Origin: a virus
DNA length: 37,393 bases
Reading direction: 5' to 3' (one strand)
IMG/VR virus record: IMGVR_UViG_3300031952_000063
Location: 1 to 37,393 of that record
This document shows positions 1-37,393 of the stretch, one piece after another (the first letter of the stretch is position 1; every line of letters begins with the position of its first letter). The translations under genes and the position numbers were made by a program. Below the pieces are notes generated by a model that made no database searches, was not told where the DNA came from, and was given only the letters and a program-made list of their open reading frames with translations.

Positions 1-540
1 AACCCTGGCATTTTCGTAACGTTGTAGCTCGGGGTCTTGGGCTGTTAGTTGAGCAGTGCGAGACAGTTCCTGTTGATAAGCACGATCTGCGGCAGAGCCA
101 AGGCCAGGCTGCCCTGTAAACGTGTTACGGGAGTAACCGGCGTTACCACCACCTCCGCCACCGCCACCAGGTCTAGCTGCATCTGCAAGACGTAACTCAG
201 CACGGCGATAGGATTCACCGTTAGCACTAGGAGGGATGGAACCAACCGCAGGCCTCCCATAGGGCATGCGTCCCCGAAGAAGCTGTCCACCAATGTATTG
301 AAGTTCGTTCAAGGGGCCACGAGTACCTTCAATAACTCCAGCAGCGTTACGCGCTTTTTGTTCACCGTAACCTGGAATTGCGTATGCGGCAAAGATAGGA
401 TTGGCAAGAAATCCTCCAGTCGCTCTGGGCACCCCACCTCCACTCTTAGGCATTGTTGTACGAGCGTTTAGACGTTGCCGTGCAATACTACCGGCATCGC
501 GCCCACTGGGATTACGTAATAAAAAGTCAAGTGGATTCAT
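1..540 (-). CDS. Glycine-rich virion-module protein, 3' end cut off
   Basis: An open frame of 180 codons starts at ATG 540..538 (MNPLDFLLRNPSGRDAG) and runs off the left edge without a stop. It has a run of eight glycines around residue 130 and an Arg/Gln/Ala-rich C-terminal part. It is the last visible gene of the minus-strand virion cluster, one base pair after the upstream gene, so probably co-transcribed with it. I recognise no domain. A minor structural protein is inferred from position only. Confidence 0.75.
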   Translation of the reverse strand, partial: MNPLDFLLRNPSGRDAGSIARQRLNARTTMPKSGGGVPRATGGFLANPIFAAYAIPGYGEQKARNAAGVIEGTRGPLNELQYIGGQLLRGRMPYGRPAVGSIPPSANGESYRRAELRLADAARPGGGGGGGGNAGYSRNTFTGQPGLGSAADRAYQQELSRTAQLTAQDPELQRYENARV

Positions 541-542
541 AG

Positions 543-1004
543 CTATCTCCAGTTAAGGTTTAGGTAAATACTAGAACCAGTACTTACGTCAGCAGGGCCA
601 GGTAATGCTTGAATAAATTCAGCCCCAGAGCGTTCGTAGCGATACCTAGCTTGAAACGGATCTTTGTAGTTAGGTACATAAAGAATATTGGCAAGTCGAT
701 TTGTCTCATAGAGATAAATCTCATCCCATACTTTTAATGCTTCCTTGGCATTACTGGATCTGATCGTACGATCAACGTCACCAGCAATGTTTTCAATCCG
801 AGTAGAAGGCGAAGTAGCTACTTCGGTTTTCTTCTCGGCTGTGTCGCAGCGACCAACTTGAATAATGATCTTATCGTAGAAATAAGAATCAGGTACTGTG
901 TTTAAGGATTCCTCCAGGCGAGCATAGTCACCTGCTGGTACCGAAACAACGTAATACCCCAAGTGGTATCTAACTCTACTTTTGTCGAAGTCAGATAAAC
1001 GCAC
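543..1004 (-). CDS. Hypothetical virion-module protein (153 aa)
   Basis: Soluble, mixed alpha/beta-looking protein starting MRLSDFDKSRVRYHLGY, with no signal peptide or membrane segment. Short proteins that open with a conserved Asp-Lys-x-Arg helix next to a Leu-Gly-Tyr motif are common among head-completion or neck proteins. Its place two genes from the M23-like protein and near the capsid gene would fit that role. This is inference: no catalytic motif is visible and I cannot name a family. Confidence 0.75.
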   Translation of the reverse strand: MRLSDFDKSRVRYHLGYYVVSVPAGDYARLEESLNTVPDSYFYDKIIIQVGRCDTAEKKTEVATSPSTRIENIAGDVDRTIRSSNAKEALKVWDEIYLYETNRLANILYVPNYKDPFQARYRYERSGAEFIQALPGPADVSTGSSIYLNLNWR

Positions 1005-1039
1005 TTTTTGCCTTCAGTATTGTTTTATTATAAAAGCAC

Positions 1040-1681
1040 TTATCCAAGCAGGCCTTGTGTTGGCATTAACCTAGATAGCTCTTGACTTAACAACTGTTGC
1101 GTCAATGAAGGTTGTTGACTTTGATTTAGTAACTGTTGAAATAAAGCGTATTGTAATTCTTGATCTTGACTGTCAGGCGCAGCAGATGGTGTGGCCGCCG
1201 CAGAAACAGGAACAACACTGGTATTAGTAAGATCAGTTGCTTCCCCCAAGTTTTTCATGTGGCCATAACCTAATTCATATTTATTATCTCCCGTTGTCCA
1301 TGTAGCAAGATTGCCATAACCACCAGCATCTTTACGTGGGTCAAACTTAACATTACCCTCTACAAAAATTTCAGTCCCTTCTGCTCCAGCAAGATCACGT
1401 CCTCTGTGATTAGTGGAGGCGCCAAGGATACCCGTATTCCTTGGACCAAATCCAGAAGTAACTGTCAACCCAGCGGCGGGATTTAATGTGATTTCTCCGT
1501 TCTTACCTTGAAGATATTTCGGTACTCGATTAGCTCCTATCCTCACGCCCAGGAATTTGCTCTTATGGTATTCTGGGTTTTCGTATTCGCCGGTAAGCAG
1601 ATTCTTTACGTACTCATGAAGATGTGGACCACTAGAAACACCAGTGGAACCCAATTGCCCCAGCCTTGTGATATTCGCCAT
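1040..1681 (-). CDS. M23 (LytM-like) peptidase with permuted motif order
   Basis: M23 enzymes are zinc metallopeptidases that cut peptide bridges of peptidoglycan; in phages they are usually virion-associated lysins. All expected metal-site motifs are visible: H92-x3-D96 (NHRGRDLAG), a YGHM stretch with H141, and the GVSSGPHLHEY box with H20/H22. In known M23 domains the GPHLH box is the last motif, but here it is at the N-terminus (residues 11-24), before HxxxD. The C-terminal 70 residues are Gln/Ser/Ala-rich and probably disordered. The upstream gene is separated by a minus-strand terminator, so this may start a separate transcript. Activity is uncertain because of the rearranged order. Confidence 0.75.
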   Translation of the reverse strand: MANITRLGQLGSTGVSSGPHLHEYVKNLLTGEYENPEYHKSKFLGVRIGANRVPKYLQGKNGEITLNPAAGLTVTSGFGPRNTGILGASTNHRGRDLAGAEGTEIFVEGNVKFDPRKDAGGYGNLATWTTGDNKYELGYGHMKNLGEATDLTNTSVVPVSAAATPSAAPDSQDQELQYALFQQLLNQSQQPSLTQQLLSQELSRLMPTQGLLG

Positions 1682-1697
1682 ATATTAATTTTACCAA

Positions 1698-1723
1698 GAA
1701 AAAGCCCCTGGATTACCAGGGGC
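1698..1723 (-). terminator. Rho-independent terminator (minus strand)
   Basis: Perfect 8-bp stem GCCCCTGG/CCAGGGGC with a 4-nt loop, followed on the minus strand by a TTTTTCTT tract. It lies 11 nt after the stop of the helix-hairpin-helix gene and would end the transcript carrying the head genes. Confidence 0.85.
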
Positions 1724-1733
1724 AGAAGATGAG

Positions 1734-2165
1734 TTAAACGCGGATCAGATCGGCTGCCATTACGGATTCCCAATCGACCCTTCGAATTTGTTTCAACTGC
1801 TCAAGACTGCTGAATTTCTCACCCGATAAAGAAAGTTGAAGATCTTTAATTTCTCGAGCAGTTTTTAGACCAATACCCTTAATATGGTCTGCAATCATTT
1901 GGGCTGTAGCACCGTTGATATTAAGTCTTGTGTCGGGAGGAAAAGTACGAGGTGCTTCTTTAGATGCTCGATCTTTTACTTGAAGAGTTTTGACTTTTTG
2001 AGTCGCTTGCTCATCAGGAAGCAATTCGGTTTTGTAAGCGGTATACAGGCGACCATCTTGGTCTTCGACCATGAACCAATCACCTGCATCCCACTCACTA
2101 ACAATTCTTACCCGTGCTCCAGTCTTTTTATGACGATGGAGAATTTCTTCGGTGCTAGTAGCCAT
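1734..2165 (-). CDS. Helix-hairpin-helix (ComEA-like) DNA-binding protein
   Basis: The C-terminal half (residues 78-143) reads like a ComEA-type double helix-hairpin-helix: LNINGAT, then IKGIGLKTAREI (the Gly-Ile-Gly hairpin), then a second helix pair around FSSLEQLKQIRRV. Such domains bind the DNA backbone without sequence specificity. The N-terminal half (residues 10-50) looks like a small beta barrel (RVRIVSEWDAGDWFMVEDQDG). Being between the head genes and the M23-like gene, it may act in DNA packaging or head completion; that role is inferred. A 10-bp hairpin abuts its start codon. Confidence 0.75.
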   Translation of the reverse strand: MATSTEEILHRHKKTGARVRIVSEWDAGDWFMVEDQDGRLYTAYKTELLPDEQATQKVKTLQVKDRASKEAPRTFPPDTRLNINGATAQMIADHIKGIGLKTAREIKDLQLSLSGEKFSSLEQLKQIRRVDWESVMAADLIRV

Positions 2166-2194
2166 AAGACCAGATCAATTAACAATCTGGTCTT
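2166..2194 (-). promoter_or_regulatory. 10-bp hairpin ending directly at a start codon
   Basis: AAGACCAGAT and ATCTGGTCTT form a perfect 10-bp stem with a 9-nt loop. On the minus strand the stem ends immediately before the ATG of the helix-hairpin-helix gene (2165), so no free Shine-Dalgarno site is left. No T-tract follows, so it is not a typical terminator. It could limit translation or mark an RNA processing site. Confidence 0.6.
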
Positions 2195-2206
2195 AGTTTA
2201 GCCTAA

Positions 2207-3001
2207 TCAGCTAACAGTGCGACCAGTTAGGTAGCCGTCGATGTCTTCGTAGCCAGGTGCATCGTCAGGAACGATGTAGCAAACTTCGACACAAAGGTAA
2301 CCAGCGCGGCCAGCAGTTGAGTCACCACTAGAGATGTAGAAACCACCACCCGTGGCTGTAGCGTTACCAGAGGCCTTGGAGAAGACCTTAAAGGTAGTGG
2401 CTCCGGTATAGGTGGCATAAAGACCGGTGACGGTCACAGACTGGCCAGTAGCGGTCAGCAGGGGCACGTTACCAAATGCTTGTACACCACCAGCAAACAA
2501 GATCTCACCTGCTTGCGTACCGGAAACGGTAGAAGTAAGGTTGGCTTGTGCGGTAGGCTCACCAGAGTAAGCAACGGGGCTACCAGCGTTGTCGCGACCG
2601 AAGGAGATCACGTTGCCGGTGGCGGCATAAACACCAGAAGCAACACGGCCATCACCCCAACCAGAAGCAACCGAAATTGCCGTACGATAAACGTAAACAG
2701 ATTGGGTGGCGTTACCAGAGATCACCATTCCGGTGATGTCGGTACGGGTATCATCTTGCCGATAAGGCGAAGGGATGATAACGGAAGCAGTGGAGACGGG
2801 GCCGCTGCCAGAGGTTGCCGTTACAGGAACGTAACCACGAGCCTGGAAGTAACGATAACCAGGGATAGCCAGCACCGAAGTGGGGCCACCTTTGGAAGAA
2901 TCGTCAGTACCGTTTTGGGTATTGTCAATATTCTTATACCAGCTATTCAGGGGTTCAGCCCAGTTGCCGGGAAAGATTTTTTTAGCTGAAAGATAGGACA
3001 T
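2207..3001 (-). CDS. Putative head decoration/minor head protein
   Basis: 264 aa, rich in Gly, Thr, Ser and Val with beta-strand patterns throughout (many TGxVTVTG-like stretches), as in phage head decoration or fibre-type proteins. It follows the major capsid gene with a 29-nt gap. The start ATG at 3001 has a strong AGGAGG Shine-Dalgarno 5 nt upstream, so high expression is likely. No enzymatic motif is seen. A beta-rich capsid accessory protein is inferred from composition and position. Confidence 0.75.
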   Translation of the reverse strand: MSYLSAKKIFPGNWAEPLNSWYKNIDNTQNGTDDSSKGGPTSVLAIPGYRYFQARGYVPVTATSGSGPVSTASVIIPSPYRQDDTRTDITGMVISGNATQSVYVYRTAISVASGWGDGRVASGVYAATGNVISFGRDNAGSPVAYSGEPTAQANLTSTVSGTQAGEILFAGGVQAFGNVPLLTATGQSVTVTGLYATYTGATTFKVFSKASGNATATGGGFYISSGDSTAGRAGYLCVEVCYIVPDDAPGYEDIDGYLTGRTVS

Positions 3002-3030
3002 TTATTCCTCCTAATGTAATTTATTTTTTA

Positions 3031-4182
3031 TCAGACAGTACCGTCATCTTGCAGGAAGCTGAACGCAGTGGTGATGAAGTCCTTGTTCAGGATTTCAAAG
3101 CCAGCATACAGTTGCCAGATCAGGATGATAAAGCGGCTGAAGTCATCGTTGTTGTTGATGAGGACTTGAGCGTTCGGGCCGCCAATACCAACGCCAACTG
3201 CTTGAGGACCGAAGAAGTAACCTTGGGCGACTTCGTAGGTACCTGCGCCGGGGGTAGTGCCCAGGGTAGCAGCTTGAGTTTTGGTTGGGAAGTTGGTGGA
3301 CTCGAAGAACTTCACGCCTTCAAACTGAACGCCAGTAGGCATCACAGGTTCACCGGCAAGGAAGTAACCTTGGCCGGCCTGAGGGCCCTGGAAGAAGCTA
3401 GCGTTGTTAGGCATCATGGGGTTACCCATGTACATGCCTTGACCAGGATTACCAGAGTAACGTGCAATCTCACGGAAGTCAGGGTCACGACGCAGATGCA
3501 TCATGAACGTGGGATCGCAAATACAACGATACAGGCCATCAGCGAAGGTAGGAACGTTGCGCTTACGCAGGTCCTTAACAACGGTCAGAAGGTCGGTACG
3601 AACTTGGAACTGCTGAACGTTAGCAGTGTACTCGTTGGCGGTGTAAGAAGGGTTCTTAGTCTTGTTGCCAGGGAAGTAGTAACCACCTTGGCTAGAAGAT
3701 GCAGGACCATTTGCTTCTGCCTTGGACAGTTCGTCAAGGAAGACGCGGTCACGCCAGCGGCGATAGTCGTCGAGCAAGGTCAGTGAACCGATGCTCTGGT
3801 GGAACATGTTCAGGTTACCGGTGTCCAGCAGCATGCGCTGGGCGGTAATCAGAGTTTCACGAGCAATCTTAAAGGTGCTGGGCTGAGTCGGATCGCCGGG
3901 GTCAGCAGGGCCAGTGTATTCCTTAAGCACCACAAGGACTTTCTCCTTGGTGATGTTACGGCTGTTGGCGGTACCGATGGTCTGGTCAGCGATGCGTTCG
4001 CGGCTGTCCTTAGTACCAGGGCTGCCCCAGAACTTGTAGCGGTCGAGCTGAACAGTTTGGCCAGGCTGGGAAGTAAAGTCGTGGACAACCACGGGCTCTA
4101 CAGCCATCTCGCAAATGTAAGCAGGGTGGGGGCGGTAAAGTTCCGCGCCCAGAATCTTAGGAAAGTCTGTATCAAGAAACAC
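3031..4182 (-). CDS. Major capsid protein
   Basis: 383 aa, with the length and motif style of HK97-fold major capsid proteins of the broad N4-gp56 type. The stretch RNVPTFADGLYRCICDP followed by MMHLRRDPDF resembles the conserved 'dG.Y..i.hP....lr.d' core, and FEGVKFFESTNFP is the typical later strand. The start is GTG at 4182, with GGAGG 10 nt upstream. It is preceded by a spacer of about 110 bp with a plausible promoter and lies downstream of portal and scaffold, the canonical head-gene order. The product would assemble the icosahedral shell around the scaffold. Confidence 0.88.
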   Translation of the reverse strand: MFLDTDFPKILGAELYRPHPAYICEMAVEPVVVHDFTSQPGQTVQLDRYKFWGSPGTKDSRERIADQTIGTANSRNITKEKVLVVLKEYTGPADPGDPTQPSTFKIARETLITAQRMLLDTGNLNMFHQSIGSLTLLDDYRRWRDRVFLDELSKAEANGPASSSQGGYYFPGNKTKNPSYTANEYTANVQQFQVRTDLLTVVKDLRKRNVPTFADGLYRCICDPTFMMHLRRDPDFREIARYSGNPGQGMYMGNPMMPNNASFFQGPQAGQGYFLAGEPVMPTGVQFEGVKFFESTNFPTKTQAATLGTTPGAGTYEVAQGYFFGPQAVGVGIGGPNAQVLINNNDDFSRFIILIWQLYAGFEILNKDFITTAFSFLQDDGTV

Positions 4183-4216
4183 TTTCTTTTATCCTCCAGT
4201 GTCGCTGTGGACGATT

Positions 4217-4244
4217 ATTTTATCGGGGAAAGATTCAGACACAA
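4217..4244 (-). promoter_or_regulatory. Candidate sigma70-type promoter for the capsid gene
   Basis: On the minus strand TTGTGT (4244..4239) is followed after 16 nt by TAAAAT (4222..4217), about 35 nt before the GTG start of the capsid gene. The -35 half overlaps a short GACAC/GTGTC inverted repeat. Found by eye only. Confidence 0.35.
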
Positions 4245-4292
4245 GTGTCTTATCTAACATAAATTTTAGCAGGCGCTAATTTACTAAATAAA

Positions 4293-4883
4293 TTAGGCAT
4301 ATTGCAGGCCAGAAATAGACCGCGTTGGGATAGATTGCCGGGCGCCAGGCATGTTGCCTGATTGATAAGCTTCTGGGTCAGCAATTCCCTGGAAACCAGG
4401 GGTACCCATAGCGCCAATTGCACCACCAAGGGCGATACCACCTAAACCGGCTAAACCAGCAGAAGCAGGCACAAGTCCAGCAGCTAAACCACGACCAATG
4501 TTTCTTTGGACATTCTGCGTGGGAAAAGGTAATGCCGCAGAGATGCCGGCATCAGGGCTACCAAACAATCGCGTGTCTACTGCATTAATAGCATCAGCCG
4601 CAACATTGGCTGCTCCGCGACGTAATCCGTTTTCAGGAAGATTACGTGCAACATCATCCACCTTGTTACCAAGATTAGTTACTTGTTTTTGAGCTGCTGA
4701 AATCAAAGTCGGATTGTACTTACCAGCAAGTGCACGAGCACCCAGCAAACCTGCAGCTCCACCAAGACCACCTGCAATTGCAGCTAGCCCAGCAGAACCA
4801 GGATCTTCACCTTGAGAAAGGGCGTACCCACCCGTGGCTAGGCCAGCGGCAGCAGGTACGCCATGCTTAAGATATTGGCGCAT
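4293..4883 (-). CDS. Gly/Ala-rich hydrophobic virion protein
   Basis: 196 aa with two or three long Gly/Ala/Leu segments (about residues 28-52 and 131-160, containing GLGGAAGLLGARALAG and GLGGIALGGAIGAMG) that could enter membranes or pack as glycine-zipper helices. The start ATG 4883 has GGAG 7 nt upstream. It sits between scaffold and capsid genes, with 4 nt to the scaffold stop. Function unknown. It belongs with several similar proteins at 13889..20272, which suggests a set of internal or membrane-active virion proteins. Confidence 0.75.
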   Translation of the reverse strand: MRQYLKHGVPAAAGLATGGYALSQGEDPGSAGLAAIAGGLGGAAGLLGARALAGKYNPTLISAAQKQVTNLGNKVDDVARNLPENGLRRGAANVAADAINAVDTRLFGSPDAGISAALPFPTQNVQRNIGRGLAAGLVPASAGLAGLGGIALGGAIGAMGTPGFQGIADPEAYQSGNMPGARQSIPTRSISGLQYA

Positions 4884-4887
4884 GGCC

Positions 4888-5841
4888 TCACTCCATCACA
4901 AACAATTTGTTTGCAACAGCTTGAGTAGGAGCTTGATTAATAACGCGCCAGGCGTTAGCAGGATCACGATCCATTACTTCCTTAAAAGTACCCCAGAAAT
5001 CCTGGGACTGTTGAGGAGAAGATGCAGCAGGAGGTGCAGGGAACTGACCCATCTGTTGCACAGGAGCTTGCGTAGGATAACCAACCGTCCCCAGTTGACC
5101 TTCGTTCTCGTACACAGGGTACGGACCTTCAGGACCAAAGAACTTCAGCGTGTAATCGCTAAGTACATCAGGATTGGTAAGGATCTCGTTATATGCAAGA
5201 TTCTCTTGATGCTCATTAACAGAAAACTGGGCGTAGCCAGTCAACGTATTAGTTGCCTCGTGGCCCCATGCCACTGCGCTGTCCAGCATTGCTTCCAGGT
5301 TTAGCGCGTACTGGTTTAGTACTGCCGGAGCTTCCGTTCCGTACGCGTCGACCACCATCCGGCTTTCCGGACTCCACTGGAGCACTTCCGCTACCTCGGC
5401 CAAGGAGGGACTCGAGGAAGTTTGGGAATAGTTGGGCGAGTAGGTCTGGTTTGTTTGCCAGGTCTGCGGAGCCGATTGTTGCGTAGCTGGGCTGCTGACT
5501 TGTCCGTAGTTGGCCGGGGTATATTGAGTCGGATTCGCTTGTTGCGAGTACTGTCCCTGGAATGGGGATGGCACCGGGCTCCCCAGTAGGTTCACTACTT
5601 TGTTGAATGCCGACTCCCATGGGTTGCCGTTCTGTTCCGCCGGTTGGGATTGGGGGGCGTACTGAGTAGGCGCTGATTGGTAACTGGTAACCCCCTGAGG
5701 TGCCATCTGGGGCACTGCTTGGGGATAGGCTGTTCCCACTTGGTAAGGAGCCACTGGTGACGCTTGGGTCACGTAGCTGCTTGGAGCCACTGCTGGTGCT
5801 TGGCTCATCTGTGGGATCGATTGGACGATAGCGTCCTGCAT
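4888..5841 (-). CDS. Scaffold candidate, overlaps the portal C-terminus by 593 nt
   Basis: 317 aa. Residues 1-140 are low-complexity Gln/Pro/Ser/Tyr-rich. Residues 145-210 are a helical segment (SLAEVAEVLQWSPESRM through the LNLEAMLDSAVAWG region), and the C-terminus is again Pro/Gln-rich with a short helical end (SQDFWGTFKEVMDRD). Position between portal and capsid, disorder and helical core fit a head scaffold, though no homology is claimed. The start ATG 5841 has a strong AAAGGAG 7 nt upstream, lying within the portal gene. The first 197 codons are read +1 relative to the portal frame, so both proteins share the DNA at 5249..5841. Confidence 0.75.
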   Translation of the reverse strand: MQDAIVQSIPQMSQAPAVAPSSYVTQASPVAPYQVGTAYPQAVPQMAPQGVTSYQSAPTQYAPQSQPAEQNGNPWESAFNKVVNLLGSPVPSPFQGQYSQQANPTQYTPANYGQVSSPATQQSAPQTWQTNQTYSPNYSQTSSSPSLAEVAEVLQWSPESRMVVDAYGTEAPAVLNQYALNLEAMLDSAVAWGHEATNTLTGYAQFSVNEHQENLAYNEILTNPDVLSDYTLKFFGPEGPYPVYENEGQLGTVGYPTQAPVQQMGQFPAPPAASSPQQSQDFWGTFKEVMDRDPANAWRVINQAPTQAVANKLFVME

Positions 5842-7588
5842 AACTCATCTCCTTTTGTAAAGCTTCTAGTGTTCGATACAGATAGGGCGTCAGATCTAGA
5901 CGAGGGTCCGCAGCCATTGGAAGATCCGGAGCTTGCGGGTGAGGGGTCTGCATCATGCCCCCCACTAAACGAGATAACTGAGAGAAAGCTCCCTGCAATT
6001 CGTTTACCATTCTAAACGGGAACCCAGATAACATCTCGGCCCGTTCCTCATCTGTTTTTGAAGGGAAGAGGTACTTCAATGCTTCAATGCTATCAACACC
6101 TAATTCCTGAAGGTTTCTAACAACAATTGAGTTGTTCAAAATGTCCTGCGTAGATTCTTCATAAACAGGTCCCATCCAACGCCAGAACACTGTAATGTCA
6201 CCGTCAGGAATAAGTCCTTTGACACCAGGGGGAACCATCTTTGCTTCCACCAGGGCCATCATTATCTTCTTCAGTTGCTCGTTGTATTGCTTTAATGCAT
6301 CTTCATAAGCAGCCTCCTCTTCTGGGCTAACACCTGCTTCTGGTTGAACAGGTTTCTCAAAACCTGCAGCATTAGCAAGAGTATCTTTAAACAGTTGCTC
6401 CTCCTGGTAGATAATTAACTCAAGACAACGAGCGATACCGTGACTATAGATAGCATTGGCCTTCTTCTTGGATGTGGCTGATACGCGACCAAATAGTGAC
6501 TTGTATTCTGTTGCAGTCACGCCAGCGGAAATTGATAGCTCGTCTACGCCACCTAGTGAGGTGCGAATCTCCTCTCGGTACTGACGAATAAAAGCATTTT
6601 GATCTCCACTGATTGCATCTGGAACAATGTAACCAACTCGGTCGTTTGGTTCCAGGTTTGCAATGATGCGTGGTACTCGTAATTGACCATCAACACCACG
6701 GCTGATGGGATCTGCTTTAAACGTAGACCTAGTTAAATTAGCGGGACTAGAGAAGCCAGAGTTAGCAGCAATAGAAGGACGCTGAACAACTGAGTCACCA
6801 CCAGCTTCTATGAGGTCAGTCTTGGGTCTAGAAGAAAGTAGGGTTGGATTACCAAAGAACTGAATGTTCTTGCGCATGTTGCGCACCAATTCATCATGCG
6901 TGACAATGTGATTCGCCATCGAATCAAAATCACCGCTTCCCTCCATTGAGAATCCCTTGGGATTATTGAGAATCTCTACGCAAGGAATAAAACGCAACGT
7001 ATTGGTAAACTTCTTTGTCTTGCCAGGAATCATGTAGTTGATGTTGTCAAAAGACATCTCACCTTCTGAGTGAGTCTCTTCAATTACATCACGTTTAATT
7101 GAAAGTCTTATGTATCGCTTTGATCCTGGGGCCTCGCCGGAATTGATATCGTTCAGGTTGTTAGTGCCAATATCTGCGCCAAAACCATTCCCTCTCCGCA
7201 CCTTATAGCTATAGATGATTACAACTTCTTCTAGCTCTCCATCTACGTTGTAGAACGTACGGTACTCATGAGACCTGAAGTAGTAAAGGCGATAATTTGA
7301 CTTAGTAGGGCGCACATAAAACAAACCCTTACCATCAGCAATAAAATAATCCCAAATGGAATCAAGCCGAGTATCTAGCTTGTTGTATTTTAAAACGCGA
7401 TCAATAAAGTCTTTTCGTTGGTTACCAAAATTGTCCTGTGAAGGAAAAAATTCAACTCCTTGGCGGATACCAAAAAGTTTCATCTGTGCAATATGAGAAG
7501 CAACAATGCCAGAATCAACGACCGCGTTCCCATCGCGCTCAATGTAAGCGTCAATGATTTCCTTGAGTCGACTGTTAGCGTTCGCCAT
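5249..7588 (-). CDS. Portal protein
   Basis: 779 aa. The first ~580 residues have the style of phage portal proteins: N-terminal helices, a stretch around RLDSIWDYFIADGKGLFYVRP, a clip/crown-like middle, and GVTATEYKSLFGRVSATSKK followed by long helices, as in SPP1 gp6-type portals. The portal is the dodecameric vertex through which TerL pumps DNA. The last ~200 residues (SSGS, PSGN, SSAPDG, ending KPVRAKPGSNAG) are disordered, Ser/Gly/Pro-rich and basic. They are encoded in DNA that also encodes the scaffold candidate in the +1 frame. The start at 7588 is ATG without a clear Shine-Dalgarno site. Confidence 0.85.
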   Translation of the reverse strand: MANANSRLKEIIDAYIERDGNAVVDSGIVASHIAQMKLFGIRQGVEFFPSQDNFGNQRKDFIDRVLKYNKLDTRLDSIWDYFIADGKGLFYVRPTKSNYRLYYFRSHEYRTFYNVDGELEEVVIIYSYKVRRGNGFGADIGTNNLNDINSGEAPGSKRYIRLSIKRDVIEETHSEGEMSFDNINYMIPGKTKKFTNTLRFIPCVEILNNPKGFSMEGSGDFDSMANHIVTHDELVRNMRKNIQFFGNPTLLSSRPKTDLIEAGGDSVVQRPSIAANSGFSSPANLTRSTFKADPISRGVDGQLRVPRIIANLEPNDRVGYIVPDAISGDQNAFIRQYREEIRTSLGGVDELSISAGVTATEYKSLFGRVSATSKKKANAIYSHGIARCLELIIYQEEQLFKDTLANAAGFEKPVQPEAGVSPEEEAAYEDALKQYNEQLKKIMMALVEAKMVPPGVKGLIPDGDITVFWRWMGPVYEESTQDILNNSIVVRNLQELGVDSIEALKYLFPSKTDEERAEMLSGFPFRMVNELQGAFSQLSRLVGGMMQTPHPQAPDLPMAADPRLDLTPYLYRTLEALQKEMSYAGRYRPIDPTDEPSTSSGSKQLRDPSVTSGSLPSGNSLSPSSAPDGTSGGYQLPISAYSVRPPIPTGGTERQPMGVGIQQSSEPTGEPGAIPIPGTVLATSESDSIYPGQLRTSQQPSYATIGSADLANKPDLLAQLFPNFLESLLGRGSGSAPVESGKPDGGRRVRNGSSGSTKPVRAKPGSNAGQRSGMGPRGN

Positions 7589-7648
7589 TAACTATCCATC
7601 GCCCTTGATTTTTATATCTTAACAGATTAAAGAAAGTAAATTACTAAA

Positions 7649-8281
7649 TCAAGAAACGGTTTTTCTGTTGAAACCCGCTTGCTTGGTTTGCTGCATGTTT
7701 TTCATCGCTTGTATGTAACGACCAAATTGATTCCCTGTGCCAGAAATTAAAGGCTCTTCCGTCTCTGTTGGTTGTTGTGGTACGTTGTCTACTTTGTCTT
7801 TATTTTGCATGTTTATTAGTGCTTGTACGTAGCGACCAAATGAATTCCCTGTGCCAGAAAGTAAAGGCTCTTCCGTCTCTGCTGGTTGCTGTGCTGCGTT
7901 GCTTTGCTGATTTATATTTTGCATATTTTCTATTCCTTGTATGTAGCGGGTAAAAGGCTCTCCAGGGCCTGCAAAAGGATTAAATGCTGTAGACATAGAT
8001 GCTACATTTCCTATATTCATCGCTGGTTGACCCATTGCTTGAGGTCCAAGTACAGCTCCTGGATTTGACTCCATGACATCACGAAGATTTTTTATCCGTT
8101 GCCCAGTTGGAGTGTTATCCATTCCACGACGCCAAAGTTGATTAACCCCTGGCTGCTGCCCTGGTGGGAAAGGATCCCGTGTCCATGTACCCGCAACTGT
8201 AGTATCCGGTGCACCGGCATTCCCAATATATCCAGCTTGAACACTCTTTTGCAATGGATTGGAATTAAACATTTTTTTCAA
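7649..8281 (-). CDS. Repeat-containing virion-module protein
   Basis: 210 aa, Pro/Gln/Asn-rich. The C-terminal half consists of two full and one partial copy of a 38-residue repeat (GTGNSFGRYVQALINMQN followed by a linker ending TETEEPL). Each unit has a short amphipathic helix (RYxQAxxNMQ), a motif that could bind a partner repeatedly. It lies just upstream of the portal gene. No enzymatic motif. A head-assembly or internal protein is inferred from position. Confidence 0.75.
   Translation of the reverse strand: MKKMFNSNPLQKSVQAGYIGNAGAPDTTVAGTWTRDPFPPGQQPGVNQLWRRGMDNTPTGQRIKNLRDVMESNPGAVLGPQAMGQPAMNIGNVASMSTAFNPFAGPGEPFTRYIQGIENMQNINQQSNAAQQPAETEEPLLSGTGNSFGRYVQALINMQNKDKVDNVPQQPTETEEPLISGTGNQFGRYIQAMKNMQQTKQAGFNRKTVS
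7679..7972 (-). repeat. 114-bp in-frame tandem repeat, 2.6 copies
   Basis: The repeat has a period of exactly 114 bp (38 codons): GTAGCG occurs at 7829 and 7943, and ACCAAA at 7721 and 7835. The two left-hand copies are almost identical in DNA, which suggests recent duplication; the third has diverged. Confidence 0.85.
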
Positions 8282-8297
8282 ACCTGTTGTTTTTATT

Positions 8298-8483
8298 TTA
8301 CTCTTCTTTTACTTCGTAACCAGAAGGGTCATGTACCTTACTTAATACAATACCCTCGCCCTTCAAATCCCAATTAAGAATATCCCCTTCTTTCCATCCA
8401 AGCTCATCAACTAGTTCATCTGGAAACTCAATGAACAATTCCTCTTGTTCATTTTCTTGAACCTCCACAGTGTAACTTGTCAT
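8298..8483 (-). CDS. AbrB/SpoVT-like swapped-hairpin protein
   Basis: 61 aa. The core EELFIEFPDELVDELGWKEG then DILNWDL matches the AbrB/MazE-type swapped-hairpin beta-barrel ('i.iP.el...lgl..Gd.v.w'). Such domains dimerise and often bind DNA, as transition-state regulators or antitoxins. The ends are acidic and no toxin-like gene is adjacent. The start ATG 8483 overlaps the stop of the upstream gene by 4 nt (ATGA), so translational coupling is likely. A phage regulator is inferred. Confidence 0.75.
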   Translation of the reverse strand: MTSYTVEVQENEQEELFIEFPDELVDELGWKEGDILNWDLKGEGIVLSKVHDPSGYEVKEE

Positions 8484-8773
8484 TTTGTAAAAAGCTTTTC
8501 CACTAGCTTATCAAGCTTAAGGTTGATTTGCCTAAAGTTATCATGCATTTCCTGGATTTCCCTTAAGAAGTCAACCTTGAGAACGTATTCCAAGGGGAGC
8601 CGGCTCACTTGATTTTCTAATGAGTTTAAACGATTCTCTTGCTTACTTAACAATTCGTACACTGTTTTAACCCTATCGTTTGCACGTGAAAGTATCTTGT
8701 TTGCCACCCAGCTCCCACCTCCAATTGAGGATATTACCGCCGTTAGGCCGAGAGCAAAATATTCCGGGCCCAT
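8480..8773 (-). CDS. Membrane-anchored coiled-coil protein
   Basis: 97 aa. A hydrophobic N-terminal segment (residues 4-25, ending SIGGGSWVANKIL) is followed by a long heptad-patterned coiled coil (residues 30-95, for example LLSKQENRLNSLENQVSRL). One membrane anchor plus coiled coil next to the terminase gene could be a holin, spanin or lysis-timing protein, but I cannot assign it to a family. It sits between TerL and the AbrB-like gene, with a 4-nt overlap with the latter. Confidence 0.75.
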   Translation of the reverse strand: MGPEYFALGLTAVISSIGGGSWVANKILSRANDRVKTVYELLSKQENRLNSLENQVSRLPLEYVLKVDFLREIQEMHDNFRQINLKLDKLVEKLFTK

Positions 8774-8802
8774 CAGTCAAATACTTTTCTATATTTTACT
8801 AT

Positions 8803-11352
8803 CTAAAAATCAATTTGAAGATTACCTTTACGCATTAATCCTGTGACAAGCCAGACCAATGCATCAACGCAGTCGTCGTGACTGCTTACACCGAAGTTAG
8901 TCAACTCTTCAAACATTGCCGTAAAATTCCGATAACGATTAAAGATGATCTTTCTGTCTTCAAACATACCCATGATGCCACGGAATCTTGCCAGTTTATC
9001 TGCCCTAAAAGCTTTTACGGGATGCCAATTTAAATTGTATAGTCCTTCATTATTTAAGCAAACTCTTTTGAAGTCTGATTCCAAAGAAGCCTGATAGGCT
9101 ACTGCTTCAGACCAAATAGCACACGTTGAATAGGTAGGAAAATACATTCCACCTTCATCCTTACCAATTACAGACCAGTCATTTAAAAGTTCTTTCAACT
9201 CATCTAGTTTCTCTAAGTTACCCATCACACGTAGGCGCCTGTAATCAATAATGTGAATCTGGTCGCCAATGCGACCACCCAATACCATTACCGTGTAATC
9301 GTTCTTTTCTTTGATTCCAGCGGAGAGGTCAACCCCAATACCAAGAGCATCAAATTCAGTTGCTATTTCAGCTTTAACAATAAGTTCCGGCGTCAGCGAC
9401 AATTCATTTTGCCTGACGATCTGGTTCATGTACTGAAAAGAAAAAGCAATAGGTGCTTGCCTTTTCTTTTCCTTCAAGTAATCAAGTGACCACATTTCTG
9501 GCCAATAGGACTGCTCTTCTCCTGTTATAGGATCATTGTTGATTGCAGATAGAACAATCTGACGCCAATTATTTTGCTCATTAAAAGTAGTTGCGTGAAT
9601 ATCGTCATGCCTAAATCTGGTACCTAGACAAATTGCTCGGCCGCCTTCAAACATCGTTGGCGCAATAACTGCGTTCCAGTTATCTTGCATCGTGCGCCTG
9701 ATATCTGGGTTGGAGATATCGGCGCTACTTTTTATGGGGTCATCGATAAGACAATTTAAAACGTTGAACCCATTTGCAATAAAATTATGGCTTTCGTGAT
9801 CTACCTCAAGGTCATAGACTTTGACCTTTCTGTCGCTAAAATTTGTAATTCTGGAAATGGTGACGGGCGCCCAGCTTTGTCCGTTATCTGGTGATGTGCT
9901 ATATGGCACTGCCTGCATAACGTGATTAAATTTTGCAGGGTATTTGTTGTTCTGTTGTGATCTATGTGATGAACACAAAGATTTGTACGCATCATATCGT
10001 TGCTTAACAATTGTTTTTTCTCCTTGGTACCACAGCCCACGCAAGAAAAATTGTCTCGTTCCAAGATTATTGGGCGGAGTTTCTTGAAGTTCCCCACTTC
10101 GCATCCGTGAGAGTATCGTGAATTCCCCTCTCCACTCATCCGGACGGAGTGCAGAAGATTTGCACAAATCCTGGAGCAACACTGAGCCGAGCGATACGTT
10201 GGTTGGAATAACTTGCTGCATTGGAGACAAGCTTTCTCCACTAAGACAACGCGAGCTTTTCCCGCACATTGGTGACTGCAGTGTATTTGTTCCGGATTCT
10301 TCGAAAGACGCTGGGAAAGTCGAGAACCTGTCAGGGAAAAAACTTTTACGCAAACTGGGCAGTGTAGTCTCACTTGAAATGTTATTGCTTTGTTGAAGCA
10401 AGTCGAACAGATACGTTGTGTTTTTTTCTTTTCCGATCCACATGCTAGGCAGTAAGGTATTTTTGTACCCGGGGGATAGCTCGACAAGCTGTTGCCCCGT
10501 ACTAAGATCTCCTGCCCTTTCTTGCCTTCCTTCCGCCGTAATGAAAGGGTGCTCGGCAGTTGCTTGAATACAACCTCCATTGGTTGTTTCAATTTGAATA
10601 ACGCCTTTGGTATCACGTTTTGTAACTGATGCCACTGAGCACCAATCAATAGCATCTGTGCTGTGGTTTCGAACTGCAATCTGATATCGCCCGGGGTTTT
10701 TGTAAATGGAAGCAATTGGTACCTGTCCACGATTTGTGAGTACCATTGTGTCGCCTACAAGACAAAGGTGTGAACGCTTGGACGTAACCGAACCCTTTAG
10801 GCCTGCAGCGCACAAGGTAAATTGTTCGTCGCCTGTGTTTTCAATGCCAGCAAAACGATAATCAATTGACCAGTACTCATTACTGGTTACATTTTTGAGA
10901 AGACGTACAGATGGAAAAACTTCTTGATAACGCTTGCTTTCAATGATTCGTTTAATGGTTGCCGACTTGGAGCGAGCAATGTCAACCGTATAAGACAAAT
11001 ACAAAATCTGCAAAGGCATCTTGGCAGTTGTATGTACGCCAATAGCCCATGCAGTAAGCAAACCTAAAATTGTTGACTTGGCTGAACCCCTGCTGGCAAG
11101 TAGGTCTAGGTTTGGTCCAGCAATCTTGAGTAAACAATCACTGTCTTGATTTGTTACCAGATGTTGATGCCATTCCAGATGATGTTTTGCTGGTTTCTTT
11201 TTGGGATCAATGTACTCACAAAAGAAAGCAAAATCATCCCTTGCTCTAACTAGTGAGTCTTCATCCTTATGCTTGCGTATTTTATGATTGTTAGCGGCTG
11301 CTTGTGCATTACGCCTATATGCAAGATGAAGATTTGAAGCCACGTTAGCCAA
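8803..11352 (-). CDS. terL: Terminase large subunit interrupted by an intein
   Basis: TerL is the ATPase/nuclease motor that packages phage DNA through the portal. The N-extein (residues 1-196) has the Walker A-like LLASRGSAKST (84-94). The C-extein (534-849) begins with Walker B (CLIDDP), then has GLGTRF-like coupling text (ICLGTRFRHDD) and a nuclease domain with GIGVDLSAG and the late acidic SSHDDCVDALVW. Residues 197-533 are an intein inserted immediately before Walker B, so splicing is needed to build the ATPase. The spliced protein would be 512 aa, normal for TerL. The first codon is TTG (11352) with AAAGG upstream; GTG at 11343 is an alternative. Confidence 0.9.
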   Translation of the reverse strand: MANVASNLHLAYRRNAQAAANNHKIRKHKDEDSLVRARDDFAFFCEYIDPKKKPAKHHLEWHQHLVTNQDSDCLLKIAGPNLDLLASRGSAKSTILGLLTAWAIGVHTTAKMPLQILYLSYTVDIARSKSATIKRIIESKRYQEVFPSVRLLKNVTSNEYWSIDYRFAGIENTGDEQFTLCAAGLKGSVTSKRSHLCLVGDTMVLTNRGQVPIASIYKNPGRYQIAVRNHSTDAIDWCSVASVTKRDTKGVIQIETTNGGCIQATAEHPFITAEGRQERAGDLSTGQQLVELSPGYKNTLLPSMWIGKEKNTTYLFDLLQQSNNISSETTLPSLRKSFFPDRFSTFPASFEESGTNTLQSPMCGKSSRCLSGESLSPMQQVIPTNVSLGSVLLQDLCKSSALRPDEWRGEFTILSRMRSGELQETPPNNLGTRQFFLRGLWYQGEKTIVKQRYDAYKSLCSSHRSQQNNKYPAKFNHVMQAVPYSTSPDNGQSWAPVTISRITNFSDRKVKVYDLEVDHESHNFIANGFNVLNCLIDDPIKSSADISNPDIRRTMQDNWNAVIAPTMFEGGRAICLGTRFRHDDIHATTFNEQNNWRQIVLSAINNDPITGEEQSYWPEMWSLDYLKEKKRQAPIAFSFQYMNQIVRQNELSLTPELIVKAEIATEFDALGIGVDLSAGIKEKNDYTVMVLGGRIGDQIHIIDYRRLRVMGNLEKLDELKELLNDWSVIGKDEGGMYFPTYSTCAIWSEAVAYQASLESDFKRVCLNNEGLYNLNWHPVKAFRADKLARFRGIMGMFEDRKIIFNRYRNFTAMFEELTNFGVSSHDDCVDALVWLVTGLMRKGNLQIDF
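9754..10764 (-). mobile_element. Intein in TerL (337 aa), inserted at Walker B
   Basis: It starts at C197 with a block A (CLVGDTMVLTNRGQVPI), has block B with T264-x2-H267 (TAEHPFIT), and ends with block F (VKVYDLEVDHESHNFIANG) and block G (FNVLN, then C534 of the C-extein). Residues C197, N533 and +1 C534 give the class 1 splicing set. The usual penultimate His of block G is Leu here (VLN), a substitution known from some active inteins. The middle (about residues 300-495) looks like a long linker in this frame. In the +1 frame the same DNA encodes an HNH endonuclease. Extein sequence RSHL|CLIDDP reads smoothly across the junction. Confidence 0.9.
9801..10730 (-). CDS. HNH endonuclease in +1 frame, wholly inside the intein
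   Basis: 309-codon frame. Convincing protein begins near residue 90 (about 10460). It has three zinc-ribbon modules (C94xxC97/C108xxC111, C124xxC127/C151-x3-C155, C168xxC171/C185-x3-C189), then an HNH domain: C230xxC233, VHHIDHNR (H254, H255, N259), NLITLCRQCH (C272, C275, H276). HNH enzymes of this type are homing nucleases that spread their host gene. The frame is +1 relative to TerL, which stays open throughout. The true start is unclear: ATG 10730 and 10580 and TTG 10487 are all possible, and none has a good Shine-Dalgarno site. Expression by frameshifting is another option. Confidence 0.8.
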   Translation of the reverse strand: MDRYQLLPFTKTPGDIRLQFETTAQMLLIGAQWHQLQNVIPKALFKLKQPMEVVFKQLPSTLSLRRKEGKKGQEILVRGNSLSSYPPGTKIPYCLACGSEKKKTQRICSTCFNKAITFQVRLHCPVCVKVFSLTGSRLSQRLSKNPEQIHCSHQCAGKARVVLVEKACLQCSKLFQPTYRSAQCCSRICANLLHSVRMSGEGNSRYSHGCEVGNFKKLRPIILERDNFSCVGCGTKEKKQLLSNDMMRTNLCVHHIDHNRTTNTLQNLITLCRQCHIAHHQITDKAGRPSPFPELQILATERSKSMTLR

Positions 11353-11374
11353 CAGCCTTTAATTGCATACTAAC

Positions 11375-11536
11375 TTATTTTTCTTGTTTTCCGTTCTTTT
11401 GATTTTTATATTGCCTTGCTTTATCCAAGGCAACCTTACGTTTCTCCGTATCACTCATGTCAGATCCGTCTTCCTTTTTAGTTTCTGTATGTTTAAAATG
11501 TGCTATTAATTGAAGAGGTGTTTTGGGTTTATTCAT
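11375..11536 (-). CDS. Small charged protein (53 aa)
   Basis: MNKPKTPLQLIAHFKHTETK, then a Lys/Asp/Glu-rich tail ending QKNGKQEK. The start ATG overlaps the upstream stop by one base (TAATG), the mark of a coupled gene. It lies directly before TerL. No domain recognised. Confidence 0.7.
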   Translation of the reverse strand: MNKPKTPLQLIAHFKHTETKKEDGSDMSDTEKRKVALDKARQYKNQKNGKQEK

Positions 11537-11748
11537 TAAACAGAACGAGCTTCTGGCTTACGGGAAACATTTAACAACTCTTGAAATTTATCGGGGTCGC
11601 CAGGGGTAGGTGCATCTGTTTTTTTGGGTTCTGAACTACGTGCTTGAAGTGGACGATCACCACTGTTTTTTTGTAGTCCTTGGACCATACTAAATATGTC
11701 TGCTGGGGTAATAAAACCAGCGGTTGGCTTGTTAGCTTTATAGTCCAT
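11536..11748 (-). CDS. Small hypothetical protein (70 aa)
   Basis: Starts MDYKANKPTAGFITPADIFS; a short helical N-terminus (DIFSMVQGLQKN) precedes a Pro/Lys/Asp-rich, probably disordered tail. It sits 3 nt after the stop of the small-terminase candidate and is coupled to the next gene by TAATG. An alternative frame shifted by one base at 11571..11783 is a shadow. Function unknown. Confidence 0.7.
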   Translation of the reverse strand: MDYKANKPTAGFITPADIFSMVQGLQKNSGDRPLQARSSEPKKTDAPTPGDPDKFQELLNVSRKPEARSV

Positions 11749-11751
11749 AAA

Positions 11752-12369
11752 TTAATCCTCGAATTGCATCTTAGCCCATACACTCATCGATGCTTCATGC
11801 AATGGACCTTCAATAGGATCGTCTTTGAAGATTAACATTAACTCTCGAATTGCGCGGTCTGCGCCAGCCATCAATAAACCCTTGTTGTCCCTGGATGAAG
11901 TAAAGGAATCAACCTGAGAAATGGTGCTGCGTAATTCTTTTTGTAGGCTTGCAATACGCGCAACACCTACATCTCTTTTTACTGCAAAGTTTTCAATATC
12001 TTCTCGTAGTTTACGGATGTCTTCCTGCATCTCTCTAATTTCTGAGAGCAAGATTTTAAGGTGATTAGGTTTTGGGAACTTATTGTTTACCCATGCTTCC
12101 GCAGCAACTATGCTGCCGCGATACCCAAGGAACCTGGAGTACAGGTAAACCTGAATAGGGGAGAACGTGTCTTTAGCAAAAGAGTAAAACGAATCTAAGG
12201 TAGGAACATCCAGGCCTTCAAGCCAGTAGTCAAATACCTCAATATCGATACGCTCGTTGGGACTGCCCGTAGTCTCGTGCTTCGTCTGATTCGCCGAAAC
12301 TCTGAGCTTGTTCTGCGCTTTTGCGCTGTTCTTGGGCGCTCTTTCCGAGACTTTCCCTTTGCTGTGCAC
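11752..12369 (-). CDS. Candidate small terminase subunit
   Basis: 205 aa. The core (about residues 42-100, FDYWLEGLDVPTLDSFYSF, then SPIQVYLYSRFLGYRGS and AAEAWVNN) is helical and reminiscent of DNA-binding domains. A coiled coil follows (LLSEIREMQEDIRKLREDIE), then a helical C-terminus. A DNA-binding head plus coiled coil two small genes upstream of TerL is the usual TerS plan, but no homology is proven. The start is GTG at 12369 with GGAGG 6 nt upstream. This start lies inside the upstream gene, giving a 131-nt overlap in the +1 frame. Confidence 0.7.
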   Translation of the reverse strand: MHSKGKVSERAPKNSAKAQNKLRVSANQTKHETTGSPNERIDIEVFDYWLEGLDVPTLDSFYSFAKDTFSPIQVYLYSRFLGYRGSIVAAEAWVNNKFPKPNHLKILLSEIREMQEDIRKLREDIENFAVKRDVGVARIASLQKELRSTISQVDSFTSSRDNKGLLMAGADRAIRELMLIFKDDPIEGPLHEASMSVWAKMQFED

Positions 12370-12484
12370 CCTGGTCCTCCATTTTCTTTTTGGAAAAATC
12401 GTAAGCTACGCCAGCTGCTTGACGATATTTGTCAAGATCAAACCAATCATCATTTTCGTAAGTTGGTGCTGGATCGATAGCCAT
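12239..12484 (-). CDS. Gln/Glu-rich hypothetical protein (81 aa)
   Basis: MAIDPAPTYENDDWFDLDKY then a Gln/Arg/Glu/Ser-rich charged helix (KKKMEDQGAQQRESLGKSAQ). The final 43 codons are shared out of frame with the small-terminase candidate. Its N-terminal acidic and aromatic part is unique. Function unknown; structural or assembly role inferred from position. Confidence 0.65.
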   Translation of the reverse strand: MAIDPAPTYENDDWFDLDKYRQAAGVAYDFSKKKMEDQGAQQRESLGKSAQEQRKSAEQAQSFGESDEARDYGQSQRAYRY

Positions 12485-12498
12485 CTAAATAATCCTAC

Positions 12499-12678
12499 TC
12501 AGAAATTACTCATCATGCCAGCCAGACCTTGAGCAAAGGTACCGCGACGATCTTCAACAGCTCTTTGACGCACTTGACGCTTTTTGGAGCCTTCAAGACG
12601 ATTAAGCAGTTGTTGGAACTCGGCAAGATTAACGGCAGCGTCCTGTTGACCGTACTCTGTGGGATTGGGATTAGCCAT
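12499..12678 (-). CDS. Small basic hypothetical protein (59 aa)
   Basis: I chose ATG 12678 (MANPNPTEYGQQDAAVNLA); a TTG 12 nt earlier is also open. A helical stretch (LAEFQQLLNRLEGSKKRQVR) is followed by an Arg-rich segment and a Gly/Met tail. No domain recognised. Confidence 0.65.
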   Translation of the reverse strand: MANPNPTEYGQQDAAVNLAEFQQLLNRLEGSKKRQVRQRAVEDRRGTFAQGLAGMMSNF

Positions 12679-12722
12679 GTGAATAAACAATTAACTTCTT
12701 AAATTATAAGATACCTTATCTG

Positions 12723-13307
12723 TTAAAAGCTGAATGCAGAAACAAGGCTACCGAGGATGGCGGTACTGCGATCAACTTTTTTACCTTTAATACCGTATTC
12801 ACCACGAATATTTTCAACGTTTGCTGCACCGGCGTTGATAATACCTTGTAAATCAATGGCACCTTTGGCGCGAATATTTTCAGCTCCTAGGACACCTTCT
12901 AACTCTCTATCCGAAGAATACTTAGTACCTTCAAGATTTAATGCACCTAATCCTAAAGCAGTGTTTTTCTTTATCCTTTCAATAGCTATTAGCGATTTAC
13001 CGTTTTCTTTGGCTACATCAATAGAACTCTGAGCATTTAAAACTCCGAGGTTCTGAGCTAATGTGCCTTGGTATACACCAGGGTTTAAAAACTCCTCGGA
13101 AGAAAAATCACCAAAACCAGGTACGTCTACAGGGGAAGAGTTACCACCCTCTCTTGCACCATAACTAACATCAATACCCATAGACTCAGCTATGGGTATC
13201 ACACCGCCCTTTATACCTAGATCTTTCTTGATTCGATTTAAGCCAGCAAGATTTAATGTATCCCTGCCTTTAAGCGCATCTCTTATTTGCTGTTCATTGC
13301 TTGCCAT
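12723..13307 (-). CDS. Hypothetical virion-module protein with leucine/alanine repeats
   Basis: 194 aa. The C-terminal half is made of short Leu/Ala/Asn repeats (GALNLEGTKY, GVLGAENIRAKGAIDLQG, IINAGAANVENIRG), suggesting a beta-solenoid-like or repetitive helical fold. The N-terminus is charged and soluble. It lies 6 nt after the previous gene's stop in the dense virion cluster. Function unknown. Confidence 0.7.
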   Translation of the reverse strand: MASNEQQIRDALKGRDTLNLAGLNRIKKDLGIKGGVIPIAESMGIDVSYGAREGGNSSPVDVPGFGDFSSEEFLNPGVYQGTLAQNLGVLNAQSSIDVAKENGKSLIAIERIKKNTALGLGALNLEGTKYSSDRELEGVLGAENIRAKGAIDLQGIINAGAANVENIRGEYGIKGKKVDRSTAILGSLVSAFSF

Positions 13308-13313
13308 TTTTTA

Positions 13314-13889
13314 CTAACCTCGATACACAAGAGGATCGATTTTTAGTCCATAACGAGCACCTGTAAAACCAACTGCTCCCGTATTGGGATCTTTTGTTGG
13401 TACAAGTCGCCCGTACATTGCAGATACTGCCTCCTCAGAAGGTGTTTCCGCCTGCGCAAAATTACTAGCTGGATTTGAGTAGGCCATACCGGCTACCTCT
13501 TGCAGAGAAGGGCTTTCTTTTTTGAAATATTCACGTTCTTCAGGATTCATTACTCTTCCCAGGGCGGAAAGATAAGTTTGCTGTGCTCTATCTAAAGCTT
13601 CTTTTTTGGAGGGCATATAAGTTGCTTTATAAGCATCAGTCCAGGTTCTGCCCCCAGGCTGGAAAGTCCTTTCATTTGGATACATCTTTCCTAGTGTAGA
13701 AACATCAAAAGCTACTTGGCTTGGGTCTCTTCCAGAGGAAAGAACTGATCCGAATAATTCAGAAAGCCTGCCTTTTTCTACTGAACCTAAACGATCACCA
13801 CTAAATAGTGTTTTCCAATATTCCTGTGCATCCGGATCCATGTCTGGTGCATCAGGACCCCCAAAAATACCACCAAGGAAACTACTCAT
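13314..13889 (-). CDS. Hypothetical virion-module protein (191 aa)
   Basis: Starts MSSFLGGIFGGPDAPDMDPD; a soluble, Ser/Pro/Tyr-containing protein with a helical middle (KKEALDRAQQTYLSALGRVM). Its start overlaps the stop of the Ala/Gly-rich gene by one base, so they are translationally coupled. No domain recognised. Confidence 0.7.
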   Translation of the reverse strand: MSSFLGGIFGGPDAPDMDPDAQEYWKTLFSGDRLGSVEKGRLSELFGSVLSSGRDPSQVAFDVSTLGKMYPNERTFQPGGRTWTDAYKATYMPSKKEALDRAQQTYLSALGRVMNPEEREYFKKESPSLQEVAGMAYSNPASNFAQAETPSEEAVSAMYGRLVPTKDPNTGAVGFTGARYGLKIDPLVYRG

Positions 13890-14419
13890 TATGCTCTCCG
13901 ATAAATAGGTCCATACAAATCTTTTCTGGCAGCAGAAGCAGTGACGCCACGCGTGTTTAAAAGATTTTCAAAATCTTGTGGTCCATAATAACCAGCTTGC
14001 CTGGCAATAGCTTGATCCCTAAGGGATTGCATCTGTCTGCCGTACTCTTGGTTTTTTAAAAACTCTTGGCCCGCCAGGTTAGCAACAAAGCCTATTTTTG
14101 CTTGGCGTTGTGCATTCTTCATAGAGGCTTCGGCTGCTTGGGTAGCCGCACCGGCACCAAACAAACTTGTGAGCCCACCAGCAATCAAGCCAACAGGGCC
14201 TCCTGCCAACTCAAGCAACCCACCTGCACCAGCGGCGGCTCCACCTGCACCAGCGGCGGCACCCCCTGCGGCAGCAGCAGCTCCACCTGCACCAGCAGCA
14301 GCTCCACCTGCACCAGCAGCAGCACCTAACCCACCAAAAGCACTTGGGAACATTGAAGCGCCCGTACCAAGAGCACCTAATGATGAATAAGCATCAATCG
14401 CAGGGTTTAAAAAATTCAT
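13889..14419 (-). CDS. Ala/Gly repeat virion protein
   Basis: 176 aa. Residues ~30-70 are a near-perfect repeat of the heptad-like AAAGAGG unit, leading into a hydrophobic Leu/Ile/Gly stretch (GGPVGLIAGGLTSLFGAGAA). This is followed by a charged helical C-terminal half with many Gln/Arg (FLKNQEYGRQMQSLRDQAI). A perfect AGGAGGT Shine-Dalgarno stands 8 nt before ATG 14419, so it is probably made in quantity. A long glycine-zipper hydrophobic segment suits a protein inserted in a membrane at DNA ejection. That role is inferred. Confidence 0.75.
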   Translation of the reverse strand: MNFLNPAIDAYSSLGALGTGASMFPSAFGGLGAAAGAGGAAAGAGGAAAAAGGAAAGAGGAAAGAGGLLELAGGPVGLIAGGLTSLFGAGAATQAAEASMKNAQRQAKIGFVANLAGQEFLKNQEYGRQMQSLRDQAIARQAGYYGPQDFENLLNTRGVTASAARKDLYGPIYRRA

Positions 14420-14431
14420 CTAATCAACCTC

Positions 14432-14959
14432 CTAAAAGTATTTTACCACTTGAGGTGCTTGAAAATTCTGTGTCTGTTTTCCAAAAGCTGTTGCAGCTTC
14501 TTGGCCATACATCTGCCCTGCGTTTGCAATTTGACCGGGAATATCAGTAATTGTTTTAAGCAAATTCTTAGCTACCATCTCTTGAAATTCAAGGGGCCTT
14601 GCTTTTAGACGGTTAGCATATTGCCTTTGCTCAATCATATCTAAAATCTCGGGGTAATTCTTTAACAGCTGATTGTCACTTTGCTGTCTCATTTGATTAC
14701 CAAAAAGCTGAGCCATGGCCATGCTACGTGCAGTTTCATCAGGAATAGCATTAGCTGCATTGACAGCAGCTTGAAAATCCTGACCACCAAATCCACCCAT
14801 ATTACTAGATATTCCTTGTGGAGGCTCTAGTAGTGTTACCGGTGTGGTTACCGTGGGATCTAGTTTAGTTCTAAACGCGTTACTGTGATTAACTGGGCTA
14901 AAACCCTGGAACCCACTAGCAAGAAGATTACCAAAAAGTTGTGAAGAAGCAGCTGCCAT
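14432..14959 (-). CDS. Hypothetical virion-module protein (175 aa)
   Basis: Starts MAAASSQLFGNLLASGFQGF; Gln/Asn/Ala-rich and helical, with no strong membrane segment. It sits 5 nt after the next hydrophobic gene and 12 nt before the Ala/Gly repeat gene. Gln-rich helical proteins of this type in such clusters are often internal virion proteins, here by inference only. Confidence 0.7.
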   Translation of the reverse strand: MAAASSQLFGNLLASGFQGFSPVNHSNAFRTKLDPTVTTPVTLLEPPQGISSNMGGFGGQDFQAAVNAANAIPDETARSMAMAQLFGNQMRQQSDNQLLKNYPEILDMIEQRQYANRLKARPLEFQEMVAKNLLKTITDIPGQIANAGQMYGQEAATAFGKQTQNFQAPQVVKYF

Positions 14960-14964
14960 GTTAT

Positions 14965-15846
14965 TTACCCGAATGCAATACTAGGTGCTTGAAGGTTAGC
15001 ACTTGCGTAAGGATTAGATTGCAATGCAGTACGTAACGTTGCACCCATCTCAGCCTGACTACCTGTCGCTAGTTTACCAGCAGTCGCCAAGGTGCCAAGC
15101 ATCGCATACTGCTGACCTTGTGTAGCCATCAATGCTTGCTGACGCACTAGGTCTGCGTTCTTCATTTTTTGAATCAAAGGAGTCATGCGCTGCATGTCAA
15201 GATATTGCTGGTTGGAATAGAACTGAGTGAGGTCTTTAATGTTGCTGGTTTGAATACCTTGACTACGGCTAAAGATATCAAGGTCTTGATCAGAAATCAA
15301 ACCACGTTCAGCAAGAGTGTTCTTCAAGTCATCTTTTCCGGTAATAGGATCACCGGTTGCAGAACGCTTAGCACTTTCAGCTAGACTTGCCCCAGCGGGG
15401 GCAGCAATTAAACCACCAATTGCAGGAAGAACAGCACTAGCAATTTTACCGTAAGGACCTGGTAACATTCTCGCAAGTAGTGCGCCACCAGCAAAGCCTG
15501 CAGCACCTCCGCCAAGAGCACCTAAAGCACCTGTTGGGCGTCCGGCTTGCGCTTCACCTACTGCGGTAAGTACAGGAGCTACGGCGCCACCCATAACGCC
15601 CAGACCGCCGAGAGGAACTTGACCTAATGCGCCACGAGCACGTGTTAACGCATTTTGTGCAAAGTCTTTTGCCTTATCTACACGTGAGGCAGGTATTGTA
15701 CTTCCAGGAACAATGGTAGTAGGGCCACGTTGAATAGTTTCGGGATCAAGTAGGCCAGCACGAGCTGCTGCCATAGGATCAGCAAAGTACGCCCTTGGGT
15801 CAACACCTGCTTGTAATGCAGCTAACTGTTCGGGAGTAAAGGCCAT
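14965..15846 (-). CDS. Gly/Ala-rich hydrophobic virion protein (293 aa)
   Basis: The N-terminus (residues 1-70) is soluble. Residues ~72-155 hold three consecutive Gly/Ala/Leu hydrophobic stretches (GLGVMGGAVAPVL, LGGGAAGFAGGALLARM, ASAVLPAIGGLIAAPAGA). The rest is a Gln/Met-rich helical domain (MQRMTPLIQKMKNADLVRQQ). The layout soluble / membrane / helical resembles the large hydrophobic protein at 4293..4883 and suggests a membrane-active internal virion protein. No catalytic motif seen. Confidence 0.75.
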   Translation of the reverse strand: MAFTPEQLAALQAGVDPRAYFADPMAAARAGLLDPETIQRGPTTIVPGSTIPASRVDKAKDFAQNALTRARGALGQVPLGGLGVMGGAVAPVLTAVGEAQAGRPTGALGALGGGAAGFAGGALLARMLPGPYGKIASAVLPAIGGLIAAPAGASLAESAKRSATGDPITGKDDLKNTLAERGLISDQDLDIFSRSQGIQTSNIKDLTQFYSNQQYLDMQRMTPLIQKMKNADLVRQQALMATQGQQYAMLGTLATAGKLATGSQAEMGATLRTALQSNPYASANLQAPSIAFG

Positions 15847-15876
15847 CTATACATGTATTCCATTAATTAAATTCTA

Positions 15877-16806
15877 TCACTGCATATCTTGTTGGTATTC
15901 AACAAGTGTTGGTAATCTTGGGCGATTACCTTGTGCAATTGCTTCGTTGATAACAGTACCAATCGCAGCACCAGCGGCAGAACCTAAGCCTGCGCCAACA
16001 ATGCCCCTACGGAAGGCCTGCTTGGGGCCAGGAGCTGTCCTAATTGCTGCTGCGGTACCAGCTAAGCCAACAGCCGCCGTTGTAGCTGAGGCTATGTTTA
16101 CGGGGTACCCAAGGACACGTACTTCTGGTACACCTTCTAAATTCTCAGGTGTGACTTTAACTAGTCCCATGAGACCTTTGTCTTGGTAGTAGTCCCGCAT
16201 AAATTGCCCATAACGCTCAGGCGTTAGGTCAGGAATATCTTCTTTTGCTGTTTCATATTTTAGTGGTCGCCCAGAGCGACCTAAAAAGAAACGTTCAAAT
16301 AATTCAAGACCTGGCTGAGTTGTTTCCCTACGATCTTCTGAACCTTCCTCTGCATAACTCTGCGCATATCCCTTGGGTCTAAACATCTCACCGACATTGG
16401 TGATGTCATAGTTACCAGCAAGCGCGGTAGCAGGTAACGCAACAGCGGAACCAATCAGACCAGTCTTTAGTGGGCCCAGCTGTTTGTAAGTTTCTTTACC
16501 AATTGTTTTTTCAATCCCTTTCTCAAGAATTGCAAGTGGATGGTTGTAACGCCAATAGACGCCACGTGTACCATCGTTAGTTATGTCAGTTGCAATACGT
16601 GCTGCCATAGCACCAACAGCTTGAAGAGGGGTCTCCTTAAAAGAAACACCTCTACTTGCTAATTCTTTTTTATAGGGACTGGCAAGATTTAAAACACTTG
16701 GATATGCTTCGTTTGCTGCTTTGCTTGATTCCGCACTCTTACGTGCGCCAAGTAACACTTGTCTACCACCATGTAACAGTGCTTGAAAGGGACCTGGATT
16801 AGACAC
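15877..16806 (-). CDS. Hydrophobic-segment virion protein (309 aa)
   Basis: A soluble N-terminal domain with MAARIATDITNDGTRG is followed by a first hydrophobic stretch (TGLIGSAVALPATALAG, ~113-129), a charged central domain, and two Ala/Gly stretches near the C-terminus (ASATTAAVGLAGTAAAIR and RGIVGAGLGSAAGAAIGTV). The start overlaps the upstream gene by 8 nt. Function unknown. It shares composition, not obvious sequence, with its hydrophobic neighbours. Confidence 0.72.
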   Translation of the reverse strand: MSNPGPFQALLHGGRQVLLGARKSAESSKAANEAYPSVLNLASPYKKELASRGVSFKETPLQAVGAMAARIATDITNDGTRGVYWRYNHPLAILEKGIEKTIGKETYKQLGPLKTGLIGSAVALPATALAGNYDITNVGEMFRPKGYAQSYAEEGSEDRRETTQPGLELFERFFLGRSGRPLKYETAKEDIPDLTPERYGQFMRDYYQDKGLMGLVKVTPENLEGVPEVRVLGYPVNIASATTAAVGLAGTAAAIRTAPGPKQAFRRGIVGAGLGSAAGAAIGTVINEAIAQGNRPRLPTLVEYQQDMQ

Positions 16807-17377
16807 CGACTATAGCCCCCATCTGACGACCAATACCAGCTATATCATATTGCTGTGGATTTAAAGCATCTTCGAGAGCACTACGTAAGGCGACATTTTC
16901 AAGGCCTTGTGCCTGAAGCATGGTGCCAGGGAAATAAGAGTTGGGTGCACCACCAGCAAGCATACCCTTGTTAATTAAATCTCTTTGTACGTTTTGCTGA
17001 AGAATTTGTTGTTGCTGTAAAGCCTGGTCCTGAGGTGGGATGTATGGCTTCTCCAGGGAAGATACAGCTAAACCAGAAAGAACCGACGCACCAATGTTGG
17101 TGGGTATTTCTAGAGCAGAGCGTGGGTTCTCTGTTCGTATCTTTCCAGTTGCCATATCCTTTATCCGTACTGGAGACTTGGGGCGCAAACCACGCACTGC
17201 AAGCATTGCTGGATATGAGAACAAGAAGTCTGCCGCACCGTATTTTAATGCTGCCCCAGGATCACCAGCCAATAAACCCATTCCTGTAGTAAGGGCTGCG
17301 CTGATACCAGCATCCATAGCCACTCCAGGATTCCTCTTGATCAGGTTCATTAAACCCTGGAAAGCCTGGCCTTTCAT
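16799..17377 (-). CDS. Hydrophobic-segment virion protein (192 aa)
   Basis: The N-terminal half is hydrophobic in blocks (AMDAGISAALTTGMGLLAG, YGAADFLFSYPAMLAVRG). The C-terminal half is Gln-rich and soluble (QDQALQQQQILQQNVQRD). It sits in the run of membrane-like proteins, and its stop overlaps the next start by 8 nt. No family recognised. Confidence 0.72.
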   Translation of the reverse strand: MKGQAFQGLMNLIKRNPGVAMDAGISAALTTGMGLLAGDPGAALKYGAADFLFSYPAMLAVRGLRPKSPVRIKDMATGKIRTENPRSALEIPTNIGASVLSGLAVSSLEKPYIPPQDQALQQQQILQQNVQRDLINKGMLAGGAPNSYFPGTMLQAQGLENVALRSALEDALNPQQYDIAGIGRQMGAIVGV

Positions 17378-17412
17378 GTACTTATCTTTTTACTTATTAT
17401 ACGAGACTTAAA

Positions 17413-17985
17413 TTAAGTATTCTCCGGTCGCTCTTCTTCTTTCTTATCAAAGCCAGATTCACCGGACAACAAGCTTGCAATTGAAACATTACCGTCTGCT
17501 TCATTTTCTACACGGTTTTCAGCGGCAGCCATTAAGTAACCATTTGGATCTGGATTACGTAAGCGAGGAATCGGATTTTTAATTTTATTGTCTGGTTTAA
17601 TTGTAGGGCTTAAACGATAGGCATCTACCCATCGTTCTTTAAAATCAGGAGCAGAAGTAAAATTCATCTTTGTTTTGGCGCGACCTAGATCAAAGTCAAA
17701 TAATTCAGGACGTTCAGTATCAAAACGACCAAGGCCAGCAAAGACCTCATACTCTTCTGGTTGATTGCCTACAAAATTAAGGCGAGGATTAAGAGCAAGC
17801 TTTCGTGTTACCAATTTGTTGCTTAGTTCTCTTGCGCCAAACCGGTTGATGTTAAACGGTGGCTCACCTTCAGAAGACTTTGCCTGAAAAGAATCAGAGT
17901 AATCAACTTTTTTTTGTTTTAAAAAAGATTGCCCTACTTCATCAATGTAATCAGATGGATTGCTTAGTCGACTATCTCTTGGCAT
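17413..17985 (-). CDS. Hypothetical soluble virion-module protein (190 aa)
   Basis: Starts MPRDSRLSNPSDYIDEVGQS. It is charged, with aromatic motifs (EYEVFAGLGRFDTERPELFD) and an acidic Lys/Glu tail. It is coupled by a one-base overlap to the small lysine-rich gene upstream. No hydrophobic segment and no known domain. Confidence 0.7.
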   Translation of the reverse strand: MPRDSRLSNPSDYIDEVGQSFLKQKKVDYSDSFQAKSSEGEPPFNINRFGARELSNKLVTRKLALNPRLNFVGNQPEEYEVFAGLGRFDTERPELFDFDLGRAKTKMNFTSAPDFKERWVDAYRLSPTIKPDNKIKNPIPRLRNPDPNGYLMAAAENRVENEADGNVSIASLLSGESGFDKKEEERPENT

Positions 17986-18212
17986 TAGCTATCTTCCTTT
18001 TCAGATTTTTTCTTCTTATGTAAGCCTACCAAGGTTTGACGCAACCGTGCTTGTTTCACAGTTTTTTCGTCGTATTTATCAGGGCTACCCAATACGTTTG
18101 ACTGAAGCTGTGCTGATGTTATACCACGGCGCTTTGCTTTAGCTGTGAAAGCACCTTCTTTCATCTCAGTCTTTTGAATCCATTTCTTGTCTTTTTTCTT
18201 TTTATCAGCCAT
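17985..18212 (-). CDS. Small lysine-rich protein (75 aa)
   Basis: MADKKKKDKKWIQKTEMKEG with a basic middle and a KKKKSEKEDS tail; about one third of residues are Lys or Arg. A nucleic-acid-binding or DNA-condensing virion protein is possible from composition. It fits between two larger virion genes with a 2-nt gap on one side and a one-base overlap on the other. Confidence 0.7.
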   Translation of the reverse strand: MADKKKKDKKWIQKTEMKEGAFTAKAKRRGITSAQLQSNVLGSPDKYDEKTVKQARLRQTLVGLHKKKKSEKEDS

Positions 18213-18214
18213 AG

Positions 18215-20272
18215 TTAAATTCCCCTGGAGCGTAAGGATTGAAGATATTGATTAAGCTGTTGTTGAGCACCAGGGGTATTACTTGATTGTAGACGACGAA
18301 TGGTTTCAGAAACATCAACCGACTGCCTTGCGATTGCAGGCGGAGATTTAACGGCTCCCCTAAAGGTCTCAGTTCCAGTGGGGGTACTTGGTTTACGCAT
18401 TGCCTGTTCACTGTAAACAAAACCTTCTGGCGTACGCTGAGCAGGCGTATGTAATGTTGGATCCCAACGTACTGGGCTTGATACCATAGCCTCACGCCTT
18501 TGTGGGTCCATGCCAATTTTAGGCCCCATTGCCATTTCGGCAGATGCAGTGGACGCAAGTTCCCTTTCCTCAGGAATGTACGATTCCATTTCAACTGCGC
18601 CACCAAGGCCTCGAATGCTGGAGCCAGATGCTGGTTTTTCTACAATGCCAGCGGGAACAGCTTTTCTTCCACTACGTACCTCTAGGGTTTCGGGAATGAT
18701 TTGGCCCTCTGGTGTTTGTTGATAAAAAGCACGAACACCTTCTTGTAGATCAGTGACCTTATAAACGGATGGAAATTGTGCTATATCACTTTTTTGTCTT
18801 TCAATGATATTACGTGCTTCACCACGAACGGCCTCAGCCTCTCTCATCTGCTGCGACAATGTTAAATACTCAGGGTTAACAATTTCCCTAGAAGGAACTT
18901 TTCCTTCTCTAAATTTTTGACGATTTTGATTATAAATATTGGCTGCAACGGGATCTCCTTTTTGCATCCCATACATCGCCATATTAGTTTGCTCCTCTAA
19001 TGCGGTATATTCTGGGTTGATAATTGTTTTAGGTATGGTTTCCAGTGTGGCACCCAAACCGCTAAGGCGGTTTGTCATTCGCATATCAACATCCTCTTGC
19101 GTATCTACATTTAATTCCCGTTTCTTAAACGGAGAATAAAGAGAGGAGGTGTTTAACTCGGAAGGTGCATTACCTTTTGAAGACTGCGTGGCGACTAGTT
19201 GTTGTGAAGTTGGTTGTACGGAAATAGGTAGAGAAGGTGTTTCGGAAATCAACGATAAAACATTCGGGTCTCCAGTTGCCGCATACAGCTCGGCAGCTTG
19301 TTTAACACGCGTACCTTCCGCTCCTTGCAACATTTGTTTCTCTGCTCTTAAGCCACGGTATCCCTCCGCGTCTTGCGCTGCACGTATCTCCCGCATACGA
19401 TTCTGCGCAAACCCTAAAGCGTCTTCAGTCTGATCGGCTGGAACACCGTCTGGCAGTTGAGAAGCAACACGACTAATAGGTTCATCTTGCTCCATCATCC
19501 AATTACGTTGTTGGCTTGCAATGTCTTCAAGTATTTCAATTTGACCTAAATCAAGATCTTCATTACGTTGCAGTTGGTTTTTTACACGGCCTGTTGCTTG
19601 GTCTTCCCCAGACTCCAATGCAGCAATGGCTTGTCTTACATTGAAACCACCAGTTGCTTGCTGTTGTGTAACAAGAGTATTAGTAGGCTCGGCACGAATA
19701 CCCAACAAGATGTCATCTGCCGTGGCACTTAAAGCACGACGTACTTGACCTTGTTGACGTGATTGCTCAGCCCGCATTTCAGATTGTTTAATAATCTCGG
19801 CTGCTTCTTCTGCTTCAACAAACTTAAGAAGACCAGGATCGTTAAGCAGACGCGTTACTTCATCATCAACTGCAGTACTTATATCCACTGTGCGTTGCAC
19901 AGGCACCACTGGAGCATCCACAACAACTTTGGAAGGTACTACGGATGTTGGCTTGGTTCTGCCAGCTTCCCTTATTTGTTCCGTGTCATATTTTGACAAA
20001 TCTGCTTGGGATACACCAGACTGACCTGCTGTTTTACCAGACCGCAACATACGACGGGCGGCAAAACCTGCGCCACCCAAACCGGCAAGACCTAAACCTA
20101 TCCCCAAGCCAAGGGCAATTGGGTTGCTATTACTGGATTCTTGTGATTTAAGTTGGTTACGCCGAAATTCTAAAACTTCAGGCGCCTGTTGAGCACGTTC
20201 TTCTGGTGATTCAGGATAAGGCTGTCCCGTTGCACGGGAATAAGCGTAAAAATCAGCAGGAGCGAGCGCCAC
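18215..20272 (-). CDS. Large virion-module protein with one hydrophobic segment (685 aa)
   Basis: First gene of the minus-strand cluster. Residues ~51-72 form a Gly/Leu membrane-like segment (IALGLGIGLGLAGLGGAG) followed by RRML. The remaining 600 residues are long, charged, Gln/Glu/Arg-rich and probably helical, ending LNQYLQSLRSRGI. A single membrane anchor plus a long helical body would suit an internal, ejected virion protein. I see no lytic-transglycosylase or polymerase motif. It starts at ATG 20272, next to the divergent spacer. Confidence 0.72.
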   Translation of the reverse strand: MALAPADFYAYSRATGQPYPESPEERAQQAPEVLEFRRNQLKSQESSNSNPIALGLGIGLGLAGLGGAGFAARRMLRSGKTAGQSGVSQADLSKYDTEQIREAGRTKPTSVVPSKVVVDAPVVPVQRTVDISTAVDDEVTRLLNDPGLLKFVEAEEAAEIIKQSEMRAEQSRQQGQVRRALSATADDILLGIRAEPTNTLVTQQQATGGFNVRQAIAALESGEDQATGRVKNQLQRNEDLDLGQIEILEDIASQQRNWMMEQDEPISRVASQLPDGVPADQTEDALGFAQNRMREIRAAQDAEGYRGLRAEKQMLQGAEGTRVKQAAELYAATGDPNVLSLISETPSLPISVQPTSQQLVATQSSKGNAPSELNTSSLYSPFKKRELNVDTQEDVDMRMTNRLSGLGATLETIPKTIINPEYTALEEQTNMAMYGMQKGDPVAANIYNQNRQKFREGKVPSREIVNPEYLTLSQQMREAEAVRGEARNIIERQKSDIAQFPSVYKVTDLQEGVRAFYQQTPEGQIIPETLEVRSGRKAVPAGIVEKPASGSSIRGLGGAVEMESYIPEERELASTASAEMAMGPKIGMDPQRREAMVSSPVRWDPTLHTPAQRTPEGFVYSEQAMRKPSTPTGTETFRGAVKSPPAIARQSVDVSETIRRLQSSNTPGAQQQLNQYLQSLRSRGI

Positions 20273-20375
20273 TTATTGCAATAACCGTATTTCTATACAC
20301 TTATTTTAAATGTAAAAATTTAAAACAGATCAAATGCTATAGACTATATAAATACTGAGTACCGCACCAAGGCAA
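20273..20375. promoter_or_regulatory. Divergent spacer between virion and early modules
   Basis: A 103-bp A/T-rich stretch separates the two divergent gene sets, so promoters for both must lie here or further inside. On the plus strand TGCTATAGA (20335..20343) resembles an extended -10 box and TATAAATA (20347..20354) resembles a T4-type late box or another -10. No matching -35 is clear. Seen by eye only. Confidence 0.45.
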
Positions 20376-20606
20376 ATGCCAAAATATGGTGAAAAAACAG
20401 ACAACGATATGTTGTTTGAACGCGCAGTTGCCTTTAAGGCTATCGCTACCAAGGCAGAAGAGCTTGAAAAAAAAGGAGCACTACCTTTTGAAGTACGTTC
20501 TTTCATCCAAGGGGCAAATAAAGAACTTGCAAATCAAGCACCAGACCCTGAAATGTACAGCAAAGCGTTAAAAGTTGCAGTAACACAAAAAGTCAACAGA
20601 AATTAA
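20376..20606 (+). CDS. Hypothetical early protein (76 aa)
   Basis: MPKYGEKTDNDMLFERAVAF, then a helical charged protein with EELEKKGALPFEVRSFIQGA. First gene of the plus-strand module, alone before two terminators, so it is probably its own transcription unit. No domain recognised. Confidence 0.72.
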   Translation: MPKYGEKTDNDMLFERAVAFKAIATKAEELEKKGALPFEVRSFIQGANKELANQAPDPEMYSKALKVAVTQKVNRN

Positions 20607-20637
20607 ATAAAACAAACGCAAATTTGGGGTAAAAATT

Positions 20638-20656
20638 AGGGCTAAGGCCCTTTTTT
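20638..20656 (+). terminator. Rho-independent terminator
   Basis: Stem AGGGC/GCCCT with a 4-nt loop followed by six T residues, 32 nt after the stop of the first plus-strand gene. Confidence 0.85.
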
Positions 20657-20722
20657 GCTGACATTTTTCAATGCAAATAATTTTTTGAGATTTTAATTCA
20701 ATAAATAACTTGTATTTGTACC

Positions 20723-20759
20723 AGGGCGTTTTTGTACATACAAAAAGCCTCACTTTTTT
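20723..20759 (+). terminator. Second hairpin with T-tract, possible terminator
   Basis: TTTTTGTA (20729..20736) pairs with TACAAAAA (20739..20746), extended by GGC/GCC with a bulge, and is followed by CTTTTTTA. The loop is only 2 nt as drawn, so the inner pairs must open. Backs up the terminator at 20638. Confidence 0.5.
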
Positions 20760-20781
20760 ACCTATTAGGGGTAAGATTTAC

Positions 20782-20850
20782 TCAACCCTTCTCACATACC
20801 CTACCCGAATATAAGTACGTAGAGAAAAAAAGAAAGGGGGTATGGGTTGA
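20782..20850. repeat. Interrupted inverted repeat with purine-rich loop
   Basis: CATACCC (20795..20801) pairs with GGGTATG (20838..20844), and TCAACC (20782..20787) pairs with GGTTGA (20845..20850). This gives 13 bp with a 7-nt one-sided bulge and a 36-nt loop that includes a run of A and G residues. It lies in the ~300-bp gene-free stretch 20607..20910, which also holds two terminators and the CTGCG hairpin. An origin or control site is possible. Confidence 0.5.
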
Positions 20851-20866
20851 ATAAGTGTAACGGGGG

Positions 20867-20887
20867 CTGCGCATCCGAGCAACGCAG
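20867..20887 (+). promoter_or_regulatory. CTGCG leader hairpin, copy 1
   Basis: CTGCG/CGCAG stem in the context GGGGCTGCGCATC, 23 nt before ATG 20911. A second copy with a different loop stands before the gene at 21392, 29 nt before its ATG. Conservation of stem and flank, but not loop, suggests an RNA leader element. Confidence 0.55.
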
Positions 20888-20910
20888 AAAACCAACGCAC
20901 TTTCAGTCAA

Positions 20911-21213
20911 ATGACACCAGTACCAACAGCAACAGTCCTACCAACAGCAACAATAGCTAAGTGGAAGCATAACTGGCGTGTAACAGCAGGGAGCAGGCCA
21001 GTAGATGCAACACTTTTCCACAGCTATGTGGAAGAAGCGTATAAGTTACTTGAGGAATACAACTCAGTAGACTTCTTGTACCACGATGTTAAGGACGTTT
21101 GCCAACCACAGTATCTGTTCAGTGTCGTATCTGACATGACTGAGTGTAAGCTCAGCATGAAGATACATAACACTGAGTCAGGACTACGCGTCATTACTAT
21201 CCACAAGGTATAA
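20911..21213 (+). CDS. Hypothetical early protein (100 aa)
   Basis: A Pro/Thr/Ala-rich N-terminus (MTPVPTATVLPTATIAKWKH) precedes a compact alpha/beta part (DATLFHSYVEEAYKLLEEYN) and a beta-like C-terminus ending VITIHKV. No family recognised. Preceded by the CTGCG leader hairpin and followed by a GACACC/GGTGTC hairpin. Confidence 0.7.
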   Translation: MTPVPTATVLPTATIAKWKHNWRVTAGSRPVDATLFHSYVEEAYKLLEEYNSVDFLYHDVKDVCQPQYLFSVVSDMTECKLSMKIHNTESGLRVITIHKV

Positions 21214-21217
21214 TACT

Positions 21218-21234
21218 GACACCAACAAGGTGTC
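21218..21234 (+). promoter_or_regulatory. GACACC/GGTGTC hairpin after a stop codon
   Basis: Perfect 6-bp stem with AACAA loop, 4 nt after the stop of the 100-aa gene. No T-tract, so a processing or stabilising hairpin is as likely as a terminator. The rest of 21235..21341 holds only a 12-nt palindrome GGATACGTATCC (21281..21292) and no gene. Confidence 0.5.
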
Positions 21235-21341
21235 GTTCGGCCCAAATCCCTTGCTATCACTACATTCTTACCCTCAATTCGGATACGTATCCTTATTGGG
21301 CAAATAAGATTGTCGTAACAATAGGGGTATGGAACCAGGGG

Positions 21342-21362
21342 CTGCGCATCTGTAACACGCAG
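21342..21362 (+). promoter_or_regulatory. CTGCG leader hairpin, copy 2
   Basis: Same CTGCG/CGCAG stem and the same GGGGCTGCGCATC flank as at 20867; the loop differs. 29 nt before ATG 21392. Confidence 0.55.
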
Positions 21363-21391
21363 ACAACTCAACTACAACCAAGGAATTAGAC

Positions 21392-21721
21392 ATGGCAATC
21401 CTCAAAGAGATCTACATGGAGAAGGCTAAAGGCTACAACTCAAGTGGCCGAGGCAACAGTGTTGCATCTTGTGCATACCGCGCAGCAAATAACGCCAAGA
21501 CCAAAGGTTGGCGAACTTGGGGCATCTTCGATCAATGCGATGTGCTCGACATGGCAACTGTTATCAGCCACAAACCGAACACCAACTGGTACTACGTACT
21601 TAGGTTGGAGGAGGACCTGGAACTAGTGTGGAAGGTTCTAGCTGATAACTATAAGGATGTGTTAAACACATACTTGCAATATCAGGCGGCGCTTGAGCCT
21701 TACGAGCCTTGCGAGTACTGA
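21392..21721 (+). CDS. Hypothetical early protein (109 aa)
   Basis: MAILKEIYMEKAKGYNSSGR, then CAYRAANNAKTKGW and a long acidic helix (LRLEEDLELVWKVLADNYKD). Three Cys residues are scattered, without a zinc pattern. Its TGA stop lies within the 5' strand of the tRNA-like minihelix. No family recognised. Confidence 0.72.
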   Translation: MAILKEIYMEKAKGYNSSGRGNSVASCAYRAANNAKTKGWRTWGIFDQCDVLDMATVISHKPNTNWYYVLRLEEDLELVWKVLADNYKDVLNTYLQYQAALEPYEPCEY

Positions 21722-21762
21722 GTACCAGGCTAGACGCCGGGGGATCGAATCCCCCACTCAGT
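21717..21762 (+). ncRNA. tRNA-like minihelix (acceptor plus T-arm)
   Basis: ACTGAGT (21717..21723) pairs with ACTCAGT (21756..21762) as a 7-bp acceptor-like stem. GGGGG-ATCGAAT-CCCCC (21739..21755) is a 5-bp, 7-nt-loop T-arm stacked directly on it, exactly as in tRNA. Where the D and anticodon arms should be there are only 15 nt with a 3-bp GGC/GCC hairpin. The loop matches the T-loop consensus except A for the first T. A full tRNA is excluded. ACTCAGT can also pair with ACTGAGT at 21773..21779 in the next hairpin, giving two exclusive folds. Confidence 0.6.
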
Positions 21763-21766
21763 ATTA

Positions 21767-21783
21767 CCACACACTGAGTGTGG
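21767..21783 (+). promoter_or_regulatory. CCACAC/GTGTGG leader hairpin, copy 1
   Basis: 6-bp stem with ACTGA loop, 13 nt before ATG 21797, in the conserved context TATTACCACACACTGAGTG. The same 17 bases return at 22218. Confidence 0.6.
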
Positions 21784-21796
21784 TCAACTCAACATC

Positions 21797-21985
21797 ATGT
21801 CTAACTACAGAACATTCAGCTTCATTGTCTCAGGCGTTGTAGCAACCATGGCTATTGTTTGTCACCTTGGTGTACAAGCATTAGACACAGCTACCGCCGA
21901 ACAATGCAAGACACATGCATGGCCTCAGGCTGCTCATCAAATCCACATGGACTGGTGCGCAGACAACGGCTATGCAACCAACTAA
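21797..21985 (+). CDS. Small membrane or secreted peptide (62 aa)
   Basis: The N-terminal hydrophobic helix (residues 6-27, FSFIVSGVVATMAIVCHLGV) looks like a signal anchor, followed by a short, polar, Cys/His-containing tail (EQCKTHAWPQAAHQIHMDWC). Comparable small membrane peptides are at 22699 and 24640. Function unknown; host-envelope action is possible. Confidence 0.7.
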   Translation: MSNYRTFSFIVSGVVATMAIVCHLGVQALDTATAEQCKTHAWPQAAHQIHMDWCADNGYATN

Positions 21986-22172
21986 CTACACTAGTACAGT
22001 TGCTTGTTTATCAATGGAACTGTACGAAGTTAGTACACCTGAAGTAATGGCTGTTCTCAAGTCATTACACGCTTCTGCATCACAGCTATACGAAGACACC
22101 AGTTGCAATCTCACATATGAGAAAGCACTAGTTCGAGTATTCCACGAACTGTGGGATTCAATCGAAGGCTGA
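21972..22172 (+). CDS. Hypothetical early protein (66 aa)
   Basis: I chose ATG 21972 (MQPTNYTSTVACLSMELYEV), which overlaps the upstream gene by 14 nt. ATG 22014 (MELYEVSTPEVM) is an alternative and the ATG at 21915 would add a shadow of the upstream gene. A small helical protein. No family recognised. Confidence 0.6.
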   Translation: MQPTNYTSTVACLSMELYEVSTPEVMAVLKSLHASASQLYEDTSCNLTYEKALVRVFHELWDSIEG

Positions 22173-22173
22173 T

Positions 22174-22208
22174 CCGTCAAAGCGGGTGGCTAGGTGCAAA
22201 CCCTAGCC
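22174..22208 (+). ncRNA. Tandem hairpins before the second CCACAC element
   Basis: CCG/CGG (22174..22185) is followed by GGCTAGG-TGCAAAC-CCTAGCC (22188..22208), a 7-bp stem with 7-nt loop. It occupies the same place relative to the CCACAC hairpin as the tRNA-like element at 21717 and may be a diverged relative. No closing acceptor stem is clear. Confidence 0.45.
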
Positions 22209-22217
22209 CAGTTATTA

Positions 22218-22234
22218 CCACACACTGAGTGTGG
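22218..22234 (+). promoter_or_regulatory. CCACAC/GTGTGG leader hairpin, copy 2
   Basis: Identical 17 bases to copy 1 at 21767, 13 nt before ATG 22248. The equal spacing to the start codon in both copies argues for a function in the leader. Confidence 0.6.
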
Positions 22235-22247
22235 TTACCTTAATTAA

Positions 22248-22421
22248 ATGACCGCTCTACACATCCGTAAGAACGTACGTGAGTTCTTTCCATGGGCAGC
22301 CAGCCTACCTGGCACTGCCGTTAAGGTATGCAAGCAATGGCAACCTGACGAGCAGACCATCAAGAACGCAATCTACTCATCACGAGTATCCATCGCAACG
22401 TTCTTCACCCACATCAAATAG
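22248..22421 (+). CDS. Hypothetical early protein (57 aa)
   Basis: MTALHIRKNVREFFPWAASL, then VKVCKQWQPDEQTIKN and a short hydrophobic end (VSIATFFTHIK). Basic, with no family recognised. It follows the second CCACAC hairpin, and its stop is followed by AGTAC/GTACT and CCCACC/GGTGGG hairpins (22418..22462). Confidence 0.68.
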   Translation: MTALHIRKNVREFFPWAASLPGTAVKVCKQWQPDEQTIKNAIYSSRVSIATFFTHIK

Positions 22422-22482
22422 TACCTGTGTACTATTCCCCATCCCACCTGTAAGGGTGGGTACTCAATTCAACGCAACTACC

Positions 22483-22680
22483 ATGATCATTTATCAACCT
22501 TACATCGATTCAACTGAGCGTGTTGCTTGGTATGGCGGTGAGTCAACTCAACTCCACTACGAGCAATACATCAAAGGTCAGTGGATCGCACAAAGTATAT
22601 CCACACTTATGTGTGGCATCCCTAGTGGCATGTCAGAAATGCATGCAGAACTAGTGGAATATTACAACTGCTGTCAGTAA
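22483..22680 (+). CDS. Hypothetical early protein (65 aa)
   Basis: MIIYQPYIDSTERVAWYGGE, aromatic-rich, ending VEYYNCCQ. I chose ATG 22483. A longer frame from 22279 is open but its first part overlaps the upstream gene and looks like a shadow. No domain recognised. Confidence 0.68.
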   Translation: MIIYQPYIDSTERVAWYGGESTQLHYEQYIKGQWIAQSISTLMCGIPSGMSEMHAELVEYYNCCQ

Positions 22681-22698
22681 ACCTCACACTTAATCACA

Positions 22699-22884
22699 AT
22701 GTTTCAACCTATTCTCGCAATTGTTATGGGCACTGGTGCTGGCATGCTACTGACCGTCGGCGGGCAGAAGCTTCTCAACCAGCACTACCAACAAACGTGC
22801 CCATCCAAACCTACACACCAGCTAGTATCTATCACCAGCTTTATCGGTGATGCAGACTACTGTATCAACAAGAGCTGGCTCTGA
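22699..22884 (+). CDS. Small membrane or secreted peptide (61 aa)
   Basis: The hydrophobic N-terminus (MFQPILAIVMGTGAGMLLTV) is a signal-anchor-like helix. A polar tail follows with two Cys residues (QTCPSKPTHQLVSITSFIGD, then YCINKSW). Architecture like the 62-aa peptide at 21797, without obvious sequence identity. Function unknown. Confidence 0.68.
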   Translation: MFQPILAIVMGTGAGMLLTVGGQKLLNQHYQQTCPSKPTHQLVSITSFIGDADYCINKSWL

Positions 22885-22891
22885 CACTTCT

Positions 22892-22917
22892 TGTCCTAAG
22901 CATGACATTAAACTGCT
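22892..22917 (+). ncRNA. H-type pseudoknot element, copy a
   Basis: Stem 1 TGTC/GACA (22892..22895 with 22904..22907) and stem 2 AGCA/TGCT (22899..22902 with 22914..22917), separated by the conserved TTAAAC strand. Weakest copy in stem 2. Its stem-1 C-to-T change is matched by G-to-A on the other side. 29 nt before ATG 22947. Confidence 0.6.
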
Positions 22918-22946
22918 ACTAACTCAACCCAACCCAACTAGGAACC

Positions 22947-23189
22947 ATGTCTCCTGCAAGCGTTGAACATCTACTCACACAGAAGGTTCGCCTTCTGGCA
23001 CGTAGAGAAACACCAGTCATCGACCAAGAGCTTGAGAACTTACGCCAGACTGCCCTCGAAGTATTCTTCCAGTGGCAAGATGGCTTACGTGAGTTCCAAG
23101 ATCTAACACCCTTTGTTGCCATCCTTGAGCAGAAGGTTGATCTCAACCGTTCACTACTCAAGTGGGAACAAGAACACATCACTGACTGA
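22947..23189 (+). CDS. Hypothetical early helical protein (80 aa)
   Basis: MSPASVEHLLTQKVRLLARR, predominantly helical with LENLRQTALEVFFQWQDGLR and KVDLNRSLLKWEQE. It follows pseudoknot copy a and is followed by a terminator, so it looks like a single-gene unit. No family recognised. Confidence 0.7.
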   Translation: MSPASVEHLLTQKVRLLARRETPVIDQELENLRQTALEVFFQWQDGLREFQDLTPFVAILEQKVDLNRSLLKWEQEHITD

Positions 23190-23200
23190 TCTCTGCACTT

Positions 23201-23242
23201 AACCCTGAGTAACACCAGGGTTTTCTGCAGGGTTCACCCCTG
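23201..23242 (+). terminator. Terminator plus second hairpin, cassette copy 1
   Basis: AACCCTG/CAGGGTT (23201..23222) followed by TTC, then CAGGG-TTCAC-CCCTG (23228..23242). The same two-hairpin cassette returns nearly unchanged at 23597 and in altered form at 24314. Confidence 0.65.
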
Positions 23243-23269
23243 TAAAATTAACTTAACTAATCTACTTAA

Positions 23270-23581
23270 ATGAATATAGCTGGAAAGTATTTATCCATTG
23301 CGCAAAGCACCGCTGAAAGCGCATTGCTTGCACCTTTAAGGGCCAAGCATAAACTCAATCTCAATTTAGTTACTCTTGCTAATGAAGCCAAAGAGGAACT
23401 ACAACAATTCGGATTACCTCTTAATCCTACTAATCTTTTAAACACAGCAGATACAATTGCTGATCGTCAAGCAACAATGATTCAAGACACTATAGGACTT
23501 AAACAAGAACGTTGGAATCCTGTATTAAGACAGGATGAAATATATGTAACAACAGATCCACGTAAAGACTTCAGGCGTTAA
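23270..23581 (+). CDS. Hypothetical early protein (103 aa)
   Basis: MNIAGKYLSIAQSTAESALL, a helical, Leu/Asn-rich protein with EEAKEELQQF-like text and a basic end (TTDPRKDFRR). More A/T-rich codons than the flanking gene at 23660. No family recognised. It stands alone between two copies of the terminator cassette. Confidence 0.7.
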   Translation: MNIAGKYLSIAQSTAESALLAPLRAKHKLNLNLVTLANEAKEELQQFGLPLNPTNLLNTADTIADRQATMIQDTIGLKQERWNPVLRQDEIYVTTDPRKDFRR

Positions 23582-23596
23582 CTGATCTTTGCACTT

Positions 23597-23638
23597 AACC
23601 CTGAGTAACACCAGGGTTTCCTGCAGGGTTCACCCCTG
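23597..23638 (+). terminator. Terminator plus second hairpin, cassette copy 2
   Basis: AACCCTG/CAGGGTT (23597..23618) followed by TCC, then CAGGG/CCCTG (23624..23638). Nearly identical in sequence to copy 1 across some 45 nt. Confidence 0.65.
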
Positions 23639-23659
23639 CCCAACATTTAACTCAACCCA

Positions 23660-24085
23660 ATGAACTTCCCTGATCTCCAGACCATTACTCTTGTCGGTCG
23701 CATCGCTGCTCTCACCGCCATCACTACCGAGGATGAGCGTGAGTGCCTCGTGGTCACCCTGTACCACCGCATCACCACCGACACCACCATCACTGTCAAG
23801 TTCCTCAACAGCAACGGTTTGCTGACTGCCTACACCAATAACAACTTGGTGATTGGCCAGGAGCTAACCGTTATCGGGAAGTTGACAGGCATCCGTTCTT
23901 TCTACATGAAAGACGATGTCCTCACACCACTCAAGCAACCTGAGTTCCAACTCAAGTGCCTTGACTACGCGTTTGGCTCACGGCCACAACCCAAAGAGCA
24001 ACCTGAGCCTGCACCAGAAGTAACTCCTGTTACCTCCAAGAAGAAGGCAAAGGTCGAGCCTACGCTAGATCCTGTAGCATTCTGA
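23660..24085 (+). CDS. OB-fold protein, SSB-like
   Basis: 141 aa. The N-terminal ~95 residues have an OB-fold pattern: TLVGRIAAL, then ECLVVTLYHR, TITVKFLNSN, and NLVIGQELTVIGKLTG (the 'kG..v.v.G.l' strand typical of SSB). A Pro/Glu/Lys-rich flexible tail (about 35 residues) ends DPVAF. SSB proteins coat single-stranded DNA and recruit partners by the tail. GC-rich codons suggest strong expression or different origin. SSB function is probable but not proven. A second OB-like protein starts at 37081. Confidence 0.65.
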   Translation: MNFPDLQTITLVGRIAALTAITTEDERECLVVTLYHRITTDTTITVKFLNSNGLLTAYTNNNLVIGQELTVIGKLTGIRSFYMKDDVLTPLKQPEFQLKCLDYAFGSRPQPKEQPEPAPEVTPVTSKKKAKVEPTLDPVAF

Positions 24086-24096
24086 CTCTTGTATTT

Positions 24097-24285
24097 ATGT
24101 TTCACATTACTTCTGAAGGCGGACGCATTGGTCCAATCTGGTGGTTAAACTCTGTAACCACACCTATTAAATTGAGCAACGCCACATACAATGGCTCTGT
24201 CCATTATGTATGGCGCCCTGGATTTTTTAGTTGGCAATCTCCATTGCAAACACAATCAAAATTACAGTGGCTCATCATTAAGTAA
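24097..24285 (+). CDS. Hypothetical early protein (62 aa)
   Basis: MFHITSEGGRIGPIWWLNSV, Trp-rich with a beta-like pattern (YNGSVHYVWRPGFFSWQSPL). It follows the OB-fold gene by 11 nt. No family recognised. Confidence 0.65.
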   Translation: MFHITSEGGRIGPIWWLNSVTTPIKLSNATYNGSVHYVWRPGFFSWQSPLQTQSKLQWLIIK

Positions 24286-24313
24286 CAACCTGTTGCATTC
24301 TGACTCTTGCACT

Positions 24314-24353
24314 AAGGGGCTTCGGCCCTTTTCTGCAGGACTCAATATCCTGC
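24314..24353 (+). terminator. UUCG terminator plus second hairpin, cassette copy 3
   Basis: AAGGGGC-TTCG-GCCCTTT stem (24314..24331) with a stable C(UUCG)G loop and TTTTCT after it, then GCAGGA-CTCAATA-TCCTGC (24335..24353). Same plan as the copies at 23201 and 23597, with both stems changed. Confidence 0.75.
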
Positions 24354-24377
24354 TCAACATCCACACCACTCACATCT

Positions 24378-24638
24378 ATGGCAATTACACTTGACCACCA
24401 ACAAATTCAAGACGCACTCAAAGAGTTTAATATTAAAGAGCAAGATTATTACTTGCTGTTTGATCAAAATGTCTACATGGTTTGGTGCACCACAGGCGCC
24501 AAAGCATTGCAACTTGTAACCGAAAACTCTTGCGTATCACTTGACTATAAGAACCAATGGTACTATCTCTATGAGATTCCTAAAGCATACGTAGTACCAA
24601 GCTACGTGTGCGTACGTTACATCCTTGAGACTAACTAA
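24378..24638 (+). CDS. Hypothetical early protein (86 aa)
   Basis: MAITLDHQQIQDALKEFNIK, then YYLLFDQNVYMVWCTTGAKA and a Tyr/Val-rich C-terminus (IPKAYVVPSYVCVRYILETN). Looks like a small alpha/beta domain. It starts a run of coupled genes through 25231. No family recognised. Confidence 0.7.
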   Translation: MAITLDHQQIQDALKEFNIKEQDYYLLFDQNVYMVWCTTGAKALQLVTENSCVSLDYKNQWYYLYEIPKAYVVPSYVCVRYILETN

Positions 24639-24639
24639 C

Positions 24640-24834
24640 ATGAAACAAATCATCCGCCTTGGTAGCAACCGCTACATTCACCTAGATAGCTATGGTGAAT
24701 ACAAAGAAACACCCTTAGCTAAATTCGTCATGACAACCCTTGTACTAGCTATTGCAGCAATCACTGCAGGAGCTATGGTTGGCATTGACATCACCAACAT
24801 CAACTCCACACCTACCCAACATCAAACCAAATGA
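24640..24834 (+). CDS. Small membrane protein (64 aa)
   Basis: I chose ATG 24640 (MKQIIRLGSNRYIHLDSYGE), one base after the upstream stop. A TTG 15 nt earlier is open. One C-terminal transmembrane helix (FVMTTLVLAIAAITAGAMVG) is preceded by a polar domain and followed by a short Thr/Asn tail. The start codon of the next gene overlaps its stop. Confidence 0.7.
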   Translation: MKQIIRLGSNRYIHLDSYGEYKETPLAKFVMTTLVLAIAAITAGAMVGIDITNINSTPTQHQTK

Positions 24835-25064
24835 ACACCTACGTAGCACTCACTGCAGATGACAGTGGCAGATACTGCCACGTCTATGGCACTGCAAACA
24901 CATGGCATAATTACGTAGACCAACTCGAAGAGCTGGGCTGCGAGGTTGTCGAAAATCAAACCGACGACTATGACATACAAGACCTTGGTACCATCGACGA
25001 TGAAATAGGCGTGGTACCTATTACCAAACTACTAACATCCACTGACTTTATCCCCTGCAGATAA
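24831..25064 (+). CDS. Hypothetical acidic early protein (77 aa)
   Basis: MNTYVALTADDSGRYCHVYG, acidic with EENQTDDYDIQD-like text and Trp/Tyr in the middle. ATGA overlap with the upstream gene and one-base overlap with the next, so co-translated. No family recognised. Confidence 0.7.
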   Translation: MNTYVALTADDSGRYCHVYGTANTWHNYVDQLEELGCEVVENQTDDYDIQDLGTIDDEIGVVPITKLLTSTDFIPCR

Positions 25065-25231
25065 TGACTGAACGTGAAAACTTCTACAAATGGATAAAAA
25101 CCTGTCCACTTACTGATTACAGAATATGCGAAGCAACTTTAACTTCTGTATCATATGAATTCAACTTCAACACTGTTGAACCAGACATCGATCAACTCAT
25201 TGATGATGTATTGATTCATCTAGAGAAATAG
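25064..25231 (+). CDS. Small hypothetical protein (55 aa)
   Basis: MTERENFYKWIKTCPLTDYR, then ICEATLTSVSYEFNFN and an acidic helical end (IDQLIDDVLIHLEK). The TAATG overlap with the upstream stop supports it. Two bases after its stop a CAATAC/GTATTG hairpin (25233..25251) follows. Confidence 0.7.
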   Translation: MTERENFYKWIKTCPLTDYRICEATLTSVSYEFNFNTVEPDIDQLIDDVLIHLEK

Positions 25232-25283
25232 TCAATACTACCCATGTATTGGCACATCATCTAATACATCAACAGACCTGAGC

Positions 25284-25532
25284 ATGTCTATAAACTGCTC
25301 CGCAAAACCCACATCCAAACCCCTGCAAATCATGCAATCAACCTCTGGCTTCATTGATGAACAACGCAATGCTGACATGCTTGATGCACTGGCAGACATT
25401 GCACACGAACAAGAACAAGCAATGCGTGAATCCGAGCAAAGCGATTGGGATGGCATCGATGAAATCTCTGATGCCGAACGCAATGCTTGTGATCACTACA
25501 ACGAACGTTATGTAGTTACTACCCATGACTAA
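25284..25532 (+). CDS. Acidic hypothetical protein (82 aa)
   Basis: MSINCSAKPTSKPLQIMQST then a strongly acidic helical part (DALADIAHEQEQAMRESEQS). ATG 25332 (MQSTSGF) is an alternative start. A small acidic protein of this type could mimic DNA or bind a host protein, but that is speculation. Its end overlaps the next possible gene by 8 nt. Confidence 0.65.
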   Translation: MSINCSAKPTSKPLQIMQSTSGFIDEQRNADMLDALADIAHEQEQAMRESEQSDWDGIDEISDAERNACDHYNERYVVTTHD

Positions 25533-25962
25533 CAAAGCACCACAAGATGAGGATTTAATGCTCATCGCCGTAGCAATCTGCTACACACTATTCACCCTAC
25601 TATTCCAACTCATCTCAGAACTATGGCACTCCTACCTGAACAACTACTTATTGCCGAAGTCGTTGGTTACGAACCCGTTACCGAAGACGAAGGCATGCAA
25701 CAATACCCAGCCGACGTTGACTACCAGGATGCACCCAAAGGTGCCATCCCTTGCACAGGAAACGTCTACAAAAACAAGAAGGGCGTCCTCCGTTGCTACT
25801 GGATTCCAACCGGTAGCAACTACTCGTCAGAGGAAGGGGACGAACTCACAGGTTGGTACGACGTACCTGACCTCGAAGACATCGAAGAGTGGACCTTCGA
25901 CTCAGTCTGCTTTACACCTGCAGGAGACGATGTCGAGCCTGACCATCCCGATAGCTGGCTAA
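25525..25962 (+). CDS. Possible membrane peptide, long overlap with next gene (uncertain)
   Basis: The frame opens at ATG 25525, overlapping the upstream stop. Its first 35 residues contain a hydrophobic helix (LMLIAVAICYTLFTLLFQLI). Residues 36-145 are Thr/Ser/Lys-rich and lie out of frame over the clearly real gene at 25623. Either a short membrane peptide has lost its stop or the whole frame is translated. Only the first third fills otherwise empty DNA. Confidence 0.4.
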   Translation: MTNKAPQDEDLMLIAVAICYTLFTLLFQLISELWHSYLNNYLLPKSLVTNPLPKTKACNNTQPTLTTRMHPKVPSLAQETSTKTRRASSVATGFQPVATTRQRKGTNSQVGTTYLTSKTSKSGPSTQSALHLQETMSSLTIPIAG

Positions 25963-25982
25963 GTATCCTTGGCCTTATCTAA
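25623..25982 (+). CDS. Acidic hypothetical protein (119 aa)
   Basis: MALLPEQLLIAEVVGYEPVT, very acidic (many Asp/Glu), with a central beta-like part (GNVYKNKKGVLRCYWIPTGS) and a Trp-containing acidic end (LEDIEEWTFDSVCFTPAGDD). GC-richer than its neighbours. No family recognised. It is followed by a structured spacer. Confidence 0.72.
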   Translation: MALLPEQLLIAEVVGYEPVTEDEGMQQYPADVDYQDAPKGAIPCTGNVYKNKKGVLRCYWIPTGSNYSSEEGDELTGWYDVPDLEDIEEWTFDSVCFTPAGDDVEPDHPDSWLSILGLI

Positions 25983-25987
25983 CAAAC

Positions 25988-26045
25988 CCTGGGCAACCAC
26001 AATCGCTAAGCACATAGCTTAGAAAGATATGGTGTAAGTCCCAGG
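25988..26045 (+). ncRNA. Structured spacer RNA (closed multi-stem element)
   Basis: CCTGGG (25988..25993) pairs with CCCAGG (26040..26045), enclosing ACCA/TGGT (25996..25999 with 26030..26033) and a perfect 6-bp hairpin CTAAGC-ACATA-GCTTAG (26006..26022). It fills the 79-nt space before ATG 26062. No T-tract, so not a plain terminator. Confidence 0.45.
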
Positions 26046-26061
26046 ATCAACCTTCAATCCA

Positions 26062-26346
26062 ATGCAAACCTACCCCGAGTATCCCGTGTCTGACCACGCA
26101 AACATCCAACGCATCATCAAGGAACTCAACGAGATCCTTGATCGTGAATCCAAGCGTTACGAAATGGATGAGCATCTGACTCCATCTATGCGCAGCCTAC
26201 TGGAGGAAGAGATCATCCCTGCATTAGAGAATGAAATCAATTGGGAACCAAGTGATGCAGACCTTGGCTATGGCAGCGAACCACCTATGACTGCTGATGA
26301 AATGCACACTGCTGCATGGCAACAGCACCAAGAACTACACAGGTAA
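26062..26346 (+). CDS. Hypothetical acidic helical protein (94 aa)
   Basis: MQTYPEYPVSDHANIQRIIK, then a helical acidic stretch (LNEILDRESKRYEMDEHLTP) and a Met/His-rich end (TADEMHTAAWQQHQELHR). It lies between two structured RNA spacers. No family recognised. Confidence 0.7.
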   Translation: MQTYPEYPVSDHANIQRIIKELNEILDRESKRYEMDEHLTPSMRSLLEEEIIPALENEINWEPSDADLGYGSEPPMTADEMHTAAWQQHQELHR

Positions 26347-26371
26347 GTTACTTGTAATCCGAGTAACTACC

Positions 26372-26490
26372 ATCTATTCATAATCCGAATAACAGAGGGT
26401 TGGTACGCATTAGTACCTAAGCCTGGTGCGGCCAGGCACCCTTTGTTAAACGACGGAATCCCAACGGGAAGAATAGATCACTGGCCAGTG
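26372..26490 (+). ncRNA. Large structured RNA with three-way junction
   Basis: Outer stem ATCTATTC/GAATAGAT (26372..26379 with 26471..26478) encloses stem ACAGAGGGT/ACCCTTTGT (26392..26400 with 26438..26446, one G-T pair). Inside it are two hairpins, GGTAC/GTACC (26402..26417) and GCCTGG/CCAGGC (26421..26437), making a three-way junction. TCCC/GGGA (26459..26469) and the palindrome CACTGGCCAGTG (26479..26490) follow. No ORF covers it. The remainder of the gene-free stretch 26491..26618 holds a repeated CACCCCCCTG and no clear gene. Confidence 0.6.
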
Positions 26491-26618
26491 AGGTCTCGAG
26501 AACCACACAAAGTATAACCTTTAATTAAACCTAACTAACTCAGTACAAATACTTAATGAAACCAAGAGCACCCCCCTGCACCCCCCTGGCAACCCACCAC
26601 CAGCACTATTAGATCTAG

Positions 26619-26659
26619 AAGTAAGTCCCATGTAATACACATAAGACTTACTTGCTTTT
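26619..26659 (+). terminator. Hairpin with perfect 9-bp stem, likely terminator
   Basis: AAGTAAGTC (26619..26627) pairs with GACTTACTT (26645..26653), then GCTTTTCC. The 17-nt loop contains ATGT/ACAT. It would end the transcript carrying the structured RNA, 46 nt before the next start. Confidence 0.6.
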
Positions 26660-26705
26660 CCTTGACATCCCTGATAGACTACCAACTCATTCACCTACTC
26701 ATCTC

Positions 26706-26933
26706 ATGCCACTCATGTCACCACTCAACGATGCACCTAAGCCACGCATCCCAGATGCCATCGACAAGCAACGGCTGCAAGCAATGCAGCTCGTAGCAAA
26801 GATGAAAGAATCTGCGGATAAGTACGGCGTTGGTTTCGTCGGCGGCTTTGTCAGCCCCGACGGACAAAAATTTATGATGACAAACATGGACGAAGCTGAC
26901 ACCAATGCACTCCTACCGGATGACCTTAAGTAA
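26706..26933 (+). CDS. Hypothetical early protein (75 aa)
   Basis: I chose ATG 26706 (MPLMSPLNDAPKPRIPDAID); ATG 26715 is also possible, and the open frame from TTG 26652 runs through the terminator. A helix (LQAMQLVAKMKESADKYG) is followed by GVGFVGGFVSPDGQKFMMTN, with an acidic end DTNALLPDDLK. Its last ~45 nt were copied into the gene at 27153. No family recognised. Confidence 0.68.
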   Translation: MPLMSPLNDAPKPRIPDAIDKQRLQAMQLVAKMKESADKYGVGFVGGFVSPDGQKFMMTNMDEADTNALLPDDLK

Positions 26934-26935
26934 CA

Positions 26936-27175
26936 ATGAAATCAAACTATGTAACTGATCGTTACAATAAGATATGGCAAATTACTTCTGAAGTAATTGC
27001 CCATCCTCATCGGACAATTACACCTCACGATAAACATCGTGCAACCGTTCTCATCAGTTTCTTATCCGGAGATGATGAGATGGTTGAATACATTCATTCT
27101 CAAATGAATGAAGATGATTTCAAACAAACCGAACAAATCTGCACCTTTGTACATGACAAAGAAATCACCCATTAA
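26936..27175 (+). CDS. Hypothetical early protein (79 aa)
   Basis: MKSNYVTDRYNKIWQITSEV, then basic and His-rich (AHPHRTITPHDKHRATVLIS) with an acidic end. It starts 2 nt after the upstream stop and overlaps the next gene by 23 nt. No family recognised. Confidence 0.7.
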   Translation: MKSNYVTDRYNKIWQITSEVIAHPHRTITPHDKHRATVLISFLSGDDEMVEYIHSQMNEDDFKQTEQICTFVHDKEITH

Positions 27176-27326
27176 CTTTGATCGAACCATCGCAGGTGTC
27201 AACATCACCGAGAATGGTATCAAGTCGTACACCAAATCGTTTCAGCTTGGTCCCTTCCAGCTGACACCAATGCACTCCTTCCTGATGATCTCAAATGAAA
27301 CAAATTATTTACAAAGAAATTATTGA
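27153..27326 (+). CDS. Chimeric DUF4236-like protein (57 aa)
   Basis: The first 37 codons (MTKKSPINFDRTIAGVNITE onward to LGPFQLT) duplicate the start of the gene at 27462. At the AGCTGAC shared with 26894..26900 the sequence switches to a copy of the end of the gene at 26706. That end is read out of frame here (PMHSFLMISNETN), so the C-terminal glycine-rich DUF4236 part is missing. Possibly non-functional or a new fusion. Confidence 0.55.
   Translation: MTKKSPINFDRTIAGVNITENGIKSYTKSFQLGPFQLTPMHSFLMISNETNYLQRNY
27162..27265 (+). repeat. 104-bp duplicated gene segment, copy 1
   Basis: About 104 bp nearly identical to 27474..27577; both encode SPINFDRTIAGVNITENG and following residues. Differences are mostly in third codon positions, so both copies were under protein-level selection after duplication. 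Confidence 0.85.
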
Positions 27327-27465
27327 GATTGATGGAGGGGTACACACAGTTACCACCTGTGATTACTCCGAATGCATCAATGACTTAAACAATGACTTTA
27401 TCTTGGGGCCTAGCAACCAAGAGATTATTGATTACATTACCGATGACATCGTTAACTCACAATGA
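27295..27465 (+). CDS. Hypothetical acidic early protein (56 aa)
   Basis: MKQIIYKEIIEIDGGVHTVT, then CDYSECINDLNNDFILGPSN and an acidic end. ATG 27295 overlaps the TGA belonging to the copied end of the 26706-type gene. Its own TGA overlaps the next ATG (ATGA). No family recognised. Confidence 0.68.
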   Translation: MKQIIYKEIIEIDGGVHTVTTCDYSECINDLNNDFILGPSNQEIIDYITDDIVNSQ

Positions 27466-27662
27466 CTAAACCTAAATCACCCATTAATTTTGACCGCACC
27501 ATCGCAGGTGTCAACATCACCGAGAATGGTATCAAGTCGTATACCAAGTCCTTTAAACTCGGTCCCTTTCAACTGACGCTCAATGGCAGTGACTCTGGCG
27601 TACACGGATCTATATCCTTGCCAGGCACAGGCATCAGCAAACGAAACATTAAGATAATCTAA
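27462..27662 (+). CDS. DUF4236-like small protein (66 aa)
   Basis: The C-terminal half (SFKLGPFQLTLNGSDSGVHG then SISLPGTGISKRN) matches the DUF4236 pattern, 'k.f.lgp...l.ls.sG...s.slpGtGis'. DUF4236 proteins are short, glycine-rich, beta-strand proteins of unknown function. It is the intact paralogue of the chimeric gene at 27153, and is followed 4 nt later by pseudoknot copy b. Confidence 0.75.
   Translation: MTKPKSPINFDRTIAGVNITENGIKSYTKSFKLGPFQLTLNGSDSGVHGSISLPGTGISKRNIKII
27474..27577 (+). repeat. 104-bp duplicated gene segment, copy 2
   Basis: Partner of 27162..27265. The intact gene lies here, so this is probably the source copy. Confidence 0.85.
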
Positions 27663-27666
27663 AGAT

Positions 27667-27695
27667 ACGTCCTGAGTATGACGTTAAACTACTCA
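27667..27695 (+). ncRNA. H-type pseudoknot element, copy b
   Basis: Stem 1 ACGTC/GACGT (27667..27671 with 27680..27684) and stem 2 TGAGTA/TACTCA (27673..27678 with 27690..27695), joined by TAAAC. Compared with copy c, the stem-2 C-G pair is T-A, a compensated change. 25 nt before ATG 27721. Confidence 0.75.
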
Positions 27696-27720
27696 TCACT
27701 CACCTTCAACTACCACTGCA

Positions 27721-27915
27721 ATGACTATTGAAAAACCATTCGAAGCTAGCCTTGGTATCCTTGCTCGCGTTAATGTTGCACATTGTGCAGCAGAACGTGC
27801 ACGTATGTATTGCGCCGATACCGAAAGGTTTAACGGTGAGTTTGCCACAGTACAAATGTGGAGAAACCACAAGTGTTTCATTTCAAACTACGGCAGTTAC
27901 GTGGAGACTTACTAA
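27721..27915 (+). CDS. Hypothetical early protein (64 aa)
   Basis: MTIEKPFEASLGILARVNVA, then HCAAERARMYCADTERF and an aromatic end. It follows pseudoknot copy b and is coupled by TAATG to the next gene. No family recognised. Confidence 0.7.
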   Translation: MTIEKPFEASLGILARVNVAHCAAERARMYCADTERFNGEFATVQMWRNHKCFISNYGSYVETY

Positions 27916-28163
27916 TGTCTGTCCTATCTATTCACAACACGTCAATTGATAACAACCATGTCACAGTTACAGCAGTTGTGGAAGACATGCGTCTTCTACG
28001 CAGAGCAACTCGCGACGACCCTGATCAATGGGGTACAGGCCTTTGTTCAACATCTTTTGAACTGGCTGACCACAAATCAATCCCTACTGATGAAGATGGC
28101 TTCTGCAGCTATCTTGATCAGCTTGACCCCCAGTGGCAACTCGTTGACACCTCTGATTACTAA
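27915..28163 (+). CDS. Hypothetical early acidic protein (82 aa)
   Basis: MSVLSIHNTSIDNNHVTVTA, then VVEDMRLLRRATRDDPDQWG and an acidic C-terminus (LDQLDPQWQLVDTSDY). I chose ATG 27915, which overlaps the upstream stop by one base. A longer frame from 27858 is a shadow. No family recognised. Confidence 0.7.
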   Translation: MSVLSIHNTSIDNNHVTVTAVVEDMRLLRRATRDDPDQWGTGLCSTSFELADHKSIPTDEDGFCSYLDQLDPQWQLVDTSDY

Positions 28164-28168
28164 CTGAC

Positions 28169-28372
28169 ATGATTGGCTTCTCTCTCGAATTCAAACGATG
28201 GTATGTAGTAGTACGTGGCCCCAAGGGTACCGTCTACTCAGCCTTTGGTTTTGCTAAGCAAATGCCTGTGTTCACACCGGCTAAAACTATGACTCTCCAA
28301 GAGTACATGGATGATTACAATGATGCCATCATATTCACTGACGAAGAAGGTGAAGAGTTAATGCGCATCTAA
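28169..28372 (+). CDS. Hypothetical early protein (67 aa)
   Basis: MIGFSLEFKRWYVVVRGPKG, beta-like with YSAFGFAKQMPVF, and an acidic end (DAIIFTDEEGEELMRI). It closes the three-gene unit behind pseudoknot copy b. No family recognised. Confidence 0.7.
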   Translation: MIGFSLEFKRWYVVVRGPKGTVYSAFGFAKQMPVFTPAKTMTLQEYMDDYNDAIIFTDEEGEELMRI

Positions 28373-28375
28373 TCC

Positions 28376-28405
28376 AACGTCCTGAGCATGACGTTAAACT
28401 GCTCA
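28376..28405 (+). ncRNA. H-type pseudoknot element, copy c
   Basis: Stem 1 AACGTC/GACGTT (28376..28381 with 28390..28395), the longest copy. Stem 2 TGAGCA/TGCTCA (28383..28388 with 28400..28405). 26 nt before ATG 28432, the PcfJ-like gene. Confidence 0.78.
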
Positions 28406-28431
28406 CACAATCAATCCACCCTTAACTCACC

Positions 28432-30141
28432 ATGCAGTTCCAACTACCTACAAATCTACAAACTGAATTGATTGCGTATGATCCACAGCTCAAGGCTTTG
28501 GCTCGTACTCAAAAACAATCAACGACTAAGAAATCTAAATACCCACTGGGTAATCCTGTTGATCTCATCCCTAATGAAATCATTACAGCAGAAAGAGTAC
28601 AAGATGCCATTGATGCAATCAACAAGGCACCAGCCCCTGGCCGTTACCGCGAGTTCACTAAGGTAACATCGACAGGTACAATAACCCATGCAGTTCTTTA
28701 CCACTACGAACAAGTATGGTACGCAGCATGGCTGCCACCCAAGGACAAAGAAGCTGACTATATCTATGGCTATACCTACGCATACAAAGATACAGCTACC
28801 GTACGCAAGTTATTGCCACGTGCTTTAAACATGGCAAAAGATGATTGTGTAAACAAACCATCTGGTAGATGTACGTTTGTTACTTATACACAACAAGTAA
28901 CTAAACAAGATGTGATCAATGGAAAAAATACACGTAATTGGAATATGCCAAGCATGCATCGATACGCGCAAAAATCACAGCGTATGTATGAACCTATTGA
29001 TCGTCTTGAAAAACAAATCGAAATGTCTATACCTCAATGGAAAGACTCTACAAATATATTTGAACGCATCAAAACTACATGTATTGCGGAAGTGCTTACA
29101 CGTGATTTCAATACTGAATACTGGAAAGACATAAACAAATCCAAGTGGTTGCCTTCTGTTGATATTATCTTTAGCTTTATTAACAACCAAGATGTACACA
29201 GTTCATACAACGTATTCTTTGAAGATCTCTATGGCTATAAAAGTATCTTACACATATTAGATACACCATATTTCCGTAAGTGGATACAAAACAAATGCAA
29301 TGAATCTATAGAATCATTTAACAATCCGGATACTGATACAAGAATGTCAATTACACAACCATGGCTTATGATCTTTCATCTGTGTAAGCAGATCAAAACC
29401 GTACATAATATCTGGGGTAATGCATGTCCTCTTGATTACTATCAAACAAACCTCAATGCGTTACTCAGTGTTAGTTATAACTCTAGTTACAGTAAAGATT
29501 ACGCTTATCCGTGGCTAGTTAAACATATGCCTGTCGCTTCATTCTTTGCACTAGTAAATAAATTTTACGAGACAAAGAAAGACAACACTCAAACTTATTA
29601 TTTCACAAACAGAATTGGAATATATCAATATCCTTTTAGAGAACTAGAAGATACATTGTCAATGGTTGAAACAATCCTCAAAGACAAAGGAGAACTAGCG
29701 CCACCAAAACGCTGGCGTATTACTGAGTTCCATGACTATGTACAAGCAGAAGCTTGGAAGATAACTAATGTAAATCAAAGGCTACCACAAGACCTATTCC
29801 CTGTACCAGTCAAGGTTCAACATAATGAACAGAACTGGACATTCATTCAACCTATTGACACACACCAACTTGCAGCTTGGGGTCAAGCCGTACGCAATTG
29901 CGTCGGCAATGCCACAGGTTATGCAGAAGGTGTACGCAAGAAACAACACTTTATTGTTCTATGCATGATCAACAACCAACCACAGTTCACAGTCCAACTT
30001 AAAGTAAGTATGGGCATGATGACCGTCGATCAGATCGCTGGTGTCTCCAATGCCAGGCTAACGGATGAGCAACGTGAGTCCTATACGCAAGTATTTGGAC
30101 AAGCCTTGCAACAACGTGAGGAAGTGCTAGCATCTGCCTAG
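28432..30141 (+). CDS. PcfJ-like protein (569 aa)
   Basis: The C-terminal ~120 residues carry the PcfJ-type domain: DTHQLAAWGQAVRNCVGNAT (the 'HCVG..Y' region), then VRKKQHFIVLCMINNQPQFT, followed by MTVDQIAGVSNARL. The N-terminal 450 residues are long, aromatic-rich and without a motif I know. PcfJ was first named in conjugative plasmids and occurs in phages, with no established reaction. It is one of the largest early genes, starts behind pseudoknot copy c, and is followed by a hairpin. Function unknown; the conserved Cys-Val-Gly-Asn-Ala region may be the active or binding site. Confidence 0.78.
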   Translation: MQFQLPTNLQTELIAYDPQLKALARTQKQSTTKKSKYPLGNPVDLIPNEIITAERVQDAIDAINKAPAPGRYREFTKVTSTGTITHAVLYHYEQVWYAAWLPPKDKEADYIYGYTYAYKDTATVRKLLPRALNMAKDDCVNKPSGRCTFVTYTQQVTKQDVINGKNTRNWNMPSMHRYAQKSQRMYEPIDRLEKQIEMSIPQWKDSTNIFERIKTTCIAEVLTRDFNTEYWKDINKSKWLPSVDIIFSFINNQDVHSSYNVFFEDLYGYKSILHILDTPYFRKWIQNKCNESIESFNNPDTDTRMSITQPWLMIFHLCKQIKTVHNIWGNACPLDYYQTNLNALLSVSYNSSYSKDYAYPWLVKHMPVASFFALVNKFYETKKDNTQTYYFTNRIGIYQYPFRELEDTLSMVETILKDKGELAPPKRWRITEFHDYVQAEAWKITNVNQRLPQDLFPVPVKVQHNEQNWTFIQPIDTHQLAAWGQAVRNCVGNATGYAEGVRKKQHFIVLCMINNQPQFTVQLKVSMGMMTVDQIAGVSNARLTDEQRESYTQVFGQALQQREEVLASA

Positions 30142-30154
30142 CTCGCACAGCTTG

Positions 30155-30182
30155 CCGGTCCTATTCTCGTAAGTAGGGCCGG
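30155..30182 (+). promoter_or_regulatory. Hairpin after the PcfJ-like gene
   Basis: CCGGTCCTA/TAGGGCCGG, 9 bp with one G-T pair and a 10-nt loop. It has no T-tract, so it is more likely a stabilising or processing hairpin, 8 nt before ATG 30191. Confidence 0.55.
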
Positions 30183-30190
30183 TACCACCT

Positions 30191-30418
30191 ATGACTGAAC
30201 ACACCGACGAACAACTCCTAGCCATGGTAATGGCAAACCTAGGAGAGTATATGCACGATCATTCACCACACTATGTATTGATAGAAGAAGATCCACGTAA
30301 CGAAGATGACTTTGATACGTGGAGTTATGGTACAGAACCATTACCTTACGACCACACTTGGCGTTCTACATCAGTCGATGTAGATGTAAGCCCAAGCAAT
30401 GGAGATGTGGCGGAATAG
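30191..30418 (+). CDS. Hypothetical acidic early protein (75 aa)
   Basis: MTEHTDEQLLAMVMANLGEY, then an acidic end (SVDVDVSPSNGDVAE). The final 18 nt (30401..30418) are also the 5' end of the tRNA-Leu. Cleavage of the tRNA 5' end would remove the stop codon from this mRNA. No family recognised. Confidence 0.7.
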   Translation: MTEHTDEQLLAMVMANLGEYMHDHSPHYVLIEEDPRNEDDFDTWSYGTEPLPYDHTWRSTSVDVDVSPSNGDVAE

Positions 30419-30486
30419 GTAGACGCTACGCACTTAAAATGCGTTGACCTTTGGTCGTATCGGTTCGATCCCGATCATCTCTACCA
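30401..30486 (+). tRNA. tRNA-Leu(UAA)
   Basis: An 86-nt class II tRNA. Acceptor stem GGAGATG pairs with CATCTCT (one G-T pair). Anticodon loop CTTAAAA holds the TAA anticodon within the ACGCA/TGCGT stem. There is a long variable arm GACC-TTT-GGTC, a T-arm with GGTTCGATCCC, discriminator A and an encoded CCA. It decodes UUA leucine codons, which an A/T-rich phage in a GC-richer host may need. Its 5' end overlaps the upstream gene. Confidence 0.93.
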
Positions 30487-30516
30487 ACCAACTTCATGTT
30501 ACCTTCAACCAACACA

Positions 30517-30879
30517 ATGACATTCCTTGCTGCCTTCAAGCATCTTATCCCTAACTTCCACGCATACTCAGATGATGAGCGCCGTTACAACATCGGTGCT
30601 ACCTGGACTGCAGCTGATGGATTGCAGGACTATCACAATCTTGAGATGCGCTACGTGCGTAACTCAGAACAACTTGCCCTCCAAGGGCAGCCACAACCTG
30701 ATGGCTCATGGAAGTATGTCGAACCTAATGGGTGCGTACATACCATGACTGCAGAGCGAGCGCAGGCATTCATGCAACAAACACATGAGCATGCCAACAT
30801 CATGTGCACAATGCTCGACCGCTTGCGTGAGGCTGGTCTCATGGACAACATCGTTGACACTGAGGCACAAGCAGCCTAA
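30517..30879 (+). CDS. Hypothetical early protein (120 aa)
   Basis: I chose ATG 30517 (MTFLAAFKHLIPNFHAYSDD), because the preceding CTTCAACCAACACA looks like the leaders of the other early genes. ATG 30496 is in frame. The body has WTAADGLQDYHNLEMRYVRN and a helical Met/Cys C-terminus. Followed by a strong terminator. No family recognised. Confidence 0.7.
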   Translation: MTFLAAFKHLIPNFHAYSDDERRYNIGATWTAADGLQDYHNLEMRYVRNSEQLALQGQPQPDGSWKYVEPNGCVHTMTAERAQAFMQQTHEHANIMCTMLDRLREAGLMDNIVDTEAQAA

Positions 30880-30901
30880 GTTCTTAGACAAATCTCTTTA
30901 T

Positions 30902-30928
30902 CCCCTTGTGTAAAAGCAAGGGGCTTTT
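30902..30928 (+). terminator. Rho-independent terminator
   Basis: CCCCTTG/CAAGGGG with an 8-nt loop, then CTTTT, 22 nt after the upstream stop. The text GGCTTTTAYTTAACTAAT follows and is repeated at 30962, where it leads into the next start codon. Confidence 0.8.
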
Positions 30929-30978
30929 ACTTAACTAATCCAACTACTTGTGTTAAACAAAAGGCTTTTATTTAACTA

Positions 30979-31317
30979 ATGCAACCACAAAACCCAAACA
31001 TTAAAATCAATCTTGATCTTGTTGATGACGTTATTGATCGGATACCAGAGTGGACATGGTCTGTTGTTAAAGATCGCTTAGTCACAGACTTAGTAGATGC
31101 CATGACAACTACAATACTTGAATGTCTTACTGGTGATCCAGGAGGTGATGATCGTGCCCAAGAAATTCTTGATAATTACTATGCATCACCTGACAGAAAC
31201 AAGGATTTAATTGTTGATTCATTTCGAATCATTGGAGAAGAACAAACTTTGTATTCACTTGACTCTCTTCAACTAGATAGAATTACTGAACCTACTGAAC
31301 CTACTGACAATGAATGA
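30979..31317 (+). CDS. Hypothetical acidic early protein (112 aa)
   Basis: MQPQNPNIKINLDLVDDVID, helical and acidic with LVDAMTTTILECLTGDPGGD and an acidic TEPTEPTDNE tail. Overlaps the next gene by 8 nt. The A/T-rich codons contrast with the GC-rich gene at 31486. No family recognised. Confidence 0.7.
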   Translation: MQPQNPNIKINLDLVDDVIDRIPEWTWSVVKDRLVTDLVDAMTTTILECLTGDPGGDDRAQEILDNYYASPDRNKDLIVDSFRIIGEEQTLYSLDSLQLDRITEPTEPTDNE

Positions 31318-31489
31318 TCTTACACAAAAACAACAGGGTTTACTTAAACAGTATTGCCACGCTCATACAGCGTGGCTTATGGCGGCCACTGGCGAAGACG
31401 ATGCTGAAGCTGGTACCGCCTATATGACCACCCTTAACGCCTGCCTAGACGCCGGCTTCGACCCATTTCACTACCCACAACCGCAATGA
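31310..31489 (+). CDS. Small hypothetical protein (59 aa)
   Basis: MNDLTQKQQGLLKQYCHAHT, then AWLMAATGEDDAEAGTAYMT and DAGFDPFHYPQPQ. Overlaps both neighbours (8 nt and ATGA), which supports it as a coupled gene. No family recognised. Confidence 0.7.
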   Translation: MNDLTQKQQGLLKQYCHAHTAWLMAATGEDDAEAGTAYMTTLNACLDAGFDPFHYPQPQ

Positions 31490-31911
31490 CACAAACACAC
31501 CCAATCACCCCACCATCAGAGCTAGTGAAGCAGTGGGAAATAAATGCCACTCTCAACCGCAAGGCTGCGTCTTTGTGGACCACTGCTTTCGCCGCCGAAG
31601 CCGCTCAATGGGGCGCCGACCAAGAGCTGGAGGCGTGTTGTGAATGGGTGGATTGGAAGTGGTCGGGAATCAGAAGCAGGGATCTTCGCGCCGCCCGCCG
31701 CCCGCTGGGGGCAGCCATGACTCAGCTCTCTTCCGCCGCGCAGGAAATCATGGTTGCTGCCACCAACGGCAACTTTAATGTTGTAAACGATCCGGTTTAC
31801 AAGCAGTGCATTGCCGCCGCCCTGCGGGCTGCTGCTGACAGTATCAATCACGCCACTTCTGCTCATACGCTACACGCCATTGCCGACGAGCTAGAGGCCC
31901 TCAATGACTAA
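31486..31911 (+). CDS. Cyanophage-type WGADQELEACCEW protein (141 aa)
   Basis: PPSELVKQWEINATLNRKAA, then AAQWGADQELEACCEWVDWK, then an Ala-rich helical part ending LHAIADELEALND. From memory, PPSELVxQW plus WGxDQELEACCEW is a frequent module in phages of Synechococcus and Prochlorococcus. Its function is not known to me. It is distinctly GC-rich with Ala/Arg-rich codons, unlike its neighbours, so it was probably acquired recently. This is the main sequence hint for a cyanobacterial host. Confidence 0.75.
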   Translation: MTQTHPITPPSELVKQWEINATLNRKAASLWTTAFAAEAAQWGADQELEACCEWVDWKWSGIRSRDLRAARRPLGAAMTQLSSAAQEIMVAATNGNFNVVNDPVYKQCIAAALRAAADSINHATSAHTLHAIADELEALND

Positions 31912-31938
31912 CCCCCGCCATCGAAGTGACCACCACTA

Positions 31939-32139
31939 ATGCTTAACACACGACCAACATTACAATCAACACTTAATTACATGACACTATCTAATGACAA
32001 GATGTCACTTCACCTTGAAGTAGACAGAGATACATTCTGGAAACTAACAACACTTGCAGCCACTGACCAACAACATATAGAAGAATGGCTCGAAGCTTGT
32101 CTTCCTGGGTTGGTTGATTCATTACTTTTAAATAAATAG
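31939..32139 (+). CDS. Hypothetical early protein (66 aa)
   Basis: MLNTRPTLQSTLNYMTLSND then MSLHLEVDRDTFWKLTTLAA and a helical end. ATG 31981 is an in-frame alternative that gives a more compact domain. It precedes the zinc-ribbon gene by 3 nt. No family recognised. Confidence 0.65.
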   Translation: MLNTRPTLQSTLNYMTLSNDKMSLHLEVDRDTFWKLTTLAATDQQHIEEWLEACLPGLVDSLLLNK

Positions 32140-32142
32140 ATA

Positions 32143-32490
32143 ATGAACTGTAGGTACTGCAACTCAACCAACACACGTGTCACTGTTACTGAACAACATC
32201 CCAATGAAACGAGACGTTACTGCAGGTGTCTTGACTGCAAGGCTCACTACAAAACCATAGAGACATACGCGGTATCAAAACGTGGTGCACTACCAGGGGT
32301 AAGGCAACATGAGAACTGCCGTGTTAAAGGTGAGCAAGTTGGTACTGCTGTACTAACAGAGACAAACGTTCTAGAAATTAGAAGACTTGCCTCTGACAAT
32401 CAAACGTATGTCCAAATTGCTAAACGATTTGGCATACACAAAGACACCGTCTACCGCATCGTCAAACGCAAACGTTGGTCCCATGTCTAA
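32143..32490 (+). CDS. Zinc-ribbon plus helix-turn-helix protein 1
   Basis: 115 aa. Residues 1-40 form an NrdR-like zinc ribbon: C3xxC6, then C29xxC32 with the RYCRCLDCKAHYKTIETY pattern. Residues ~75-115 are a helix-turn-helix (YVQIAKRFGIHKDTVYRIVK), ending KRKRW. This is the layout of a DNA-binding regulator; NrdR itself has an ATP-cone instead, so this is not a true NrdR. Probable transcription regulator or nuclease-derived DNA-binding protein. A related protein is encoded at 32788. Confidence 0.78.
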   Translation: MNCRYCNSTNTRVTVTEQHPNETRRYCRCLDCKAHYKTIETYAVSKRGALPGVRQHENCRVKGEQVGTAVLTETNVLEIRRLASDNQTYVQIAKRFGIHKDTVYRIVKRKRWSHV

Positions 32491-32785
32491 AAAACAATCC
32501 ACTCCTAAGTTCCAGATCGGTGACCGTGTCGCCGAGAAACCAAAGCCTCGTGCAATTTATGCAAAGACTGCTGCAACAATTGAACGTATCAAGCCGTACA
32601 CAGCTCAACGGTATGGTACAGTACTTGACACTGTGTACCAAAGTACCAGGGGTAAAGCTTCTGTGCCTTACGTCAAGATCATATGGGATGGTACTCAAAC
32701 ACCAGTCACCCATGCACAGTGTCGCATCTGTTTAGAAAAAGATTTAACAGCAGTAACCATTGATTACTTCAACGCAAGAGACTAA
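32483..32785 (+). CDS. Hypothetical basic early protein (100 aa)
   Basis: I chose ATG 32483 (MSKKQSTPKFQIGDRVAEKP), which overlaps the zinc-ribbon gene by 8 nt. A small beta-barrel feel: FQIGDRV, RYGTVLDTVYQST, VPYVKIIWDG, like a KOW/SH3-type RNA- or protein-binding fold. C-terminus has CRICLEKDL. The SH3-like reading is my inference. Confidence 0.7.
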   Translation: MSKKQSTPKFQIGDRVAEKPKPRAIYAKTAATIERIKPYTAQRYGTVLDTVYQSTRGKASVPYVKIIWDGTQTPVTHAQCRICLEKDLTAVTIDYFNARD

Positions 32786-32787
32786 CT

Positions 32788-33129
32788 ATGCATTGTGTTA
32801 ATTGTAAAAAGTTTGATGCTCGTATTGTTGAGTCTCGACTACGTTTAAACGGTACACGCTACAGACGATACGCATGTAACAACTGTCCACATCGTTGGAC
32901 AGTGAACCAATCAAACGCAGCTAAGCCACGGCCAAGGTTGCCTAATACAGGTTACAAAGCACAGCAAGTTAATCGTAAGTTAACTAATATGGAAGTGGCT
33001 GAGATCATAATGTCACCCCTTACCAATAGGGAGTTGGCTTGTGTTTATCCTGTATCACATCAGTCAATTCAAAAGATACAAACAGGAAAAACATATCGTG
33101 AAGTATATCTTGTACTAAAGGAACACTAA
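32788..33129 (+). CDS. Zinc-ribbon plus helix-turn-helix protein 2
   Basis: 113 aa. The zinc ribbon has C3xxC6 and C30xxC33 with ARIVESRLRLNGTRYRRYAC, which closely follows the NrdR ribbon ('.R.v.sR......rRrR.C..C'). A C-terminal helix-turn-helix-like part (EVAEIIMSPLTNRELACVYP then SHQSIQKIQTGKTYREV) follows. Same plan as the protein at 32143 but well diverged. Likely a DNA-binding regulator. Confidence 0.76.
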   Translation: MHCVNCKKFDARIVESRLRLNGTRYRRYACNNCPHRWTVNQSNAAKPRPRLPNTGYKAQQVNRKLTNMEVAEIIMSPLTNRELACVYPVSHQSIQKIQTGKTYREVYLVLKEH

Positions 33130-33130
33130 G

Positions 33131-33445
33131 ATGAATACTGTATTGCGCCACAAAAAAACACAAATGCGAGAAGTTGAAATGTCAAAGAAAGAAAAATCTT
33201 TCCATCCTTTTATTGAAAATGTATCTCGTGCAATAAGCGACTGGCATTCAGAGCGTGATTGGTTTTTTCAAACTGATCGAGCCATCCGTACCATTGATGC
33301 TATTGCCGTAGAGCTAAACAAGGAAGGATACAAAGAAGCTGCCAAGTATTTACGCAGAGTACTTAATAGCAATGAAGCCAAAGCTAAGTCGCCAGACTTG
33401 GTTGAAGCTGTAGAAGAAACAAAGTTTAGTGCTTTGTACTTTTGA
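33131..33445 (+). CDS. Hypothetical early helical protein (104 aa)
   Basis: MNTVLRHKKTQMREVEMSKK then a helical domain (FIENVSRAISDWHSERDWFF, KEGYKEAAKYLRRVLNSN). ATG 33179 (MSKKEKS) is an in-frame alternative. It ends the three-gene unit before pseudoknot copy d. No family recognised. Confidence 0.7.
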   Translation: MNTVLRHKKTQMREVEMSKKEKSFHPFIENVSRAISDWHSERDWFFQTDRAIRTIDAIAVELNKEGYKEAAKYLRRVLNSNEAKAKSPDLVEAVEETKFSALYF

Positions 33446-33450
33446 TTATC

Positions 33451-33478
33451 CGTCCTGAGTATGACGTTAAACTACTCA
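33451..33478 (+). ncRNA. H-type pseudoknot element, copy d
   Basis: Stem 1 CGTC/GACG (33451..33454 with 33463..33466) and stem 2 TGAGTA/TACTCA (33456..33461 with 33473..33478), joined by TTAAAC. A separate hairpin AGATAAG/CTTATCT (33487..33505) follows before ATG 33531. Confidence 0.75.
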
Positions 33479-33530
33479 AATATTACAGATAAGCAAAACT
33501 TATCTCCCCATTTAACTCAACTTAACCCAC

Positions 33531-34295
33531 ATGAAACTTCTTAAATTCTCCACCGGTAATGCCAAGCTTGGTAAGCGTTTGATCTTCAGCATCCCATCGG
33601 GCTACACTTGCCCAGGTGCTGGTGTATGTAAGACCTTTGCTGACCGTGTCACAGGCAAGATTCTTGACTTGCCACAGTTTAACGGGACTGTAGCAGATGA
33701 GTTTCGTTGCTTTGCAGCAATGTCAGAGACTAGACCTAACGTGCGGGATGCACGTTGGTACAACTGGGACTTACTTAAGGAAGTAATGTATTCATCTGAC
33801 AACCAGACTAGTGCGCTAACCGGGTTGATAGAACTATCTATTGCAGTACAACCGGTTCTTGATCTTTGTAGGATCCATGAGGGAGGTGACTTTTGGACTG
33901 AGCTATACATGAAAGCTTGGCTTAATGCTGCACGTAACCACAGCAACCGTAAGTTCTATGCTTATACCAAGTCTTTGAACATGTGGCTAAACCTTAAGCA
34001 AGACATTCCATCAAACTTTTACCTTACTGCATCAGTAGGGGGTACTCTTGATGCCATGATCCCAGGTAATCTAGATACCTTTAAACGTGTTGCTTATGTT
34101 GTGTATATAGAACAACAAGCGGCTGAACTAGGCCTAGAGATTGACCACGATGATGAGCATTGCTTTGGTGACAAACCATTTGCACTATTAGTCCATAGTT
34201 CCCAGCGGGCAGGTTCACTTGCCTCTCAAGCGTTAACTCAACGCAGGAAGGATGGCATGTGGACTGGGTACAACAAAGCAAAAGTTGCTGCATAA
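33531..34295 (+). CDS. GP88-family protein (254 aa)
   Basis: The N-terminus MKLLKFSTGNAKLGKRLIFS followed by PSGYTCPGAGVCK and a later RCFAAMSE is the signature of the phage GP88 family ('lS.GNaKl...FslPag.TCPGA..C'), with three conserved Cys residues. The family occurs across phages; its reaction is not known to me. A central helical part (LMKAWLNAARNHSNRKFYAY-like) and a Cys/His near residue 215 could make a metal site. It starts behind pseudoknot copy d and stands before DNA polymerase, suggesting a replication-linked role. Confidence 0.82.
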   Translation: MKLLKFSTGNAKLGKRLIFSIPSGYTCPGAGVCKTFADRVTGKILDLPQFNGTVADEFRCFAAMSETRPNVRDARWYNWDLLKEVMYSSDNQTSALTGLIELSIAVQPVLDLCRIHEGGDFWTELYMKAWLNAARNHSNRKFYAYTKSLNMWLNLKQDIPSNFYLTASVGGTLDAMIPGNLDTFKRVAYVVYIEQQAAELGLEIDHDDEHCFGDKPFALLVHSSQRAGSLASQALTQRRKDGMWTGYNKAKVAA

Positions 34296-34307
34296 CCCTT
34301 GCATTTG

Positions 34308-34343
34308 TGTGGAAGGTCTGTAGTATTTACATGATCTTCCACA
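34308..34343 (+). promoter_or_regulatory. 11-bp hairpin enclosing a start codon
   Basis: TGTGGAAGGTC (34308..34318) pairs with GATCTTCCACA (34333..34343) with one G-T pair. The 14-nt loop and first pair include ATG 34331. It would hide this start, or it implies that ATG 34349 is used instead. No T-tract. Confidence 0.55.
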
Positions 34344-34582
34344 TTGTTATGCCCTACGTTATCTTCACAGTTGAAGACAATGTTAATTACTGCATCACTG
34401 CAGATAAAGAAACCATGTCATTCCAATTGATTCTTGTAGAATCGGATTCAGATTTATCACACGTGTTTAGCCATCCTTACCAAAGTGGTGCGTTAAATAT
34501 TCTTCGTTGGATCCAAGCTAATGACCATGCCCTCGCCAGTAAAGACCTCGTCATTTCCGATGAAGGACGATTCAGGCACTAA
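34331..34582 (+). CDS. Hypothetical early protein (83 aa)
   Basis: MIFHIVMPYVIFTVEDNVNY, beta-like with MSFQLILVESDSDLSHVF and an acidic or basic end (VISDEGRFRH). ATG 34349 (MPYVIFTVED) is a good alternative given the hairpin over ATG 34331. Its end overlaps DNA polymerase by 23 to 62 nt depending on the polymerase start. No family recognised. Confidence 0.65.
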   Translation: MIFHIVMPYVIFTVEDNVNYCITADKETMSFQLILVESDSDLSHVFSHPYQSGALNILRWIQANDHALASKDLVISDEGRFRH

Positions 34583-36386
34583 GAAATGGTACGTATTTGA
34601 TTTGGAGACCGACGGTCTGTACAATGAAGTTACAACGATTCACTGTCTGGTCTTACATGATCTCAACAGAGACCAGACTTTTACTTATGGGCCTGACAGC
34701 ATTACTGCTGGTCTTGAGCATCTGGCTACCGCTCATGTTCTAATAGGACAGAACATTTTATTTTTTGACATCCCTGTAATACGTAAGCTGTATCCGTTTT
34801 ATACGTTTGCGGCTGCTCGTATTATTGACACACTCATTACAACACGACTCATCTGGCCCAAGGAAAAACTCTATGACATGGACACAGAACAATATACGCA
34901 GGTTCCACCGAAGCTGCGTGGTTCAGCATCACTCAAGGCATGGGGCTATCGTCTATCAGATTACAAGATTGACTTTAAAGATTTCAAAGAGTACAGCGAA
35001 GAAATGTTGGCATACTGCGTCCAGGATGTTAATGTCACTACGCAATTGTTTAAGCACACGCAAAAACAGTCATGCTCTGAGGCGGCGCTCAAACTGGAAC
35101 ATGATTTTGCTTTGGCAATTGAAAAACAAATTAGGTCAGGTTTTCCTTTTGATGTGGATGCATGTCTTGATTTGGTGGATGATCTCAGAACAAAACAGGC
35201 GACGCTCGAAACTTATCTAAAAGAACTATTCCCACCTAAAAAGATTGAGACAGTATTTATTCCTAAGGTAAACAATACAAGTCGTGGTTATGTCAAGGGC
35301 CAGCCGTTTACTAAAGTCATGCATGAAGAATTTAATCCTGGGTCACGTCAACAGATTGTAGATCGACTGCAAACTAAGTACGGGTGGGTGCCTGAGAAGT
35401 CAACAGAGAAAGGCAATCCTATTTTGGATGATGACGTACTGAGTGCTCTTCCATACCCAGAGGCTAAGCCCTTAGCTGAGTACATGCTGATCAAGAAAAG
35501 GCTTGGTCAGATAGCTGATGGTAACAATGCATGGTTGAAGTTAGTCAATGATGAGACCGGATGCATGCACGGTGATGTAGTAACTAACGGATGTATTACT
35601 GGTAGGTGTGCACACCGCAACCCAAACATGGGGCAGGTTCCCGCTGGTTATTCAGAGTACGGTAAAGAATGCCGTGGATTATTTCATGCACCTGATGGCT
35701 GGACCTTGATTGGTGTAGATGCCAAGGCATTGGAGCTGCGTTGTCTTGCTGGTTACCTTGCCCATTGGGATGGCGGTGAGTATGCACGTGTAGTAACAGA
35801 TGAATCAATTGATATTCATACATACAATCAAGAAATGTTTGGTGTGCCTACCAGGGATATAGCAAAGCGTTTGTTGTATGGCTTGTTGTATGGATGTGGT
35901 GCACTCAAGGCAGGAACAATTATTGATCCGAATGAAAAAAATGAATTGATTCTGCGTGAATTAGGAAGTACGGCAATCAATTCATTTATGAAAGGTATAC
36001 CCGCATTGAAAGAACTTAAGAACAGAATTGCAAATAACATTGCAGCTCGTGGTTACCTTATTGGTTTAGATGGTAGACCACTTTTTTGTAGATCTGATTT
36101 TAAAGGATTGAATGTATTACTGCAAGCATCTGGTGCACTCATAATGAAACAAGTTGTTATTGAACTGCATAACAAAATGTACGACCTTGGTTATTTTTAT
36201 GGGCACGATTGGCAGCAAAACGCTATGATCCATGACGAAATTGAAGTATCTTGTTCTTTAGATATGGTAGATACCTTGACAACCATTGCATTAGAATCCT
36301 TTCCCGCATCGCAACAATTTTTTAACTTCCAATGTTCTATTGAGGGTAATGCTAAAGTTGGCCGCACTTGGTACGAGGTACACTAA
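34521..36386 (+). CDS. Family A (T7/Pol I-type) DNA polymerase with proofreading domain
   Basis: Replicates the phage genome. The 3'-5' exonuclease domain shows FDLETDG (D27, E29), LIGQNILFFD and YCVQDVN. The polymerase domain shows motif A at D400 (VDAKALELR), motif B RDIAKRLLYGLLYGCGA (K449, Y453, as in T7), and motif C HDEIE (D572). In motif A the residue normally Ser (DxSxxE) is Lys. At 621 aa it is shorter than T7 polymerase (about 700). ATG 34527 and 34560 are alternative starts. Its last ~90 nt are repeated downstream of the next gene. Helicase and primase are not in the window. Confidence 0.93.
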   Translation: MTMPSPVKTSSFPMKDDSGTKKWYVFDLETDGLYNEVTTIHCLVLHDLNRDQTFTYGPDSITAGLEHLATAHVLIGQNILFFDIPVIRKLYPFYTFAAARIIDTLITTRLIWPKEKLYDMDTEQYTQVPPKLRGSASLKAWGYRLSDYKIDFKDFKEYSEEMLAYCVQDVNVTTQLFKHTQKQSCSEAALKLEHDFALAIEKQIRSGFPFDVDACLDLVDDLRTKQATLETYLKELFPPKKIETVFIPKVNNTSRGYVKGQPFTKVMHEEFNPGSRQQIVDRLQTKYGWVPEKSTEKGNPILDDDVLSALPYPEAKPLAEYMLIKKRLGQIADGNNAWLKLVNDETGCMHGDVVTNGCITGRCAHRNPNMGQVPAGYSEYGKECRGLFHAPDGWTLIGVDAKALELRCLAGYLAHWDGGEYARVVTDESIDIHTYNQEMFGVPTRDIAKRLLYGLLYGCGALKAGTIIDPNEKNELILRELGSTAINSFMKGIPALKELKNRIANNIAARGYLIGLDGRPLFCRSDFKGLNVLLQASGALIMKQVVIELHNKMYDLGYFYGHDWQQNAMIHDEIEVSCSLDMVDTLTTIALESFPASQQFFNFQCSIEGNAKVGRTWYEVH

Positions 36387-36387
36387 T

Positions 36388-36882
36388 ATGACTTATCATA
36401 TTTACTTAAAAGAACTTCCTGAAAAAAAGTATTTAAATCAAGTTTTAGAATATAAAAAAGAAACGGGGTATGTTTATTGGCGTTCAAGTAATAAAATTGT
36501 TAAGTTGTGCACAACAACTAAAGGTGCAAGATATAAAAGAATAATGATTAATAGTGAACACTATGTATTGCATAGGATCATTTATCAAATGCATTATGGT
36601 GATTTATTGTCTAGTGAAGTTATTGATCATATAGACAGAAACAAACAAAATAATAAAATTGAAAACTTAAGAAAAGCTAATGTATTTATTAATAATCAAA
36701 ACCAAGGAGAAAGAAAAAATAACACCTCAGGATACAAAGGTGTTTCATGGTCTAAACAAAGAAACAAATGGAGAGCAACAATAACAATAAATAAAAAGCA
36801 TAAACATCTTGGATTTTTTGCAACCAAAGAAGAAGCTTTCATTTGTTATCAAAAAGCTAAGGCAACGTTTCACAGTGGTTAA
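36388..36882 (+). CDS. HNH-AP2 homing endonuclease
   Basis: 164 aa. The HNH region (residues 60-105) has YVLHRIIYQMHYGD, EVIDHIDRNKQNN and IENLRKANVFIN. An AP2-type DNA-binding domain (115-160) has SGYKGVSWSKQRNKWRAT and KHLGFFATKEEA. Free-standing HNH-AP2 enzymes cut DNA in a related phage and are copied in during repair. Strongly A/T-rich compared with neighbours, a sign of transfer. It begins one base after the polymerase stop and is followed by a displaced second polymerase 3' end. Confidence 0.88.
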   Translation: MTYHIYLKELPEKKYLNQVLEYKKETGYVYWRSSNKIVKLCTTTKGARYKRIMINSEHYVLHRIIYQMHYGDLLSSEVIDHIDRNKQNNKIENLRKANVFINNQNQGERKNNTSGYKGVSWSKQRNKWRATITINKKHKHLGFFATKEEAFICYQKAKATFHSG

Positions 36883-36905
36883 TTTAAGTGTCTTGTCCGC
36901 CAGCT

Positions 36906-37001
36906 ATGGTGGATACCTTGACAGCCGTTGCATTAGAAGCCTTCCCTGCATCGCAACAATTCTTTAACTTCCAGTGTCCTATTGAAGGGATGCTCATGTA
37001 G
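36906..37001 (+). pseudogene. Displaced remnant of the DNA polymerase 3' end
   Basis: MVDTLTAVALEAFPASQQFF, then NFQCPIEG, matches the polymerase C-terminus at about 36263..36350 residue by residue with mostly silent differences, ending after IEGMLM with a stop. It is GC-richer than the polymerase copy upstream. It reads as the original 3' end, left behind when the HNH gene arrived with its own polymerase end. Too short to have a function by itself. Confidence 0.82.
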
Positions 37002-37032
37002 GCTATAGCTGGAATCAAACCCACTAGCCGCC

Positions 37033-37059
37033 CGTCCCAAGCATGACGATAAACTGCTT
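37033..37059 (+). ncRNA. H-type pseudoknot element, copy e
   Basis: Stem 1 CGTC/GACG (37033..37036 with 37045..37048) and stem 2 AAGCA/TGCTT (37039..37043 with 37055..37059), joined by ATAAAC. The A-T pair at the foot of stem 2 replaces the G-C of copies b to d on both sides. 21 nt before ATG 37081. Confidence 0.72.
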
Positions 37060-37080
37060 TAACACTACCTTTTTGATTTC

Positions 37081-37393
37081 ATGAATCAAACATTTGTTTG
37101 CGCCCAAACAACCGAAGTCCCTCGCGAAGTTGCCATCAGTGCTACTAACTACGCTATGCGTTGTGCAGTATTGTTGCCTCCCGTTGGGAACAAAGCACCA
37201 ACTTCAATCGAACTTAATGTCTATGGAAAAAGTGCAGAACGTTTCGCTCGTACAACTCGAGGAGCGCAGATCTACATTCACGGCGCCAAGCTACGTTTCG
37301 ATCTGGAGTCCCGTACGTATTCTTTGCATGGAGGAATCATTGCAACGGTGGATGAATCATTCCCGATCCTTAACACCGTTATCCTCAGTGGAC
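37081..37393 (+). CDS. Second OB-fold protein, SSB-like, cut by window end
   Basis: 104 codons visible, no stop. MNQTFVCAQTTEVPREVAIS, then IELNVYGKSAERFARTTRGA, then QIYIHGAKLRFDLESRTYSL resembles the SSB plan ('v.v.g..a......kG..v.v.G.l..d'). It may be the replication SSB of the phage, with the protein at 23660 as a second OB-fold protein. It follows pseudoknot copy e. The assignment is tentative because the C-terminus is missing. Confidence 0.65.
   Translation, partial: MNQTFVCAQTTEVPREVAISATNYAMRCAVLLPPVGNKAPTSIELNVYGKSAERFARTTRGAQIYIHGAKLRFDLESRTYSLHGGIIATVDESFPILNTVILSG

Follow-up and report, generated by a model that had tools for sequence, protein, structure and literature searches.

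The large terminase (TerL) gene of the viral DNA analysed here (the window: 37,393 nucleotides, IMG/VR record IMGVR_UViG_3300031952_000063) is interrupted by an intein that very probably carries its homing endonuclease gene nested in the +1 reading frame rather than fused as a domain. An earlier note on this DNA had proposed that it serves as linker in one frame and nuclease in another, and on this point the codon-position signal, the constraint tests and the structure models presented below agree. The features are collected in Table 1.

Table 1. Features of the intein-containing TerL locus, in coordinates of the window
Feature	Position	Strand	Details
TerL precursor ORF, intein-interrupted	8803..11352	-	TTG start, 849 aa; PHROG 38 TerL 4.6e-73; Terminase_6C
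N-extein (ATPase half)	10765..11352	-	Ends ...SKRSHL directly before Walker B
Intein	9754..10764	-	337 codons, CLVGDT...NVLN|C, no stop; Cys1, block B TxxH, C-terminal Asn, Cys+1
N-terminal splicing (HINT) segment, intein codons 1-92	10489..10764	-	pLDDT 80-93; Pfam and TIGR matches
Stretch with apparent constraint in both frames, intein codons 40-92	10489..10647	-	Same-amino-acid codon variation 0.09-0.16 vs 0.48-0.66 in exteins
Intein-frame middle, ~codons 102-290	9895..10461	-	Unconstrained, predicted disordered linker; pLDDT ~26-44 over most
C-terminal splicing segment, intein codons 300-337	9754..9867	-	pLDDT 87-94; TIGR01443
Mechanical +1 ORF	9801..10730	-	309 aa
Nested HNH gene, +1 relative to TerL	9801..10649	-	282 aa if TTG of intein codon 39 starts
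HNH gene, shorter form	9801..10487	-	228 aa, alternative start TTG at intein codon 93
SD-like CGGGGC	10494..10499	-	-5.0 kcal/mol, spacing 6 to TTG93; consensus match alone
Three zinc-ribbon-like Cys sets of HNH protein	10164..10451	-	Invariant Cys in alignment; DZR_2 match sub-threshold
HNH catalytic motif RDNFSCVGC...VHHIDHN...NLITLCRQCHIAHH	9891..10058	-	PF01844
Intein plus donor-type flanks, apparent co-conversion tract	9729..11064	-	~-300 to +25 around insertion site

The insertion lies between SHL and CLIDDP, the Walker B site of the window TerL, and the intein-less alleles L010-L017 read SKRSHL^VCIDD at this point of the alignment. The TerL frame had been described as open through the whole intein with the splicing blocks visible, and this is borne out by 337 stop-free codons and by matches to Pfam Intein_splicing (1e-11) and to TIGR01445 and TIGR01443 (both above cut-off). 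Cys1, T69-x-x-H72, Asn337 and Cys+1 are conserved. The AlphaFold model, which like the other structure models was built on alignments free of rows from GenBank records, is confident at residues 1-100 and ~300-337 (pLDDT about 90) and disordered between (about 30), and its fold matches the solved inteins NpuDnaB, MtuRecA and SspDnaB. These sequence features predict that the window intein splices. The efficiency of splicing is uncertain, however, because Leu, Gly or Ser precedes the terminal Asn in place of the penultimate His that is usual in inteins, although not strictly defining; this His is reportedly maintained inconsistently in mycobacteriophage inteins, as Kelley et al. are said to have noted in 2016. 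A group I or group II intron was rejected, since Rfam gave no match at E<=1 over 8700..11500 and the host frame is open. The middle of the intein frame had been read as a linker of about 200 codons, which holds for approximately codons 102-290, where pLDDT is mostly ~26-44, but not for codons 40-92, which look constrained in both frames.

In the +1 frame, the mechanical ORF matches HNH PF01844 (8.4e-5, above cut-off) and the PHROG HNH family (3e-12), and the H, N and C columns of the catalytic motif are invariant in 29 sequences. The AlphaFold model of the HNH protein has a mean pLDDT of 84; a Foldseek search with it against the PDB gave no match below E 0.01, and the weak matches are led by the HNH enzymes ScoMcrA and Cap5, the best being an HNH restriction enzyme at E 0.014. 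We infer that the protein cleaves DNA, and likewise what it would cleave. The HNH domain and three zinc-ribbon-like Cys sets of the proposed second protein are thus present, but the protein does not occupy all of the ~930 nt assigned to it. Since selection on the +1 frame starts only near intein codon 36-40, the mechanical ORF being unselected over its first ~27 codons, the actual gene should run from about 10649 to 9801 (or from 10487 to 9801). The window also holds a free-standing gene with HNH_3 plus AP2 that resembles a homing endonuclease gene (36391..36882, + strand); it stands directly after DNA polymerase A (34521..36386), and its mechanical ORF overlaps the end of the polymerase gene.

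Relatives were obtained with TerL, HNH and intein queries against IMG/VR; a first related-locus search (query P0002) and a scan of genome contigs with the HNH alignment A3 each returned no relatives. The 337-codon intein is present in 70 locus entries, some of them one contig fetched twice, which represent 16 distinct lineages at 97% DNA identity, namely the window copy and 15 others. One is the cultured Synechococcus phage S-EIV1, annotated in its record only as 'putative terminase large subunit'. All 16 lineages share an identical gapless 337-codon layout, with the intein frame stop-free and the HNH in +1, and a second clade with 313-codon inteins has the same layout.

Within intein codons 1-40 and 321-337 it is mostly at TerL position 3 that the lineages differ; within codons 93-300 it is mostly at TerL position 1, equivalent to position 3 of the HNH frame. 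Where two lineages have the same TerL amino acid, the proportion of pairs using different codons drops from 48-66% in the exteins and 40-59% over intein codons 1-39 to only 4-33% over codons 40-312, and is back at 42% beyond codon 313. Purifying selection on the HNH frame is strong: changes that fall on HNH position 3 leave the HNH residue the same far more often than expected, the nonsynonymous ratio being 0.15-0.17 in codons 93-300 and 0.55 in codons 40-92, against 0.85 in the control codons 2-39, while the TerL-frame amino-acid constraint ratio of 1.10 in codons 93-230 is that of an unconstrained sequence. Following the earlier note, stop codons were sought in the intein-frame middle of homologues, and none was present in 16/16 lineages or in 15 more diverse loci. 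The number to be expected was obtained by holding the HNH protein fixed, permuting its synonymous codons and counting intein-frame stops. For the window copy 11.9 stops were expected and none was observed (0/500 permutations); the expectation averaged 11-19 for the 16 lineages, with no stop in any, and was 3-16 for the 15 diverse loci, again with none, while the unused third frame contained approximately the expected number. A frame open by chance is rejected by this permutation with its third-frame control. Taken together, the codon-position, constraint and stop-count results imply active maintenance of both frames, the intein frame as an open one and the HNH frame as a functional one.

It is most likely, judging from the candidate start sites, that the HNH nuclease is made by internal initiation. 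TTG39, which adjoins the onset of +1 constraint, is found in 15/16 lineages and has no Shine-Dalgarno (SD) sequence; in the L005 group it is replaced by TTA and the HNH stop codon is shifted. TTG93 is preceded by an SD-like site (spacing 5-7, -3.1 to -9.4 kcal/mol) in 15/16 lineages, and is replaced by TTA in the L097 type. In the window the SD-like sequence sits within the Gly-Asp/Glu region of the intein that follows block B. Dual coding of codons 40-92 is supported by the AlphaFold model, in which the 54 residues added by the TTG39 start have a mean pLDDT of ~74-90; alternatively, constraint in these codons may reflect an RNA-level signal. In the 313-codon clade codons 79-91 are unconstrained, and in the distant L202 an ATG with an SD sequence comes after a stop, a short distance ahead of the first zinc ribbon. 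We conclude that a later start, of the codon 93 kind, is at least common; the cyanophage clade has probably extended its HNH gene upstream. The L005 copies, which have lost TTG39, and the L097 copies, which have lost TTG93, offer possible natural tests of start choice.

The abrupt onset of +1 constraint at about codon 36-40, where no SD sequence is found, could also be explained by programmed +1 frameshifting, which would yield a fusion of N-extein, intein N-terminal segment and HNH with no internal start, and which would fit +1 being the sole frame relation found. We regard this as unlikely. A slippery sequence is not conserved: depending on lineage, the boundary is preceded by GCT, AAC, CAA or GAC, and the A6 run of some relatives is interrupted in both the window and L006. 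Furthermore, the SD-preceded TTG93 is retained in 15/16 lineages, and the HNH of L202 cannot derive from an earlier shift because of the stop just upstream of its SD-preceded ATG.

Natural deletions bear on how the two functions of the nested arrangement are related. With the intein-frame middle largely deleted, the inteins of L147/L148 (211 codons) and L153-L156 (181-185 codons) have lost most of the HNH, yet their splicing motifs and intein frame persist; in L153/L154 a +1 stop has been gained inside codons 40-92. The intein can therefore be kept without its middle and, to judge from these mini-inteins, splicing and nuclease functions separate cleanly. Among close relatives intein-less TerLs are common and the presence of the intein is scattered. 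Comparison of the window with the intein-less L010 and the intein-bearing S-EIV1 (L192 serving as a proxy donor only) revealed that the window TerL resembles S-EIV1 over a tract reaching from about -300 to +25 relative to the insertion site, and L010 elsewhere. Donor- and recipient-type sites number 42/28 near the insertion against 21/218 far from it (P=5e-18, with boundaries chosen after inspection), and DNA identity to S-EIV1 is 87% in the intein and 80% in the exteins. The S-EIV1-like tract is apparently the footprint expected of homing.

The loss of the HNH from the 211- and 181-185-codon forms, together with the L005 group, which lacks TTG39 and has a displaced HNH stop codon, might instead suggest that the +1 HNH is a dead relic in a vertically inherited intein, its open frame a remnant. 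This is very unlikely given that HNH nonsynonymous changes are held at 0.15-0.17 of expectation over long branches, that the catalytic residues are invariant across the 29 sequences, and that donor-type sequence surrounds the window copy in a gene whose remainder is L010-like.

The nested intein extends well beyond the cyanophage lineages. In the distant TerLs L202-L214, L232 and that of Gordonia phage Clown the HNH also lies in the host +1 frame, and Intein_splicing scores above the Pfam cut-off in 10/10 diverse TerLs tested. The HNH stands in +1 in every full copy, rather than in frame as in a canonical homing endonuclease (HEN) intein, and among the relatives no TerL was found with a member of this HNH group in its +2 frame. 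The layout thus appears to be a general mobile-intein design occurring in many unrelated phages. The deep branches of the HNH tree are poorly resolved. In L232 (3262-5877) the intein with the nested +1 HNH occupies a different TerL site, upstream of Walker A, and the HNH clusters, on long branches, with other lineages; a repeated or independent origin is possible. Several loci contain further elements. In addition to the nested-HNH intein at Walker B, L201, L206 and L208 have an apparent second, in-frame intein at Walker A, its in-frame LAGLIDADG being Pfam-confirmed in L208 only, and the TerL of L211 has a second intein elsewhere, from about codon 564 (IQ|CLTGDT...HN|TRWHEDD), beside its nested-HNH intein. 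In L217 (1033-2223), a distant relative only, and in L218, an HK97 gp10-like gene contains an in-frame HNH with a weak intein match, which is probably the ordinary layout.

The ShiLan domain, described in 2025, is an out-of-frame HNH in phage methylases that lacks splicing ability (PMC11855218). The element in TerL could be of this type, an out-of-frame HNH whose host simply tolerates an extra polypeptide; in both, a zinc-finger HNH lies out of frame within a phage gene that stays open, and the Clown HNH is weakly similar to ShiLan-type HNHs (E 3e-7 to 7e-5). Such a reading is highly improbable, as the splicing signatures are conserved here, the predicted fold agrees with that of solved inteins, and the insertion breaks the Walker B of an essential motor. 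The last alternative, that sequencing or assembly indels (suspected in the earlier note near 10470 and 9870) shifted an ordinary in-frame HNH intein, is supported only by the window being a single contig and has a negligible probability, being excluded by the same +1 relation in 15 other lineages and in very different TerLs, including that of Clown, and by independent metagenomes and a cultured phage that share the identical gapless 337-codon layout.

We return to the intein with a nested nuclease gene. In the mechanism we propose, ribosomes would read TerL through the insertion, and the HINT fold formed from the two ends of the intein would splice itself out and join the TerL halves, the ~190 middle codons serving merely as an unstructured linker. 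Internal initiation on the same mRNA, at TTG39 or at the SD-preceded TTG93, would produce a separate zinc-ribbon HNH nuclease. This nuclease may then cut the Walker B coding sequence in the intein-less TerL of co-infecting phages, and repair after the cut would copy the intein plus some flank. On balance we favour the view that these elements form a widespread, old class of 'frame-nested' phage-terminase inteins, in which HEN and intein share DNA and the HEN is always in the host +1 frame, and that in the cyanophage clade ~52 codons encode parts of two folded proteins, HINT and the N-terminal segment of the HNH.

In this class the nuclease appears to be a separate protein made from shared DNA, while the segment remains in the reading frame of an essential gene. 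Because it is apparently separate, the nuclease can evolve, have its own expression level and be lost without affecting splicing. The locus is also a clean natural case of overlapping genes in which constraint can be measured for each frame, and it raises a testable question about the translation of a gene buried within another. Annotation of the host frame only misses such nucleases, as in the records of S-EIV1 and Clown.

Ordinary inteins consist of a splicing domain fused to an in-frame endonuclease domain. The window intein resembles canonical HEN inteins (LAGLIDADG or HNH) in placing the HEN information between blocks B and F and in its presumed homing life cycle, but where theirs is a fused in-frame domain, its nuclease would be a separate protein from another frame. 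A separate HEN protein is also found in 'fractured genes', split inteins with a free-standing homing endonuclease gene between the halves; there, however, the host gene is split, whereas the window TerL is one continuous ORF. To our knowledge, textbooks describe no mobile intein with its nuclease in another frame, and the literature searched contained no intein with an out-of-frame HEN. A 2025 preprint by Gosselin, Arsenault and Gogarten ('Actinobacteriophage Inteins ... Non-Canonical Architecture') may, to go by its title, cover unusual intein/HEN layouts of actinophages, perhaps including Clown. With this possible overlap, and with ShiLan known, the finding is not categorically new; of the proposed new way to keep a homing nuclease, what stands is its occurrence here within an intein, an out-of-frame HNH in an open phage gene having been published.

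Among mycobacteriophages, TerL is the main intein host according to the portions of PMC5050341 consulted, which describe the TerL1-e inteins at the Walker B site, the site also occupied in the window, and report splicing of a representative. No out-of-frame HEN is reported for TerL1-e in those portions, whereas the window HNH is in +1; they group TerL1-e with class 3 inteins, whereas the window intein is class-1-like in its Cys1. The ShiLan domain resembles the window element in being a zinc-finger HNH encoded in another frame of an insertion through which the host frame stays open, in its disjunct distribution and in a start without obvious signal. It differs in having no splicing domain and in placing its HNH in frame +2 of a methylase, while the window element is predicted to be a true intein in TerL, with its HNH in +1, mini-intein derivatives and an apparent co-conversion tract.

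Follow-up and report, generated by a model that had tools for sequence, protein, structure and literature searches.

The polA–HNH locus

The window, which is the whole stretch of 37,393 nucleotides that was analysed, is an IMG/VR virus record (IMGVR_UViG_3300031952_000063) from an S-EIV1-like freshwater cyanophage. The GenBank entry that best matches its polA region is Synechococcus phage S-EIV1 (spelled S-EIVl in the record), at 85% identity over 81% of the query. The features of the locus, all on the plus strand, are listed below with the evidence for each; L numbers denote loci compared with the window.

34521..36386, + strand: polA, a family A DNA polymerase gene, hybrid of a resident body and a foreign 3' end (Pfam/PHROGs; amino acid identity; body tree)
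36231..36245, + strand: motif C codons CAT GAC GAA ATT GAA (HDEIE), proposed cut-site region, at the same place as the L110/L027 change-point
36240..36386, + strand: active donor-type (foreign) polA 3' end, closing with WYEVH-stop (identity and dS comparisons)
36388..36882, + strand: HNH_3 homing endonuclease gene, 164 amino acids, with a weak C-terminal AP2 match (Pfam, PHROGs, L006 comparison)
36886..37027, + strand: fossil of the resident polA 3' end (alignment to relatives; shuffles)
37033..37059, + strand: conserved leader ahead of the ssDNA-binding protein gene, where resident sequence restarts
37081..37393, + strand: ssDNA-binding protein gene (ssb), resident flank, cut by the contig end (phrog_44)

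The polA gene has 621 codons and a Pfam DNA_pol_A match of 2.9e-35, and its whole protein shares 94% amino acid identity with that of L002 and 87% with that of S-EIV1 (L005). Its Gln-to-Glu codon lies at 36243-36245. The intact HNH gene starts with an ATG at 36388, a single base behind the TAA stop of polA at 36384-36386, and a second polA 3' end follows it at 36886-37027. The order of these parts agrees with the preliminary description. The ssb gene shares 98% DNA identity with L002.

The active end and the downstream remnant

The remnant starts at about 36886 and closes with a TAG at 37025-37027, and is longer than the 36906-37001 given earlier. Its start corresponds to the Gln codon that relatives have behind HDE-[IV], which reads TAA here. 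A base present in relatives is missing near 36986-36990, and the remnant is frameshifted. The match is non-random, with a local alignment score of 110 versus a maximum of 17 in 200 shuffles.

The two closest relatives without the HNH gene are L002, an IMG/VR contig, and S-EIV1. The remnant is identical to the HNH-less L002 at 125 of 142 positions and to the HNH-less S-EIV1 at 126 of 142 (88-89%), whereas the active end agrees with them at only 107 and 106 of 144 positions, respectively (74%). The active end and the remnant are 77% identical to each other. Between the window and L002, dS is 1.22 in the last 47 codons versus 0.25 in the gene body. Between L002 and S-EIV1, both HNH-less, dS is 0.37 in the end versus 0.71 in the body; given that the end is conserved there, the polA end is not a mutational hot spot. 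Because of this identity pattern and the contrast in dS between end and body, the active end is judged to be foreign and the remnant to be the old resident end. The donor was probably itself S-EIV1-like, since similarity to the resident type persists in the middle of the active end.

The history first suggested for the locus, in which the nuclease arrived with a donor polA end and pushed the old end downstream as a fossil, is thus supported by both identities and dS. Relatives lacking the HNH gene had been expected to carry a remnant-type end, and both close ones, L002 and S-EIV1, do exactly that; no HNH-less relative with an upstream-type end was found among close relatives. The "many silent differences" attributed to the two ends are only part of the divergence: 26 of 47 codons differ between the active end and that of L002, 12 of them silently and 14 with a change of amino acid.

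A tandem duplication of the resident end, with the upstream copy then diverging rapidly, for example under selection to escape a nuclease, would also place two ends at the locus, and among the sampled ends those of S-EIV1 type are indeed the closest to the active end, which is 77% identical to the remnant and has an S-EIV1-like middle. Such a history is improbable, given that dS is about fivefold higher in the active end than in the gene body, that the Glu and the Tyr and Val marks of this end (see below) are common to unrelated carriers, and that L110, L115 and L130 have a foreign end without a full duplicate. The dS values and the shared end marks contradict duplication.

The HNH nuclease

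The product of the HNH gene matches Pfam HNH_3 at 6.7e-13, with 48.5 bits versus a curated cut-off of 24.8. The C-terminal AP2 match (E 8.4e-6, 26.4 bits) falls below the Pfam cut-off of 33.3. The nearest solved structure by sequence is I-HmuI (1u3e), a distant match with E 0.0083. The protein is 79% identical to the product of the gene at the same place in L006, and because dN is 0.13 versus a dS of 1.44 between the two genes, the HNH gene is considered to be under purifying selection.

The nuclease is free-standing, encoded by its own open reading frame beside the presumed target and outside any intron or intein. Introns with HNH genes do interrupt DNA polymerase genes of phages (PMC3428280), and the remnant could accordingly be read as the 3' exon of a polA interrupted by a group I intron or intein. 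This reading is rejected for the window and is the least probable of those considered, since the upstream polA is a complete gene that ends in a stop of its own, no Rfam intron family was found in the window at the gathering threshold, and the remnant is frameshifted and repeats sequence that is already present. On these grounds, neither a catalytic RNA nor an in-frame splicing domain is taken to interrupt polA.

Inspection places the start of the HNH frames of L021 and L075 within polA codons, and therefore the end and the nuclease gene are tied together and cannot part there. A role of the WYEVH codons in ribosome binding ahead of the HNH gene was considered and dropped; the GAGGT string is present in some carriers only.

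A signature residue beside the catalytic motif

Aligned S-EIV1-like polymerases separate at the residue two after the catalytic HDE, which changes from Gln (HDE-x-Gln, 45 of 45 rows) to Glu (HDE-x-Glu, 11 of 11 rows). Two further positions distinguish the groups: at W+1, the residue following the last Trp, Glu rows have Tyr, Phe or Met, and at the second-last position 10 of the 11 Glu rows have Val, versus Thr in 42 of the 45 Gln rows. Gln is probably the ancestral state, because T7 DNA polymerase reads HDEIQ in this motif.

Nine carriers of the HNH gene are found in the S-EIV1-like group. Eight have Glu (the window, L006, L098, L021, L075, L103, L110 and L112), of which the first five were found independently of Glu and the last three through a pattern that demands it. 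The ninth, L189, has an HNH gene adjoining a Gln-type end and is counter-evidence to a joint movement of nuclease and end. The Glu pattern retrieved 12 contigs with HNH behind nine of them (L102 to L105, L107, L108 and L110 to L112), and the Gln pattern, which matches at least 120 contigs, gave HNH behind one of 120 among the matches listed, 110 of which have at least 500 bases downstream. Fisher's test with the first 80 Gln contigs gives 2.4e-9, for contigs that are not independent of one another.

Glu-type ends without an intact HNH gene behind polA occur in three more distant phages, L063, L109 and L113. Carrier-type ends in L063 and L113, as in L137 of a second family, have no HNH gene. 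Behind the polA stop of L109, inspection finds an apparent HNH vestige, in which the first bases of an L103-like HNH gene are joined to something like its last part, so that L109 looks like a carrier with its HNH gene mostly deleted. L063 (IMGVR_UViG_3300035703_000053) also has an in-frame insert of about 250 residues in the exonuclease part of its polymerase, at about 3520-4278. Judged by eye, the insert looks like an intein, given that it begins with Cys, ends with HN-Cys and has a LAGLIDADG-like stretch.

Trees of polymerase bodies and ends

A tree of polymerase bodies was built from 56 rows with columns up to ten before HDE. On this tree the HNH label needs eight changes and the Glu label ten, no fewer than shuffled labels, and of eight independent pairs a mean of 7.6 are concordant for the two labels (median p 0.008). 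A single Glu clade is rejected for the bodies (AU p 2.5e-60), which rules out a single origin of Glu-type polymerases on the body tree. On the tree of ends, made without the Gln/Glu column, the Glu rows are clustered, with five changes versus a shuffled mean of 10.2 and none of 500 shuffles as low, and one Glu clade is not rejected (p 0.15); with its 50 columns, this tree has support at few forks, and its details are weak. Phage polA trees may mix two histories within one gene.

From one set of 80 loci, the trees take those other than the distant L074 and L076-L097, L055 and L071, which are cut before the end, and L020, L029, L036, L039, L040, L046, L050, L054, L061 and L067, which come from the same contig as kept rows or are very like them. 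L063 is represented only by the part behind its intein and L070 only by the final 355 codons; L189, a later find, is absent from the trees.

Conversion borders and other remnants

Borders were located as change-points of the mismatch rate in pairs with and without the HNH gene, with positions counted from the polA stop. L110 compared with L027 and with L028 gives a change-point at -144, with an interval of -148 to -141 that corresponds to the Gln/Glu codon. The change-point of L006 is near -142 (wide), and that of L075 near -165, with an interval reaching to -226 against one of two relatives. HNH-less control pairs show weak shifts only, with lnL gains of 2.9 to 6.8 versus 12 to 80. The conversion border that had been placed within polA of the window is recorded there, with its change-point at -40, but the broad interval of -145 to -30 does not fix it to one base.

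The old end is gone in most other carriers. L098 has a 47-base match to a resident end downstream of its HNH gene, with a score of 25 that none of 200 shuffles reached (maximum 17). Shuffle tests in six other carriers gave no sign of a fossil (4 of 200 shuffles as high in L006; 61 to 190 of 200 in L110, L075, L021, L112 and L115), and the L103 contig ends within its HNH gene. The nuclease frame of L189 continues through a duplicate of the final 15 polA codons and terminates at the stop of that duplicate. The two copies have silent changes in 10 of 15 codons, plus Ile/Leu and Ala/Ser differences, and the nine nearest rows, some of them near-duplicates, are closer to the downstream copy than to the upstream one. 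Because the duplicated part begins 32 codons past the Gln codon, at IEGD, the cut site may be another one in L189, and this would account for its Gln.

An assembly chimera of two co-occurring phages was considered, as the window was assembled from a metagenome and samples of that kind do contain HNH-less relatives. This is very improbable, since the same arrangement occurs in independent contigs from different samples with differing ends and borders, and the remnant has disabling changes of its own. The window is one of many such events and not a one-off.

A second phage family

The polymerase of L107 and L108 (the same contigs as L116 and L115) is only about 26% identical to that of the window. 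By polA DNA, the nearest isolate to the L108 lineage is a Vibrio phage classed in Zobellviridae, although the search of isolates gave weak matches only; the record of Vibrio phage 1.293.O has no HNH gene annotated after polA.

L115, with an HNH gene and HDEVE, and L118, without one and with HDEYT, are 99.4% identical upstream and 99.6% identical over 1,200 bases downstream, whereas the last 222 bases of polA differ by about 30%. The borders of L110 and L115, together with flanks at least 99% identical in L115 and L118, define a co-conversion tract that adjoins the HNH gene. A second pair, L130 (HNH, HDEFS) and L127 (no HNH, HDEYQ), also changes at -222, and downstream of the L130 HNH gene the resident sequence restarts at the old stop. 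At the signature codon, L130-type carriers encode Ser instead of Glu, and L137 has an L130-type end without an HNH gene. L121 has an HNH match and keeps Thr (HDEYT), with no border visible against L120 or L122.

Proposed mechanism

It is very probable, from comparison of the sequences, that the free-standing HNH homing nuclease and the polA 3' end travel as one cassette. The nuclease would cut polA of a co-infecting phage, in the lineage of the window near motif C (HDE-[IV]-Gln). The sequences show that the foreign polA 3' end and the adjoining HNH gene entered the recipient together and that the hybrid polymerase stays in frame; repair from the co-infecting donor would have copied them. The travelling end is probably cut-proof: with the Gln codon CAR changed to the Glu codon GAR, and with many silent changes, the recipient would no longer be cut. 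In the window, the old 3' end of the recipient remains behind the HNH gene and is decaying, as its one-base deletion and its stop at the Gln codon show. This reading has to be taken with the exception of L189, with the carrier-type ends of L063, L113 and L137 that have no HNH gene, with the Ser of L130-type carriers and the Thr of L121, with the broad change-point of the window itself, and with the fact that part of the Glu set was found through a Glu-demanding pattern.

Plain intronless homing, in which the nuclease occupies the gap between genes, the polA end is ordinary co-conversion and a kept old end is a meaningless repair accident, is unlikely, although it deserves more weight than the other alternatives. 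Free-standing phage nucleases are well known to be accompanied by co-conversion (PMC2988022), and most carriers have no fossil. The end, however, changes along with the nuclease in close pairs, a fixed three-residue signature appears in scattered lineages, and the HNH frames of L021 and L075 begin within polA codons.

Beyond joint travel as a cassette, it is an evenly balanced proposition that the cassettes act as natural cleave-and-rescue drives, a name taken from the gene-drive literature. The nuclease would destroy the polymerase gene of rivals and the recoded, cut-immune end would restore the essential gene, and repeated use would have reshaped the C-terminal palm, including the residue two past HDE, in at least two phage families.

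Relation to known systems

By analogy, the nearest published arrangement is the gene hybrid of fungal mitochondria formed by mobile open reading frames, as described for atp6 of Allomyces (cited there) and for atp6, atp9, cox2 and nad3 of Glomus (PMC3630166). In those hybrids, as here, an endonuclease reading frame arrives together with a foreign 3' end that substitutes in frame for that of the host gene, and the native end lies downstream and matches close relatives. The layout of foreign 3' end, endonuclease gene and native duplicate is present in the window, with shorter native ends in L098 and L189. The fungal cases, as that report presents them, involve LAGLIDADG or GIY-YIG endonucleases in mitochondrial genomes, whereas the gene here is of the HNH_3 type and phage-borne, and the hybrid is the replicative polymerase, with a repeated change next to HDE.

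Among phages, the seg and mob genes of T4-like phages provide intronless homing by free-standing nucleases with co-conversion (PMC2988022), and share with the present loci a nuclease gene beside its presumed target and co-converted flanks. In the T4 cases the cut is hundreds to thousands of bases away, whereas the borders here fall some 140-220 bases ahead of the polA stop, and a fossil of the old end is sometimes retained. F-CphI of cyanophage S-PM2, an example of collaborative homing (PMC6083498), is likewise a free-standing cyanophage nuclease beside its target in which a change of the target prevents self-cutting; an intron blocks the site there, whereas codon changes within coding sequence are proposed here. 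I-HmuI and I-PfoP3I are also HNH nucleases aimed at a family A polymerase gene, but are encoded in introns of phage DNA polymerase genes and come, in the account available, without a replaced gene end (PMC3428280). IPA-HNH nucleases have the HNH plus AP2 layout, and 29% of their genes lie near DNA polymerase genes; unlike here, no replaced ends or fossils are described for them in the accessible part of that work (PMC10448857).

A literature search of titles and abstract openings, with most subscription journals outside its range, found no phage polA ends that move with a nuclease. On this basis, a recurring phage polA-end cassette, with a diagnostic change at a neighbour of the active site and with fossils of the old end, appears to be new. 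Fossils and near-identical pairs with and without the nuclease point to a selfish nuclease that rewrites the end of an essential phage replication gene, and the system is ready for testing, since the sequence itself gives the putative cut site, the putative immunity codon and the succession of events.

Other features of the window and its relatives

In L002, L005, L022, L043 and L070, the gap between polA and ssb holds small open reading frames. Because these differ from one relative to another, they suggest that the gap is an insertion hot spot. A leader of the CGTCC..GCATGACGTTAAACTGC type is present at two sites in the window, 28378-28404 and 37033-37059, as well as before ssb in relatives, and is perhaps a promoter or regulatory element. 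The window also has a tRNA-Leu (anticodon TAA) at 30401-30486, and L002 has a tRNA too.
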